A stretch of 47,309 nt of DNA, taken from IMG/VR virus record IMGVR_UViG_3300025127_000067, positions 1 through 47,309 of that record; one strand, 5' to 3'. The notes under the pieces are model-generated. The model was given only the letters and a program-made list of their open reading frames with translations, had not been told where the DNA came from and did not search any database. Position numbers and translations under genes: made by a program. Below are positions 1-47,309 of the stretch, one piece after another (the stretch's first letter is position 1; every line of letters begins with the position of its first letter). The stretch comes from a virus.

Positions 1-1
1 T

Positions 2-367
2 GGTGAAACAGTTATCTTTGGACAGAAAACTTTACAGCAAGCAAGATCTGCTCTTGACCGAGTAAATGTTCGTCGTCTAATGATTTTCTTGAAGAAGCGC
101 GTTGGTCGTGTTGCTGAAACTGTTCTCTTCGATCAGAATGTTAAAGCAACTTGGCAAAGATTTAGGGCTGATGCTGATTTAATTTTGGCTGATGCACAGT
201 CAAGATTGGGAATTGTTGAATATGAATTAGTTTTAGATGAAACAACAACAACAGCAGACTTAATTGATCAAAACATTCTATATGCTAAGATATTTGTCAA
301 GCCTGCTAGAGCAATTGAATTTATTGCAATTGATTTTGTTATTACAAGATCAGGCATCGAATTTTAA
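2..367 (+). CDS. Contractile tail sheath protein, C-terminal part (partial)
   Basis: The reading frame is open from base 2 and ends at TAA 365-367; the N-terminus lies outside the window. The translated part carries the C-terminal sheath signature: the stretch DRVNVRRLMIFLKKRV, then W-x-R-F, a segment resembling the conserved 'G.V..Y.V..D' strand, and a final PARAIEFIAIDFVI strand as in T4 gp18-like and other Myoviridae sheath proteins. The sheath polymerises around the tail tube and contracts during DNA injection. Position immediately upstream of two tail tube genes supports the call. An internal ATG at 80 is not the start, because homology-like sequence continues upstream of it in frame. 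Confidence 0.85.
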   Translation, partial: GETVIFGQKTLQQARSALDRVNVRRLMIFLKKRVGRVAETVLFDQNVKATWQRFRADADLILADAQSRLGIVEYELVLDETTTTADLIDQNILYAKIFVKPARAIEFIAIDFVITRSGIEF

Positions 368-410
368 TAGTAGCCAACTAATTAATAAAGATTTATAGGA
401 GAAAATTAAA

Positions 411-1025
411 ATGGCATTTTGGAGTAGTGGTGATACCGAACCAAAGAGAAATTATAGATTTAAAATAGCGCTAGCCGGTTTTGGCGCAGATAACGTTCTA
501 TGGTGGGCGAAGTCTGTAACAGTACCATCTTATGATGTATCAGAGGTTGAGCACAATTTCTTTGATAATAAATATTATTATCCCGGACGTGTTAGCTGGT
601 CTGAAATTACAATGACATTAGTTGATCCTATTTCTCCTGATGCTGTTCAATTAACTAATAAACTATTGATTGATTCTGGTTATAATGTACCGGCATCAAA
701 AGATGGTGCCAATACAAAAAGAACCATTTCCAAACGATTGGCCAACAAGACGGGCTTTAGAGAGCTTGCTATTGAAGTTGTAAATGCAGAGGGAGAGACG
801 ATTGAAGAATGGAAAGTTAAAAACCCTTTTATTAAATCAGCTAAGTACGGTGATTTATCATATGAAGATGACGGTCTTAGAACTGTTGAGATGTCAATTA
901 GATATGACTGGGCAATTTGTACCACTGGTCAAAAGAGCGGTTTGGAAGTGAAGCAATTTAAAGAAAGTGATACGAAACCAACCATTCCTTCTCCACAATC
1001 TCCCGGACCGTACAAACCAACCTAG
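411..1025 (+). CDS. Tail tube protein, T4 gp19-like (paralogue 1)
   Basis: 204 aa. The N-terminus MAFWSSGDTEPKRNYRFKI followed by WWAKSVTVPSY and YYPGRVSWSEITMTLVD matches the phage tail tube (gp19) family, in which 'a.svs.Ps......' and 'pG...w..i.lt..d' are typical. It polymerises as the inner tube through which DNA passes. The SD TAGGAG lies at a good distance before ATG 411. It follows the sheath gene, as in T4. A second, shorter copy starts 9 bp downstream, and the two share the first residues and the GETIEEW...IKS..(Y/F)GDLSY.DDG core. This copy has a C-terminal extension of about 25 residues rich in Pro, Ser and Thr that the second lacks. Confidence 0.88.
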   Translation: MAFWSSGDTEPKRNYRFKIALAGFGADNVLWWAKSVTVPSYDVSEVEHNFFDNKYYYPGRVSWSEITMTLVDPISPDAVQLTNKLLIDSGYNVPASKDGANTKRTISKRLANKTGFRELAIEVVNAEGETIEEWKVKNPFIKSAKYGDLSYEDDGLRTVEMSIRYDWAICTTGQKSGLEVKQFKESDTKPTIPSPQSPGPYKPT

Positions 1026-1033
1026 AGGTATAA

Positions 1034-1507
1034 ATGGCATTTTGGAGTAGTAGCGAATTAGAGCCCACACGAAAATATCGTTTTAAAGTTACATTACTTG
1101 ACGATGTTGTTTGGTGGGCTAAATCAGTTTCAAAGCCAAGTTTTGAAGTTAGTTCAAATAAATATACAGCAATTAACTATAGTTTAGAGTATCCCGGCAT
1201 TGTGTCTTGGAATGATGTAACACTAACAGTTGTTGATGTTGGTAAAAAGACCAAAAAGTATTACGATCAGCTTGAAAAGATTGGCTATGTGTTTCCAACA
1301 AAAGGAACAGCCGCTGGAGTTAAAAAAATTGAATCTTCTGGTAAGCTGTTGATCGAGCAGGTCAACGCAGATGGTGAAACCATAGAAGAATGGAGCCTTA
1401 ACAACTTCATGATAAAATCAGTTACTTTTGGTGATTTATCATATGATGATGATGGCTTAGTAGAATTACAATTAACAATTGCCTATGATTGGGCAGAACT
1501 AAAATAA
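1034..1507 (+). CDS. Tail tube protein, T4 gp19-like (paralogue 2)
   Basis: 157 aa. Begins MAFWSSSELEPTRKYRFKV, nearly the same as the upstream tube protein, and shares WWAKSVSKPSF, YPGIVSWNDVTLTVVD and GETIEEW. The family length of T4 gp19 is about 163 aa, so this copy is closer to the canonical size than its longer neighbour. It could be the major tube subunit while the other copy is a tube-end or specialised subunit, or the reverse; sequence alone does not decide. The SD AGAGG precedes ATG 1034. Tandem arrangement and shared start suggest gene duplication. Confidence 0.85.
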   Translation: MAFWSSSELEPTRKYRFKVTLLDDVVWWAKSVSKPSFEVSSNKYTAINYSLEYPGIVSWNDVTLTVVDVGKKTKKYYDQLEKIGYVFPTKGTAAGVKKIESSGKLLIEQVNADGETIEEWSLNNFMIKSVTFGDLSYDDDGLVELQLTIAYDWAELK

Positions 1508-1523
1508 TAAAAAGAGGTGAAAT

Positions 1524-2378
1524 TTGTCAAGAAATAATTTAGATAGAACGGGAGCACCTCCTGCCGATGCTCCAATTCAACAACAGGCAGAACAAACAAA
1601 ATTTGATCCGTTAAATTTTGCAGCACCAACAGAAATAGTAGACTTACCGTCAAAAGGTATGGGATACCCTGCTAATCATCCGCTGCACAATAAAGATACG
1701 ATTGAAATTAGATATATGACGGCAAAAGATGAAGATATTCTAACATCGCAAAGCCTTATCAAAAAAGGCCTTGTCTTAAAGAGATTTATGGAAAACATCA
1801 TTATTGACAAGCGAGTAGATCCGGAGTCTTTATTTGTCGGAGACCGAAATGCAATTCTTATCGCATCGAGAATTTCTGGATACGGCGCAGAATATGAAAC
1901 AAGAGTGCAGTGCCCTGCATGTGGCGAGTCTTCAAGATTTGCGTTTGATCTTTTGGATCAAAAGGTTCACGAATCTGAAGCAGCCGAGCAGTTTAATGTT
2001 ACCGTAGCTGGTGATGGTCTCTTTGAAACCATAATGCCTTACTCTAAATTTAAAATAAAGTTTAGACTAATGACCGGCAAAGACGAAACATGGCTTGCAA
2101 AGCAACAGCAAAGCAAAAAGAAGCATAAATTGCAAGAGTCTGTTATGACAGACCAAATGAAAAAGATCATTGTTAGCATTGAGGGGCATAATGACCCTAG
2201 TATTATCAATAAATACGTTGATAATATGCCGACTCTAGACTCCACTCATATAAGAACTTGTTACAAATTAGCAAATCCCGATGTCAAGGTTACAAATGAA
2301 TACACATGCCCTTCGTGTGGACACGAAGAAGGGATGGAGGTGCCCTTCGGGGCGGACTTTTTTTGGCCTGAACGATAA
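1524..2378 (+). CDS. T4 gp26-like baseplate/tail assembly protein with zinc ribbon
   Basis: 284 aa from a TTG start chosen because AAAGAGGTGA sits just upstream and the first residues are in frame. Features: a Pro/Gln-rich N-terminus, the 'LPSKGMGYP' motif, YMTAKDEDILTS, a GDRNAILIASRISGYG helix, and two CxxC pairs (CPACG about residue 133, CPSCG about residue 263) that can form a zinc ribbon. These are hallmarks of the T4_baseplate (gp26-like) family. Its position between the tube genes and the tape measure is where many phages encode tail assembly chaperones, so a chaperone role is an alternative. The end of the gene reads through a seven-T run and may frameshift into the next ORF. Confidence 0.7.
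   Translation: MSRNNLDRTGAPPADAPIQQQAEQTKFDPLNFAAPTEIVDLPSKGMGYPANHPLHNKDTIEIRYMTAKDEDILTSQSLIKKGLVLKRFMENIIIDKRVDPESLFVGDRNAILIASRISGYGAEYETRVQCPACGESSRFAFDLLDQKVHESEAAEQFNVTVAGDGLFETIMPYSKFKIKFRLMTGKDETWLAKQQQSKKKHKLQESVMTDQMKKIIVSIEGHNDPSIINKYVDNMPTLDSTHIRTCYKLANPDVKVTNEYTCPSCGHEEGMEVPFGADFFWPER
2311..2364 (+). promoter_or_regulatory. Possible programmed frameshift site (hairpins, SD-like, T7 run)
   Basis: Near the 3' end of the gp26-like gene lie, in order: a CTTCGTGT/ACACGAAG inverted repeat (2311-2328), a GGAGG (2336-2340), a GCCC-TTCG-GGGC hairpin (2342-2353) and TTTTTTT (2358-2364). A +1 or -2 slip on the T run would bypass TAA 2376-2378 and continue into the frame of the 55-codon ORF at 2383, which has no SD of its own. 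The parts are visible; the frameshift is inferred. Confidence 0.35.
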
Positions 2379-2382
2379 ATAT

Positions 2383-2550
2383 ATGGAATCTGTTTATGAG
2401 CAGTTTTTTGTTCTAAAACACTTTGGCGGATGGTCTTTTATCGAGATGTATAACCTCCCGATTGGGCTCAGAAATTGGTTTACTGAAAGGTTGCAAAAGC
2501 AATTCAAAGAAGAAAAAAAGCAGATGGATAAAGCGATGAGAAAAAGATAG
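2383..2550 (+). CDS. Small tail-assembly-associated protein, possible frameshift product domain
   Basis: 55 aa from ATG 2383. The frame also stays open upstream to 2281. The peptide is rich in aromatic and basic residues (VYEQFFVLKHFGGWSFIEMY, then NLPIGLRNWFTERL and a Lys/Glu-rich C-terminus). I do not recognise a named family, but a short 'GGWSF.E.Y.LP...R.WF..RL' protein after a gp26-like gene and before the tape measure has the position of the second tail assembly chaperone ORF of other phages. There is no SD before ATG 2383, so expression as a frameshift extension of the upstream protein, or by coupling, is more likely than free initiation. Confidence 0.6.
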   Translation: MESVYEQFFVLKHFGGWSFIEMYNLPIGLRNWFTERLQKQFKEEKKQMDKAMRKR

Positions 2551-2554
2551 ATAA

Positions 2555-2578
2555 GCCCTCGAAAGAGGGCATTTTTTT
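2555..2578 (+). terminator. Rho-independent terminator
   Basis: GCCCTC-GAAA-GAGGGC followed by A and seven T. A GNRA tetraloop hairpin with a U tract, placed after the small tail gene and before the tape measure; it should end or attenuate transcription from the sheath/tube unit. Confidence 0.9.
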
Positions 2579-2611
2579 ATTTAAACTATTTATGTTGATG
2601 AGGGTTTAGTA

Positions 2612-5323
2612 ATGGCAATGACACCAGAAGAAGAAAACAAGGCTCTAAGAGAAAAAATAGAGCTTTTAGAAAGAGAGGCCAAAGCCAGAGATGAGATAAA
2701 CAGTAAAATTGCTGCTGGTGCACAAGCACTAGCAGACATGAAACTTGGGGAACAAACGTTAGCTGATATCAAACAAGGAAACATAGCAGCAGATGCAGAA
2801 TATTATGCATCACAAGTCAGACTAGCTCAACATTTTGGCGATTCGGCCAAAGTAAGACAGATGAGGGCAGAACAGTATAAAAAAGTTTTAGAACAGCAAC
2901 AACTAGCTATGAAAAAAGGCTCAGAAGTTGAAGCAAATATTTTAGCTCGACTTAGTGATGAAGATAAAAAAAGATATGCTGAAGATGCAGAATTTAAAAA
3001 GAAAAAAATAAAAGAGGTTCTAAAAGGCAAAATCAAAATGACCGATGATGAGCTTAAAGTGCTAGAAAAAGCTCACGAAGAAGAGGAAAGACTAGCCAAC
3101 AAAAATTATAGAACGCAAAAACAAGAAGCCCAAAGCTTAATAAGCTCAGTAAGTAAAAGTGTTGTGGGCTTTGACAGAAATCAGTATAAAAAATCAGGAT
3201 TTGGAATGATTTCAGAGATTGGTAACATGGCTAGAACAGAAGGTGGGCTTAAGGGCTTAATGGAAGAAATAACAGAGACCTTTAAAATCCAAAACATTCT
3301 ATCAGCAGTAGTTTCAAAGTTATATAATAACTTTATAGAATTTTCCAAAGCGATTGATCAGGTTTCCTCGGCTACCGCAGCTTTAACAGGTGACGGGCAG
3401 CGACAAACCGGCATGTTTATTAAACTAAGTGAGCAAAATCGCATAAACGGTATTTCAGCAGAGGATACTGCAAGAGCCTATCAGGGGTTAACAACAAGTT
3501 TTATTGGATTTAACGCGGAGAGTCATGCATCTAGAATGGCAATGGCCGGATCAGCAGCACAATTGCAAAAACTTGGGGTTGATGCCGGTACAAGTGGTGA
3601 AACAATGGCATTTTTTGCAAAAAATGTCGGAATGTCAGGTGCTGAGGCAGCGAAAATGGGTGTTAAAGTCGCTATGATGGCAAGAACAGTTGGGATGAAC
3701 GTTGGTAAGTTCACAAAAGAATTTAATGCCTCTCTAAAGGTACTATCTGTTTATGGCGATAAATCAGTAGAAGTATTTCACGGACTTGCTTCAGCAGCAC
3801 AAGCCGCAGGAGTTGAAGTTGGAACGCTTCTGAACTTAGCTAAAGGCTTTGATACTTTCGAGGGTGCCGCCAGCACGGTTGGTAAATTAAACGCCCTTAT
3901 GGGAACACAGTTAAACGCCAGTTCTATGCTAATGATGACAGAAGACAAAAGAATCGAGACTCTAATCCAAACAGTACAAGCGCAAGGCACAGCTTTTAAG
4001 GATTTAAACAAATTTGAACAACAAGCGATTGCTGCGGCTGCTGGAATTTCTGACATGAATGAGGCACAAAAAATATTTGGGATGAACGCAGGGCAATATG
4101 CTAAATTTGCAGAGGAAAATCAATTAGCAGAAGATGCACAAAGAAAACTAGAAGATGCCATGAGAAAAGCAACTCCGATTGTAACAAAACTAAAAATGCT
4201 TTTTACTGAATTCATGATAACCTTTGAGGGTATAATCGACCCAGTTAGTGATTTTATAACGAAGATTCACGAACTTATTCAGGAAAATAGAGAATTATTT
4301 AAAGGTTTTATCGTAATTACAGGTATCTTATCTTTTGCTGCGTTATTAATTGGAACATTAGTATTTGCTTTTGGAGGGCTATTCATTCTTATTTTAAACG
4401 TTGCTTCCAGTCTTAGCAATCTTGGTGTGTCATTTTCATTCTTAGGGGGTACTGTTGAAAAAACTGGTGATAAAGTAGGCGAAGGCATGAACAAAATGTC
4501 AAAAGGGGCCAGAAAGGCTATCAATAATTTATCAAAATCAGTTTCAAAGGGAATGAAAAGTTTGGCAACGGGCGTTCAAGCAGGGTTCACCGCGTTAATG
4601 AAGGGATTAAGTTCTGGTCTTAAAGCAATTGGAAACCCAGCCGTTCTAAAAGGAATTGGCATATTAGCTGCGCTTTTAGCAGTCTTAGTTCTGGCAGCCA
4701 TAGGATTCGCTTACGCTCTATCACTAGCTGAACCGGGCATTAGGGCTGTTGGAGACGCAATTATTGGCATAATAGGGGGGATAAGCGGATTAATATCAGA
4801 AAACGGCATAGGAGCACTCGCTGGACTAATGGGCATAATTTACCTTTCAATGGTTGGTTTTATGTTACTAGCCAAGCCATTTTCAATGGCGATGGGTATA
4901 ATGGCCCTAGGAGTAGGGGCGTTAGCTCTTAGTATTGCTGCTCTTGGTGTCGCTTTGGCATTCCTGCCAAAAGAAATACTACAGTCTGTATCGGCTCTCG
5001 CTACTGGGCTAGCTGAATTTGATGGTGCTAAAGTAGAGACTGGGTTTGCTGCTATGTCAACATTCGTTAACAATCTGGACAGTAAAAGTGATAGTGTTAA
5101 GCCTATGTTGACTAACTTGGCCGTTATGACCACAGGAACTTCGGCAGAGACTGGTGCTGCTGGTGTTATTGGTGCTGCTGTTATTGGGCTTGGTAAAGCC
5201 ATCGGAGACCTAGGCAAGCAAGGACAAGAGATGGTTGTCAAACTTGACGGAGACGCAACAGCAAAATTAATGCGTGGAGAAGCGGTAAAAGTTATGGTTG
5301 GACAAAATGTACAATACGGTTAG
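2612..5323 (+). CDS. Tail tape measure protein
   Basis: 903 aa. The N-terminal 170 residues are charged and helical (KAREL-type heptads, many Lys/Glu), followed by an Ala/Gly/Met-rich central region. From about residue 560 come several hydrophobic segments (ITGILSFAALLIGTLVFAFG, then GILAALLAVLVLAAIGFAYA and others), as in tape measure proteins that span the tube lumen and reach the host membrane. The length fits a contractile tail and the position is right after the tube/chaperone genes. GAGGG upstream of ATG 2612 serves as SD. No lysozyme or peptidase motif was seen. The residue repetition is typical of the class rather than of a specific enzyme. Confidence 0.85.
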   Translation: MAMTPEEENKALREKIELLEREAKARDEINSKIAAGAQALADMKLGEQTLADIKQGNIAADAEYYASQVRLAQHFGDSAKVRQMRAEQYKKVLEQQQLAMKKGSEVEANILARLSDEDKKRYAEDAEFKKKKIKEVLKGKIKMTDDELKVLEKAHEEEERLANKNYRTQKQEAQSLISSVSKSVVGFDRNQYKKSGFGMISEIGNMARTEGGLKGLMEEITETFKIQNILSAVVSKLYNNFIEFSKAIDQVSSATAALTGDGQRQTGMFIKLSEQNRINGISAEDTARAYQGLTTSFIGFNAESHASRMAMAGSAAQLQKLGVDAGTSGETMAFFAKNVGMSGAEAAKMGVKVAMMARTVGMNVGKFTKEFNASLKVLSVYGDKSVEVFHGLASAAQAAGVEVGTLLNLAKGFDTFEGAASTVGKLNALMGTQLNASSMLMMTEDKRIETLIQTVQAQGTAFKDLNKFEQQAIAAAAGISDMNEAQKIFGMNAGQYAKFAEENQLAEDAQRKLEDAMRKATPIVTKLKMLFTEFMITFEGIIDPVSDFITKIHELIQENRELFKGFIVITGILSFAALLIGTLVFAFGGLFILILNVASSLSNLGVSFSFLGGTVEKTGDKVGEGMNKMSKGARKAINNLSKSVSKGMKSLATGVQAGFTALMKGLSSGLKAIGNPAVLKGIGILAALLAVLVLAAIGFAYALSLAEPGIRAVGDAIIGIIGGISGLISENGIGALAGLMGIIYLSMVGFMLLAKPFSMAMGIMALGVGALALSIAALGVALAFLPKEILQSVSALATGLAEFDGAKVETGFAAMSTFVNNLDSKSDSVKPMLTNLAVMTTGTSAETGAAGVIGAAVIGLGKAIGDLGKQGQEMVVKLDGDATAKLMRGEAVKVMVGQNVQYG

Positions 5324-5335
5324 TGAGGAGAGATT

Positions 5336-5905
5336 ATGCCTTTATCATACAATGTTTTAGATAATGAACAGCAACAATTAAAAATAGAAAGTGCCATAGA
5401 AGAAAAACAAGTTTTTTTTAGAGCCTTTTTAACAGACATAGGGCAAACATTTGCGAGCAGTTGGAGTACTGAGGAAGTTTATGGTAGACTAGACCCGATT
5501 GCTACATTTAGCTCAACGAAAAGAACAATATCACTGGCTTGGGATTTGCCAGCCGCAGATTCTGAAGAGGCTAAGAAAAATCTTGAAAAGTGTAATATTT
5601 TGTCTCAAATGTTGTACCCTAGTTATATGAACACTAAAGAAGACCAATACAAAGTTATATCAAAAAATCCACTAGTTAAAGTTAAATTTGGAAATCTTGT
5701 TTCTACTTCGGATAACACACCGCTCTTAGGATGGATTGACTCTCTTTCATGGAAGCCTAGTTTAGATATGGGGATGTTTAATGATAGTCTGGGTCAGTTT
5801 TATCCGAAGGTTATTTCTTTGTCATTCAATCTTAATGTATTACATCAAGAAGACTTAGACCAATCTAAAACAGAATCTAAAAAATTTCCATTTTCGATTA
5901 CGTAG
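5336..5905 (+). CDS. Baseplate/tail tube-initiator-like structural protein
   Basis: 189 aa, SD GAGGAGA before ATG 5336. Contains the stretch VYGRLDPIATFSSTKRTISL, then LSQMLYPSYM, LLGWIDSLSW and YPKVISLSFNLNVLHQ. The pattern of 'R.dPi..y..t.R.i...w..pa.....a......l..L..m.YP.Y' followed by 'G.i......P' is that of tube-like proteins linking the tail tube to the baseplate in phages and contractile injection systems. It lies directly before the LysM-like wedge gene. The family-level assignment is inference; a virion role is strongly supported by position. Confidence 0.65.
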   Translation: MPLSYNVLDNEQQQLKIESAIEEKQVFFRAFLTDIGQTFASSWSTEEVYGRLDPIATFSSTKRTISLAWDLPAADSEEAKKNLEKCNILSQMLYPSYMNTKEDQYKVISKNPLVKVKFGNLVSTSDNTPLLGWIDSLSWKPSLDMGMFNDSLGQFYPKVISLSFNLNVLHQEDLDQSKTESKKFPFSIT

Positions 5906-5917
5906 GAGTAAAAAATA

Positions 5918-6253
5918 ATGCCTAGATATTTACGAAGACCAACCGGTTTTAATTTTTATGAGCAATATGATGACACTTTAGAAAAAAGAGGTGTGAAGAG
6001 TATTGAGCAATATAGGACCCCCAGATTCAAATATTTTGATGACGATGACATAGCGGATTTAGAGTATATTGAATATGTATGGAAGAATGGAGACGCTTTC
6101 TGGAAACTAGCCAAAAAGTATTTAAATAGCTCTAGTAATTGGTGGGTTATAGCTTCAATCAACAAGAAGCCAACAGAGGCTCATGTTGAAGTTGGTGAGA
6201 CAATAAAAATTCCTCTATCCCTAGCAAGAGCCTTGCAGGTGGTGAGTTCATGA
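5918..6253 (+). CDS. Baseplate wedge protein with LysM-like fold (T4 gp53-like)
   Basis: 111 aa. N-terminal YLRRPTGFNFYEQY and RTPRFKYF, then a LysM-like module: YVWKNGDAFWKLAKKYLNSS, followed by WWVIASINKKPTEAHVEVG and the closing IKIPLSL. T4 gp53 and related wedge proteins contain such a LysM-type domain. Likely structural in the baseplate rather than enzymatic. SD TAGGAG before ATG 5918. The stop overlaps the start of the next gene (ATGA at 6250-6253), indicating translational coupling. Confidence 0.7.
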   Translation: MPRYLRRPTGFNFYEQYDDTLEKRGVKSIEQYRTPRFKYFDDDDIADLEYIEYVWKNGDAFWKLAKKYLNSSSNWWVIASINKKPTEAHVEVGETIKIPLSLARALQVVSS

Positions 6254-9200
6254 GCAAGGTTTATGATGAACTAAAAGTATTATTAGGAAAAGGCAAATCC
6301 TTCTTAGGTGCAGACTGGGTGGGATCAATAAGTAAAACCCTTGATATAAAAATAATAGATGGCAAATTAGAACGAATCCCTGCACTAGAAAATATACCTT
6401 CCCTGTCTTACCATGAAGCTATGACTAATTATGCAAACACTGACGAGTTTGGTGATGATGATTATAAGTGGGCAGTAGATAGAATATATAAAGATGCAAA
6501 AAGAGCACCAAATGGAAATTTAGATGTTGTAAAAGGTCTTTCATTATACACTGATGATAAAAGATTTAAACTGGGATATTTTGCTGAGATTGATAAATGG
6601 AATTTTATATTAAAGCTTCAAGCTGGTCCTTTATTAAAAAAGAAACCAAAAGATGTTACAAGAGCAGAACTTGTTTGGTTCCTTACTTTCTACAAATTTG
6701 CTGGTAGAAAATATGGAGCGGCTGAAGGGGTAGGTCTTAGAAAAGCTGCTCTTGATCAAAAGGAAGTCGCTAATTTTTATTGGAAACTAATCTTATCTCA
6801 AAAAGAAAACTCAGGTGTTTCTGCTCTATTGGGTGGGATGAATTTTGAAAAATTTGCAAAAGCTGTAAAGACACCAACCAACACGGCGCTAAAAAGTGGT
6901 AAAATAAATTTGTCTTTTCCAGCAGTTATACTTGAAAGCCCCACTGGTATATCGCTTTACGCGATAGAACCAATGACTCCGTCTCAAAGTTTAGCAAATA
7001 CTAATAGAAAAATAACAGACGGTGCAAAATTAAATCCTGATTTTGGACTAACAGGTGGGAATGCTGGTCAGGCATTTGGTAGAAGGAAGTATGGTAAACA
7101 AAGAGGGAAAAAGATAGGAACCGAGTTTAAATCGGCTCTTGAAAGTGGACTTGGGGCTCTAAAGGTTTTAGAGGGTATTAAAGTAAAAATAGAACCTTAC
7201 GATTCAAAATTTATCTCTCCAAGAAAAGAATTATTATACTCACCAAGTAAATATCAATATGAGAATGTTAAAGATCCTGATGGTCTTCCTCAAGTCGTTG
7301 CTGATTTAAGAAACTTACCAGAGGACAAAGGCACGAATAAAGCACTCTATGATGCCATTGAAGCAAGAATAGAAGCATCATATGTTGGAATGATACAGGC
7401 TTTAGATAAGAAGAATATAGATTTTCAAGCTGACAAAATGGCCGGTAATAATTTAAATAAATATTATGAAGGCGCTACACAGTGGCAAGGATTTAATGAG
7501 GCAGCAGAAGAATGTGGCAAAATTATTGCTAACATGTTCATGTCTACGATGATGCGATCCACAATAGAAATATTCTGGAATGATTTTTCTGGAAAGGCGG
7601 ATGAAGCAAAAAAGAACAACAAACCCTTGACTCAAGAGGCTATTGATAAATTATCAAAAACAGCAGCCGAAAGTATGGCAAATGCTGAACAAACTGCTGC
7701 TAAAAATCTAGCCGATGGTACTTCTAAAGCACAATCTGCTGCAAACGCTGCGGCTGAAGCTGAGGAGATGGATGATGAGGAGTTCGAAGCAAAGCAAAAA
7801 TATGTTAAACAATGTGCTCTAATAACAAATTTTAGCTTCCTTAAGGAAAAATATCAGCAGAAAATTATAGCTGGTGGTGGAGCAGCGGAGTATTTCAAAG
7901 GGTCAAGTAAATCACCAGAGCCTAGATTTTATATGATTGATACTAATAACAACGACAAAAGAAACATAGTAAATCATTTAATTACTCCAAAATATGACGA
8001 TATAAGCGCTTTTATGAAATTAACTCCTGATTTGGTTTCTGCTCTCACACCAAAAATAAGATTGTTTAAAATATGGAACTCTGGTAGATGCCAACTAAAT
8101 GAGCAAGAGTTTCCATTTTTGCATTTTGAAGACCCAGATAGAATTGCCCAGCTTCGGAATGTAGGAGAAACACAGGGGCCGCCCGGACCTAATGATGTTG
8201 GGATTGACAAAGGTGGTGGTGTAGGTATAAAAAGCCTAAATTTTACATTTGAAGGTACAAATCCCGGAGACGCAAGATCTGCTATTGCTGTCGAATTAAC
8301 ACTATTTTTTCAGTCTTTCTCAGAGTTGGTTAGGTCAAGAAAGGGTAAGACTGGTCCATTTAAATATGTTGATTTGCTATTGCACCCGCATGACACCAAA
8401 GCTAAAGAAAAAATTGACCCACAATCTACAGTGCACAACCCATATAGAGTAGGAGGTGTTGAAAATTACAGAATAAGACTAGATTTAGGATGGCAACCGA
8501 TATCTGGAAAGCAAAAAGATATTTTTGATAATAGAACGCAGTCGATTGATGGTGTGTCATCAGACTCAGTTAACGAAGCAATTAGAAGAATAAATAAAAG
8601 TTACTACCTCGTTATGGTTGATCATGAGTTCGATATATCAGACAACGGCAATGTTGAAGTTAAAGTTAATTTCAGAGCGTATATCGAAACAGCACTCCAA
8701 GACAAAAAAATTGATGCCTTATCAAGCCCTACAATCATAGCCCACAGAGAAAACTTTGGGCTAGAATTAGAAAGGCTGCTAAATGAAAAGAAATGCACAT
8801 TGCAGCAATTTAGAGAACTAAGGGCAACCTATGCGGCGATTGATGATGAGTTTAGGATAACTGCGTATAGATCGATAATGAATAGAATGTTAGACAGAGG
8901 GCACATTCATGTCTGCACTATAGACAGAAGTGATGTCGGTCCTAGTTTTAAGAGTAGAGGAGGGAAAATATACGAAAAAGCTCCAAAATTAACTTTTGCT
9001 GGTGGTGGATCTTTGAGTGAGAACAAAAAAGATGGCAAGGCGATAGAAAGAGAAGAGAAAGAGACCACAAAAGAAAAAACGCAGAAAGCCGCCAAAAGTG
9101 CAGAAGATAATAAAAAACAAGCCAATGAAGAAAAGAAAGCAAAAGCGCCAAGTGGATCAAACGCCAAAAAAGATAAAGAGATGCCAAGCAATAGAACCTT

Positions 9201-10797
9201 TGAACAATTGCCGTCTTTAAAAGATATGGAAGATAGTGTTTCTTTCTTTATGTTAGGAGACTTAATACACACTATTTTAGATTGTATGTACGAGCCACTT
9301 GTGCCTATTGGCGATGGGCTTGATCCTGAAATATTTCAGAAAATAGATTCTCCAGAAGCACAGCAGGTTGGAAAACGACTTTGCCATCTAAACAATACCA
9401 CAATTTTATTCCCTAGTTTTGAATTAACAAGCCCTGAAGAGGGAAAAGAAAATGAAACTATATCAATGAATGTAGCAGAAATACCTGTTGCTGTTGATTA
9501 TTTTTTTGAATTTATGACTCAAAAAGTTATAAAAGGTAAAAGAAAATCCTATCCACTAATGAATATGTTAAGAGATCTTACTAAAGAGATTGTGGTTAAT
9601 ATCTTGAGTGAGAGATGCATGGACTTAAGAAATATAAAGAAATTATCTTTTGCTCATACTTCTTTTGTAAGTGTAAATCAAGACAATGGTCAAGATTTAA
9701 TGGAACAATTATTAAAAAATAGCAGCTATAGTAGAGATAATGTTTATATTTTGAGTGATGTTGCTCACAAAGCCGGAAAATTACCTATACCGGCTGTTGA
9801 ATCTCATATGCAATCATCTAAATTTCGAAACTACCTTACCTTTTTTCCAAAAAGCGGCACGGACAAGCACAATGGCACTGGAAATATAAAAGAAGATCAC
9901 GAAGCTGGTGTTTATCATTTTGAAATAGGCGCAAAAAGAGGAATTTTGAAAAAAATTAAGTTTTCAAAAACTGATATGCAGTATCTTCGAGAGGCTAGAT
10001 TTATGCGTCAGGGTAATGCTGGTCTTTTGCAGCTTGGCGCTGTCTATAAAGCCACTTTGGAACTAGTTGGCAATACAATATACTATCCGGGAATGAATGT
10101 GTGGATCGAGCCAACCTCTTTAGGTACTGGCTACAACATGGACCCCAGAACAGGTGGTAAAAACAGGTCAGCCGCAAATGCGTTAGGCTTTGGCGGATAT
10201 CACATGGTAACTAGAGTCCAAGGGTCTATGTCACCCGGTAAATTCTCTACAACTGTTGATGCATTATTCACTTATTCTGGAGACGGAGAGGAGAGTGTAA
10301 CTAGACCTAAAAATGACAAACCTAAAAAGCAAGAATCAGTAGGGCTTGATGGTAAACCGACTAAGCCCGGCGAAAAGGGATTAAAAACTAAAGACAAGGA
10401 AGTTGTTACTAACGATGAATTTGCGCGATGCAACAGTTTTATTAATAAGCGCCAACAACAATTGCAATCACTCGCAGCGTTAAATGATAAAGTTGCCGGT
10501 CTTAGTGCCACAATGAACGTTGCGAATAGCACTGCTACGCAAGAAGCTATAGCGGCTAATCCTAGTTCTACTGCTGCTAAGAATCAGGCTACTGAAGAAA
10601 AGAAAGGTGAGAAACCACCAGCATCTATCTCAGGTGCTAAAAAATATAGCACTGAAAATAATCCAAACGTATGGGATATGAATACCGGTTCTTGGCAAGA
10701 GGCATACTGGCAAAAAGACAATTCTCTTTACACAAAAGACGGGAGGCCTTTGATGCAAGGCCAAGCGCCACCGGGGTCACCACCAAAACCAAGCTAA
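6250..10797 (+). CDS. Very large baseplate-region virion protein
   Basis: 1515 aa; the largest protein in the window. No catalytic motif was recognised. Visible features: an Ala/Glu-rich helical segment at about residues 470-515, a central segment with GIKSLNFTFEGTNPGDARSA and LTLFFQSFSELV (about 655-690), a highly charged Lys/Glu low-complexity linker at about 925-985, and a C-terminal part with LGFGGYHMVTRVQGSMSPGK and FSTTVDALFTYSGDG. The last part resembles the C-terminal domain of baseplate hub or tail-associated proteins that report on a peripheral spike. The ATGA overlap with the gp53-like gene and the following structural candidate place it in the baseplate operon. Confidence 0.6.
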   Translation: MSKVYDELKVLLGKGKSFLGADWVGSISKTLDIKIIDGKLERIPALENIPSLSYHEAMTNYANTDEFGDDDYKWAVDRIYKDAKRAPNGNLDVVKGLSLYTDDKRFKLGYFAEIDKWNFILKLQAGPLLKKKPKDVTRAELVWFLTFYKFAGRKYGAAEGVGLRKAALDQKEVANFYWKLILSQKENSGVSALLGGMNFEKFAKAVKTPTNTALKSGKINLSFPAVILESPTGISLYAIEPMTPSQSLANTNRKITDGAKLNPDFGLTGGNAGQAFGRRKYGKQRGKKIGTEFKSALESGLGALKVLEGIKVKIEPYDSKFISPRKELLYSPSKYQYENVKDPDGLPQVVADLRNLPEDKGTNKALYDAIEARIEASYVGMIQALDKKNIDFQADKMAGNNLNKYYEGATQWQGFNEAAEECGKIIANMFMSTMMRSTIEIFWNDFSGKADEAKKNNKPLTQEAIDKLSKTAAESMANAEQTAAKNLADGTSKAQSAANAAAEAEEMDDEEFEAKQKYVKQCALITNFSFLKEKYQQKIIAGGGAAEYFKGSSKSPEPRFYMIDTNNNDKRNIVNHLITPKYDDISAFMKLTPDLVSALTPKIRLFKIWNSGRCQLNEQEFPFLHFEDPDRIAQLRNVGETQGPPGPNDVGIDKGGGVGIKSLNFTFEGTNPGDARSAIAVELTLFFQSFSELVRSRKGKTGPFKYVDLLLHPHDTKAKEKIDPQSTVHNPYRVGGVENYRIRLDLGWQPISGKQKDIFDNRTQSIDGVSSDSVNEAIRRINKSYYLVMVDHEFDISDNGNVEVKVNFRAYIETALQDKKIDALSSPTIIAHRENFGLELERLLNEKKCTLQQFRELRATYAAIDDEFRITAYRSIMNRMLDRGHIHVCTIDRSDVGPSFKSRGGKIYEKAPKLTFAGGGSLSENKKDGKAIEREEKETTKEKTQKAAKSAEDNKKQANEEKKAKAPSGSNAKKDKEMPSNRTFEQLPSLKDMEDSVSFFMLGDLIHTILDCMYEPLVPIGDGLDPEIFQKIDSPEAQQVGKRLCHLNNTTILFPSFELTSPEEGKENETISMNVAEIPVAVDYFFEFMTQKVIKGKRKSYPLMNMLRDLTKEIVVNILSERCMDLRNIKKLSFAHTSFVSVNQDNGQDLMEQLLKNSSYSRDNVYILSDVAHKAGKLPIPAVESHMQSSKFRNYLTFFPKSGTDKHNGTGNIKEDHEAGVYHFEIGAKRGILKKIKFSKTDMQYLREARFMRQGNAGLLQLGAVYKATLELVGNTIYYPGMNVWIEPTSLGTGYNMDPRTGGKNRSAANALGFGGYHMVTRVQGSMSPGKFSTTVDALFTYSGDGEESVTRPKNDKPKKQESVGLDGKPTKPGEKGLKTKDKEVVTNDEFARCNSFINKRQQQLQSLAALNDKVAGLSATMNVANSTATQEAIAANPSSTAAKNQATEEKKGEKPPASISGAKKYSTENNPNVWDMNTGSWQEAYWQKDNSLYTKDGRPLMQGQAPPGSPPKPS

Positions 10798-10809
10798 CGA
10801 GGTACAAAT

Positions 10810-12039
10810 ATGTCTAAATTTAAAGGTAAAAATAGTATAGTTTCCTCTGTGAAATTGTTCGCAGAGCGAGAAAGATTTTTCACCGAAGGGTATGAAGATT
10901 TTAATGTTTCACCTCATGTGAGAGATTTGGCTTTTGGGGAATATCAGATGTATGGTAGAATAGATAATAACATGTTCTCAGTTATTCCGCAAGAACAATT
11001 TTTAACTTATATTGCTTCTCCACAAGAACAACAAGCTTCCGTTAACGTTTTGGACTTTGTTGCTGAGGCATTTGAAAATGTTAAATCTGCATTTCGTAAT
11101 GCATGCTTATTGAATACTATACCTCAGGACGATCCTTACTTATCTGTAATAAACGCTGTTAAAGGTTATGAAAATCCTGAGGAATTATACAGACAATACT
11201 TGGACCAAGTCATTGGAAGTTTTCACGACACTTACATTTTAGCACAGGGAAGAAGGCTTGATATTATAACTATCGATAATTACATGGATCATTTGGTGAA
11301 ATATCTCAAGATATTAGGGTCTGATTTTCCTATGACATTCTCGTCTTGGCAGAAGAGCAAGAATTCATCTATTTTCACTAGTGGTATAGCGATAAGTATT
11401 GCTCCAATAAGAATTGATGATGACGACGCTAAATACGAAGAGTTTATGAATAACAGAGCGTTTCAATACTATCTAAATGTTACAAAGCAACATGGATTTA
11501 ATGTATCTAAAAATTCGCCATGGGTGTTATTTGCTGATTTAGATTCTTATAAGATGAAGCAATTTCATTTACAACCTAGACTGATAACAACAAAGAATGG
11601 ACTTTTCGCTTCAAGATTTACTAAAGCATACGAAAAAGATATTGAACTATTAGATGAGATTATTACAAGAAATTACAATTTTTTTGTATCGATATTTCCT
11701 ATAGAAAAAGAACATAGTATATGTAATAATAGTAATAAATTAATATATAATATTATTAATAGAAATAAAATAGAATCATTAAATACATTATCTAATAGTA
11801 AATTATTAACAGCATATTCTAATATGAAAAATATAGAAGAAAATGAGGTATATCCAATGCCTGACTTGAAAAAAATAGTTAAAAATGGAAAAAACTTTAC
11901 AAATACATTTGACAGACAAACGGGAATCCGTTATATTAATGAGAAATTTCGCCAAACTTTTAAATCAAAGCCCGGTGGGATCAATTCAATAATACGACGA
12001 AACAAAGCTTATGAGGATTCGCTTTTGGAGGACGAATGA
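10810..12039 (+). CDS. Putative virion structural protein of unknown function
   Basis: 409 aa, SD ACGAGG before ATG 10810. No family recognised. Sequence is mixed alpha/beta with aromatic-rich strands (FSVIPQEQFLTYIASPQEQQ, FPMTFSSWQKSKNSSIFTSG). The stretch 11700-11840 is extremely AT-rich and encodes an Asn/Ile/Lys/Ser-rich segment unlike the rest, perhaps a flexible insertion. Position after the large baseplate protein suggests a tail or baseplate role. Its stop overlaps the start of the DNA polymerase gene by ATGA (12036-12039), so it joins the virion module to the replication module without a gap. Confidence 0.5.
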   Translation: MSKFKGKNSIVSSVKLFAERERFFTEGYEDFNVSPHVRDLAFGEYQMYGRIDNNMFSVIPQEQFLTYIASPQEQQASVNVLDFVAEAFENVKSAFRNACLLNTIPQDDPYLSVINAVKGYENPEELYRQYLDQVIGSFHDTYILAQGRRLDIITIDNYMDHLVKYLKILGSDFPMTFSSWQKSKNSSIFTSGIAISIAPIRIDDDDAKYEEFMNNRAFQYYLNVTKQHGFNVSKNSPWVLFADLDSYKMKQFHLQPRLITTKNGLFASRFTKAYEKDIELLDEIITRNYNFFVSIFPIEKEHSICNNSNKLIYNIINRNKIESLNTLSNSKLLTAYSNMKNIEENEVYPMPDLKKIVKNGKNFTNTFDRQTGIRYINEKFRQTFKSKPGGINSIIRRNKAYEDSLLEDE

Positions 12040-13226
12040 TATTTCAAATCTTAGATGATAGAAAAGAATGTTATGGGGTATACAGTAATGGAAAATTTCG
12101 ATATGATAGAATTCCTGAAAACGTTACAGGAACTTGGAGTTGGGACCAACGGCTTATTGGTCGCAGCATTGACTACGCTAGCGTTTATTCTGGTGGTAAG
12201 ACCCTTTCTGCTGCGTGTCCAGAAACTCTCAGACCAAGACTCGAAAAACGAGAAGCAAGAATCAGATCATTCATCAACGCAGCAGTAAATTCAAAAATTA
12301 AACTTGATGATCTGTGTATGTTTGATATTGTTCCAGAACAGCACCTCAAGCATTACTGCGAAATTAAGAATGAGATATGTTCTTGGATTTTTGAAAGATA
12401 TGACAGACCAGCGAATCATGACTTCTTAGTTGATCTCCATCAGATGTCTCACCAGATCGCTCAAAATCCGGTCATAATCGATCAAAATACCCTTAAAAAA
12501 GCATCTAAAACAGATCAAAAGGCACTTGCCTTGCTCAATAACTTAAACGGTCAAAATCGGCCGATTCTTTATAATGCATGGGGTTCGAAGACTGGTCGTC
12601 TAACATTGATGAATGGCTCGTTTCCTATTATGAATTTAAAGAAAGATATCGCAAACTGTGTTATACCAAAAAATGACTTATTTATCCAATTCGACTTAAA
12701 TGGTGCGGAGATTAGAACCTTTATCTCCTTATCAACCGGGACACATCCTGCTGTTGACATCCATGAATGGAACATGGAGAATGTGTTCGACAATATCACC
12801 GACCGAGATAAGGCTAAGAAGAAGTTTTTAGCATGGTTCTACAACCCAAACTCTAGTCTGGTAAATTCAGAACACTATAATCGTGATTTGTTACTGAAGA
12901 AGTATTATAGTAACAATGTAGTTAGAACACCATTTGGTCGCTCAATAGAAGCAGATGATTTTCATGCACTTAATTACTTATTGCAAAGTTCATCGTCAGA
13001 TAATTGTATGTTACAATGTATAAAGATAGATAAGTTTTTAAACAATAAAAAGTCTTTTGTTCATTCTGTTGTTCACGATTCATTGACAATTGATCTGTCT
13101 TATGAGGATAGAAATTTACTACCACATATACAAGAAATATTTGAAGATACTCAACTTGGATGGTTTCGCTCTTCTGTGCATGCTGGTCATAACTTGAGAG
13201 ATTTAAAGGAGATATCATGGTCTTAA
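12036..13226 (+). CDS. Family A DNA polymerase, palm/fingers only (divergent)
   Basis: 396 aa, about half the size of Pol I, with no recognisable 3'-5' exonuclease domain. Family A motifs: KTGRLT...MNLKKD (compare TGRLSS..PNLQ), motif A IQFDLNGAEIRTFISLS with the catalytic Asp, an O-helix-like RDKAKKKFLAWFYNP (Arg, Lys and Tyr at R-x3-K-x7-Y spacing) and motif C SVVHDSLTIDL with the HD pair. The enzyme should add dNTPs to a primer; without proofreading it may act in repair, gap filling or together with the separately encoded DnaE. The first 90 residues are poorly conserved and overlap another frame with a membrane-protein-like ORF. Confidence 0.72.
   Translation: MIFQILDDRKECYGVYSNGKFRYDRIPENVTGTWSWDQRLIGRSIDYASVYSGGKTLSAACPETLRPRLEKREARIRSFINAAVNSKIKLDDLCMFDIVPEQHLKHYCEIKNEICSWIFERYDRPANHDFLVDLHQMSHQIAQNPVIIDQNTLKKASKTDQKALALLNNLNGQNRPILYNAWGSKTGRLTLMNGSFPIMNLKKDIANCVIPKNDLFIQFDLNGAEIRTFISLSTGTHPAVDIHEWNMENVFDNITDRDKAKKKFLAWFYNPNSSLVNSEHYNRDLLLKKYYSNNVVRTPFGRSIEADDFHALNYLLQSSSSDNCMLQCIKIDKFLNNKKSFVHSVVHDSLTIDLSYEDRNLLPHIQEIFEDTQLGWFRSSVHAGHNLRDLKEISWS
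12088..12288 (+). CDS. Nested ORF: single-TM holin-like candidate
   Basis: 66 aa in the +1 frame within the start of the polymerase gene. ATG 12088 is preceded by GGGG at 12075-12078 (9-nt spacing). Layout: acidic N-terminus (MENFDMIEFLKTLQELG), one hydrophobic helix (GLLVAALTTLAFILVVRPFLL), then a hydrophilic tail rich in Ser, Gln, Lys and Asp. This resembles small phage membrane proteins such as holins. Caution: the +1 frame of T-ending codons is naturally hydrophobic, so this may be accidental. Confidence 0.25.
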   Translation: MENFDMIEFLKTLQELGVGTNGLLVAALTTLAFILVVRPFLLRVQKLSDQDSKNEKQESDHSSTQQ

Positions 13227-14017
13227 TAGGATTAGGCTCCGCAGGAGCAGGTATAGTTAGTAACTTCTCTGACTCACACACCAAGGTGACAATAACAAGT
13301 AAAGATTTCGATAATTGCCATTCAGAAGAAAGTTATGAAAACAATTGCCCTACATTTGATCTACCAATTAGTGACGAATATTGGTTCTTTGTGTGTGGTG
13401 GTAGTAAATGTTCTTCTGCGACCCTCCGTATATTGGAGACAATAAAGGACAAAAAAATTAATTTAGTTTATGTTTGCCCGGACCATGACTTGTCAGGGCC
13501 AACCGTTATGAAGCGTCATAGGGTAGTGTACAGTGTACTACAGGAATATACCAGATCTGGTCTTTTAAATTCAATGTGTATTATTTCAAATAAAAAAATT
13601 CTTAGTATGATTGGTAATCAATCAATTAGTAAAATGTATAATAATATTAATACTACTGTTGCTAATGCAATCGAAACAATTATGTGGTTTAAAACACAAG
13701 AGCCTGTCATGGGTTCATTGCATCAACAGAAAGAAATATCAAGAATTTATACAGTTTCAATGGGTAATATGAAAGATAATGAAGAAAATATGCTATTTTT
13801 ACTTGACAATCCCACAGAAACATGGTATATTTATAGTATAAGCAAACAAGAATTGGAGAACAACCAAAATTTGATTCCGCTCATTAGGAGTCGAGTAGTT
13901 GACGATGAGAGTAGAAACATTAACTCTTCATTCGCCATCTATCCATCTGAACATGAGCAATCTTATTTTTACTCAATTAAGCTTACCCATTATATACAAC
14001 CTGTAGAGACAAATTAA
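13217..14017 (+). CDS. Highly divergent FtsZ/tubulin-like protein
   Basis: 266 aa; strong SD AAGGAGAT before ATG 13217, overlapping the polymerase stop by 10 bp. The N-terminus VLIGLGSAGAGIVSNF resembles the first nucleotide-binding loop of FtsZ (GVGGAG.N.V). Residues 57-71 (FFVCGGSKCSSATLR) sit where FtsZ/tubulins have the GGGTGTG signature loop. Then VYVCPDHDLSGPTVMKRH and a CIISNKK segment parallel the FtsZ 'V.T.PF.FEG..R' and 'IPNDRL' regions. The tubulin G-box is degraded (GGSKCSS), so GTP binding is uncertain. The C-terminal half is unrecognised. Alternatives are another Rossmann-like fold. Family call is inference from order and spacing of motifs. Confidence 0.45.
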   Translation: MVLIGLGSAGAGIVSNFSDSHTKVTITSKDFDNCHSEESYENNCPTFDLPISDEYWFFVCGGSKCSSATLRILETIKDKKINLVYVCPDHDLSGPTVMKRHRVVYSVLQEYTRSGLLNSMCIISNKKILSMIGNQSISKMYNNINTTVANAIETIMWFKTQEPVMGSLHQQKEISRIYTVSMGNMKDNEENMLFLLDNPTETWYIYSISKQELENNQNLIPLIRSRVVDDESRNINSSFAIYPSEHEQSYFYSIKLTHYIQPVETN

Positions 14018-14036
14018 AAATAATTTAAAAAAATAT

Positions 14037-14064
14037 TTGACAAATTTTCTGAATAGGTTATATT
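14037..14064 (+). promoter_or_regulatory. Sigma70-like promoter for the WYL_2-like/SSB unit
   Basis: TTGACA (14037-14042), 16-bp spacer, TATATT (14059-14064), with AGGT before the -10. Located in the 178-bp gap 14018-14195, which otherwise holds only AT-rich leader. Same layout as promoters at 16968 and 37377. Confidence 0.8.
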
Positions 14065-14195
14065 AAAAATACAAACAAAAGAGATTGATTCTCTATGCAT
14101 TTAGTCTTTGTTGGTACATCACAAAAACACATTACCACATTCTTCTAAATCTAAAGATAATATCTCGCCCACTCATAACTAACATTGGAGGAAAC

Positions 14196-14447
14196 ATGAG
14201 TACAATTACACAATACACCGGAACTTTCGTAAAGCGTGATGGAACCCGTCGAACCATGAACTTTTTTAAGACTTCTGATCTGCCAAAAGCTATGGTAAAC
14301 GAAAATGCTGTTGATCGCTATGCTCGTAGTAACGGTGAAATTCAAGTAGTCTATGATGCGGACAAGAAAGGATTTCGCACTTTCAACTACGGAACTATTG
14401 TAGGTCAAGTTTCTACAAAAACTGTTAACTTTTCATTTGACAGTTAA
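14196..14447 (+). CDS. WYL_2-like SH3 beta-barrel small protein
   Basis: 83 aa from ATG 14196, chosen for the strong SD TTGGAGGAAAC; the longer upstream frame has no SD. Sequence begins MSTITQYTGTFVKRDGTRRT and contains DADKKGFRTFNYGTIVGQV. The pattern 'G.f.KkDGt.RtM.f' followed by 'yD..KkGfRtF....i' matches the small Sm/SH3-like barrel proteins labelled WYL_2 in many phages. Probably nucleic-acid binding or regulatory. Arg is mostly encoded by CGT/CGA, unlike the AGA-rich structural genes. It is the first gene after a strong promoter and precedes ssb, consistent with high early expression. Confidence 0.7.
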   Translation: MSTITQYTGTFVKRDGTRRTMNFFKTSDLPKAMVNENAVDRYARSNGEIQVVYDADKKGFRTFNYGTIVGQVSTKTVNFSFDS

Positions 14448-14465
14448 CAAACAATAAATTATATA
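14437..14465 (+). promoter_or_regulatory. Sigma70-like promoter for ssb
   Basis: TTGACA (14437-14442), 17-bp spacer, TATATA (14460-14465). The -35 box overlaps the last codons of the preceding small gene. Start of transcription would be near 14472, just before the GC-rich hairpin. Confidence 0.7.
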
Positions 14466-14473
14466 CATTCTGG

Positions 14474-14493
14474 CGGAGGGGTTTTCCCCTCCG
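14474..14493 (+). promoter_or_regulatory. GC-rich hairpin in the ssb 5' leader
   Basis: CGGAGGGG-TTTT-CCCCTCCG, a perfect 8-bp stem, 47 nt before the ssb start and at the predicted 5' end of its mRNA. No U tract follows, so it is a poor terminator. The stretch to the SD is A/T-rich and unstructured. The layout recalls the T4 gene 32 leader, where gp32 nucleates at an upstream structure to repress its own translation; that role is inferred. Confidence 0.55.
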
Positions 14494-14540
14494 ACCTTAG
14501 TCCTTAACGACAAAAAACTTAACTAACATGAGGTAATACA

Positions 14541-15323
14541 ATGACACTTAATATTGAAGCAATGCGAGCAAAGCTCGAAAACTCCCGTAACGGCGGGAAA
14601 AAACAACAAGATAACACCAAATGGCGTCCAACTGAAGGAGATCAAACTATCCGAGTTCTCCCAACTAATGATGGCGACCCATTCAAAGAATACCACTTTC
14701 ACTATGGCGTAGGTAAAAATCCCGGCATTCTATGTCCAAAGCGTAACCATGGTGAAGATTGTCCAATCTGTGACTTTGCGTCTAAATTATGGCGCGAAGG
14801 TGTAGAAAATGCAGATGACACAGCAAAGCGTGAAGCTAAAAAACTCTTTGCTAAAAAACGTTTCTTCTCTCCAATTATTGTTCGTGGAGAAGAAAGCAAG
14901 GGTGTAAGAATTTGGTCATACGGAAAAATGGCTTATGAGACTCTTTTGTCTTATGTTCTTGACCCAGATTATGGCGATATCACTCATCCAGAAACTGGTA
15001 CTGATGTTGTCCTTAATTATTCACGTCCCGGTACCCCGGGATCTTTTCCAAAGACTACACTTAAGCCAAGGCGTCGTCCATCAGTCTTGTGTGATGATGA
15101 TGTGGCTGACTGTGATGAACTATTAAACTCTGTACCTGAGATTGAGACTCTATTCCAACGACACTCTACCTCCGAAGTTCAGGCGTTGTTGGATGAATAC
15201 CTGTCCTCCGATGAATCCTCCGAGTCTCTCTCAAGCGAAACGGAACGTTATAATAGTACTAAGACTGTCGATGATGCCTTAAAGGCTTTCATGAATAAAG
15301 ATTCAAATGAAATACCCTTTTAA
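14541..15323 (+). CDS. Single-stranded DNA-binding protein, T4 gp32-like
   Basis: 260 aa, SD ATGAGGT before ATG 14541. Core: WRPTEGDQTIRVLPTNDGD and FKEYHFHYGVG, then a zinc-binding cluster C65-x4-H70-x3-C74-x2-C77, as in gp32-type OB-fold SSBs; the basic LKPRRRPSVL is followed by an acidic C-terminus (about residues 196-240) and the end EIPF. Such acidic tails recruit helicase, recombinase and polymerase; the EIPF tip recalls the DIPF tip of bacterial SSB, which is unusual for a gp32-like protein. It coats ssDNA in replication and recombination. Genes for its expected partners (UvsX-like recombinase, helicase) follow. Expression is likely autoregulated through the leader hairpin. Confidence 0.85.
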   Translation: MTLNIEAMRAKLENSRNGGKKQQDNTKWRPTEGDQTIRVLPTNDGDPFKEYHFHYGVGKNPGILCPKRNHGEDCPICDFASKLWREGVENADDTAKREAKKLFAKKRFFSPIIVRGEESKGVRIWSYGKMAYETLLSYVLDPDYGDITHPETGTDVVLNYSRPGTPGSFPKTTLKPRRRPSVLCDDDVADCDELLNSVPEIETLFQRHSTSEVQALLDEYLSSDESSESLSSETERYNSTKTVDDALKAFMNKDSNEIPF

Positions 15324-15344
15324 TTAAGTGGAGTCGAGTGTTTC

Positions 15345-15380
15345 CCCCTCATCACTATAAAAATGAGGGGATCTTTTTTT
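15345..15380 (+). terminator. Rho-independent terminator after ssb
   Basis: CCCCTCAT (15345-15352), 10-nt loop, ATGAGGGG (15363-15370), then ATC and seven T. The next SD (GGAGG, 15381) begins right after the T run, so the thioredoxin gene is reached by read-through. Confidence 0.88.
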
Positions 15381-15390
15381 GGAGGAAAAA

Positions 15391-15714
15391 ATGACAGTAA
15401 AAATTCTTAATGAATCTAATTTTGATGTAGAGATCAAAACAGGAACAGTATTGGTTGACTTTTATGCTGACTGGTGCGGTCCTTGTAGGACGCTAACTCC
15501 GGTAATCGAATCTCTCGCAGAGGACTTACAAGGTAAAGCAAGCGTTGTAAAGGTTAATGTTGACGCTAGCCCAAAAATTGCGTCCTCTTTTGGTATTAGA
15601 GGCATACCAACACTTGTTGTGATTAAAGACGGTGTCGTAGTAAACAAGAAAGTAGGAGCAGCAACCAAACAACAACTTCTTGAACTAATCAACTTAGATG
15701 ATAATTTATTATGA
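15391..15714 (+). CDS. Thioredoxin
   Basis: 107 aa from ATG 15391 (SD GGAGG at 15381; an in-frame ATG at 15379 lies before it and is rejected). Full thioredoxin fold with VDFYADWCGPCRTL (active site Cys29/Cys32) and the cis-proline loop GIRGIPTLVV (Pro73). It reduces disulfides and is a likely electron donor for the phage ribonucleotide reductase at 19822; a role as polymerase processivity factor, as in T7, is possible but nothing here shows it. Stop overlaps the next small ORF by ATGA. Confidence 0.95.
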   Translation: MTVKILNESNFDVEIKTGTVLVDFYADWCGPCRTLTPVIESLAEDLQGKASVVKVNVDASPKIASSFGIRGIPTLVVIKDGVVVNKKVGAATKQQLLELINLDDNLL

Positions 15715-15815
15715 TTTTATATTTTTTAATGGTTTTCTCTTGCGGTGACTCTGATGATACCGCAGGAGATACAGCAGAAGAGACTGAAACTGAAACATTC
15801 ATCAGATATCATTAA
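15711..15815 (+). CDS. Tiny putative lipoprotein
   Basis: 34 aa, ATG overlapping the thioredoxin stop (ATGA 15711-15714). Short hydrophobic N-terminus MILYFLMVFSC with a possible lipobox ending at Cys11, then a very acidic, Thr/Asp/Glu-rich tail (GDSDDTAGDTAEETETETF). Such small lipoproteins occur in phages as outer-membrane spanin parts or exclusion proteins; nothing here is specific. The signal segment lacks a basic residue, which lowers confidence. Confidence 0.4.
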   Translation: MILYFLMVFSCGDSDDTAGDTAEETETETFIRYH

Positions 15816-15826
15816 CAGGAGAACAC

Positions 15827-16915
15827 ATGGGAAAGGTAGTACAAATGAGTGAACACACAGGTAAAATTAATACAAGCGATCTCGCAAAAAAGATTAATAA
15901 GAAGTTGGGCATTGAAGCTGCCCATGATCTAAAACAAAATGATCCAGTATCGATCAAAGATTGGATTCCAACTGGCTCAAGATGGCTAGACTGCTCAATC
16001 AAGCCCGGCCATATGGCAGGTATTCCTGTTGGAAGGATCACTGAGCTAGCTGGCCTATCAAGTGCTGGTAAATCATTTATGGCGTTGCAAATTGCAGCAA
16101 ATGCTCAAAAGAAAGGCATGTATGTTGTGTATTTCGATGCAGAATCCGCATTATCTAATGACTTTATGATTAAGGCTGGGGTTGATATTAATAATATTTT
16201 GTATCAATCTGCGATCAGTGTAGAGAAGACATTAGAAACAATTGAATATGTAATGGAGAATTGGAGTCAAGCAAGGGTTCTATTTATCTGGGACTCAATC
16301 GCAGCGACTCCTTCAGAGAAAGATGTTGAGGGTGATTTCAACCCGCAGTCTTCAATGGCGGTCAAGCCAAGAATTTTTGCAAAAGCATTTTCGAAACTTA
16401 CCATTCCATTGGCCAATACACAATCAACATTGTTATTAGTTAATCAATTGAAAACAAATATTTCCAGCAGACCAGCCGAGATGCTCGTTGAGCCATATAT
16501 TGCACCGGGAGGTAAAGCATTAGAATACTTTTCTTCTTTGCGTATCTGGCTCACAAAAAGGAAAGCCAAAGCTAGCTTTGCACTAGATGAAGATGGAGTA
16601 AGAGTAGGATCTCATGTTAAGGCTTATATCAAAAAGTCTAGGATGGGATCAGAAGGAAGATCATGTGAGTTTAAAATTATGTGGGGAGGCGATAAGGTTA
16701 GAATCCAAGATGAAGAGTCTTGGTTAGATGTTCTCAAAGCCTCAAAACACCCCAATTTCACACTTTCTGGTGCGTGGTATACAATGATAGATAAAGAAGG
16801 AAAAAGTGTGAAATTCCAAGGAAAACAATGGTTAAATAAGTTAAAAGAAGAAGATTTTAGAGAGACTGTTATTTCTTTGCTTGATGAAGTTCTAATAGAG
16901 AAATATAAGTCGTAG
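15827..16915 (+). CDS. uvsX: RecA/UvsX-type recombinase
   Basis: 362 aa, SD CAGGAGAA before ATG 15827. Walker A GLSSAGKS (residues 76-83), VVYFDAES with the conserved Glu near 106, Walker B VLFIWDSIAA (Asp156), LLLVNQLKTN and the ALEYFSSLRIWLTKR segment are typical of RecA/UvsX recombinases. It forms filaments on ssDNA and drives strand exchange in replication-coupled recombination. Length is near that of UvsX and RecA. It lies between ssb and the nuclease/helicase genes and is followed by a terminator. Confidence 0.93.
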   Translation: MGKVVQMSEHTGKINTSDLAKKINKKLGIEAAHDLKQNDPVSIKDWIPTGSRWLDCSIKPGHMAGIPVGRITELAGLSSAGKSFMALQIAANAQKKGMYVVYFDAESALSNDFMIKAGVDINNILYQSAISVEKTLETIEYVMENWSQARVLFIWDSIAATPSEKDVEGDFNPQSSMAVKPRIFAKAFSKLTIPLANTQSTLLLVNQLKTNISSRPAEMLVEPYIAPGGKALEYFSSLRIWLTKRKAKASFALDEDGVRVGSHVKAYIKKSRMGSEGRSCEFKIMWGGDKVRIQDEESWLDVLKASKHPNFTLSGAWYTMIDKEGKSVKFQGKQWLNKLKEEDFRETVISLLDEVLIEKYKS

Positions 16916-16937
16916 TTTGTGTGTTATCTCGTGTTAG

Positions 16938-16965
16938 CCCCCGATTGAAAAATCGGGGGTTTTTT
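16938..16965 (+). terminator. Rho-independent terminator after uvsX
   Basis: CCCCCGATT-GAAA-AATCGGGGG followed by six T. Perfect 9-bp stem with GAAA loop; it is immediately followed by the next promoter. Confidence 0.95.
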
Positions 16966-16967
16966 AT

Positions 16968-16996
16968 TTGACAAGAGTGAGGTATTAGGTTATATT
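16968..16996 (+). promoter_or_regulatory. Sigma70-like promoter for the nuclease/helicase unit
   Basis: TTGACA (16968-16973), 17-bp spacer ending AGGT, TATATT (16991-16996), then a short leader to ATG 17017. Directly follows a terminator, so it starts a new transcription unit. Confidence 0.85.
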
Positions 16997-17016
16997 AAAT
17001 AAACATCGGAGGAAAC

Positions 17017-17448
17017 ATGAGTTATAGAGATTCATCAAATCAATCAGGCGATATTAGTGAGTTAACAATACGCCTTGACTTAATTAAAAAAGGATATGTG
17101 GTTTTGGAGCCGTCTTCAAGAGATTGTGTGTACGATCTTGTTGTTGATATGGACGGTGACTTCCAAACAATGCAATGTAAAACTATGTGTAATAATAGTA
17201 TAACAAAGATTGTGGATAGATCAAATGAGGTTGTAAGTGCCAATGGAAAAGTCAGGAACTCTCTTGACTATGCGAAGCATGGTGTTAATTGGCTGGCTGG
17301 CCGCCGCAAAAAAGATGGTGAAATATTTTATTACAAGCTTGAAACATATTCTAAAATACCGGGAAAATCATTTAGTGTCCTTAAACATCCACAAGATGGC
17401 TTTCCAAACCGTACAGTCCCGAATAGACACACAAAGGGAGGTAAGTAA
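17017..17448 (+). CDS. PD-(D/E)XK family nuclease
   Basis: 143 aa, SD CGGAGGAAAC. Glu15 in GDISELTIRLDLIKKGY, then CVYDLVVD (Asp40) and FQTMQCKT (Gln53-x-Lys55) give the E...D-x(n)-Q-x-K active site layout of PD-(D/E)XK nucleases; the arrangement resembles the small PDDEXK_5 / resolvase-like group. The C-terminal half (WLAGRRKKDGEIFYYKL) carries basic residues for DNA contact. Possibly a Holliday-junction-type or repair nuclease acting with UvsX and FEN; that is inferred from neighbours. Its stop overlaps the start of the next gene by ATG/TAATG coupling at 17448. Confidence 0.65.
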   Translation: MSYRDSSNQSGDISELTIRLDLIKKGYVVLEPSSRDCVYDLVVDMDGDFQTMQCKTMCNNSITKIVDRSNEVVSANGKVRNSLDYAKHGVNWLAGRRKKDGEIFYYKLETYSKIPGKSFSVLKHPQDGFPNRTVPNRHTKGGK

Positions 17449-18431
17449 TGTTAAAAATTGAAGTTACAAAAAGCGAAAAAAAGAGAGTTCTAGTTATTGA
17501 TGCTCTTAATATGTTTCTACGCAGTTACACAATTATCCCAAGTATGAATCCACAGGGCTTGCCAAATGGCGGAACTATTGGCTTTATTAAGTCACTACAG
17601 CTTCTCTGTCGTGAATTTAGACCCGATGAGGTTGTAATTTGCTGGGATGGCCACGGAGGGTCTGAAAAGAAGCGTCAACTAAACAAAGAATATAAACAAG
17701 GTAGAAGACCTGTGCGTTTTAATCGTAGGATGATCGACTTACCAGAAGACGAGGTATATAAGAATCGCAGAGATCAGCAGCTACGATTACACGATTATTT
17801 AAATGATATGCCGGTAATCCAGCTTCAACAGGACTACGTTGAAGCGGATGATATAATATCATACATAAGTTCACACAAGAAGTACAAAGATTGGTATAAG
17901 ATCATAGTATCTTCAGACAAGGACTTTTTTCAGCTTTGTCATGACCCAGACACTTACATCTGGAGGCCGATTCAGAAGGAACTAATTAACGGCACTCAGT
18001 TAGTTTATAAGTATAAGGTCCACCCAATAAACTTTGCTCTCGTTAGGGCGATAGACGGAGATTCATCAGACAATCTTAAGGGTGTGCCAAGAATTGGTAT
18101 GAAGACGATGGTAAAGCATTTTCCCTACTTGGAGAACGAAAGGCAAGTTGATATGTTTGAAATCCTAACACAGTGTTCAATGCAGCAAAAGAAAAAAGCA
18201 GTACATAAAAAGTTGCTAGAACATAAAGATTTGATTATTAGTAACTATAAGATTATGCAATTGTATGAGCCAAGTATTTCTCACCAAGGTAAGAAAAAAA
18301 TTGACTTTATATTGGACAACTTTAACCCCTTGTTTAATAAGATTAATATTACCAAAATGCTAATGAAAGACGGACAGGGATCATTAAATTTAACAGCCCT
18401 ATGGGTTGCTTTTAAAAAATTAACACAGTAG
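17448..18431 (+). CDS. 5'-3' exonuclease / flap endonuclease (FEN, T4 RNase H-like)
   Basis: 327 aa. FEN superfamily motifs: VLVIDALNMFLRS (metal-binding Asp), VICWDGHGG, KEYKQGRRPVR, DYVEADDIISYI, IVSSDKDFFQL and GDSSDNLKGVPRIGMKT (helix-hairpin-helix). These acidic residues bind two metal ions. It likely removes RNA primers and flaps on the lagging strand, as T4 RNase H does. SD GGAGG lies before ATG 17448, which overlaps the preceding stop. Next is the replicative helicase. Confidence 0.9.
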   Translation: MLKIEVTKSEKKRVLVIDALNMFLRSYTIIPSMNPQGLPNGGTIGFIKSLQLLCREFRPDEVVICWDGHGGSEKKRQLNKEYKQGRRPVRFNRRMIDLPEDEVYKNRRDQQLRLHDYLNDMPVIQLQQDYVEADDIISYISSHKKYKDWYKIIVSSDKDFFQLCHDPDTYIWRPIQKELINGTQLVYKYKVHPINFALVRAIDGDSSDNLKGVPRIGMKTMVKHFPYLENERQVDMFEILTQCSMQQKKKAVHKKLLEHKDLIISNYKIMQLYEPSISHQGKKKIDFILDNFNPLFNKINITKMLMKDGQGSLNLTALWVAFKKLTQ

Positions 18432-18452
18432 TTATAACACTCGGAGGATAAT

Positions 18453-19817
18453 ATGGAAACGAAACAAGAGACATTCCAAAAGTTTGGCAAGTCTTTTCAA
18501 GAGAATTTGTGTCACTTAATGTTACAAGACAGAACATTTTGTGATCAAATATCTGAAGTACTTGATACTGAATTTTTGCAATACGAACACTTAAAAGTCT
18601 TTACCAAGCTTCTGCTTGATTACAGATCAAAATATAGACAACATCCAAGCTATGAAATAATGGCCACTAAAATTACTTCTGGATTAGATTCATATACCGA
18701 TGCATTAAAGAAGCAGATAAGAATGTTTTATTCTAGAGTCATTAATAAAGATGAGATTGAAGGCAGCGAATTCATTAAAGAAAATGCGATAGACTTTTGT
18801 CGTAAACAGGTTCTCAAAAAAGCAATGCTACAGTCAGTTAGGCTATTAAAGTCTTCTTCCTTTGAACAAATACAAAAGGTTATTGAAGATGCAATGAAAC
18901 TGGGAACTAACGTTGACTTTGGTCACGATTACCACATGGATATTGATGACCGATTTCGCATTAAGGCTAGAGACCCAATTACGACTGGTTGGCAACGTTT
19001 AGATGAAATCTGCCAAGGAGGCCTTGGTAAATCAGAGCTTGGTGTTGCTATCGCACCGACAGGTGCTGGAAAGTCAATGCTAATGGTTCACCTTGGTGCC
19101 ACAGCACTGAAAGAAGGCAAAACTGTTGTATATTATACTTTGGAACTAGCCGACACTGTTGTTGGTCAGCGATTTGATTCCTGCATAACTGGTGTCAAAC
19201 TCAACGATCTTCTACGTAATAAATTTAATATTGTTGAGAAAGTAAAAGACATAAAAGGACACCTAATTATAAAAGAATATCCAACAAAATCAGCAAGCAC
19301 TCAAACACTTAAAAGCCATATCGAACGCCTAAGAAAGCGCGGTATAAACCCAGACATGATTATTGTAGACTACGCTGATTTGTTGAAGCCAGTCAAGGCT
19401 TATGGTGAAAAACGACATGATTTAGAGGGCATTTATGAAGAACTTAGATCAATTGCACAAACATATGAATGTCCGGTCTGGACATGTTCCCAGACCAATA
19501 GAGGTGGTTTAAATGCAGAAGTTATTACAATGGAGTCTATCTCTGAAGCGTTCAACAAGTGCTTTGTTGCGGACTTTATATTCTCGCTATCAAGAACGGC
19601 GCAGGATAAACAAGCTAATACAGGAAGATTTTTTGTCGCTAAGAACAGAAACGGACCAGACGGATTGGTATTCCCATTATTTATGGATACTGCAAATGTA
19701 TCGATAAAAGTACTAGATAAAACAGACGATGTGGAAGAAAGGCCACAACAATCTACACAAAACACAATGTCTTACTTAAAGACAAAATACGCTGAAACAA
19801 GACAAACTAGGAGATAA
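18453..19817 (+). CDS. Replicative DNA helicase, DnaB/gp41 family
   Basis: 454 aa, SD CGGAGGA. The N-terminal about 165 residues are helical. The RecA-like core has Walker A APTGAGKS (about residues 201-208), VVYYTLEL, Walker B MIIVDYADLL (about 302) and WTCSQTNRGG, all as in DnaB/gp41 helicases. It unwinds the fork as a hexamer moving 5'-3'. No primase gene is visible in the window. Forms a unit with the FEN and nuclease genes upstream. Confidence 0.93.
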   Translation: METKQETFQKFGKSFQENLCHLMLQDRTFCDQISEVLDTEFLQYEHLKVFTKLLLDYRSKYRQHPSYEIMATKITSGLDSYTDALKKQIRMFYSRVINKDEIEGSEFIKENAIDFCRKQVLKKAMLQSVRLLKSSSFEQIQKVIEDAMKLGTNVDFGHDYHMDIDDRFRIKARDPITTGWQRLDEICQGGLGKSELGVAIAPTGAGKSMLMVHLGATALKEGKTVVYYTLELADTVVGQRFDSCITGVKLNDLLRNKFNIVEKVKDIKGHLIIKEYPTKSASTQTLKSHIERLRKRGINPDMIIVDYADLLKPVKAYGEKRHDLEGIYEELRSIAQTYECPVWTCSQTNRGGLNAEVITMESISEAFNKCFVADFIFSLSRTAQDKQANTGRFFVAKNRNGPDGLVFPLFMDTANVSIKVLDKTDDVEERPQQSTQNTMSYLKTKYAETRQTRR

Positions 19818-19821
19818 TTTA

Positions 19822-21684
19822 ATGAACAAAGTCGAGAATAAAATTCTATCGGATATAACAGTCCATATGAAGTATGCTAGGTTTTTACCTGAGAAGAACC
19901 GTAGAGAAAGCTGGGATGAACTGGTGACAAGAAATATGGATATGCATATTAAAAAGTTTCCACACTTAAAACATGAAATTGAAAATGCGTATAAATTTGT
20001 GTATGATAAAAAAGTTTTGCCTTCAATGCGTTCAATGCAATTTGCTGGTAAGCCTATTGACATTAGCCCTAATCGTATTTTTAATTGTGCCTATGCTCCT
20101 ATTGACGATCTGCGTGTTTTTGGTGAAATAATGTTTCTTTTACTTGGGGGAACTGGTGTGGGATTTTCAGTCCAGCGCCATCATGTTGAAAGATTACCAT
20201 CAATTTTAAAACCGAATAAAAAAAGAACTAGAAGATTTTTAATTGGAGATTCAATTGAAGGCTGGTCTGATGCGGTAACAGCACTAATCAAATCTTATTT
20301 CAAAGGCACTTCTCACTTGAGATTTGATTATTCAGACATAAGAGCAAAAGGGGAAAGGCTTGTCACGAGTGGTGGCAAAGCTCCCGGACCACAACCACTA
20401 AGAGAGTGTCTGGTAAAAATAGAGGGTATTTTAGATGCAAAAGAAAATTCAGAAAGGCTATCAACGATTGAAGTCCATGATATCGTATGCCATGTCGCAG
20501 ATGCCGTATTGGCAGGTGGAATTCGCCGCGCTGCTCTTATTTCTTTGTTTAGTATTGATGACGAACAAATGCTAGCAGCCAAAGCCGGTAACTGGTGGGA
20601 GAAAAATCCACAGCGTGGGAGAGCTAACAATTCTGCTGTCATCATGAGACACAGAATAGACAAAGAAACTTTTTTAAAATTATGGGAGAGAATCAAAGAA
20701 TCAGGCTCAGGAGAGCCGGGTATATATCTCACAAACGATAAGGAATACGGTTGTAATCCATGCTGTGAGATTGCCTTGCGACCATTTCAGTTCTGTAATT
20801 TAACCGAAGTAAATGTTAGTGACTTGGAATCCCAAGAAGACTATGAGGCAAGATCAAGAGCGGCTTCTTTCATCGGGACACTACAGGCTTCGTATACAGA
20901 CTTTCACTATCTTCGCCCTGTCTGGCAGAGAAACACAGAAAAAGATTATTTAATAGGTGTTTCCATGACAGGAATAGCATCAGGAATTGCTACCTCGCTA
21001 GATATGAAAAAAGCAGCCAAGGTTGTAAGATCAGAAAACGAAAGAGTTGCATCATTAATTGGTATAAAACCAGCAGCAAGGTGCACCACAACAAAGCCAG
21101 CAGGCACTACATCATTAGTTTTGGGTACATCAAGTGGTATTCATGCATGGCACAATGACTATTACATACGCAGATTGCGAGTTGGTAAGAATGAAGCAAT
21201 TTATAGCTATTTGTCTAAAAATCATCCAGAGCTAATTGAGGATGAGTATTTTAGACCGCATGATACAGCAGTGATCTCTGTTCCTCAATCTGCACCTCTG
21301 GCGGCCATAACCCGCTCAGAAACAGCCTTAAATCTATTGAATAGGGTAAAGTGTGTCCACAGGGATTGGGTTAGCATAGGACACCGTAGCGGCCAGAATA
21401 CAAACAATGTATCAGCAACAATAAATATTAAAGAGCATGAATGGAAAGAAGTAGGTGATTGGATGTGGGAGAATAGAAAATTTTACAATGGTCTTGCTAT
21501 TTTGCCTCATGACGGTGGAACTTACAAGCAAGCACCATTTGAAGACTGCTCGAAAGAGACTTATGAGAATATGCTAACCAGTTTAGCAGAAATTGACTTG
21601 ACAAAGGTCATAGAAACAGAAGATGAAACAGACCTTAAAGGCGAAATAGCATGTGCTGGTGGCGCATGTGAAATAACATTCTAA
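19822..21684 (+). CDS. nrdJ: Adenosylcobalamin-dependent (class II) ribonucleotide reductase, monomeric
   Basis: 620 aa. RIFNCAYAPIDD carries the first redox Cys; NPCCEIALRPFQFC gives Cys-x-Glu and a second Cys 11 residues later, the spacing of C408/E410/C419 in Lactobacillus leichmannii RTPR; the C-terminus ACAGGACEITF holds the shuttle Cys pair. LLGGTGVGFSVQ and TTTKPAGTTSLVLGTSSGIH are further RNR motifs. No small (beta) subunit gene is present, as expected for class II, which makes its radical from vitamin B12. It reduces ribonucleotides to dNTP precursors; thioredoxin or glutaredoxin encoded here can re-reduce it. NPCCEI has Cys where many relatives have Gly. Confidence 0.92.
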   Translation: MNKVENKILSDITVHMKYARFLPEKNRRESWDELVTRNMDMHIKKFPHLKHEIENAYKFVYDKKVLPSMRSMQFAGKPIDISPNRIFNCAYAPIDDLRVFGEIMFLLLGGTGVGFSVQRHHVERLPSILKPNKKRTRRFLIGDSIEGWSDAVTALIKSYFKGTSHLRFDYSDIRAKGERLVTSGGKAPGPQPLRECLVKIEGILDAKENSERLSTIEVHDIVCHVADAVLAGGIRRAALISLFSIDDEQMLAAKAGNWWEKNPQRGRANNSAVIMRHRIDKETFLKLWERIKESGSGEPGIYLTNDKEYGCNPCCEIALRPFQFCNLTEVNVSDLESQEDYEARSRAASFIGTLQASYTDFHYLRPVWQRNTEKDYLIGVSMTGIASGIATSLDMKKAAKVVRSENERVASLIGIKPAARCTTTKPAGTTSLVLGTSSGIHAWHNDYYIRRLRVGKNEAIYSYLSKNHPELIEDEYFRPHDTAVISVPQSAPLAAITRSETALNLLNRVKCVHRDWVSIGHRSGQNTNNVSATINIKEHEWKEVGDWMWENRKFYNGLAILPHDGGTYKQAPFEDCSKETYENMLTSLAEIDLTKVIETEDETDLKGEIACAGGACEITF

Positions 21685-21696
21685 CATGGAGGGAAA

Positions 21697-21990
21697 ATGA
21701 ATTTTAAGCCATTTAATCGTTATATTTGGGTTAACCCAATTGAAGAAGAAGAGGAAGAACAAAATGTAGCTATTGTGCTACCAGATAATTATAAGAAGCA
21801 GCCGTCTGTATATTTGATGTGTGAGGTGAAACAAGTTTCTGATGAATGCAAATTTCATCATCAACTCAAGAGTGGTGACAAAATAATTATTGAGAGAAGG
21901 ATGCTGTGTTCTATTGACATAACAGAAAAACCGGTCTATTTAGTATTGGAAAATTATGTTTATGGGAGAATAACAGATGAAAATAACTAA
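21697..21990 (+). CDS. GroES-like co-chaperonin
   Basis: 97 aa, SD ATGGAGGG. FNRYIWVNPIEEEEEEQN resembles the GroES start (..DRVLVKP.E.EE), followed by the mobile-loop-like tripeptide IVL in VAIVLPD (residues 26-28), which in GroES contacts GroEL, then LKSGDKIIIERR (GroES: VKVGD.V...) and YLVLENYVYGRI (GroES: ..il.e.dilA.i). Length equals GroES (97 aa). It is probably the co-chaperonin partner of the phage GroEL encoded 16 kb away at 37592, similar in concept to T4 gp31. The family call rests on fold-level motif order, so moderate confidence. Confidence 0.68.
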   Translation: MNFKPFNRYIWVNPIEEEEEEQNVAIVLPDNYKKQPSVYLMCEVKQVSDECKFHHQLKSGDKIIIERRMLCSIDITEKPVYLVLENYVYGRITDENN

Positions 21991-22651
21991 AGAATTACTA
22001 AAGAACTTAATAAATGAAGCGATAAGAGAAAATTCTATGATACTTTCTGAAGTAGAGGTACAGCTTTCGTTAGACGATGTGATGAAGGCATTAAATGACC
22101 CTTCTCCAAGGGCGCCACTGCAAAGAATTGGTATCATGACAGCCGAAAATCCAAGAGGTATGGCTAGTGATACGCAATCGAACATGGCAGCACTTGATGA
22201 CTTTAAAAAGACTTTAGATGCAAAAGGTTTAGAGTATGTTGTAATGGGCGGTAAATACGGCAGCCCTGAGAACAGCCTTTTGATTCTTAACCCCAATAAG
22301 CAAGATGTTATATCCTTCGGTAAAAAATACGGACAGGCGGCAGTTATATTTGGACAAAGACTTATGCGTAATTATAGAGAAGGGCAGCGTTCAAATTACT
22401 TTAGGATAGACTATTATCAAACAGAACCTGATGGTGATGAAGAGCCTGCCTACGGCCCGCAAGAGTACTATCTAATTGATTCTCGGGACATGGTTGTCAC
22501 CGATGACACAAGAACAGATTATTACAGCGAGATAGGTGGAAAGAAATTTTACATACCATTTTTCTCTAGTGATCCTTCTCAAGAAATGGGAGATGAGCCG
22601 GGAGCACAAGCAGCAGACCGCGGATCAGAACTAAGATCTTATCAGAGGTAA
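21977..22651 (+). CDS. DUF3293-like protein with MKIT-type N-terminal leader
   Basis: 224 aa, overlapping the GroES-like stop by 14 bp, SD GGGAGAA. The core GIMTAENPRGMASDTQSN, then a Gly/Tyr segment (YVVMGGKYGSPENSLLIL) and YGQAAVIFG match the DUF3293 pattern (TA.NP......N.......G...E.s.......gQ.Av.). Function of DUF3293 is unknown to me. The N-terminus MKITKELLKNLINEAIRE is nearly repeated in the protein at 36020 and may be a removable or targeting leader. The C-terminus is acidic and Ala/Gly-rich. Confidence 0.6.
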   Translation: MKITKELLKNLINEAIRENSMILSEVEVQLSLDDVMKALNDPSPRAPLQRIGIMTAENPRGMASDTQSNMAALDDFKKTLDAKGLEYVVMGGKYGSPENSLLILNPNKQDVISFGKKYGQAAVIFGQRLMRNYREGQRSNYFRIDYYQTEPDGDEEPAYGPQEYYLIDSRDMVVTDDTRTDYYSEIGGKKFYIPFFSSDPSQEMGDEPGAQAADRGSELRSYQR

Positions 22652-22654
22652 GCC

Positions 22655-23383
22655 GTGGATAAATATGAAAAAAGTATTATTCTATATGACGATGGGATTG
22701 GTTCGGTACATTATGTTGATCACATGGGCAGCGACCTTACCGTTGTCAATAGCGCTAGGGTCAGCTTTGGTGTCAATAAGTCTGATTTGGATGGGCGCGA
22801 TAGAAAGCTCATCAACTATCTTATCAGACACCGGCACACTTCTACTCTGGAGCATAATAGTGTTACCTTTAAATTTGTTGTCCCTCTTTATGTGCGTTCT
22901 CAGCATCATCGTCATAGAACGTGGTCCTATAATGAAATTTCTAGAAGATATACAGATAAAGATCTCAGATTTTATGAACCCAGTGGATTTAGGACTCAGC
23001 ATAAATCAAACAGACAAGCCTCCAACGAAAACGAGATAATAAATCCCACTTTTGGCAGATATAATACGGGCTTGGTGCCTGTATCTTACCCAAAAGCAAC
23101 AGAGGTTATTCATGAGCACCATACTAACAGTTTGAGACTATTTAACAAACTAATAGAAAATGGTGTTTGCAGAGAGCAAGCAAGAGGCGTATTACCACAA
23201 AATTTATATACAGAGTATTATGGAACTGTTAATTTAAACAATCTTCTTAAGTTTATTAGCTTGCGGACTCATGAAGGGGCACAATGGGAGATTCAAAAGG
23301 TCGCAGAGGCTTGTTTGGAAATTGCTACTGACCTGTGGCCAGTCACAGTACAATCTTATAGGAAACTGCGAGGTGAATCATAA
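22655..23383 (+). CDS. thyX: Flavin-dependent thymidylate synthase
   Basis: 242 aa from GTG 22655 (SD AGAGG at 22645). Carries the ThyX signature RHRTWSYNEISRRY (RHR-x7-S), preceded by YVDHMGSDLTVVNSARVSFG and LIRHRHTSTLEHN, and followed by REQARGVLPQNLYTEYY. It methylates dUMP to dTMP with folate and FADH2. With RNR and dUTPase it completes phage thymidine nucleotide supply. The last 11 bp overlap the next gene. Confidence 0.96.
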   Translation: MDKYEKSIILYDDGIGSVHYVDHMGSDLTVVNSARVSFGVNKSDLDGRDRKLINYLIRHRHTSTLEHNSVTFKFVVPLYVRSQHHRHRTWSYNEISRRYTDKDLRFYEPSGFRTQHKSNRQASNENEIINPTFGRYNTGLVPVSYPKATEVIHEHHTNSLRLFNKLIENGVCREQARGVLPQNLYTEYYGTVNLNNLLKFISLRTHEGAQWEIQKVAEACLEIATDLWPVTVQSYRKLRGES

Positions 23384-23654
23384 GTTTAAAGTTGGAGATT
23401 TGGTTGAGCTAAGTGACTTCGGGCAGACAGTAGCAGGTGATCCGGGTAACGAGTATGCTGTAATTATAAAAGGGCCTTACTCATTTGGATTCCCTGTTGA
23501 TGACTCACCCGAAGGCTTCCATATTGCTTATGATATAATGATTGGAGACGAACTAATTAAAAGAGTACCAAGTATTTTTTTGTTAAGGATGGACAAAGAT
23601 GAAGAAAATAATGACAGAGTGGAAAAGGTGGTTATTCGAGACCGCCCCGACTGA
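23373..23654 (+). CDS. Small SH3/KOW-like protein (GDLV family)
   Basis: 93 aa from GTG 23373, a start inside the thyX end and close to GCGAGG; the longer frame upstream runs within thyX and is not needed. HKFKVGDLVELSDFG, EYAVIIKGPYS and IPSIFL-like strands suggest a small beta-barrel of the kind seen in KOW/SH3-like phage proteins. One of about 13 such small proteins in this window. Function unknown. Confidence 0.6.
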   Translation: MNHKFKVGDLVELSDFGQTVAGDPGNEYAVIIKGPYSFGFPVDDSPEGFHIAYDIMIGDELIKRVPSIFLLRMDKDEENNDRVEKVVIRDRPD

Positions 23655-24216
23655 AAAAGACTTATCGCAACAACCAAAGCCCGAAGGGGCTAGCGCACAC
23701 CACAGAGCACTACCAGACTTTTATAGAGGATCATTTATAAATGGCCTTAAAGTAGGTTTGAAAAATTATTTCACTAATGGCAACGTTGTGACTTTGAGCA
23801 AATTCTTTCAAGAAGTAAATAACTCTGAAGACCCGAGACTAAAACCTCAAGTTGCCAAGATGTTAATTAGTTTACACTACCTGTACAAAAACAAAGATAG
23901 ATATGGTGGCTTATATAATGTTAATCCCGGTACGATACACGCCCCCGGTGCTCAAGGTGGTTTTATATTCGATGCACAGCCAATTATAAAGCAAAACGAC
24001 CCAGCTAAAGCTGTCGAGCCAATTGTAAAAATGTTAGGAAACACAAAGATCGTGAAAGACTACTTCAGGTCCGGTAAAGTTCCGCCCTCAACTGAAATGG
24101 ATTATGTGCTAAACAATCTTATTTCACCTCCTCCCGCTAGTGAAAAAAGACCACGCCTCAGCAGAATGGCAGCAAATATATCAAGTTTTTACAAAAATCC
24201 ACCAAAAGAGGAATAG
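23599..24216 (+). CDS. Phage protein of unknown function with WKRWLFE leader
   Basis: 205 aa; AAGGA lies about 9 nt before ATG 23599, and ATG 23611 is an alternative start. Overlaps the previous gene by 56 bp. The N-terminus MTEWKRWLFET is like the short amphipathic 'W+.(F/L).E' leader of many phage head-associated proteins. The remainder has helical segments and a Gly/Pro-rich loop (NPGTIHAPGAQGGFIFDAQP). No family recognised. Confidence 0.6.
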   Translation: MKKIMTEWKRWLFETAPTEKDLSQQPKPEGASAHHRALPDFYRGSFINGLKVGLKNYFTNGNVVTLSKFFQEVNNSEDPRLKPQVAKMLISLHYLYKNKDRYGGLYNVNPGTIHAPGAQGGFIFDAQPIIKQNDPAKAVEPIVKMLGNTKIVKDYFRSGKVPPSTEMDYVLNNLISPPPASEKRPRLSRMAANISSFYKNPPKEE

Positions 24217-25059
24217 ATGCTAACAGAATATCGTTTTCACAAACTAAATGTCGGCGGCTCAATTGAGTGTTTACTACACTCTTTCATAAACGATGAACAA
24301 GTGCTGCTTCTTAATCCAATTTATCCTTTTGAATTAGAGGAGATGCCCTATCAAGAAAGCTTAAAATTTTTAGGGTATGATAATAAAAGAGCGATAAAGA
24401 AATCAGAGATGTGGGATCGTCTGGCGTTTCTGCTGTCTATGTCAGGGCAAATAGTTTTTCCGAATATAATAAAGACTTTTAGGAATGATATCAACAGATT
24501 TATTCTTGTTACTGAATTTAACAAAAGAATATCAATTGTTGCAGATGAAGTGAGCACTTGGGAAGAGACGATTGATGATTATGTTAATGTATATGATTGG
24601 TTTCATGTTAGGTCTGGAAACAATCACTCTTTCTCTAAGTTAGAAGATCCGAAATATAATTTTGTTCACACTCTACATTTTTATCCATCAAATCGAATAG
24701 GTGCTAACGGAATGACAAAGGATGCTTGCGCCGAGTCAAGACTGCTAGTAAACGAAACTACAGAGCCGGATTTTACTGAAGGTATTGCAAGGCTGAAAGT
24801 TTTAAAAATGATGAGTGATAACGGCATAAGAGGACAGTCCAATGGGTACTCAAAATACGGTAAACAATTGCATTATGCTGTGAAGATAGAGCACACTCAT
24901 AGAGAAATTGTGCATGACTACCAACCATTAAGGACAATAGATGAGATATTACATGATGAAAGGCAGGAAGGTAAAGCATGGGAATTAGCGAAAAAGCTTT
25001 TTCGTCACAAGCAAATTTCCATCTTGCAGGGATCATACCGGTTGCCGGCCAACCTCTAG
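24217..25059 (+). CDS. Phage protein of unknown function, paired with nucleotidyltransferase-like gene
   Basis: 280 aa, directly abutting the previous stop; SD AAAGAGG. Begins YRFHKLNVGGSIECLLHSF and contains EMWDRLAFLLSMSGQIVFP, a pattern I associate with uncharacterised proteins of large marine myoviruses. The DACAESRLLVNETTEPDF segment could be a substrate site, but no enzyme motif is certain. The next gene starts 82 bp before this one ends, so the two are probably co-translated and functionally linked. Confidence 0.6.
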   Translation: MLTEYRFHKLNVGGSIECLLHSFINDEQVLLLNPIYPFELEEMPYQESLKFLGYDNKRAIKKSEMWDRLAFLLSMSGQIVFPNIIKTFRNDINRFILVTEFNKRISIVADEVSTWEETIDDYVNVYDWFHVRSGNNHSFSKLEDPKYNFVHTLHFYPSNRIGANGMTKDACAESRLLVNETTEPDFTEGIARLKVLKMMSDNGIRGQSNGYSKYGKQLHYAVKIEHTHREIVHDYQPLRTIDEILHDERQEGKAWELAKKLFRHKQISILQGSYRLPANL

Positions 25060-25889
25060 AGTTTGGGATGCCATATCCTGATTGCTTGTTACCAATAGCA
25101 CCAGATTACACAATGATAGAAGCAGCCGTGGTTGAGGCTGCTTTTGCTGGTTGTGATACAATATGGGTCGTTTGTAATGATGACATTGCTCCAATGGTTA
25201 GGTATAGGGTAGGAGACTTTATACAAGACCCAGTGCATTTCTATAATAAATTCGATCCAAAGCCTAGTCTTCGCAGGAAGAGAATACCAATATTCTGGGT
25301 TCCAGTACATGCCAAAGACAGGTATAAAAGAGACTGCTTATCATGGTCTGTTCTGCACGGTGCGATAGCTAGCCTTAAGGTCGCCAGCCAATTATCTAAA
25401 TGGCTAATACCAGAAAAGTATTATGTATCTTTCCCGTATGGAATCATAGATCCTAGGGACCTAAGAAAGGTTCGAAGGAAGATAAGAAGTAAAAACAATT
25501 TTTATTTATCTACGAGTGGAAAAACTGTTCAAGACAATCTCCATATTAGCTTTACGTTTGGTAAAGACGAATTCATCAAGTATAGGCGCAACGTAAGGAA
25601 AGGCACTGGTAAATACACTAGTGAGGTAAAAGATGAGCGGGGACTACCTAGATCAAAGTTACCCTTGGAACAGCGGTGGTCTGCAAGATTCTTTGATCTA
25701 AAGGATGTTTTTTATGGTGTTGATACATCTAATTCATATTTTCATGAGACTGAATCTTTTTATAACTTATGTAATTGGGAGGACTACAGAAATTATATGG
25801 CCTCAGACCTCGCGAGGGACACACAGAGGCCCACAAAAGAATTATTCGCTTACAGAGAGTTTAATAGGATTGCTCAAGATCTAGACTAA
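24978..25889 (+). CDS. Nucleotidyltransferase / GT-A-like protein
   Basis: 303 aa, SD AGGAAGG before ATG 24978; overlaps the previous gene by 82 bp. HLAGIIPVAGQPLEFGMPYP followed by LLPIAPDYTMIEAAVVEAAF and AGCDTIWVVCNDD matches the start of sugar-phosphate nucleotidyltransferases (aiIpAaG....lP..l.pi...ti.e.av..a..aGi..I.vv). However, the usual G-x-G-x-R loop is changed to VAGQPLEF, so catalysis is uncertain. It could modify phage DNA, glycans or lipids. A GT-A glycosyltransferase is the main alternative. The C-terminal half is not recognised. Confidence 0.55.
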   Translation: MGISEKAFSSQANFHLAGIIPVAGQPLEFGMPYPDCLLPIAPDYTMIEAAVVEAAFAGCDTIWVVCNDDIAPMVRYRVGDFIQDPVHFYNKFDPKPSLRRKRIPIFWVPVHAKDRYKRDCLSWSVLHGAIASLKVASQLSKWLIPEKYYVSFPYGIIDPRDLRKVRRKIRSKNNFYLSTSGKTVQDNLHISFTFGKDEFIKYRRNVRKGTGKYTSEVKDERGLPRSKLPLEQRWSARFFDLKDVFYGVDTSNSYFHETESFYNLCNWEDYRNYMASDLARDTQRPTKELFAYREFNRIAQDLD

Positions 25890-25896
25890 TTATAAT

Positions 25897-26559
25897 ATGT
25901 CAATAATAAAAAAAAGATATATTAAATTGATAAAAGAATTGTTCTTTGTTAACTCTGAATTGGAGTACATCAATGAATCACTAAAAGATGCACACTCTAA
26001 CTTTGAAAGATATTACCAACAGTATTGTGAGGACAACAATATTCCGCTAGAAAAGTTAAACAAAGATAATGAAAACAGGTTGCAAAAGGTATATCCTAAG
26101 AATGATATAAAGACGGACTCTGAAGGAATCGTAGAGAGTGAGAAACCAAAAGGCAGAGATCCGGGAAAGAATAGTAAAAAAATCTTTGTTAAAATGTACA
26201 GGTCACTCACCTCAAAAATACATCCAGATAAATTTGCCAATAGAGACATAACCCCAGAGATTGAAGAAAAGATATCTTACTTTAAGTCTGCAACTAAATC
26301 TTATAATGAAAGCAACTGGGCTAATTTTTTGGAGGTGTGTGATAGATTTGGTATCATTCCTACCAGATACGATAGTATAAATGAGACAATTGCGAATGAA
26401 ATATCAGAAATTAATAAAGAGATTGTGCAAAAAAGAAGGATGTTCAGTTGGCGACTCTTTGAATGTGAAGACAATGCTAATTGCAAAGATAAAGTAATTG
26501 AAGAATTTTTGTTACAATTATTTAATTATAAAGTGACTCACGTTATTAGGATAAGTTAG
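25897..26559 (+). CDS. J-domain (DnaJ-like) protein
   Basis: 220 aa. After a charged coiled N-terminus (about 90 residues), the segment KMYRSLTSKIHPDKF with the HPD tripeptide (about residue 108), then ISYFKSATKSYNESNW, forms helices II-III of a J domain. HPD is the part that stimulates Hsp70 (DnaK) ATPase, so the protein may recruit host DnaK. Helix I is poorly conserved. The C-terminal third is helical with no match. No clear SD before ATG 25897; translation may depend on the upstream gene, which ends 8 bp earlier. Confidence 0.68.
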   Translation: MSIIKKRYIKLIKELFFVNSELEYINESLKDAHSNFERYYQQYCEDNNIPLEKLNKDNENRLQKVYPKNDIKTDSEGIVESEKPKGRDPGKNSKKIFVKMYRSLTSKIHPDKFANRDITPEIEEKISYFKSATKSYNESNWANFLEVCDRFGIIPTRYDSINETIANEISEINKEIVQKRRMFSWRLFECEDNANCKDKVIEEFLLQLFNYKVTHVIRIS

Positions 26560-26850
26560 ATGGAAGATAGGAAGTTTAAGGTTGGGGATTTAGTAACGGT
26601 TTGTGGGCTAGAGGGATTTAGTTTCTACTCTTACCTCAAAGATGGCTCTTGCGGAGTAGTAACGGAGGTCTTGCCACCACCCGGTCCAGACAAGCCATAT
26701 AGCGAAACTTTCTTTTTTGACTATAGAATTCTCATTGATGGTCAGGAATATTATATTTTTGAAGATGAGATGAAAGAATATCAACCACCTTCGGAGTTCT
26801 GTGAAAGCTGCGAATGTGATCCTTGCGACTGCCACTGGGGGATAGAGTGA
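26560..26850 (+). CDS. SH3/KOW-like small protein with C-terminal Cys cluster
   Basis: 96 aa, abutting the previous stop. FKVGDLVTVCGLEGF, CGVVTEVLPPPGP and FFFDYRILIDGQEYYI form the GDLV-type small barrel. The tail CESCECDPCDCHWG has five cysteines and one histidine that could bind zinc, a feature none of its paralogues here has. Function unknown. Confidence 0.65.
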   Translation: MEDRKFKVGDLVTVCGLEGFSFYSYLKDGSCGVVTEVLPPPGPDKPYSETFFFDYRILIDGQEYYIFEDEMKEYQPPSEFCESCECDPCDCHWGIE

Positions 26851-27038
26851 GCCACTTGAAAGGCAAGACTGCATATTTTATAGAAAACTGCGGGCCGATA
26901 CCCAAAGGAACAAGGGCTAGCTGCATAGGAGTTTGCAAAGATAGAGATATAATTATGTTATGGCTACCGCAGCCAATTTTTGGAGTAAATCAAATTGGGA
27001 TATCAAGAAGACATATGTCGAAAATTAGATTCTTTTAA
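26847..27038 (+). CDS. Small unknown protein, SH3-like
   Basis: 63 aa from GTG 26847 overlapping the previous stop (GTGA), SD GGGGGATA. Sequence GKTAYFIENCGPIPKGTRAS, then a Cys-Val-Cys segment and DIIMLWLPQPIFGV, looks like a short beta-barrel. No family named. Sits in the cluster of tiny genes before the phosphoesterase. Confidence 0.5.
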   Translation: MSHLKGKTAYFIENCGPIPKGTRASCIGVCKDRDIIMLWLPQPIFGVNQIGISRRHMSKIRFF

Positions 27039-27237
27039 AGTCGGATCAATTGTGCAATATCAATCATCTTATGGAGATGATCACACTGGCGCCAACTGGC
27101 TTAGTTTTGGATCATATGGGGTTGTTCTCAGGACAATCATGACTACCGACAAAACATTGTGCACTGCGCAGGTTTATTGGTTTGACGATGAGAGTTATTC
27201 TTATGTTTGCGGAAGCCAAATAAGGTTTGTATGTTGA
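26995..27237 (+). CDS. Small SH3/KOW-like protein (GDLV-related)
   Basis: 80 aa from TTG 26995 (GGAG 9 nt upstream); a later start is possible. DSFKVGSIVQYQSSYG, GSYGVVLRTIMT and AQVYWFDDESYSYVCGSQI follow the small-barrel pattern of its neighbours, with the variant GSIV in place of GDLV. Overlaps the preceding gene by 44 bp. Confidence 0.5.
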   Translation: MGYQEDICRKLDSFKVGSIVQYQSSYGDDHTGANWLSFGSYGVVLRTIMTTDKTLCTAQVYWFDDESYSYVCGSQIRFVC

Positions 27238-27244
27238 GAGCAAT

Positions 27245-28021
27245 ATGAAGGAAGACTATGTTAGATTAATTATTTCGGACTTACACTTGGGAAGCTTACA
27301 TTCCAAGGAAGAAAAGATATTAGAACTTCTACAGTCAGTGGAGTTCGATGAGTTAATACTTGCAGGTGATGTTATAGATTTTATCAAAGTGCCGACTTTT
27401 ACAAAATCTACCGCCAAAATTTTTTCCCTCCTATCAAGACTAGAAAAGCGTGTTGTGTATGTTATTGGTAATCACGACATAGCTTTTGCTAATTTTGAAG
27501 GAAAAAGAATTCTAAATGTTGAGTTTGTGGAGACATACGACTTTGTGTACGCCGACAAGAAGTATAGGGTTATGCATGGCCATCAATTCGACAAGGGTGT
27601 TGTGCGTTGGCCAACGTTTATGAATGTTGTATCCGTTATACAAGATTGGCTTGAGCGCACCTTTGCTTGGGAACTCGCGAGTTGGTGGGTTGAAAGAACA
27701 ATAAAGAAAAGAAAGCTTCGACGTGTTTGGGACATTTTAGAGTGGAACAAAGACGCGGATGTTTTTGTGATGGGCCATACGCATGTTCCCGAAGTTGTTA
27801 TATGGGTAGACAAAAACGAAAAAATAAAAACATACGTTAATTGTGGTGATTGGGAAAACAACATGACATATGTTATTATAAAAAACAATGAGTTAAGATT
27901 GAAAAAATTTAAGCCGTCGCAACCAAAACCATTAGAACAAGAAGAGCAGCAATCAGAAAGCCCATTGGAATCAAATTTGAAATTACAACGGGGAAACCTT
28001 GATAAACCTTTGCGTCGTTAA
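27245..28021 (+). CDS. Calcineurin-like metallophosphoesterase, LpxH-like
   Basis: 258 aa from ATG 27245. All five metallophosphoesterase motifs are present: SDLHLG, LAGDVID, IGNHD, VMHGHQFD and MGHTHVPEVV, giving a two-metal site. The order and the GDVIDF/GHTHVP forms resemble UDP-2,3-diacylglucosamine diphosphatase (LpxH), a lipid A pathway enzyme, but other nucleotide or phospholipid phosphatases share them. The last 40 residues are Pro/Gln/Glu-rich low complexity and overlap an antisense small ORF. It may act on host envelope precursors or on signalling nucleotides. Confidence 0.85.
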   Translation: MKEDYVRLIISDLHLGSLHSKEEKILELLQSVEFDELILAGDVIDFIKVPTFTKSTAKIFSLLSRLEKRVVYVIGNHDIAFANFEGKRILNVEFVETYDFVYADKKYRVMHGHQFDKGVVRWPTFMNVVSVIQDWLERTFAWELASWWVERTIKKRKLRRVWDILEWNKDADVFVMGHTHVPEVVIWVDKNEKIKTYVNCGDWENNMTYVIIKNNELRLKKFKPSQPKPLEQEEQQSESPLESNLKLQRGNLDKPLRR

Positions 28022-28076
28022 TGGCCATGGCAGCGAGTAGACTTATTACACCTCCGAGTATAATAAGAAATACCAT
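27909..28076 (-). CDS. Antisense two-TM small membrane protein candidate
   Basis: 55 aa on the minus strand, ATG at 28076, TAA ending at 27909. The minus strand has GGAGGA six nt before the ATG. MVFLIILGGVISLLAAMA, a polar loop NDAKVYQGFP, then VVISNLIPMGFLIAALLVLM: two transmembrane helices. The first 55 bp lie in non-coding DNA (28022-28076), where no plus-strand codon bias can explain the hydrophobicity; the rest overlaps the low-complexity end of the phosphoesterase. It would be the only minus-strand gene in the window. Confidence 0.35.
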   Translation of the reverse strand: MVFLIILGGVISLLAAMAINDAKVYQGFPVVISNLIPMGFLIAALLVLMVLVATA

Positions 28077-28136
28077 AGCAAGTCCTCCATAGTAACTAGC
28101 CGCACAGCGATTATGAAGAAAGTTTTACATTTTATC

Positions 28137-28165
28137 TTGACAAAATAAAAGTAATAGGTTAAATA
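28137..28165 (+). promoter_or_regulatory. Sigma70-like promoter for dnaE
   Basis: TTGACA (28137-28142), 17-bp spacer ending TAGGT, TAAATA (28160-28165). Followed by a short leader and SD CGGAGGT before ATG 28196. The rest of gap 28022-28195 shows only the antisense ORF start. Confidence 0.78.
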
Positions 28166-28195
28166 TATATTGTTAAATTTACATCGGAGGTAAAT

Positions 28196-31100
28196 ATGAT
28201 CACATCATGTGTAGTTTTGAATATCAAACCATTAAGCAAAAGCTATAATGGTATTATCGACAACCGAGGAGAATCAATCACCTCTTTCCCAGTAAAGTAT
28301 TTGAATGAGATTGGCTTTCATCAGAAAGATATTGATGAAGTAACTGTTGATTGGAAGAGTAATTTTAAAAGGCACCGTGATGGCTGCTTTGAATATAAGA
28401 TATCAATTAATGCCAACGCTCATCTTAATCCCGCAGATCATGCAAGGTCAATCCAAGTACTTGAAGAGATTCGAAGGTGTGCCAAGGATAGCAAAAGATC
28501 AATCAGTAATATAAAATTTGTAGGCCTTCATGCTCATTGCGGAGTTGGCTCCCCCTTTGATGGCTTCGGTTTTCCAGCCGACCACATGGATTACGCACAC
28601 CAAAACGGTTGTGAAGCTCTTGCCCTAACAGATCACGGTAATATGAATGGTATGAGCTATCAAGTTCTTCATGCCAAGAAAATGAAAGCTCAAGGTAAAA
28701 ATTTCAAACCAATTTTTGGTGTTGAGGCTTACTTTGTCCCCTCTGTTTCAGAGTGGAAGAAGACCTATGAAGAACATAAGGCTGATAAAAAGAAAGCCCG
28801 TGCTCTATCGAAAGAACAATCAGGCACTAACATCGAAGCAGAAGGTGCTAGCAAAAGCAAAGGCACAGCAATTAATCGCTCTCGGCACATTGTTGTTCTT
28901 GCGATGAACCAAGAAGGCCTTAACAATATTTTCAAGATGGTTTCCGAATCTTATACTGGAGACTATTTCTATCGTAAACCGAGGATTGATTATGCATTAC
29001 TTAACAAATATTCTAGCGGCGTTATTTGCCTTTCCGCTTGTCTTGGCGGTATATATGCTGGTTGCTATTGGGCCAATCGTGAAGAAGGTGAAGCCGCTGT
29101 TCTGGAAGCTATGCGAGACGCCACCAAAAGAATGGTTTCGATCCTCGGCGACCGTTGGTATGGAGAACTCCAATGGAACAACGTCCCCGAACAACACGAA
29201 CTCAACAAATACGTAATTCAAATGCATAAGGAGTTTGGCATTAAGTTGGTGTCAACCGCTGACTCTCATTACCCAAACCCAACAGCGTGGAATGACCGAG
29301 AGCTATACAAGCGCCTTGGCTGGCTAGGCCGTGGAAAGCCTGAATGGCTTGACATGAATCTGCCCACAACTGTTCAAGAGGTTGGCTATGAGCTATACCC
29401 TAAGAACGGACAGCAGATGTGGGAGTCATATAAGAAGTATTCTGAAGAGTGTGGGGTTGAATATGATGATCAACTTGTTTTAGAATCAATTGAACGAACA
29501 CATGAAATTGCTTTTGATCGCATTGAAAGCTTTCTTCCTGATGATACTGTTCGTTTGCCTGACTTTGTTGTGCCTGCCGGATATACTGCTGACAATTACC
29601 TCCGACGTCTAGCAAGTGAGGGTTTATTTAACATGTTAAAACTCAACAACAACTTGAGTTCTAGCGACAAATACAAACTCAGACTTGATCATGAACTTAA
29701 AGTTATAGCTGACCGTGGGTTCTCAAAGTATTTTTTGACAATGAAAGCTATCGTGGATAAAACAAATGAAATACAAATTTCCGGGCCCGGTCGCGGCTCT
29801 GCTGCTGGTTCCCTTGTTGCTTATGCTCTTGGTATTACTCAAGTGGACCCAATTCGTTATGACCTCCTCTTCTCGCGATTTCTACGGAGTGATGCTACTG
29901 ATTACCCTGATATCGATTATGATGTGTCTGAACCAATGGCTCTAAAAGAAAAGCTTATTGGTGACTGGGGCAACAACGTTGTTGTTCCCATCTCTAACTT
30001 CAGCACTCTACAATTGAAGTCTCTTATTAAAGACATCAGTAAATTTTATGACGTGCCATTTATGGAAGCGAACGCTGTTACAAACAAGATGCTGTTTGAG
30101 GCGACCCCATTAGCCAAAGCTAAGCACGGCATTAAAGCCGGTGTATATAATCCTACCTTTGAAGAGGTAATGGAGTATAGCGAATCATTGCAGAAGTTCT
30201 TTTCTAAGTATCCAAAAATTAAAGATCATGTTGTTGGACTTGTAGGACAAGTACGTCAGATATCTCGCCATGCCGGTGGTGTGGTGATTGGTGAAGACTT
30301 GGATAAGTATATGCCCCTTATAGCTAGTAAAGGAGTCCGCCAAACTCCGTGGTCAGAGGGCCAGAATGTTCGCCACCTTGAGCCTATGGGCTTCATTAAA
30401 TTCGACTTGCTTGGCCTTTCAACTCTTCGTATGATTGAAGACTGTATCAGTTCCATACTCAAGAGGCATCACAATATCGCAGAGCCAAGCTTCGCCGATA
30501 TAAAGAGGTACTACGATACCCACCTACACCCAGACGTAATAGACTTAAAAGACCAAAATGTATATGAGAATATCTTTCATGATGGTAAATGGATTGGCAT
30601 CTTTCAGTTTGCAGAGCAAGGGGCTCAAGCATTCGCACAACGAGTCAAGCCAAGGTCAATAATTGATTTGTCCGCTATCACAAGTATCTATCGTCCGGGT
30701 CCATTGTCTGCTGGTGTTGATAAACAATATGTTGATGCCAAAGAAGACCCAAGTTCTGTTAAGTATTTGAACAAGATAGTCAAAGAGATAACTCAAGAAA
30801 CTCATGGGTTCTTAATCTTTCAAGAACAAATTGCTATGTTGGCTCACAAGTTAGGTGACAATTTGACTTTGGACGAAGGAAACCTGCTCCGTAAACTACT
30901 TACTAAGAAGGGAACAGGTAAAGGAAGTGAGGTTAAAGAACGGATACGCAACAAATTCATCAGAGGGTGTAGAGCTAAACGGATTTCGGAGAAGAAAGCA
31001 GACGCTCTTTGGACAACTTTTGAGTACTTTAGTGGCTATGGCTTTAATAAGTCTCATGCCGTTAGTTATAGTATCATCAGCTATCAGTGCGCTTGGCTAT

Positions 31101-31933
31101 GTAATTATTTTACTGCTGAGTGGACAGCCGCTTTCCTCGAACGAGAGCCAGAGTCCAGAAAAGAGAAAGCCATCAACCTCGCAAAACAGCATGGATTTTT
31201 GATCAAAGACATTGATGTGAATACCTCTGGCATGCGCTGGGAGATCTTGGAAAATGATGCCCTTGTTGCGCCTTTAACTACTATTAAAGGCTTGGGTGAA
31301 AAAGCAATTGAGCAGATACTTGCCAACCGACCTTTCAAGACAGTAGAAGAATTTATCTTCAATGAAGATATTGTATATTCCAAGCTTAACAAAAGGGCAC
31401 TAGATGTCTTATGCAGAGCAGGAGCCTTACACGATCTTATAGACGAGAGGTTCTCTGGTGATAAACACTTCTGGTCAGCAGTGTGTGTAGATCGCCCTAG
31501 AAAGCCTAAAAATTTAGAGGATAACATCGAAACGTATTATCCCGAGGGATCTTTTACAGAAGAGGAAATAATAACTAATTTGACCGATCTAACGGGTATC
31601 TTTCCCATGTCTAAGGTTGTGACCCCTGATGTTGTAGAACGCATAGAGCATTGGGTAGCGCCGCCTTTGTCAGAGTATGATCCTGACCTTGGCTATGCTT
31701 GGTGCATTGTTCGCTCTGTAACCAAAAAGAAATCAAAGAACGGTCGTAGCTTTTATGTTGTTGAGGTTATTGATTCTAATTCTGTTCTAACCAAGGTTCG
31801 ATGCTGGTCAATCAAGCCAGACAAAGACAAGTTATACATTAACAGACCATATATGTTAAAGCCCAAGTATAGCCCAGACTGGGGTTATAGCACATATGGC
31901 GCAGTTAATAATTCTTGGTTTTTATTAGGTTAA
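28196..31933 (+). CDS. dnaE: DNA polymerase III alpha subunit (DnaE, family C)
   Basis: 1245 aa, close to bacterial DnaE length. An extra N-terminal segment of about 110 residues precedes the PHP domain (GLHAHCGVGSPFDG, ALTDHGNMNG). The family C palm has GPGRGSAAGSLVAYALGITQ (about residue 529), YPDIDYD with two catalytic Asp (about 571) and FIKFDLLGLSTL with the third (about 735). The helix-hairpin-helix and an OB-fold-like C-terminus (about 1165-1200) follow. This is the likely main replicase. Arg is often CGT/CGA/CGC and third positions favour C/T, unlike the AGA-rich virion genes. No beta clamp or tau gene is visible here, so it may use host clamp or none. Confidence 0.95.
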   Translation: MITSCVVLNIKPLSKSYNGIIDNRGESITSFPVKYLNEIGFHQKDIDEVTVDWKSNFKRHRDGCFEYKISINANAHLNPADHARSIQVLEEIRRCAKDSKRSISNIKFVGLHAHCGVGSPFDGFGFPADHMDYAHQNGCEALALTDHGNMNGMSYQVLHAKKMKAQGKNFKPIFGVEAYFVPSVSEWKKTYEEHKADKKKARALSKEQSGTNIEAEGASKSKGTAINRSRHIVVLAMNQEGLNNIFKMVSESYTGDYFYRKPRIDYALLNKYSSGVICLSACLGGIYAGCYWANREEGEAAVLEAMRDATKRMVSILGDRWYGELQWNNVPEQHELNKYVIQMHKEFGIKLVSTADSHYPNPTAWNDRELYKRLGWLGRGKPEWLDMNLPTTVQEVGYELYPKNGQQMWESYKKYSEECGVEYDDQLVLESIERTHEIAFDRIESFLPDDTVRLPDFVVPAGYTADNYLRRLASEGLFNMLKLNNNLSSSDKYKLRLDHELKVIADRGFSKYFLTMKAIVDKTNEIQISGPGRGSAAGSLVAYALGITQVDPIRYDLLFSRFLRSDATDYPDIDYDVSEPMALKEKLIGDWGNNVVVPISNFSTLQLKSLIKDISKFYDVPFMEANAVTNKMLFEATPLAKAKHGIKAGVYNPTFEEVMEYSESLQKFFSKYPKIKDHVVGLVGQVRQISRHAGGVVIGEDLDKYMPLIASKGVRQTPWSEGQNVRHLEPMGFIKFDLLGLSTLRMIEDCISSILKRHHNIAEPSFADIKRYYDTHLHPDVIDLKDQNVYENIFHDGKWIGIFQFAEQGAQAFAQRVKPRSIIDLSAITSIYRPGPLSAGVDKQYVDAKEDPSSVKYLNKIVKEITQETHGFLIFQEQIAMLAHKLGDNLTLDEGNLLRKLLTKKGTGKGSEVKERIRNKFIRGCRAKRISEKKADALWTTFEYFSGYGFNKSHAVSYSIISYQCAWLCNYFTAEWTAAFLEREPESRKEKAINLAKQHGFLIKDIDVNTSGMRWEILENDALVAPLTTIKGLGEKAIEQILANRPFKTVEEFIFNEDIVYSKLNKRALDVLCRAGALHDLIDERFSGDKHFWSAVCVDRPRKPKNLEDNIETYYPEGSFTEEEIITNLTDLTGIFPMSKVVTPDVVERIEHWVAPPLSEYDPDLGYAWCIVRSVTKKKSKNGRSFYVVEVIDSNSVLTKVRCWSIKPDKDKLYINRPYMLKPKYSPDWGYSTYGAVNNSWFLLG

Positions 31934-31937
31934 TTAT

Positions 31938-31966
31938 TTGACAATATAGTTTTAATGTGTTAGTTT
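31938..31966 (+). promoter_or_regulatory. Sigma70-like promoter downstream of dnaE
   Basis: TTGACA (31938-31943), 17-bp spacer, TAGTTT (31961-31966) followed by ATATAC; the -10 is weaker than in its sisters. Starts the small membrane protein/dut unit. Confidence 0.6.
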
Positions 31967-31987
31967 ATATACACCAATGGAGGAATA

Positions 31988-32173
31988 ATGAATAAAGAAC
32001 TATTATCAAAAATATGCTTTACAGCATCACTCATGTCTGTGATGGTTTCGATCATGACGTGGATTTTTGTTTCCCAAGAAGATCCTGCTCACGCTGAAAG
32101 GTTTGCCCTATTCATCGGGCTTTGGGCACCTACGTTAATGGGTCTAGCAAACTTTTATAAAACGGAGGAGTAG
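31988..32173 (+). CDS. Small two-TM membrane protein
   Basis: 61 aa, SD ATGGAGGAA. Two hydrophobic segments, ICFTASLMSVMVSIMTWIFV and FALFIGLWAPTLMGLANF, joined by a short acidic loop SQEDPAHAER, with the N-terminus basic. Could be a holin or membrane-embedded regulator; no family recognised. Followed two bases later by another tiny membrane gene. Confidence 0.6.
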   Translation: MNKELLSKICFTASLMSVMVSIMTWIFVSQEDPAHAERFALFIGLWAPTLMGLANFYKTEE

Positions 32174-32174
32174 C

Positions 32175-32324
32175 ATGAATGCAGTTGAATTTGTTTTTGC
32201 ACTGATCGCAGTGTTTGGATCAACCACAGTAATACTTGGTTGGACTACGTTTGTTTACTCTTTAGAAGAGAATGAAGAGAAAAAAAATAAAACAAAAAAT
32301 GATTATTTAAGAATGATTATTTAA
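32175..32324 (+). CDS. Tiny one-TM membrane protein
   Basis: 49 aa from ATG 32175, SD CGGAGGAG. One hydrophobic helix (FVFALIAVFGSTTVILGWTT) then a charged Lys/Glu/Asn-rich tail. The gene ends with a direct repeat ATGATTATTTAA present twice. Likely translated together with the preceding membrane protein. Function unknown. Confidence 0.5.
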   Translation: MNAVEFVFALIAVFGSTTVILGWTTFVYSLEENEEKKNKTKNDYLRMII

Positions 32325-32337
32325 AAATGGAGATAAC

Positions 32338-32775
32338 ATGATTGTAAAAATTAAAAAATTGCATCCGAGCGCGGTTATTCCTACGTATGCCAAAGATGGA
32401 GATGCCGCTATGGATTTGTATGCTGCTGAACGAGGCGAAGCAGATGAGTGCGGTAATATGGTATATAAAACTGGTCTTGCTTTAGAAATACCACAAGGCT
32501 TTGTTGGTTTAATATTCCCACGCTCTTCAATTTCTAAGACGAATCAAATGTTGAGAAATCACGTTGGTGTTATAGATTCCGGGTATAGAGGTGAGATCAT
32601 TCTAAAATTTGGATGGTTTGATGAAGCAACAGCCCCAAATAATGCTGTGTATGATGGGGGAGATAGAATCGCACAGTTAATGATAATTCCTTATCCACAA
32701 GTGGACTTTATTGAAGTTGACGAACTATCTAATAGTGATAGAGGAAGTGGTGGTTTTGGGAGCACTGGTCAATGA
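32338..32775 (+). CDS. dut: dUTPase (dUTP diphosphatase, trimeric)
   Basis: 145 aa, SD ATGGAGAT. All five motifs: DGDAAMDLYA, FPRSSIS, GVIDSGYRGEIIL, GGDRIAQLMI and the C-terminal RGSGGFGSTG that closes over the active site. It hydrolyses dUTP to dUMP, feeding ThyX and keeping uracil out of DNA. Length is standard. The stop overlaps the next start by ATGA. Confidence 0.97.
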   Translation: MIVKIKKLHPSAVIPTYAKDGDAAMDLYAAERGEADECGNMVYKTGLALEIPQGFVGLIFPRSSISKTNQMLRNHVGVIDSGYRGEIILKFGWFDEATAPNNAVYDGGDRIAQLMIIPYPQVDFIEVDELSNSDRGSGGFGSTGQ

Positions 32776-33062
32776 ATAGAAAGCAGCGGAGAATGAGAAA
32801 GAAAGCCCTTAAGAAAGCAAAGGTTAACGAATCAGCTTTTGAACAAAAGATGGGGCTTTTTGATCTCATACCAAACGACTGTATGATTTGCCATGCTGAA
32901 TTCGACAAAACCAGCAAAGAAATGGTTTCAACATGGCAGGTTACTGTCAGAGAGAAAGAAAAACTCGTTAGAGTGTATTGTCCATCCTGCTGGTCTAAAG
33001 CACAGAATCTATTAAGCCAGCTTGGGATGGATAATAATGAAGAACAAAAAAGAGAAGACTAA
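32772..33062 (+). CDS. Zinc-finger small protein
   Basis: 96 aa, ATGA overlap with dut. Basic start MNRKQRRMRKKALKKAK, then CMICHAEF and CPSCWSK, two CxxC pairs about 40 residues apart that can bind one zinc ion. The family, with 'KEMV.TW.V.VR' between the pairs, recurs in large myoviruses without known function. Possible nucleic acid or regulatory role. Confidence 0.65.
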   Translation: MNRKQRRMRKKALKKAKVNESAFEQKMGLFDLIPNDCMICHAEFDKTSKEMVSTWQVTVREKEKLVRVYCPSCWSKAQNLLSQLGMDNNEEQKRED

Positions 33063-33366
33063 AAGACTTGTATTCGATGACACAGACTCTAGGCATGCAC
33101 AATTAAAGGTTCGTCTAGATTATGACGGACTCACACAAGCGGAGTTCTTCAGGTCATTTATAACTGGCTATCTTAATAAAGATGAACTGGTGATGAACTT
33201 TATAAGAAAGTACAAAGAAGACAAAAAGATACAAAGCAAAAGAAACATTAAAATTATAATGAAAGACTATGAAAATGCTGAGGTTTTACTTTCGAGATTC
33301 GGCATAGAGCAAGATGAATTGGAGAACATTTTTGATTTAATTGCAAAAGAGCACCCTGATTTATAA
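33037..33366 (+). CDS. Ribbon-helix-helix-like regulator candidate
   Basis: 109 aa from ATG 33037 within the end of the previous gene; a TTG at 33022 is the alternative. KRLVFDDTDSRHAQLKVRLD, then YDGLTQAEFFRSFITGYLNK reads as strand-helix-helix, as in ribbon-helix-helix DNA-binding proteins. The C-terminal half is charged and helical. No terminator follows; 62 bp later comes the acidic scaffold-like gene. Confidence 0.5.
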   Translation: MKNKKEKTKRLVFDDTDSRHAQLKVRLDYDGLTQAEFFRSFITGYLNKDELVMNFIRKYKEDKKIQSKRNIKIIMKDYENAEVLLSRFGIEQDELENIFDLIAKEHPDL

Positions 33367-33428
33367 ATTTAAGTGTTTTATAATTTTACGTTCTATTTAT
33401 TATGAAAACGTTTTAAGGAGATTTTTAA

Positions 33429-34061
33429 ATGGCTAAGAAAAAACTTTTGAATGAAGCAACAGTCCGCCGATTCATGGGACTTGCAGGTATGGAATCCAGC
33501 CTTGTTTCAAATAAAATTAATGAAATGGGAATGGGTAAAAGCTATAAGAAACATTATGGTGACGAAAAAATGGAAGAAGGTTCATATAACATGGAAGAGG
33601 ACCAAATGGAAGAAGGTTCATACAACATGGAAGAAGACCTCTATGAAGAAGAAGAGGAAGACATGGATGACATGGGTGATGATGCTGACCTTAATCTTGA
33701 CCAAGATAAGGCACGAGAAATTGTTGATGCCTATGATACTCTTGGCGAATTGGTAAATGATATCAAAGCCTCAATGGACGACATGGGCGGTGAAGAAGGC
33801 GAAGAAGGCGAAGAAGGTGACGAAGACATGGAAGCTATGGCTGACATGGGTGCAGGTGCAGAAGATGCAGATCTTGATGCTGCTGGAGATGATGCCGGTG
33901 ATGATGAAGACGATGCAGAAATGCTTGAAGGTATTGAACTTCAATTATCAGAAGATGAAATTGTTCAAGAAGTTGCCAGAAGAGTCGCTAAAAGAATTCT
34001 CAGAGCTAAAAGAGCAAAAGCTCAACTTGATGAGGCCCTCGGTCGCACCAAAAGAAGGTAA
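33429..34061 (+). CDS. Highly acidic prohead core/scaffold-like protein
   Basis: 210 aa, SD TAAGGAG. The N-terminus KKLLNEATVRRFMGLAGMES is basic-amphipathic; the middle 120 residues are very rich in Glu and Asp with a 36-bp tandem repeat (33570-33641) and GEE repeats; the C-terminus is basic (VARRVAKRILRAKRAKAQ). This acid middle/basic ends layout fits internal head or scaffold proteins (compare T4 gp67/68). Phage marine relatives with an 'EA.VRRFM.LA' start are known to me as uncharacterised. Followed by a strong terminator. Confidence 0.6.
   Translation: MAKKKLLNEATVRRFMGLAGMESSLVSNKINEMGMGKSYKKHYGDEKMEEGSYNMEEDQMEEGSYNMEEDLYEEEEEDMDDMGDDADLNLDQDKAREIVDAYDTLGELVNDIKASMDDMGGEEGEEGEEGDEDMEAMADMGAGAEDADLDAAGDDAGDDEDDAEMLEGIELQLSEDEIVQEVARRVAKRILRAKRAKAQLDEALGRTKRR
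33570..33641 (+). repeat. 36-bp tandem direct repeat in the acidic gene
   Basis: Two copies (33570-33605 and 33606-33641), differing at a few bases, each coding MEEGSYNMEED plus one residue. A further run of 9-bp GG(C/T)GAAGAA units lies at 33789-33824. Confidence 0.85.
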
Positions 34062-34084
34062 TAAAGCCTTTAACATTATTATAG

Positions 34085-34118
34085 AAAGGACGGAGGTAGG
34101 TATCCGTCCTTTTTTTTT
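34085..34118 (+). terminator. Rho-independent terminator
   Basis: AGGACGG (34087-34093), 10-nt loop, CCGTCCT (34104-34110), then eight more T. Ends the acidic-protein unit; GGAG for the next gene follows at once. Confidence 0.92.
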
Positions 34119-34127
34119 GGAGTATTA

Positions 34128-34514
34128 ATGGAAATCACATATGCAATATTGTTTTTTACTAGTGGCTTGGTAACCTCAAAATTGTTTTCATACTTAGTTG
34201 ATTTAGGCACGAGAACTATTATGATGAAAAATACAATAAAAGATTGCTTGACCGTGATGGCTTCGTCAATTCAAACCAATATTGAGGCAAATGAAATAAA
34301 ATACAACGCACTAGAGATAGCTGAAAGGCCCGATAAGTACATAGAATTCCAGAAAAAAGTAGATAGACAACAACTTATGGTCTTACAAAAGACAATCATC
34401 AGAAATTTTATAGTCAGCATACCGCCCAGCTATAATCACTTAGTTCAGTTTGATGATTGGGACTCAGCAATGAACTACTTAACAAAACATTTTAAAAGGA
34501 GATCACATGATTAA
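34128..34514 (+). CDS. Membrane-anchored protein of unknown function
   Basis: 128 aa, SD TTGGAG. One N-terminal hydrophobic segment (YAILFFTSGLVTSKLFSYLV), then a soluble helical region with IEFQKKVDRQQLMVLQKT and SIPPSYNHLVQFDDWDSA. Overlaps the ClpP-like gene by 8 bp (34507-34514). No family recognised; might be a membrane-tethered adapter. Confidence 0.55.
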   Translation: MEITYAILFFTSGLVTSKLFSYLVDLGTRTIMMKNTIKDCLTVMASSIQTNIEANEIKYNALEIAERPDKYIEFQKKVDRQQLMVLQKTIIRNFIVSIPPSYNHLVQFDDWDSAMNYLTKHFKRRSHD

Positions 34515-35112
34515 AATTACAGAAAAGGTACCACAGAAAGAAGAAGTTACTAAAGATGAATTGGCGGCCATGATGGCGCCAGTGAACGATATAAGAACAG
34601 TAGCTCTTTTTGGCGATGTTGATGAAGAAAAAGCCAGCGATCTATGCATGGGTTTCCTCCTATTGACTGATTATTCACAGAAAGAGGCTCCGTATGATCC
34701 TATAACATTCTACATCTCAACATATGGAGGATCAGCAGACGAGATGTTTTCTATCTATGACATGATGTCGGTCACAAAAACAAAGTGTGAGATAGAAACA
34801 ATCGGGCTTGGTAAAGTAATGTCTGCTGGTACCCTACTCCTAGCCGCAGGCACAAAGGGTAAAAGAAAAGTTGGCCGACACTGTAGAATTATGATTCATG
34901 CTGTTGCAGCCGGGTCATCAGGAGAGCTACACAATATTGAGAATGAAGTGAAGTCAATTAAGCATATTCAAGAACTATATATTAATGCATTATCAAAAGA
35001 AACTCATATGACAAAGCGCATGATTCAAAAGCTTTTGGACCGCAAGGTAAATGTTTACCTATCTGCTGAAGAAGCTGTTGAGTATGGCATTGCAGATGAG
35101 ATTATTAATTAA
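34507..35112 (+). CDS. clpP: ClpP-like serine protease
   Basis: 201 aa, SD AAGGAGA. FYISTYGGSADEMFSIYD, GLGKVMSAGTLLLAAG with Ser106, RHCRIMIHAVA with His131 and VYLSAEEAVEYGIADEII match ClpP. At the third catalytic site E. coli ClpP has Asp before 'RFLSA'; here the aligned residue is Asn182 (NVYLSA). ClpP forms a chamber that degrades proteins fed by an unfoldase; no ClpX/ClpA gene is visible. It might instead serve as a prohead protease, as ClpP-like enzymes do in many phages. Neighbours: acidic scaffold-like gene upstream, amidase downstream. Confidence 0.88.
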   Translation: MIKITEKVPQKEEVTKDELAAMMAPVNDIRTVALFGDVDEEKASDLCMGFLLLTDYSQKEAPYDPITFYISTYGGSADEMFSIYDMMSVTKTKCEIETIGLGKVMSAGTLLLAAGTKGKRKVGRHCRIMIHAVAAGSSGELHNIENEVKSIKHIQELYINALSKETHMTKRMIQKLLDRKVNVYLSAEEAVEYGIADEIIN

Positions 35113-35124
35113 GAGGGTTGTTAA

Positions 35125-36033
35125 ATGGTAGACAAGATTTTTTATAATGAAGCATCCGCAGCAAAGCTAGGATGGACCCCAGAGTGGTTTGGGGCTTACG
35201 ACTTTGATGAAAATTTATTAAAAAAAATTAGAGCGTTCCAAAGGGAGTATGATCTAACAGCAGATGGAATGTGCGGTCCTACCACCTTCAGAAGGATATG
35301 GGCTGTTCGTGAATCTAAGCTAGAGCAGTTTGAGAAGGCTGAGGTTAGAGAAGGCGGCTCAAATCACATTATCTACAACAACGAATATTTTCCAATTGAC
35401 TGGCATAAAGTGGTTTTGCCATTTAATGCCAATGGCTTAAAATTGACAAAAGGCTATAAGAAGATGACAAAGCAGCGCAAGCCAAAGATGTTCGTGTCGC
35501 ACTGGGATGTCTGCCTTAGCTCAAAGTCCTGCTGGAAGGTGCTTAATCGAAGAGGCCTCTCGGTTCACTTCGCCATTGACAATGACGGGACCATATACCA
35601 GTTTCTCGATATGAATCACGTAGCTTATCACGCTGGTGGGAAGCATAATTCGACCACGGTAGGGGTCGAAATAAGTAATGCATATTACCCAAAGCACCAA
35701 GGCTGGTACAAGCGCAATGGCTTTGGTGAACGTCCAATTATCGAAGGACAAAAGGTTCACGGTAGATCAATGAAGCCATTCATGGATTTCTACCCAGTCC
35801 AGAAGCAGGCCCTCAAGGCTCTCATGAAAGCAGTTCATGGGGCGATGCCTTGGATTCCTTTAGAGTGTCCCCTTGACAAGAATGGTGAAACGAGTTATGC
35901 TTTAGATGCAGCAGCATCAAAGAACAGGTACAATGGATTTGTCTCGCATTATCACCTTACAAAGCGGAAAATTGATTGCGCTGGTCTTGACTTGAAAACA
36001 CTCTTAGAGGAAATTAAGAATGAAGATAACTAA
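35125..36033 (+). CDS. N-acetylmuramoyl-L-alanine amidase endolysin
   Basis: 302 aa, SD AGAGGG. N-terminal peptidoglycan-binding domain (FDENLLKKIRAFQREYDLTA, then DGMCGPTTF) followed by an Amidase_2 / T7-lysozyme-like domain: MFVSHWDV (His126, zinc), SVHFAIDNDGTIYQF, HVAYHAGG, TVGVEISNAYY and the late HYHLTKRKIDCAG with His and Cys zinc ligands. It cuts the amide bond between N-acetylmuramic acid and L-alanine, releasing progeny. No signal peptide, so it needs a holin. The N-terminal binding domain order is typical of Gram-negative-infecting phages. Codon choice shifts to C/G-rich in the middle. Confidence 0.92.
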   Translation: MVDKIFYNEASAAKLGWTPEWFGAYDFDENLLKKIRAFQREYDLTADGMCGPTTFRRIWAVRESKLEQFEKAEVREGGSNHIIYNNEYFPIDWHKVVLPFNANGLKLTKGYKKMTKQRKPKMFVSHWDVCLSSKSCWKVLNRRGLSVHFAIDNDGTIYQFLDMNHVAYHAGGKHNSTTVGVEISNAYYPKHQGWYKRNGFGERPIIEGQKVHGRSMKPFMDFYPVQKQALKALMKAVHGAMPWIPLECPLDKNGETSYALDAAASKNRYNGFVSHYHLTKRKIDCAGLDLKTLLEEIKNEDN

Positions 36034-37414
36034 AGAATTGCTCGATAAGTTGATTACAGATCAATTAAATGAAGATGTTAATTATACTTGGAAACATAAA
36101 GCGCTTGCTCCTACTCCAAATACTCCCGGTAATAAGCCGGTTGGCGATGTAGGCCGTAGGCAATTTAACAGGGTTGCGAAAGTGGTAAACCCCAATGAAA
36201 ATCCTCTGCGACTAACAGCAGAGGATGTTAACGCGTTGATTAATGATCCGAAGTTGATTACCCCAGATATTGAAAAGGCATTAAATCTGATGCTCGTCTC
36301 TACCAATAATGAGTTAAAAGAATTGGCAGCAAAGGCCCTAAAGGCAAAAGAAGATCTTCTATATGATAAGGCCAAGGACAGAGAACAGAGCGTCACAAAG
36401 TCCTCAATTACATCAGTTAGTGGAGAAGTTGGAAAATATGCTGATGACATGGTTGCTGTCGTTGGCAGATTCTTTAAGACCAAAAATTTAAAAAGCAGAA
36501 TTAAAGAAATCTCCAAATTCTCTGAGCTTATGCTGGAACCCAGCAGAGCGACAAGAGGAAGATCAGTAAGTCAACTCATGAATGACATAATGTTGTTAGA
36601 TATTTTTAACACTATTGTAAAGGAGTTTGACTATGGCTCTGGAGCGTACCTTTTTGAATACTTCCTTGCTCTGGTTATGGGAGGTACTGTATCCGGTAAA
36701 GAAAGCGGCGAAGAAGGTGGCATGGGTGCTGTTGATTTTCGCTGGGATGGAGGAGCAGGCAGTGCTAAGTTCTACGCAAGCAAGGACAATATTTCTCAGT
36801 CTGTTAGGGGATTCGCAAAGAACGAAGGAGTGTCGTATGTCATCGGCCTAAAGAAAGGAGAAGGGATTAGGGGCCCCACTGGAACTTCAAATCCTGTTAG
36901 GATTGTTCAGGTTGATGTTCATGTCATCAATGTTAAGAAGCAGAAAGATGGCCTCTTTTTAATTAGGCCTTCCAATGATAGACAACCAACCTATGATGTA
37001 GAGCCAGCAGGCTCAGAAGAAAAGCCCAAGTTGCTATTAACTCCATATATAGGTTCTGGATCTTTCGTCGGCACGATCAGTTTGTCCGCAACGGAGACCG
37101 AATCTTATAAAGATATGGTTCAGAAAAAGATTGATAGAATTGGAGGCGACTATAAGAAAGCATTCAAAGCGATGTCTGATATGTTCAGAGCAATGATGGT
37201 GGCTAAAGAGGACGCATCAAGTTATATTTCAACTGGAAAATTAGACAAGGGCAACAACGCAATCAGTAATATGCAAGCTAGTGAAAACATATTCGCAGAA
37301 CTTGTTTCTTTCCTAGACTACGACCAAGAAGTTGATAAGAATACCGGAAAAATTGAAAAATTATCGGAAGAATTACTTGACAAATTGATAAAAGCGGTTA
37401 TATTAGAATCATAA
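36020..37414 (+). CDS. Possible internal head protein with MKIT leader and nuclease-like core
   Basis: 464 aa, overlapping the amidase end by 14 bp. The start MKITKELLDKLITDQLNED repeats the leader of the protein at 21977. The centre has a helical region (residues 60-150), then FEYFLALVMGG, GAVDFRWDGGAGSAKFYASK (about 236-255) and VSYVIGLKK, which reads like E...D-x(n)-x-AK of PD-(D/E)XK nucleases. A role as a capsid-carried, injected nuclease-like protein is speculation. The last codons overlap the promoter for the groEL unit. Confidence 0.5.
   Translation: MKITKELLDKLITDQLNEDVNYTWKHKALAPTPNTPGNKPVGDVGRRQFNRVAKVVNPNENPLRLTAEDVNALINDPKLITPDIEKALNLMLVSTNNELKELAAKALKAKEDLLYDKAKDREQSVTKSSITSVSGEVGKYADDMVAVVGRFFKTKNLKSRIKEISKFSELMLEPSRATRGRSVSQLMNDIMLLDIFNTIVKEFDYGSGAYLFEYFLALVMGGTVSGKESGEEGGMGAVDFRWDGGAGSAKFYASKDNISQSVRGFAKNEGVSYVIGLKKGEGIRGPTGTSNPVRIVQVDVHVINVKKQKDGLFLIRPSNDRQPTYDVEPAGSEEKPKLLLTPYIGSGSFVGTISLSATETESYKDMVQKKIDRIGGDYKKAFKAMSDMFRAMMVAKEDASSYISTGKLDKGNNAISNMQASENIFAELVSFLDYDQEVDKNTGKIEKLSEELLDKLIKAVILES
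37377..37404 (+). promoter_or_regulatory. Sigma70-like promoter for the groEL unit
   Basis: TTGACA (37377-37382), 16-bp spacer ending CGGT, TATATT (37399-37404), inside the 3' end of the preceding gene. Same geometry as the promoter at 14037. Confidence 0.75.
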
Positions 37415-37433
37415 CCCTAACTCGGAGTTGATA

Positions 37434-37595
37434 ATGAACTCGCCACATGAATTATGGTTGCGCTTAGATAGCGCAAGTGTAACGTTGAGGAGGTCATTGT
37501 ATTGGATGACTTCTCTTGATGAAGAAAAACAACACGTTAAAAATGCAATTAAAGAACTGGAAAAAGCAATGAGAATACTGGAGGCTAAGTCATGA
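37434..37595 (+). CDS. Small protein coupled to groEL
   Basis: 53 aa from ATG 37434 with SD CGGAGTT; the stop overlaps groEL ATG (ATGA 37592-37595). Helical and charged, with LRRSLYWMTSLDEEKQHVKN and a heptad-like C-terminus (IKELEKAMRILEA). Size does not fit GroES (97 aa) and no GroES motif is seen, so it is not the missing co-chaperonin. Likely co-translated with GroEL. Confidence 0.6.
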   Translation: MNSPHELWLRLDSASVTLRRSLYWMTSLDEEKQHVKNAIKELEKAMRILEAKS

Positions 37596-39154
37596 AGCAT
37601 TATAGTAATGGCCAAGAACTGAATACCAAGATCTTAACTGGTATTAATAAACTAACTGACTACGTATCTACCACCCTAGGCCCGAAGGGGCGTAATGTAA
37701 TACTCTTTCACAAAGAACAAGGCATCCCTGTAATTACTAAGGACGGAGTAACAGTAGCCAAGTTTGTTGACTTTGAAGACCCCATTGAAAACGTCGGGGC
37801 ACAAATTGTAAAACAAGCAGCAGAGCAATCAGCTTCCAAAGCTGGGGATGGCACTACCACGGCTACCGTTCTGACCAGAGCGATCCTCCAGAAGGCACAG
37901 CGATATCTGACTGCTGGTGTATCACCGACAGAGATTAAGCGCGGCATGGATAAAGCAACAGAGATGATCGTCGAGCGTCTCAAAGACATGTCTACACCCA
38001 TTAGGTCCCAAGAGGATATTCAACACATTGCGACTATATCTGCCAATAACGATACTTCTATCGGAACACTCATCGCGACAGCCGTTGACTCCGCTGGCAA
38101 GGACGGCTCTGTCTTGGTTGAAGAAGCGCGTTCTATAAATACTTCTTTAGATCTTATTGAGGGATTCCGTTTTGACTCTGGTTATATCTCTTCGACCTTT
38201 ATTAATAATGAGAGGTCGGGGACTGTAGAGTATAACAATCCTCTAATTCTGGTCACAGACCAAAAAGTAGAAACTGTAGAACAAATACTTCCTTCTTTGG
38301 AAATTGCTGCCCGTGACAACAATCCGCTACTCATTGTGGCTGATATCGAGGGTCAAGCTTTGGCTGCTGTAATTGCTAATGCTGTTAGGGGAACCATGAA
38401 GATAGCTGCGGTAAAGCCACCAAGGTACGGAGAAGAACGCAGGAACATACTTAAAGACTTGTGTACATCTATAGGTGCGACCTTTGTAACAAGAGAGACA
38501 GGTGTAAACCTGAGAAATATTCAATTGAACCATTTTGGCAACTCGAAGTCTATATCTATAAGCAAAGGCTGGACAACGATTGTAGGTGGTAAAGGCAGTG
38601 AAGAGAGCATTGAAAAACAAATTGAAGCACTTAAAACAGAAATACAGCAAACAGATGACCTCAAGTCGTGTGAAAGAATACAGGAACGCATTACTCGTCT
38701 TGCTTCTGGTGTGGCTGTTATCCGCGTGGGTGCTGCAACTGAAGTGGAAATGCTGGAAAAGAAACATAGAATCGACGATGCTTTAGAAGCTGTACGCTCT
38801 GCACAAGAAGAGGGCATCGTCGCCGGAGGAGGAACAGCTTTGATCCGAGCAACGGATGGCCTATTTATTGAGACCCCAACGGAAGAGCAGACCCTTGGGG
38901 CGAAAATCATCCTTGAAGCAATAGAAGAACCCCTTCGACAAATGGCCAGAAATGCCGATAAATCGCCTGATCTAATAGTCAATAAGGTAAGGCAGGCAAA
39001 CCCCGAAGAAGGCTATAATTTCATGACTGACGAGCTTGTAAACATGCTTGATAGTGGTATTGTAGATCCTGCTAAGGTAACACGGTGTGCGCTTCAAAAT
39101 GCGGTGTCCGTAGCTTCTACTTTGATCACGACAAGTCATGCAATTGTTTCTTAA
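37592..39154 (+). CDS. groEL: GroEL-type chaperonin (HSP60)
   Basis: 520 aa against 548 in E. coli GroEL; it lacks the C-terminal Gly-Gly-Met tail. ATP site motifs: TLGPKGRNV (28-36), TKDGVTVAK (49-57), DGTTTAT (86-92), GVAVIRVGAATE (about 373), RIDDALEAVRSAQEEGIVAG with the catalytic Asp (about 394) and GGGTAL (about 412). The apical and intermediate segments are present, so it can form a folding chamber. Its GroES-like partner is encoded far away at 21697. It probably folds phage structural proteins, giving independence from host GroEL. Translation coupled to the small ORF upstream. Confidence 0.97.
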   Translation: MKHYSNGQELNTKILTGINKLTDYVSTTLGPKGRNVILFHKEQGIPVITKDGVTVAKFVDFEDPIENVGAQIVKQAAEQSASKAGDGTTTATVLTRAILQKAQRYLTAGVSPTEIKRGMDKATEMIVERLKDMSTPIRSQEDIQHIATISANNDTSIGTLIATAVDSAGKDGSVLVEEARSINTSLDLIEGFRFDSGYISSTFINNERSGTVEYNNPLILVTDQKVETVEQILPSLEIAARDNNPLLIVADIEGQALAAVIANAVRGTMKIAAVKPPRYGEERRNILKDLCTSIGATFVTRETGVNLRNIQLNHFGNSKSISISKGWTTIVGGKGSEESIEKQIEALKTEIQQTDDLKSCERIQERITRLASGVAVIRVGAATEVEMLEKKHRIDDALEAVRSAQEEGIVAGGGTALIRATDGLFIETPTEEQTLGAKIILEAIEEPLRQMARNADKSPDLIVNKVRQANPEEGYNFMTDELVNMLDSGIVDPAKVTRCALQNAVSVASTLITTSHAIVS

Positions 39155-39183
39155 TTAAACTAATTAGTTCGGAGGCAATCGCC

Positions 39184-39450
39184 ATGACTGATGATCAAAT
39201 AACACAAATAACAACTGGTATTTTAGAGATTAAAAATGATATCGAAAGAATAGCAGAAAAACAAGATGAAATGATAAGAGATATGCGGGACGTTAAGTCC
39301 GCGATATACAATCCAGACTCTGGATTATACGCTCGATTACGGGCACTTGAGCAATGGAAACAAGCTCAATCAAAAATACAGTGGGGTGTAATCATGGCCG
39401 TCGTAGGTCTGGTGACTACTACTTTATACAAAATGATAATGAATTCTTAA
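39184..39450 (+). CDS. XhlA-like coiled-coil protein with C-terminal TM
   Basis: 88 aa from ATG 39184, SD CGGAGG; the longer frame starting inside groEL is rejected. Heptad-rich region (ILEIKNDIERIAEKQDEMIR), LYARLRALEQWKQAQSK, then a transmembrane helix (WGVIMAVVGLVTTTLYKMIM). This layout, coiled coil plus C-terminal anchor, is that of hemolysin XhlA-like or holin-associated proteins. It may be a lysis component for the amidase 3 kb upstream. Confidence 0.6.
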   Translation: MTDDQITQITTGILEIKNDIERIAEKQDEMIRDMRDVKSAIYNPDSGLYARLRALEQWKQAQSKIQWGVIMAVVGLVTTTLYKMIMNS

Positions 39451-39463
39451 TTGGAGGTAAAAA

Positions 39464-39817
39464 ATGAAAGTTAGAATCAACCAATCTATTAAAATGGAAG
39501 ACGTACCTAACCGCATATATGATCTGTTGGAGGTACTACGAGAGGAGTGTGATGCGTTATCAGATATATCATCTGATGCAGTGCAAACCTCAAGACTGGA
39601 TAGCAAGTCTGCTACTAAATATAAATTGATTAGCGAAACCTTGGGAGAACTAAAAGTCATACTTTTGGAAGTAGGGCAATCTTTAGAAGATGTATCTGCG
39701 ATTATTGGTGGGTATATTAATTTACTTGAAAAAGAAGATGAAAAGCCCAATATTATTGATGATTCTGATATCGAAGGCCCGGATGTGCCAGAGTATAACA
39801 ACCCTGAGGCACAATAA
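39464..39817 (+). CDS. Helical unknown protein
   Basis: 117 aa, SD TTGGAGG. Begins MKVRINQSIKMEDVPNRIYD, then helices (LLEVLREECDALSDISSDA, LGELKVILLEVGQSLEDV) and an acidic, Pro-rich tail DDSDIEGPDVPEYNNPEAQ. No family recognised. Ends by overlapping the start of the next small gene (ATAATG). Confidence 0.55.
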   Translation: MKVRINQSIKMEDVPNRIYDLLEVLREECDALSDISSDAVQTSRLDSKSATKYKLISETLGELKVILLEVGQSLEDVSAIIGGYINLLEKEDEKPNIIDDSDIEGPDVPEYNNPEAQ

Positions 39818-40059
39818 TGCTGACAGCCGGTGATTTGGTGAGAGTAATGCAGGATTCTTTCTTATATCCTGCCGACCAGCAACCATGGTTAGCTAAAAGA
39901 ATCACGAAGCCACAATTTGGTGTTGTGGTAGAAAGATTAAGTGATGAAGAGGCAACCGTTTTCATTGATGATGCTAAGTGGGTCGTCAATCATAAATACA
40001 TTCAACTTATAGGTGATAATGATGTTTATAAAAGTTCAAAAAGTATCGAAAAAAAATGA
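39817..40059 (+). CDS. Small SH3/KOW-like protein (GDLV family)
   Basis: 80 aa. MLTAGDLVRVMQDSFLYPA, RITKPQFGVVVERLSDEEA and FIDDAKWVVNHKYIQLIG give the small-barrel pattern with strands ending in GVV. Part of the chain of tiny genes between groEL and glutaredoxin. Confidence 0.6.
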   Translation: MLTAGDLVRVMQDSFLYPADQQPWLAKRITKPQFGVVVERLSDEEATVFIDDAKWVVNHKYIQLIGDNDVYKSSKSIEKK

Positions 40060-40300
40060 TGGAGAGCTTTATCTAACTGAAATTAGAGTAAACTCTAAAC
40101 ACATTTCTTTTATATCTGAAAATAAACAGATGAGCTACGACCTAATTGAGGGTAAAGTTTTCAAAGGCATGAACCCGATGGCAAGATTTTCTGATATAAG
40201 TGTCCTAACAGCTAATGGCACTCAACTCATAACGGTTGTGGGAGAGCCAGAGATAATTGAAAACAGAATAAACAATTCAAAGCGTCTTCTGAGAGGTTAA
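40022..40300 (+). CDS. Small FlbD-like beta protein
   Basis: 92 aa from ATG 40022 (SD AGGTG at 40011); GTG 40013 and ATG 40019 are alternatives. MFIKVQKVSKKNDGELYLTE followed by IRVNSKHISFISENK resembles the FlbD-like strand pattern 'I..t...g..v.iN...I..ie'. Unknown function. Overlaps the previous gene by 38 bp. Confidence 0.5.
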   Translation: MFIKVQKVSKKNDGELYLTEIRVNSKHISFISENKQMSYDLIEGKVFKGMNPMARFSDISVLTANGTQLITVVGEPEIIENRINNSKRLLRG

Positions 40301-40301
40301 T

Positions 40302-40586
40302 ATGAAGGAGTACTACAAAATCTTTGCTTGGACCGATTGTCCATATTGTGTAAATGCAAGGGAATTATTAATAAAGCACAACAAACAATTCATGTTTTGT
40401 TGTATTGACGAGTCAAAGGAATTGCTAAATTATATTAAAGAAAAGTATAATTGGATGACAGTGCCTATGATAATTCGTTATAAACAATGCCATCCTAACC
40501 AGTGGGAAGAAGAATTCATTGGTGGATACAGCGATCTTGTTAAAAAATTTGGAGGTAATGATGAAAGGAATACCAATAAAAGTTGA
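40302..40586 (+). CDS. Glutaredoxin
   Basis: 94 aa, SD GAGGTTA. Active site CPYC in FAWTDCPYCVNARELL, the cis-Pro TVPMII and GGYSDL motifs are diagnostic. It reduces disulfides with glutathione and may serve RNR alongside the thioredoxin. An unusual Cys-Cys pair (FCC) lies in the second strand. Overlaps the cupin gene by 26 bp. Confidence 0.93.
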   Translation: MKEYYKIFAWTDCPYCVNARELLIKHNKQFMFCCIDESKELLNYIKEKYNWMTVPMIIRYKQCHPNQWEEEFIGGYSDLVKKFGGNDERNTNKS

Positions 40587-40926
40587 AAAACCTTGGGGCC
40601 ACGAAATAAGATGGGCCATAACTGATAAATACTTAGGCAAATTACTTCATATTAAAAGAGGAAAGAGACTTTCTTTGCAATATCATGAAGTAAAAGACGA
40701 AACCATATATGTCACCAGAGGCGTGCTAATTGTTCACATCGGCCAAAAATCAGATGGTCAGCCCGAGTCAGTCATTATCATGAGTGAAGGGGAAAGCTTG
40801 AGGATAGAGCCAATGCTGGTTCATAGGTTCTCGGCTCCGATAGATGGGCATGTGGAACTGATTGAGGTATCGACACCAGAAATAAATGACGTTATTAGGC
40901 TGCAAGATGACCATGGCAGAGCATAA
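40561..40926 (+). CDS. Cupin, type II phosphomannose isomerase-like
   Basis: 121 aa from ATG 40561 (SD GGAGG 40551; ATG 40558 is nearly as good). VEKPWGHEIRWAITDKYLG and LSLQYHEVKDETIYVTRGVL, then PMLVHRFSAPIDGHVELIEV match the cupin domain of type II mannose-6-phosphate isomerase/GDP-mannose pyrophosphorylase proteins, in which HxH...E and H bind the metal. Here the HxH is QYHE. It might act on sugar phosphates with the nucleotidyltransferase-like gene at 24978. Confidence 0.85.
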   Translation: MKGIPIKVEKPWGHEIRWAITDKYLGKLLHIKRGKRLSLQYHEVKDETIYVTRGVLIVHIGQKSDGQPESVIIMSEGESLRIEPMLVHRFSAPIDGHVELIEVSTPEINDVIRLQDDHGRA

Positions 40927-40976
40927 ATAAAGTGATAACCTTTTCTTCTTAATAGTTACTATAGGGAGGGTTGGTT

Positions 40977-41669
40977 ATGATACTACTATTATTATCATGC
41001 TTGATAACAATGGAGGTGGAGAAGGAAAAGACTTTAATTTCTTTAGAGAATAAAAGCCTCCCATCTTGCAATCAGAAATACAATGTCGGTGAAGAAAGTT
41101 CAGTCAGGATTCAGTTTGATATGGATGAGGACATAAGGGGCTGGGGTTCTGGAAACTACCTAAAGATAGGGAAATACAAATTTGTTTTAACTGCTGCCCA
41201 TGTGGTAGATACAGGCGATGTTTCTATCTTAGATAAAGAAGGAAAGATACCAGCGAAGGTGATATATCATAATACTTTAAGAGATGTTGCTATATTGCTT
41301 CCCGAGTCTGAATTAAGTATTAAAGCAAGAGCAATTAAGATTAATGATAAGCCTGACATACTTGGGCAAATTGTTAATTATACCGGTTATCCTGCTAATA
41401 TTGGGAAGTCAACCTACAGAGGGTTCGTGTCCAATAGTGATAGTGAAAAGTTAATCATACAATCGTTTGCATTGCCCGGTTCATCAGGTTCTGTTGTCTT
41501 TGATAAGAGAGGTAGGGTTATTGGAGTTGTGTCCGCTGTATCAGTTAATCAGACTCCTCTATCCCCCTTTCCAGAGCTTATAGAGACAATAGTAATTGTG
41601 GAGAGGGTTGACTTCCTCGACAAAGCTTTTCTGAAAGAGGTGTTTATGAATGCCAAAGACAAAGGGTGA
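40977..41669 (+). CDS. Exported trypsin-like serine protease
   Basis: 230 aa from ATG 40977 (SD GGGAGGG at 40963); TTG 40971 is the other option. A short hydrophobic N-terminus MILLLLSCLI with a possible lipobox (LLSC) suggests export or a lipoprotein. The protease domain has the trypsin/DegP triad: LTAAHVV (His75), LRDVAILLP (Asp103) and ALPGSSGSVVFD (Ser170). No PDZ domain follows. Phages rarely encode exported proteases of this fold; it might act on the host envelope or on competing phages. Overlaps the next small gene by 20 bp. Confidence 0.8.
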   Translation: MILLLLSCLITMEVEKEKTLISLENKSLPSCNQKYNVGEESSVRIQFDMDEDIRGWGSGNYLKIGKYKFVLTAAHVVDTGDVSILDKEGKIPAKVIYHNTLRDVAILLPESELSIKARAIKINDKPDILGQIVNYTGYPANIGKSTYRGFVSNSDSEKLIIQSFALPGSSGSVVFDKRGRVIGVVSAVSVNQTPLSPFPELIETIVIVERVDFLDKAFLKEVFMNAKDKG

Positions 41670-41892
41670 AGAAAACAAAACGATATGTGAGGTTGGAACT
41701 TTAATTTCGGATACTGGTAAACTAGGAGTCGTTACTCGAATACTGAAGACTGGTGCGTTACAAACTGAGTTCTCACTAATTAAGTGGAGGGTTAACTATG
41801 AGATCTGTTATCTCGATGGTGATATACAAATTATCGGAGAAGGTACTTTAGGAAAACTAATTGAACAAGGAATCATAGTACTACTACAGTAG
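41650..41892 (+). CDS. Small SH3/KOW-like protein (GVV type)
   Basis: 80 aa from ATG 41650, overlapping the protease gene. VGTLISDTGKLGVVTRILKT, FSLIKWRVNYEICYLDGDIQ and a leucine-rich end GKLIEQGIIVLLQ. Same barrel-like strand spacing as neighbours. Confidence 0.55.
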   Translation: MPKTKGEENKTICEVGTLISDTGKLGVVTRILKTGALQTEFSLIKWRVNYEICYLDGDIQIIGEGTLGKLIEQGIIVLLQ

Positions 41893-41905
41893 TGGAGGTC
41901 GTTTT

Positions 41906-42112
41906 GTGGGGCTACGTATCAAAGAAAAATACAACACTGGAGATCTTGTGATGGTTGATGATAAGAAGGGATTCAGAGAGTTGACTATCGTGATATCGCC
42001 TAAAATACCGATGTACCACAGGAAATATGAATTCTATAAGGTGTTCTCAATTCAAACTGGGGTTGCTTATATAGTTCCGTGTGATCTGGTCATTGGGGAA
42101 TACAAACAATGA
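41906..42112 (+). CDS. Small SH3/KOW-like protein (GDLV family)
   Basis: 68 aa from GTG 41906 (SD TGGAGG). KYNTGDLVMVDDKKGF and YKVFSIQTGVAYIVPCDLV show the GDLV core and closing strand. The stop overlaps the next start (ATGA). Confidence 0.55.
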   Translation: MGLRIKEKYNTGDLVMVDDKKGFRELTIVISPKIPMYHRKYEFYKVFSIQTGVAYIVPCDLVIGEYKQ

Positions 42113-42294
42113 AAAACAACAAATATAAAATAGGAGATCTCGTCATGCACACACGTAGCGGTAGATACGGACTTGTGATGTCTAAGCCCGAAATCTTTAA
42201 TGGCTTTATGGCTGGCATCTGGGTTTGTAAAGTTGCATGGCTTGATTGCCAATATAACAACATCATGGATATTAATTTATTAGAAAAAATCTAA
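42109..42294 (+). CDS. Small SH3/KOW-like protein (GDLV family)
   Basis: 61 aa, overlapping the preceding stop. KYKIGDLVMHTRSGRYGLVM and VCKVAWLDCQYNNIMDINL: a compact barrel with the GDLV...GLV pattern and the W-L-D strand shared with the paralogue at 45472. Confidence 0.6.
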   Translation: MKNNKYKIGDLVMHTRSGRYGLVMSKPEIFNGFMAGIWVCKVAWLDCQYNNIMDINLLEKI

Positions 42295-42307
42295 CAATGG
42301 AGATAAA

Positions 42308-42673
42308 ATGAAGCTTTTTGAAAGTATCATATTTATAGTAATATGCGCCGTGCTGACTCAGGCATGCATGTTGAGTGTGACAGTGAAAGATAATTCACTA
42401 ACGTCAAGCCAGCAAACCAATGCAGAACTATCTTATGAGGCTACTGAGCAAACGGTCATACAGCCTACTACCCCCCTACCCCCGCGCCAAATTAAAAAGA
42501 AAAGACCGCGCAAGAGGTATAAAAAATCGAGAACCAAACATAGATATAAGCATCCGCCAACCAAAAGAAACAGGCCACCAGTAAAGAGGAGCAGGCCGAA
42601 AAAGAAAAAAAGAATAATTAAAAAACCTAAAAGGACAAAAAATGTCCTACCCAAAGATAAAGAAAAGAGATAG
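42308..42673 (+). CDS. Putative lipoprotein with basic, proline-rich tail
   Basis: 121 aa, SD ATGGAGAT. Signal peptide: MKLFESIIFIVICAVLTQAC with Lys2, a hydrophobic core and a lipobox-like end at Cys20. Then a short Ser/Thr region and a very basic Lys/Arg/Pro tail (RQIKKKRPRKRYKKSRTKHR and on). A lipidated, basic, Pro-rich protein is reminiscent of outer-membrane spanins or envelope-binding proteins. The last 40 bp coincide with a promoter element (42633-42676). Confidence 0.55.
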   Translation: MKLFESIIFIVICAVLTQACMLSVTVKDNSLTSSQQTNAELSYEATEQTVIQPTTPLPPRQIKKKRPRKRYKKSRTKHRYKHPPTKRNRPPVKRSRPKKKKRIIKKPKRTKNVLPKDKEKR

Positions 42674-42676
42674 ATT
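42633..42676 (+). promoter_or_regulatory. Palindrome-TACCC promoter, copy A
   Basis: GGACA-AAAAA-TGTCC (42633-42647), TACCC (42648-42652), then 18 nt to TAGATT (42671-42676) in the -10 position. Drives the unit at 42702. Lies in the 3' end of the lipoprotein gene. Weakest -10 of the five. Confidence 0.7.
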
Positions 42677-42701
42677 AATAGTACCAACAGAGAGGTGAAA
42701 C

Positions 42702-42995
42702 ATGGCAAATATTTTTTGGAGAGGCGAAAAAGCCTCAAGAGAACAAGCGATTGAGATGCTTATGGAAGAGATGCCTGAGTATACTGACGGCAGATTCTGG
42801 GTTCGTTTTGAAAGCGACGACACCAGTAATCATTTAACTGCGATAATTGAAAGCGAGCACAATGCAACAACACCAGAGTTCAAATTAAAAAGAAAACTAC
42901 CAGCAAAATTTATGGGCCACAGACTAATTGTTAAGTCTGTACCACCAGATTACATTGATGCTATAATTCTTGCAAAGGAGAAAGACGATGCTTAA
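42702..42995 (+). CDS. Unknown small phage protein
   Basis: 97 aa, SD AGAGGTG. FWRGEKASREQAIEMLMEEM, GRFWVRFESDDTSNHLTAII and FMGHRLIVKSVPPDYI. Alpha then beta; resembles no named family. First gene behind promoter copy A; overlaps the next gene by 8 bp. Confidence 0.55.
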   Translation: MANIFWRGEKASREQAIEMLMEEMPEYTDGRFWVRFESDDTSNHLTAIIESEHNATTPEFKLKRKLPAKFMGHRLIVKSVPPDYIDAIILAKEKDDA

Positions 42996-43158
42996 ACCAT
43001 TTAAGATAACCAAGCAACACCTTAAAGAATATAAATACTTAGACGAGAGCGACATTGGTTTATATGCTATACAAGCTAAGGAAGACCAAGAGCTTATGTT
43101 ATATGAAACAAAGCAACTCGCAGCTAAAGCTTATGAATATTTCAAAAGTTTCAAATAG
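42988..43158 (+). CDS. Unknown small basic helical protein
   Basis: 56 aa from ATG 42988 (SD AAAGGAGAAA); TTG 42970 is out of place relative to the SD. FKITKQHLKEYKYLDESDIG, then ETKQLAAKAYEYFKSFK. Ends exactly where promoter copy B begins. Function unknown. Confidence 0.5.
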   Translation: MLKPFKITKQHLKEYKYLDESDIGLYAIQAKEDQELMLYETKQLAAKAYEYFKSFK

Positions 43159-43204
43159 GACAATTTGTGTCCTACCCAAGAATAATAAAACATGATACTA
43201 TAAT
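43158..43204 (+). promoter_or_regulatory. Palindrome-TACCC promoter, copy B
   Basis: GGACA-ATTTG-TGTCC (43158-43172), TACCC (43173-43177), 18 nt, TACTAT (43196-43201) overlapping TATAAT (43199-43204). Serves the gene at 43223, whose ATG is 22 nt past the -10. Confidence 0.75.
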
Positions 43205-43222
43205 TGTATCCAGAGGAAAACT

Positions 43223-43378
43223 ATGAATATTGGTGACTTAATTGAATTGAGAGGCGAAAAGTTTATAATAATTGACATAGATTATGACAATGTACCAGAG
43301 ATACTAATCGCTTACTCGGCTATTAATAACTATAAAATATATTTTACTATGGATGAAATTGAATTTTGGAGGCAATGA
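43223..43378 (+). CDS. Small SH3/KOW-like protein (GDLI type)
   Basis: 51 aa from ATG 43223 (SD AGAGGAA). MNIGDLIELRGEKFIIIDID and ILIAYSAINNYKIYFTMDEI: short barrel-like chain with GDLI in place of GDLV. Stop overlaps the HNH gene start. Confidence 0.5.
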   Translation: MNIGDLIELRGEKFIIIDIDYDNVPEILIAYSAINNYKIYFTMDEIEFWRQ

Positions 43379-43953
43379 TGACCAGACCATACGTTAGAAA
43401 AGTGACACTAAATGAACACCTCGAACTACTGAACCAAAACTCCAGAGCTTCCAACAGAGAGATTGCAAGCTTGAGGAGAAGAATATCAGATAAGTTCAGA
43501 GATTGCGGATACCCAAACGCTGCGAAGAGAGATGATCTTGTTGATGAGTACATTAATATGATATTCGAGACTCAGAATTATAGATGTACACATTGGCTCA
43601 GAGTAGGTAAAGGAGAATACAACGGTGTATGGAACCGTCCGTTTAAGGGATATCGAGGCTGGTTGACGGATAGAGTCATGTATGAAGTAGATCATGTTCA
43701 TCCAAGAAACGCCGGTGGCAAAGACGAGTTAACAAACTATCAATTCTTATCTGCTAATGCAAATCAGTTTGTGAAATGTTCGCTTACTTATGATGATTTG
43801 CTTTGCCGAGTGGACTTATCAGCGCGTCTTAAGCGAAGAATAAGAACTGTCCTTGCAAGGAGAAGAAAACTTTTTAAGTCAGAAAAGTGGACAAACTTTA
43901 TGGCCAAGATGGAAGATACAAAAAGGCCAATTTTTGACCTACCCAAACTATAA
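43378..43953 (+). CDS. HNH endonuclease
   Basis: 191 aa from ATG 43378 (SD GGAGG at 43368; ATG 43375 possible). N-terminal helical, basic part, then YRCTHWLRVG and the HNH core YEVDHVHPRNAGGKDELTNY followed by FLSANANQFVKCS, with DH...N...N layout. It cleaves DNA with one metal ion. Could be a homing endonuclease or act in genome exclusion; no intron is apparent beside it. The 3' end contains promoter copy E. Confidence 0.8.
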   Translation: MTRPYVRKVTLNEHLELLNQNSRASNREIASLRRRISDKFRDCGYPNAAKRDDLVDEYINMIFETQNYRCTHWLRVGKGEYNGVWNRPFKGYRGWLTDRVMYEVDHVHPRNAGGKDELTNYQFLSANANQFVKCSLTYDDLLCRVDLSARLKRRIRTVLARRRKLFKSEKWTNFMAKMEDTKRPIFDLPKL

Positions 43954-43968
43954 GTAACAAGATATACT
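43925..43968 (+). promoter_or_regulatory. Palindrome-TACCC promoter, copy E
   Basis: GGCCA-ATTTT-TGACC (43925-43939), TACCC (43940-43944), 18 nt, TATACT (43963-43968). Both half-sites differ from the A-C copies in the same compensating way (GGCCA/TGACC is an imperfect pair). Drives 43985. Confidence 0.75.
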
Positions 43969-43984
43969 TTATATAGGAGGCATG

Positions 43985-44155
43985 ATGGAGGTTGGAGATT
44001 TAGTGAGACTCAGGCCAGAACACAACGACGTTGGCTGGCTTGACATTATTTTTATAATAACGAAAGAGGATAAACAAACGGGCATGGTGGAAGTATCAAC
44101 CACAGATTTGACTTTCCCAGTGCCTAAGCGATTTTTGGAGGTAGTATATGGTTAG
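43985..44155 (+). CDS. Small SH3/KOW-like protein (GDLV family)
   Basis: 56 aa from ATG 43985 (SD GGAGG 43976; ATG 43982 is too close). MEVGDLVRLRPEHNDVGWLD and PVPKRFLEVVYG. First gene behind promoter copy E. Ends 8 bp into the next gene. Confidence 0.55.
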   Translation: MEVGDLVRLRPEHNDVGWLDIIFIITKEDKQTGMVEVSTTDLTFPVPKRFLEVVYG

Positions 44156-44393
44156 CAAGATGGAAGCAATTAAAGAAGCGATAAGCTTTATTCGTTACAA
44201 TTGGATTGGCAGAGCCAGTATTTGGCAAGGCGATGTAATAGACTTTGTGGGTGCTGTAATTAAGGCCCCTGTTAGTCATATTGATATTAAGAACCTTATC
44301 GAAGCTATTAATAATGGTGAGCCTACCCCGATACAGGGACTGGGGGGTACAATTGAGAATAATAAACTTACGAAAGTGTGGGTTACAAAATGA
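44148..44393 (+). CDS. Unknown small protein
   Basis: 81 aa from ATG 44148, SD TTGGAGG. KEAISFIRYNWIGRASIWQG, ISHIDIKN-like helices and GGTIENNKLTKVWVTK. No family. Stop overlaps the zinc-knuckle gene start (ATGA 44390-44393). Confidence 0.5.
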   Translation: MVSKMEAIKEAISFIRYNWIGRASIWQGDVIDFVGAVIKAPVSHIDIKNLIEAINNGEPTPIQGLGGTIENNKLTKVWVTK

Positions 44394-45163
44394 TTGGTTT
44401 AGATTATACATATGAAATTACATGTGGTTTTTGTGGTACACCGGGTCACAATATCACAACGTGCCCTCAAGTTGCAGTGATAGCAGAAGACGCTCATCAA
44501 AAAGAAGCTTGTGGGTATTCCATAACTTATAGGCATAGGCAAGCACTACAAGAAATGAAAAGAAGAAAACAAAGAAAGGCCAACAAAAACAAGCCAAGAA
44601 CTAAGGCAAAATGTTCCTACTGTAGGAATGAAAACCATCGTAGGCCAAGCTGCAAAAAGCACAAAGAGTTAAGGTCCAAGATTTATTTAGCCAACGATAA
44701 CTGGAAGGCAAAGTTTGTGGAAACAATTAACGAGGTTGGTATTGGTATTGGTTCATTGGTTATGATACCAAAGCAGGTCATAGATTGGTCTGCCAGAAGT
44801 GATGACTGGGCTACTTGCATGGTGATAGACTACAACTTGGATAGCATGAATGTGTTTAACACATACAGCGGTAGAGACAATTTTAGAACATCAGCTAAAA
44901 TGAGACTGGCAACAGTTGATGCCACAAGAGATTTTTTATGGGATTTTTCAAGAGTCACGCCGTTCAATTCTTTGGAGCTAACTAACGTAGGTTATGCAAA
45001 AGGTTACGAGCCTACTAAAATTGTATCAGGGTGCCGATGGGAGCCACCAGAGCATTGGCTAACGGGTAAAAATCCTGAGATAGAGTACGTGCTGAAGAAG
45101 ATTTCGTTATCTGATCAGATTCTGACTCAAAGAGTACAAAAATTAATAAACAAATGGAGCTAA
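44390..45163 (+). CDS. Double CCHC zinc-knuckle protein
   Basis: 257 aa from ATG 44390. Two exact CX2CX4HX4C zinc knuckles: CGFCGTPGHNITTC (Cys12/15, His20, Cys25) and CSYCRNENHRRPSC (Cys75/78, His83, Cys88), joined by a very basic linker (KRRKQRKANKNKPRTKAK). Retroviral nucleocapsid and cellular RNA-binding proteins use this module to bind single-stranded nucleic acid. The remaining 165 residues (VIPKQVIDWSARSDDWATCM and others) are unrecognised. An RNA- or ssDNA-binding regulator is likely. Confidence 0.75.
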   Translation: MIGLDYTYEITCGFCGTPGHNITTCPQVAVIAEDAHQKEACGYSITYRHRQALQEMKRRKQRKANKNKPRTKAKCSYCRNENHRRPSCKKHKELRSKIYLANDNWKAKFVETINEVGIGIGSLVMIPKQVIDWSARSDDWATCMVIDYNLDSMNVFNTYSGRDNFRTSAKMRLATVDATRDFLWDFSRVTPFNSLELTNVGYAKGYEPTKIVSGCRWEPPEHWLTGKNPEIEYVLKKISLSDQILTQRVQKLINKWS

Positions 45164-45164
45164 T

Positions 45165-45302
45165 ATGAACAAGTTTGTCAGAAGAGCAGTGGCACGATCA
45201 CGCATCAATAGCGAATACTTCACGAGAAAAAAAGGACAAAAGATGTCCTACCCAGATGGCGAGGAACATGATACGATAAAGATAACCAAGGAGGAAAAAT
45301 GA
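45165..45302 (+). CDS. Tiny basic ORF overlapping promoter copy C
   Basis: 45 aa from ATG 45165 with SD TGGAGC. Basic start MNKFVRRAVARSRINSEYF; the second half, from about residue 22, is simply the translation of promoter copy C (45234-45277). It may be a genuine small gene whose end hosts the promoter, as in the four other copies, or a chance ORF. Confidence 0.35.
   Translation: MNKFVRRAVARSRINSEYFTRKKGQKMSYPDGEEHDTIKITKEEK
45234..45277 (+). promoter_or_regulatory. Palindrome-TACCC promoter, copy C
   Basis: GGACA-AAAGA-TGTCC (45234-45248), TACCC (45249-45253), 18 nt, TACGAT (45272-45277). Drives the unit at 45299; ATG is 22 nt past the -10, as in copy B. Confidence 0.75.
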
Positions 45303-45481
45303 TTGACATTAACAAAATCATTAAATACGAAAGTGGTGAGATGGACCAAGAAGAGACAATTAGTTTTTTCCAAGAACTAATTGATACTGGTCATGCTTGG
45401 AGACTGCAAGGTCACTATGGCAGGACAGCACTTAGACTAATCGAATATGGTCTGTGCCGGAGGGCTTTATCATGCAAGTAG
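45299..45481 (+). CDS. Small conserved phage protein (YESGE type)
   Basis: 60 aa, SD AAGGAGG, ATGA overlap. IIKYESGEMDQEETISFFQE and HAWRLQGHYGRTALRLIEYG are the hallmark of a widespread small phage protein family of unknown function. First gene behind promoter copy C. The usual family ends near GLI, so the last residues (CRRALSCK) are extra. Confidence 0.75.
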   Translation: MIDINKIIKYESGEMDQEETISFFQELIDTGHAWRLQGHYGRTALRLIEYGLCRRALSCK

Positions 45482-45675
45482 GTGATTTAGTAAGAATAAA
45501 AGGAGAGTGGGCACAAAAGAACCCTTGGATGAGAGGCACACTGATTGACGATAGTCCCGAGATAATGGGTATCGTTGTTAGTGTCAGGCACGGGATCGGC
45601 TTCGACATGTGGAAAGTTGAGTGGCTTGATGGTCGCTCAAGTGAGGTCTTAGGGAATAAATTGGAGGTAGCATGA
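45472..45675 (+). CDS. Small SH3/KOW-like protein (GDLV family)
   Basis: 67 aa from ATG 45472 (SD CGGAGGG). MQVGDLVRIKGEWAQKNPWM, IMGIVVSVRHGIGF and WKVEWLDGRSSEVLGNKLEV. One of the clearest members: GDLV, then a GIVV strand, then V-x-W-L-D. Overlaps its neighbours at both ends. Confidence 0.65.
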   Translation: MQVGDLVRIKGEWAQKNPWMRGTLIDDSPEIMGIVVSVRHGIGFDMWKVEWLDGRSSEVLGNKLEVA

Positions 45676-45845
45676 AAGTAGGAGATGTGGCGTTAGACAA
45701 ATCAGACGGTGCCAAGCTTCTTATACTGGAAGTGGACCCCTGTGGCGATATATATTGTTATTGTTTAGAGGCTGATGCATACTATTGGTATTTTGAAGAC
45801 CAAGCTCAAAAGTATTTGGAGGTGCTATATGAAGTGGATTCGTAA
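45672..45845 (+). CDS. Small SH3/KOW-like protein (GDVA type)
   Basis: 57 aa from ATG 45672 (SD TTGGAGG), ATGA overlap with the previous gene. MKVGDVALDKSDGAKLLILE, then Cys-rich strand CGDIYCYCLEADAYYWYF. Overlaps the next gene by 17 bp. Confidence 0.5.
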   Translation: MKVGDVALDKSDGAKLLILEVDPCGDIYCYCLEADAYYWYFEDQAQKYLEVLYEVDS

Positions 45846-46026
45846 ATTATTTGGTATAAAAAGCTCGCTTGAAAAAAAGCAAGCTAAATTAGCAGAGTTA
45901 CGTGAGAAGGCGTTTGAGGCACAAAGACGAGGCAATCTCTCTCTGGCGGGCAAATATCTGCATGAAGCAGAGGCACTGGAGACAGAGATTGTTAATGAAT
46001 TAGAGGCACAATCCGATGGTGAGTAA
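45829..46026 (+). CDS. Lacal_2735/DUF6435-like small helical protein
   Basis: 65 aa from ATG 45829 (SD TTGGAGG). MKWIRKLFGIKSSLEKKQAK, then LREKAFEAQRRGNLSLAGKY and a final EAEALETEIV: a two-helix hairpin like the small 'KLF.....K..K....L...A...s......k..EA..l..eI' family found in bacteria and phages. Function unknown. Confidence 0.6.
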   Translation: MKWIRKLFGIKSSLEKKQAKLAELREKAFEAQRRGNLSLAGKYLHEAEALETEIVNELEAQSDGE

Positions 46027-46477
46027 TGACTATTTTATTAAATGGAACCCGAATGTGGATTATCGGGCAAATCCTGAGCTTTATCACATCGGCAAAGGAC
46101 AGCAGGGTGTTTTAATCTGCGAGCCGTATAAGTCTGAAATATGCCAACATTGGCGGTTTAAGACTGTACCAGAGGCGAAAATTAGTAGTCAAAAGATACT
46201 CTGCATGTTCTATGAGTACCTGTCTCAGGGTGACTTTGTTGGTGCTGACATGGCCAAAAAGTATCTACACATGGGCTTCACACGCGCACGTCGTTATGCA
46301 AATCACAGAGATGGTAAAAAATATGCATCAGATGGCACCGTACTACCTCAAGAGCCTGACGCTCTCACTTGTGAAAAAGCACAGAGTGCTAAAGTTTTTT
46401 ATTCATGCTGGAAAGAAGCCCGTGAGAACCAAGTCTATCTAAAAATGAAACAAAAATTCAAAGCGGACAAAAAATGA
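46016..46477 (+). CDS. DUF4385 family protein
   Basis: 153 aa from ATG 46016, overlapping the previous stop. NPELYHIGKGQQGVLICEPY, ICQHWRFKTVPEAKIS, DFVGADMAKKYLHMGFTRAR and RYANHRDGKKY are the conserved blocks of DUF4385, a family I know from bacteria and phages without a function. Arg, Tyr and His clusters suggest a nucleic-acid or nucleotide site. The end overlaps promoter copy D. Confidence 0.85.
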   Translation: MVSNDYFIKWNPNVDYRANPELYHIGKGQQGVLICEPYKSEICQHWRFKTVPEAKISSQKILCMFYEYLSQGDFVGADMAKKYLHMGFTRARRYANHRDGKKYASDGTVLPQEPDALTCEKAQSAKVFYSCWKEARENQVYLKMKQKFKADKK

Positions 46478-46508
46478 CCTACCGCTCAAAACTAAAATAA
46501 GATATAAT
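46465..46508 (+). promoter_or_regulatory. Palindrome-TACCC promoter, copy D
   Basis: GGACA-AAAAA-TGACC (46465-46479), TACCG (46480-46484), 18 nt, TATAAT (46503-46508), the best -10 of the five. Drives 46528. Confidence 0.78.
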
Positions 46509-46527
46509 TTATATACAAGGAGGCAAA

Positions 46528-46722
46528 ATGGAAATAGGTAGTAAAGTAAAAGTCATTAGTAAGGTTTACCATGATGGCCTTTCACTTCTAAATCAGTACG
46601 GTGAGATATCTGGTAGGATATATTTATTCAAAAATAAACCCCCTCACGCCTACTACGTTAGTTTTGCTTTTATACCATCACTCGTAATTGTTAGACCAAA
46701 GAACTTGGAGTTGTTAAAATGA
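46528..46722 (+). CDS. Small SH3/KOW-like protein
   Basis: 64 aa, SD AAGGAGG. MEIGSKVKVISKVYHDGLSL, QYGEISGRIYLFKNK and FIPSLVIVRPKNLELL. The GSKV start is a variant of GDLV. First gene behind promoter copy D; stop overlaps the next start. Confidence 0.55.
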   Translation: MEIGSKVKVISKVYHDGLSLLNQYGEISGRIYLFKNKPPHAYYVSFAFIPSLVIVRPKNLELLK

Positions 46723-47309
46723 AAAAACAAAAACCAGAAAACATAACAGCAGCAATAGAGGTCGCACTTCGTATGGGCCAAGAGCGAGAAATGCGAATTA
46801 TGGCCGATATGAAAACCCAACTTAAAGCCAATGGCAGTTTGTCGGCACGGCAATGGGAATACTTAGGGTCTTTAGTATCAAAGTACACTGATGAAAAGTT
46901 ATCTGAGTTCCTTGGCTTTAAGAATAGACTCTCTAAAGATGAAGACTTCAGAGAGCGTGTATCTGTAATCGCGGACTACTATATCCATAATGGACATGGG
47001 TACTATAATAAAGCAGCAATTAAAGTAAAGATCGCCTTGGGCTTCAAAGAAGAAGGTCTTGAGATTCCAGACCATTTCATGCCTGACTTCTCTGCTGTTG
47101 ATCGTATGATTAATAATGGTTATGCTGATAAAGTCTGGGAGAGCCACATAAGCCCTCCTCTGTATTCAGCGGGCGATTTAGTCATGATAAGATCAACAGG
47201 TGTAAATAGAATATGGGGCCAGCGCAAGCGGGCTACTGAGGTTCAGTGTGGAATTGAAAACCTTAATTCTCATCCTTGCTTGATTATTAAAGTCAACGCC
47301 ACTCCAATT
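46719..47309 (+). CDS. Unknown protein with C-terminal GDLV module (partial, runs off the end)
   Basis: 197 codons from ATG 46719 to the window end without a stop; SD TTGGAG. The N-terminal part is helical (ITAAIEVALRMGQEREMRIM), and ARQWEYLGSLVSKYTDEKL and GYYNKAAIKVKIALGF follow. Near the end YSAGDLVMIRSTGV begins a GDLV barrel like the free small proteins nearby, so this looks like a fusion of a helical domain and that module. Family unknown. Confidence 0.65.
   Translation, partial: MKKQKPENITAAIEVALRMGQEREMRIMADMKTQLKANGSLSARQWEYLGSLVSKYTDEKLSEFLGFKNRLSKDEDFRERVSVIADYYIHNGHGYYNKAAIKVKIALGFKEEGLEIPDHFMPDFSAVDRMINNGYADKVWESHISPPLYSAGDLVMIRSTGVNRIWGQRKRATEVQCGIENLNSHPCLIIKVNATPI

Follow-up and report, generated by a model that had tools for sequence, protein, structure and literature searches.

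The record IMGVR_UViG_3300025127_000067 is a linear virus fragment from IMG/VR, 47,309 bases long, and we refer to this whole stretch as the window. Its open reading frames include those for tail tube, baseplate-like, DnaB-like helicase, ThyX, dUTPase, ClpP and amidase proteins, and genes for GroEL, the alpha subunit of DNA polymerase III and a RecA-like recombinase were assigned from search hits. Towards the right end lies a region of tiny genes (42702–46722, plus strand), delineated from its ORFs, sub-threshold Pfam hits and synteny with relatives, and the products include a 97-aa conserved protein, KOW/SH3-like 'VGDLV' proteins, and HNH-like and zinc-knuckle proteins. This region is apparently driven by five copies of a promoter element, all of which lie on the plus strand.

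Each copy consists of a palindrome, an abutting hexamer at the -35 position, and a -10 hexamer. Copy 1 (42633–42676) has the palindrome GGACA-AAAAA-TGTCC (42633–42647), TACCCA at the -35 position (42648–42653) and the -10 TAGATT (42671–42676), and is followed by an ORF of 97 aa at 42702; the orthologous genes in L160 and L161 are preceded by the same promoter. Copy 2 (43158–43201) contains GGACA-ATTTG-TGTCC, TACCCA and the -10 TACTAT (43196–43201) ahead of a 51-aa KOW-like ORF at 43223, and a better TATAAT overlaps this -10 from 3 bp downstream. In copy 3 (43925–43968), GGCCA-ATTTT-TGACC is followed by TACCCA, the -10 TATACT (43963–43968) and an ORF at 43982 or 43985. Copy 4 (45234–45277) has GGACA-AAAGA-TGTCC, TACCCA and the extended -10 TGATACGAT (hexamer 45272–45277) before a 60-aa ORF at 45299, and copy 5 (46465–46508) has GGACA-AAAAA-TGACC, TACCGC and the -10 TATAAT (46503–46508) before a 64-aa ORF at 46528.

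The preliminary description had reported these five copies at a constant 23 bases from TACCC to the -10, and both the copies and the distance are borne out in 5/5 instances. It had also placed each copy in the 3' end of the preceding gene, as is indeed seen: four are wholly contained in the preceding ORF, and the copy at 43158 overlaps the TAG stop of its upstream gene. The proposed distance of 17–26 bp to the next ATG applies to copies 1, 2, 4 and 5 (25, 21, 21 and 19 bases from the -10, respectively) and fails for copy 3, where there are only 13 bases, or 16 to a second ATG. A window-wide search with the full layout GGNCA-N5-TGNCC-TACC-N19-TANNNT returned those five and no other in 47.3 kb. 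The motif is not equally frequent by chance: 0.00 copies are expected, none of 100 dinucleotide-preserving shuffles contained any match, and with a weight matrix of the sites the real copies score at least 35.8 bits and every shuffled sequence scores below 0. The suggested restriction to 42.6–46.5 kb is thus correct within this record and does not extend beyond it, as the element recurs in the relatives G001 and G002. Further promoter copies may lie past the right end of the fragment, which is 0.8 kb beyond the last copy.

Cultured phages are distant from the window phage, and no close one was found using three window proteins as queries (best hits 46% identical for GroEL and 31–33% for the polymerase and RecA). 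The window phage is a member of an uncultured myovirus lineage with large genomes, and its syntenic uncultured relatives include, among others, G001 (185,652 bp), G012 (185,386 bp) and G015 (191,495 bp). A T4 gp55-like late sigma factor (PHROG 234) is encoded by G012 (E = 3.6e-5) and G001 (E = 0.0074), and a staged, T4-like programme of expression in this lineage is therefore plausible from gene content; T4-type late promoters (TATAAATA) showed no enrichment before genes.

A search of related phages for the motif gave about 265 distinct copies, with approximately 12–28 in each well-covered genome. In genome-wide scans there is one main palindrome cluster per genome, and the copies concentrate in the tiny-gene region; chance would supply 0.04–0.43 palindromes per genome. 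G001 has 15 copies of the exact TACCC form, which span 151.3–162.8 kb, keep the 23-base distance and are all in one orientation and in the tiny-gene region, together with three further palindromes ahead of TTGACA-type -35 boxes. The shorter G002 (38,034 bp) has nine copies, seven with exact TACCC and two variant, which are likewise in one orientation, in the tiny-gene region and at the same 23-base distance. There are 18 copies in G012, 11 in G010, seven in G014, and about 20 each in G015 and G016; palindromes at 90450 in G012 and at 23488 in G010 were set aside as chance-level occurrences without a promoter. Among viral contigs the exact promoter form was found only in this lineage.

Comparison of these copies indicates which parts of the element matter. 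When 27 sites were selected by the palindrome and TACC alone, all 27 have a -10 at the identical distance, 24 have a G at -14 as in an extended -10, and an A-rich run lies immediately upstream of the palindrome. The hexamer following the palindrome differs among relatives, being TCGACA in G010, TGGACT or TGGATA in G012, and AAGACA or GAGACA in G014, and about 25 more contigs, in which TTTACA, TCGACA, TTGACT and TTGATT are common, came from a broader scan that required just the palindrome and TATATTA. Because the hexamer changes while the palindrome stays, we rejected TACCC as part of the conserved core, which is instead the palindrome GGWCA-N5-TGWCC: no other element is as well conserved among the relatives. 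The preliminary description was right that TACCC occupies the -35 position and is not TTGACA, and wrong in so far as this was taken as general: TACCC is best viewed as the window clade's own decayed -35 hexamer.

The position of the palindrome relative to the -10 takes one of two values. For 435 distinct palindromes, drawn from contigs that are in many cases interrelated and with strong -10s called from sequence alone, the distance from palindrome start to strong -10 clusters at 37/38 bp (144 sites) and 46–48 bp (25 sites); peaks at 39/40 and 49 come from these promoters when TATTAT within TATATTAT is taken as the -10. In the window clade the nearer distance is 38 bp, and 37 bp predominates in other relatives. 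Taking the -10 as positions -12 to -7, the palindromes center at about -42/-43 in near sites, which agrees with the class II-like placement near -43 first proposed, and at about -51/-52 in far sites, approximately one helical turn away. In near sites the -35 hexamer adjoins the palindrome. A full TTGACA is present at only 7 of the 144 near sites and at 16 of the 25 far sites (p = 3e-11, with sites counted as independent though many share ancestry). A separate test starting from -10 boxes before genes found a full TTGACA in 0/31 near-type palindromic promoters, whereas 37/104 of the remaining -10s from these genomes have one (p = 1.5e-5, again ignoring shared ancestry). In the window clade the spacer between -35 and -10 is 40% identical between sites and constant in length in 33/33, and the leader from -10 to ATG varies from 16 to 49 bases across the same 33 sites; this set was chosen with fixed spacing, and the 27-site set, which was not so chosen, shows the same constancy. 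Copying of promoter cassettes could be a partial source of the conserved geometry.

Other relatives lack the palindrome. There is none in G008 or G013, in which the same region is covered and the promoters have TTGACA, and the core proteins of G008 are mostly 65–85% identical to the versions in relatives. G030 (172 kb) also has no palindrome and instead has repeated TTGACA direct repeats upstream of promoters. It seems that the same gene cluster is under different operators in different phages.

We interpret the five elements as probable activator-dependent promoters of sigma70 type, with the palindrome as the activator site, governing a regulon of small genes. Host polymerase carrying the principal sigma factor would read the sigma70-type -10, usually extended by the G at -14, and a dimeric DNA-binding protein would occupy the 15-bp palindrome from about -50 to -36, right against the -35 hexamer. 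Contact between this activator and polymerase, through either sigma region 4 or the alpha C-terminal domain, would offset the poor -35 in class II style, and where the palindrome is one helical turn further up the consensus -35 would be retained. The small accessory genes would then be turned on together as one regulon. A class II/class I-type activator is suggested because there are two helically phased positions, a rigid distance and a relaxed -35 beside the palindrome. Of the readings put forward in the preliminary description, a palindrome-binding activator acting on a sigma70-type -10 is the best supported, given the conservation of the palindrome, its fixed distance, the drifting spacer sequence, and the second position one turn up with TTGACA. 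We infer protein binding, activation and timing from these sequence patterns.

Which protein might bind the palindrome is addressed by its resemblance to Fis sites. According to PMC4784862, E. coli Fis sites have a 15-bp A/T-centered core that begins with G and ends with C, carries Y-R steps at +/-(3-4) and is not directly preceded by a G. The palindrome fits this core with G1, C4A5, T11G12 and C15 and a center that is 91% A/T, although the ends and Y-R steps were preset by the search pattern and do not provide independent confirmation. In the flanks of the 265 sites a G is found upstream in 2/265 and a C downstream in 1/265, in agreement with the rule against an upstream G. Fis activates by recruiting polymerase via the alpha or sigma subunit (PMC4784862). 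The lineage encodes a putative Fis-fold protein of about 120 aa (G001, 180232–180609), with orthologs in many of its contigs; the gene lies outside the coverage of the window fragment. Its AlphaFold model (pLDDT 77) has the four-helix layout of Fis, and in Foldseek comparisons with the PDB the 27 best hits are all Fis, with probabilities of 0.89–1.00 but E-values of only 0.08–0.56. Profile searches give Fis at E-values of 0.056–0.64, and Pfam HTH hits are below threshold. Fis makes a recognition-helix base contact through Arg85. The Fis base contacts in this helix are not kept in the phage protein, and the helix varies among palindrome-bearing phages in which the palindrome is constant. Co-occurrence with the sites failed, since the protein is also encoded by the palindrome-less G022, G027, G028 and G030, some of which are fragments. 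Of the binders tested, the Fis-fold protein would be the most plausible on the 15-bp core geometry, and we propose it tentatively.

Two further phage proteins were considered. A ribbon-helix-helix-like protein of 109 aa (window 33037–33366) is present in nearly all relatives covering that region, including palindrome-less phages, and has weak fold matches to the RelB and DinJ antitoxins; its AQLKVRL segment was rejected as a set of palindrome-tracking DNA contacts because AlphaFold shows a helix there. A 90–97 aa protein (G001 162842 and relatives) occurs, among the phages compared, only in those bearing the palindrome, and no DNA-binding signature was found in it. Scans of 89 G001 proteins against Pfam, PHROGs and NCBIfam turned up no protein annotated as a transcription factor of the required type. 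Either the ribbon-helix-helix-like protein or a host factor is a possible binder.

A host transcription factor such as host Fis, borrowed by the phage, would be a rival to the phage proteins in the identity of the binder and not in activation itself. No phage protein is tied to the sites by presence or absence, and the site obeys the Fis core rules, as a borrowed factor would allow; but a scan of 84,980 species genomes of bacteria and archaea for the full promoter pattern gave one match, in Acholeplasma and probably by chance, and closely related phages lack the palindrome. We regard a host binder as doubtful, if still conceivable.

The palindrome could alternatively be an operator through which a phage repressor silences these promoters once early infection is over, early activity needing no more than the -10 and a weak -35. 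A dimer bound at a site adjoining the -35 would block polymerase, and the other promoters in these genomes are strong TTGACA promoters without the palindrome, both of which accord with repression. However, strong -35 boxes and tolerance of operator shifts by a few bases would then be expected, and we see instead that the -35 is degraded exactly where the palindrome adjoins it and that the distances are rigid and helically phased, which makes a repressor unlikely.

Less likely again is sigma appropriation, with sigma altered by a phage protein to recognize TACCC directly, as with T4 MotA/AsiA. Within the window clade TACCC hardly varies and falls at the -35 position, and T4 middle promoters also replace the -35 (PMC2988021), but in relatives the hexamer becomes TCGACA, TTTACA, TTGACT, AAGACA or TGGACT with the palindrome constant. 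The modified host polymerase offered as an option in the preliminary description is similarly not needed, as relatives with the same palindrome retain near-consensus -35 boxes. An RNA structure (hairpin or terminator) belonging to the upstream gene's 3' end, for which 5–7 bp stems can be drawn in many copies and which the overlap of sites with gene ends might suggest, was ruled out as highly improbable because the arms do not covary (positions 3 and 13 are A-A or T-T in 75/265 sites), no T-run follows, and the palindrome's position is set relative to the -10 that follows it, not to the stop codon of the preceding gene.

Returning to activation, a more specific scenario, which we offer as a conjecture, is that a regulon of 10–30 promoters has the phage Fis-fold protein as its dedicated activator, that selection on the -35 was thereby relieved and the hexamer drifted clade by clade away from TTGACA as far as TACCCA, and that relatives rewired the same cluster with other operators. 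One virus family provides a natural series for how a promoter regulon may come to depend on an activator: no palindrome with TTGACA; the palindrome with TCGACA, TTTACA or TTGACT; with TGGACT; with TACCCA; and the palindrome one turn further with TTGACA retained. The series makes relaxed selection on a -35 beside an adjacent activator testable, both by counting and with reporters, and the accessory genes that these phages probably turn on jointly can now be named.

Among known systems, class II activator promoters include those of Fis at proP P2, CRP class II promoters and lambda CI at PRM. The elements described here resemble them in having a palindromic dimer site at about -42, a poor -35, a normal or extended -10 and fixed phasing, and the class II hallmarks of a site, here a putative activator site, near -41/-43 abutting the -35 and of a sub-consensus -35 are both present. 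They differ in being repeated many times, almost unchanged, within a single phage gene cluster, in occupying two positions one turn apart and in having a clade-specific -35, and their activator is putative. T4 middle promoters similarly have a host -10, often with TGn, and a phage-specific element in place of the -35 (PMC2988021). The MotA box there is WWWTGCTTtA, centered at -30 and 12+/-1 bp from the -10 (PMC2988021); it is non-palindromic, whereas here a palindrome at -42/-43 is accompanied by a remaining hexamer in the -35 position, and a MotA promoter was rejected as sequence and position differ in 27/27 sites and the symmetry differs too. The SAS/ESAS elements of cluster K mycobacteriophages comprise a start-codon-associated motif, GGGATAGGAGCCC, and 17-nt inverted repeats at variable spacing (PMC12699233). 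Like the promoters here, they are repeated short inverted-repeat elements before many non-structural genes with a proposed regulatory role (PMC12699233), but our palindrome is 15 bp and at a fixed distance to the -10; membership was rejected, as the leaders here read AACCAAGGAGAA and the spacing is fixed. E. coli Fis sites share the 15-bp core, G/C ends, Y-R steps, A/T center and absence of an upstream G (PMC4784862), and relative to these the GG..CA/TG..CC of the phage palindrome is nearly invariant and far stricter.

The palindrome is not always placed at the same distance from the promoter elements. In G001, a 185,652 bp uncultured relative of the window's phage, three promoters (164347, 164638 and 165274) carry it 9 bp further upstream; the -35 is a full TTGACA in two of these and TCGACA in the other, and the ATG lies only a few bases past the -10. 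The same genome encodes a predicted Fis-fold protein of about 120 aa at 180232–180609 (232–606 of L155, the handle covering this gene), which is conserved throughout the lineage of the window's phage and has no matches among 50,697 phage records at an E value of 1e-3.

A 109-aa protein with weak ribbon-helix-helix matches (window 33037–33366) is kept in nearly all relatives that cover the region. Its C-terminus is nearly invariant (IFDLIAEEHPDL), and it adjoins a CxxC protein. The window also encodes a GroEL (37592–39154), about 83% identical among close relatives but less than 46% identical to known phage GroELs, and seemingly a small GroES-like protein (21697–21990).

At 43223–46722 lies a family of tiny KOW/SH3-like proteins with the N-terminus M(x)VGDLV, of which there are many diverged copies in the window and its relatives, several preceded by their own palindrome promoter. 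In G030, a relative lacking the palindrome, the tiny-gene promoters instead carry TTGACA as a direct repeat of two or three units (TTGACATTTACTTGACAATTTAACTGTTGACC), followed by TATAAT (reverse strand, about 155–167 kb in reverse-complement coordinates). These repeats are a different repeated putative operator occupying the same place.

G008, also without the palindrome, has three promoters of the form TTGACA-N17-TAGTGGATA near 68740, 69340 and 70474, covered in part by the handle L205. An inverted repeat, C(C/T)AC-N7-GTGG, overlies the poor -10 in all three. With a consensus -35 and a degraded -10, this arrangement is the opposite of that in the window's promoters, where a poor -35 adjoins the palindrome and the -10 is of the sigma70 type.
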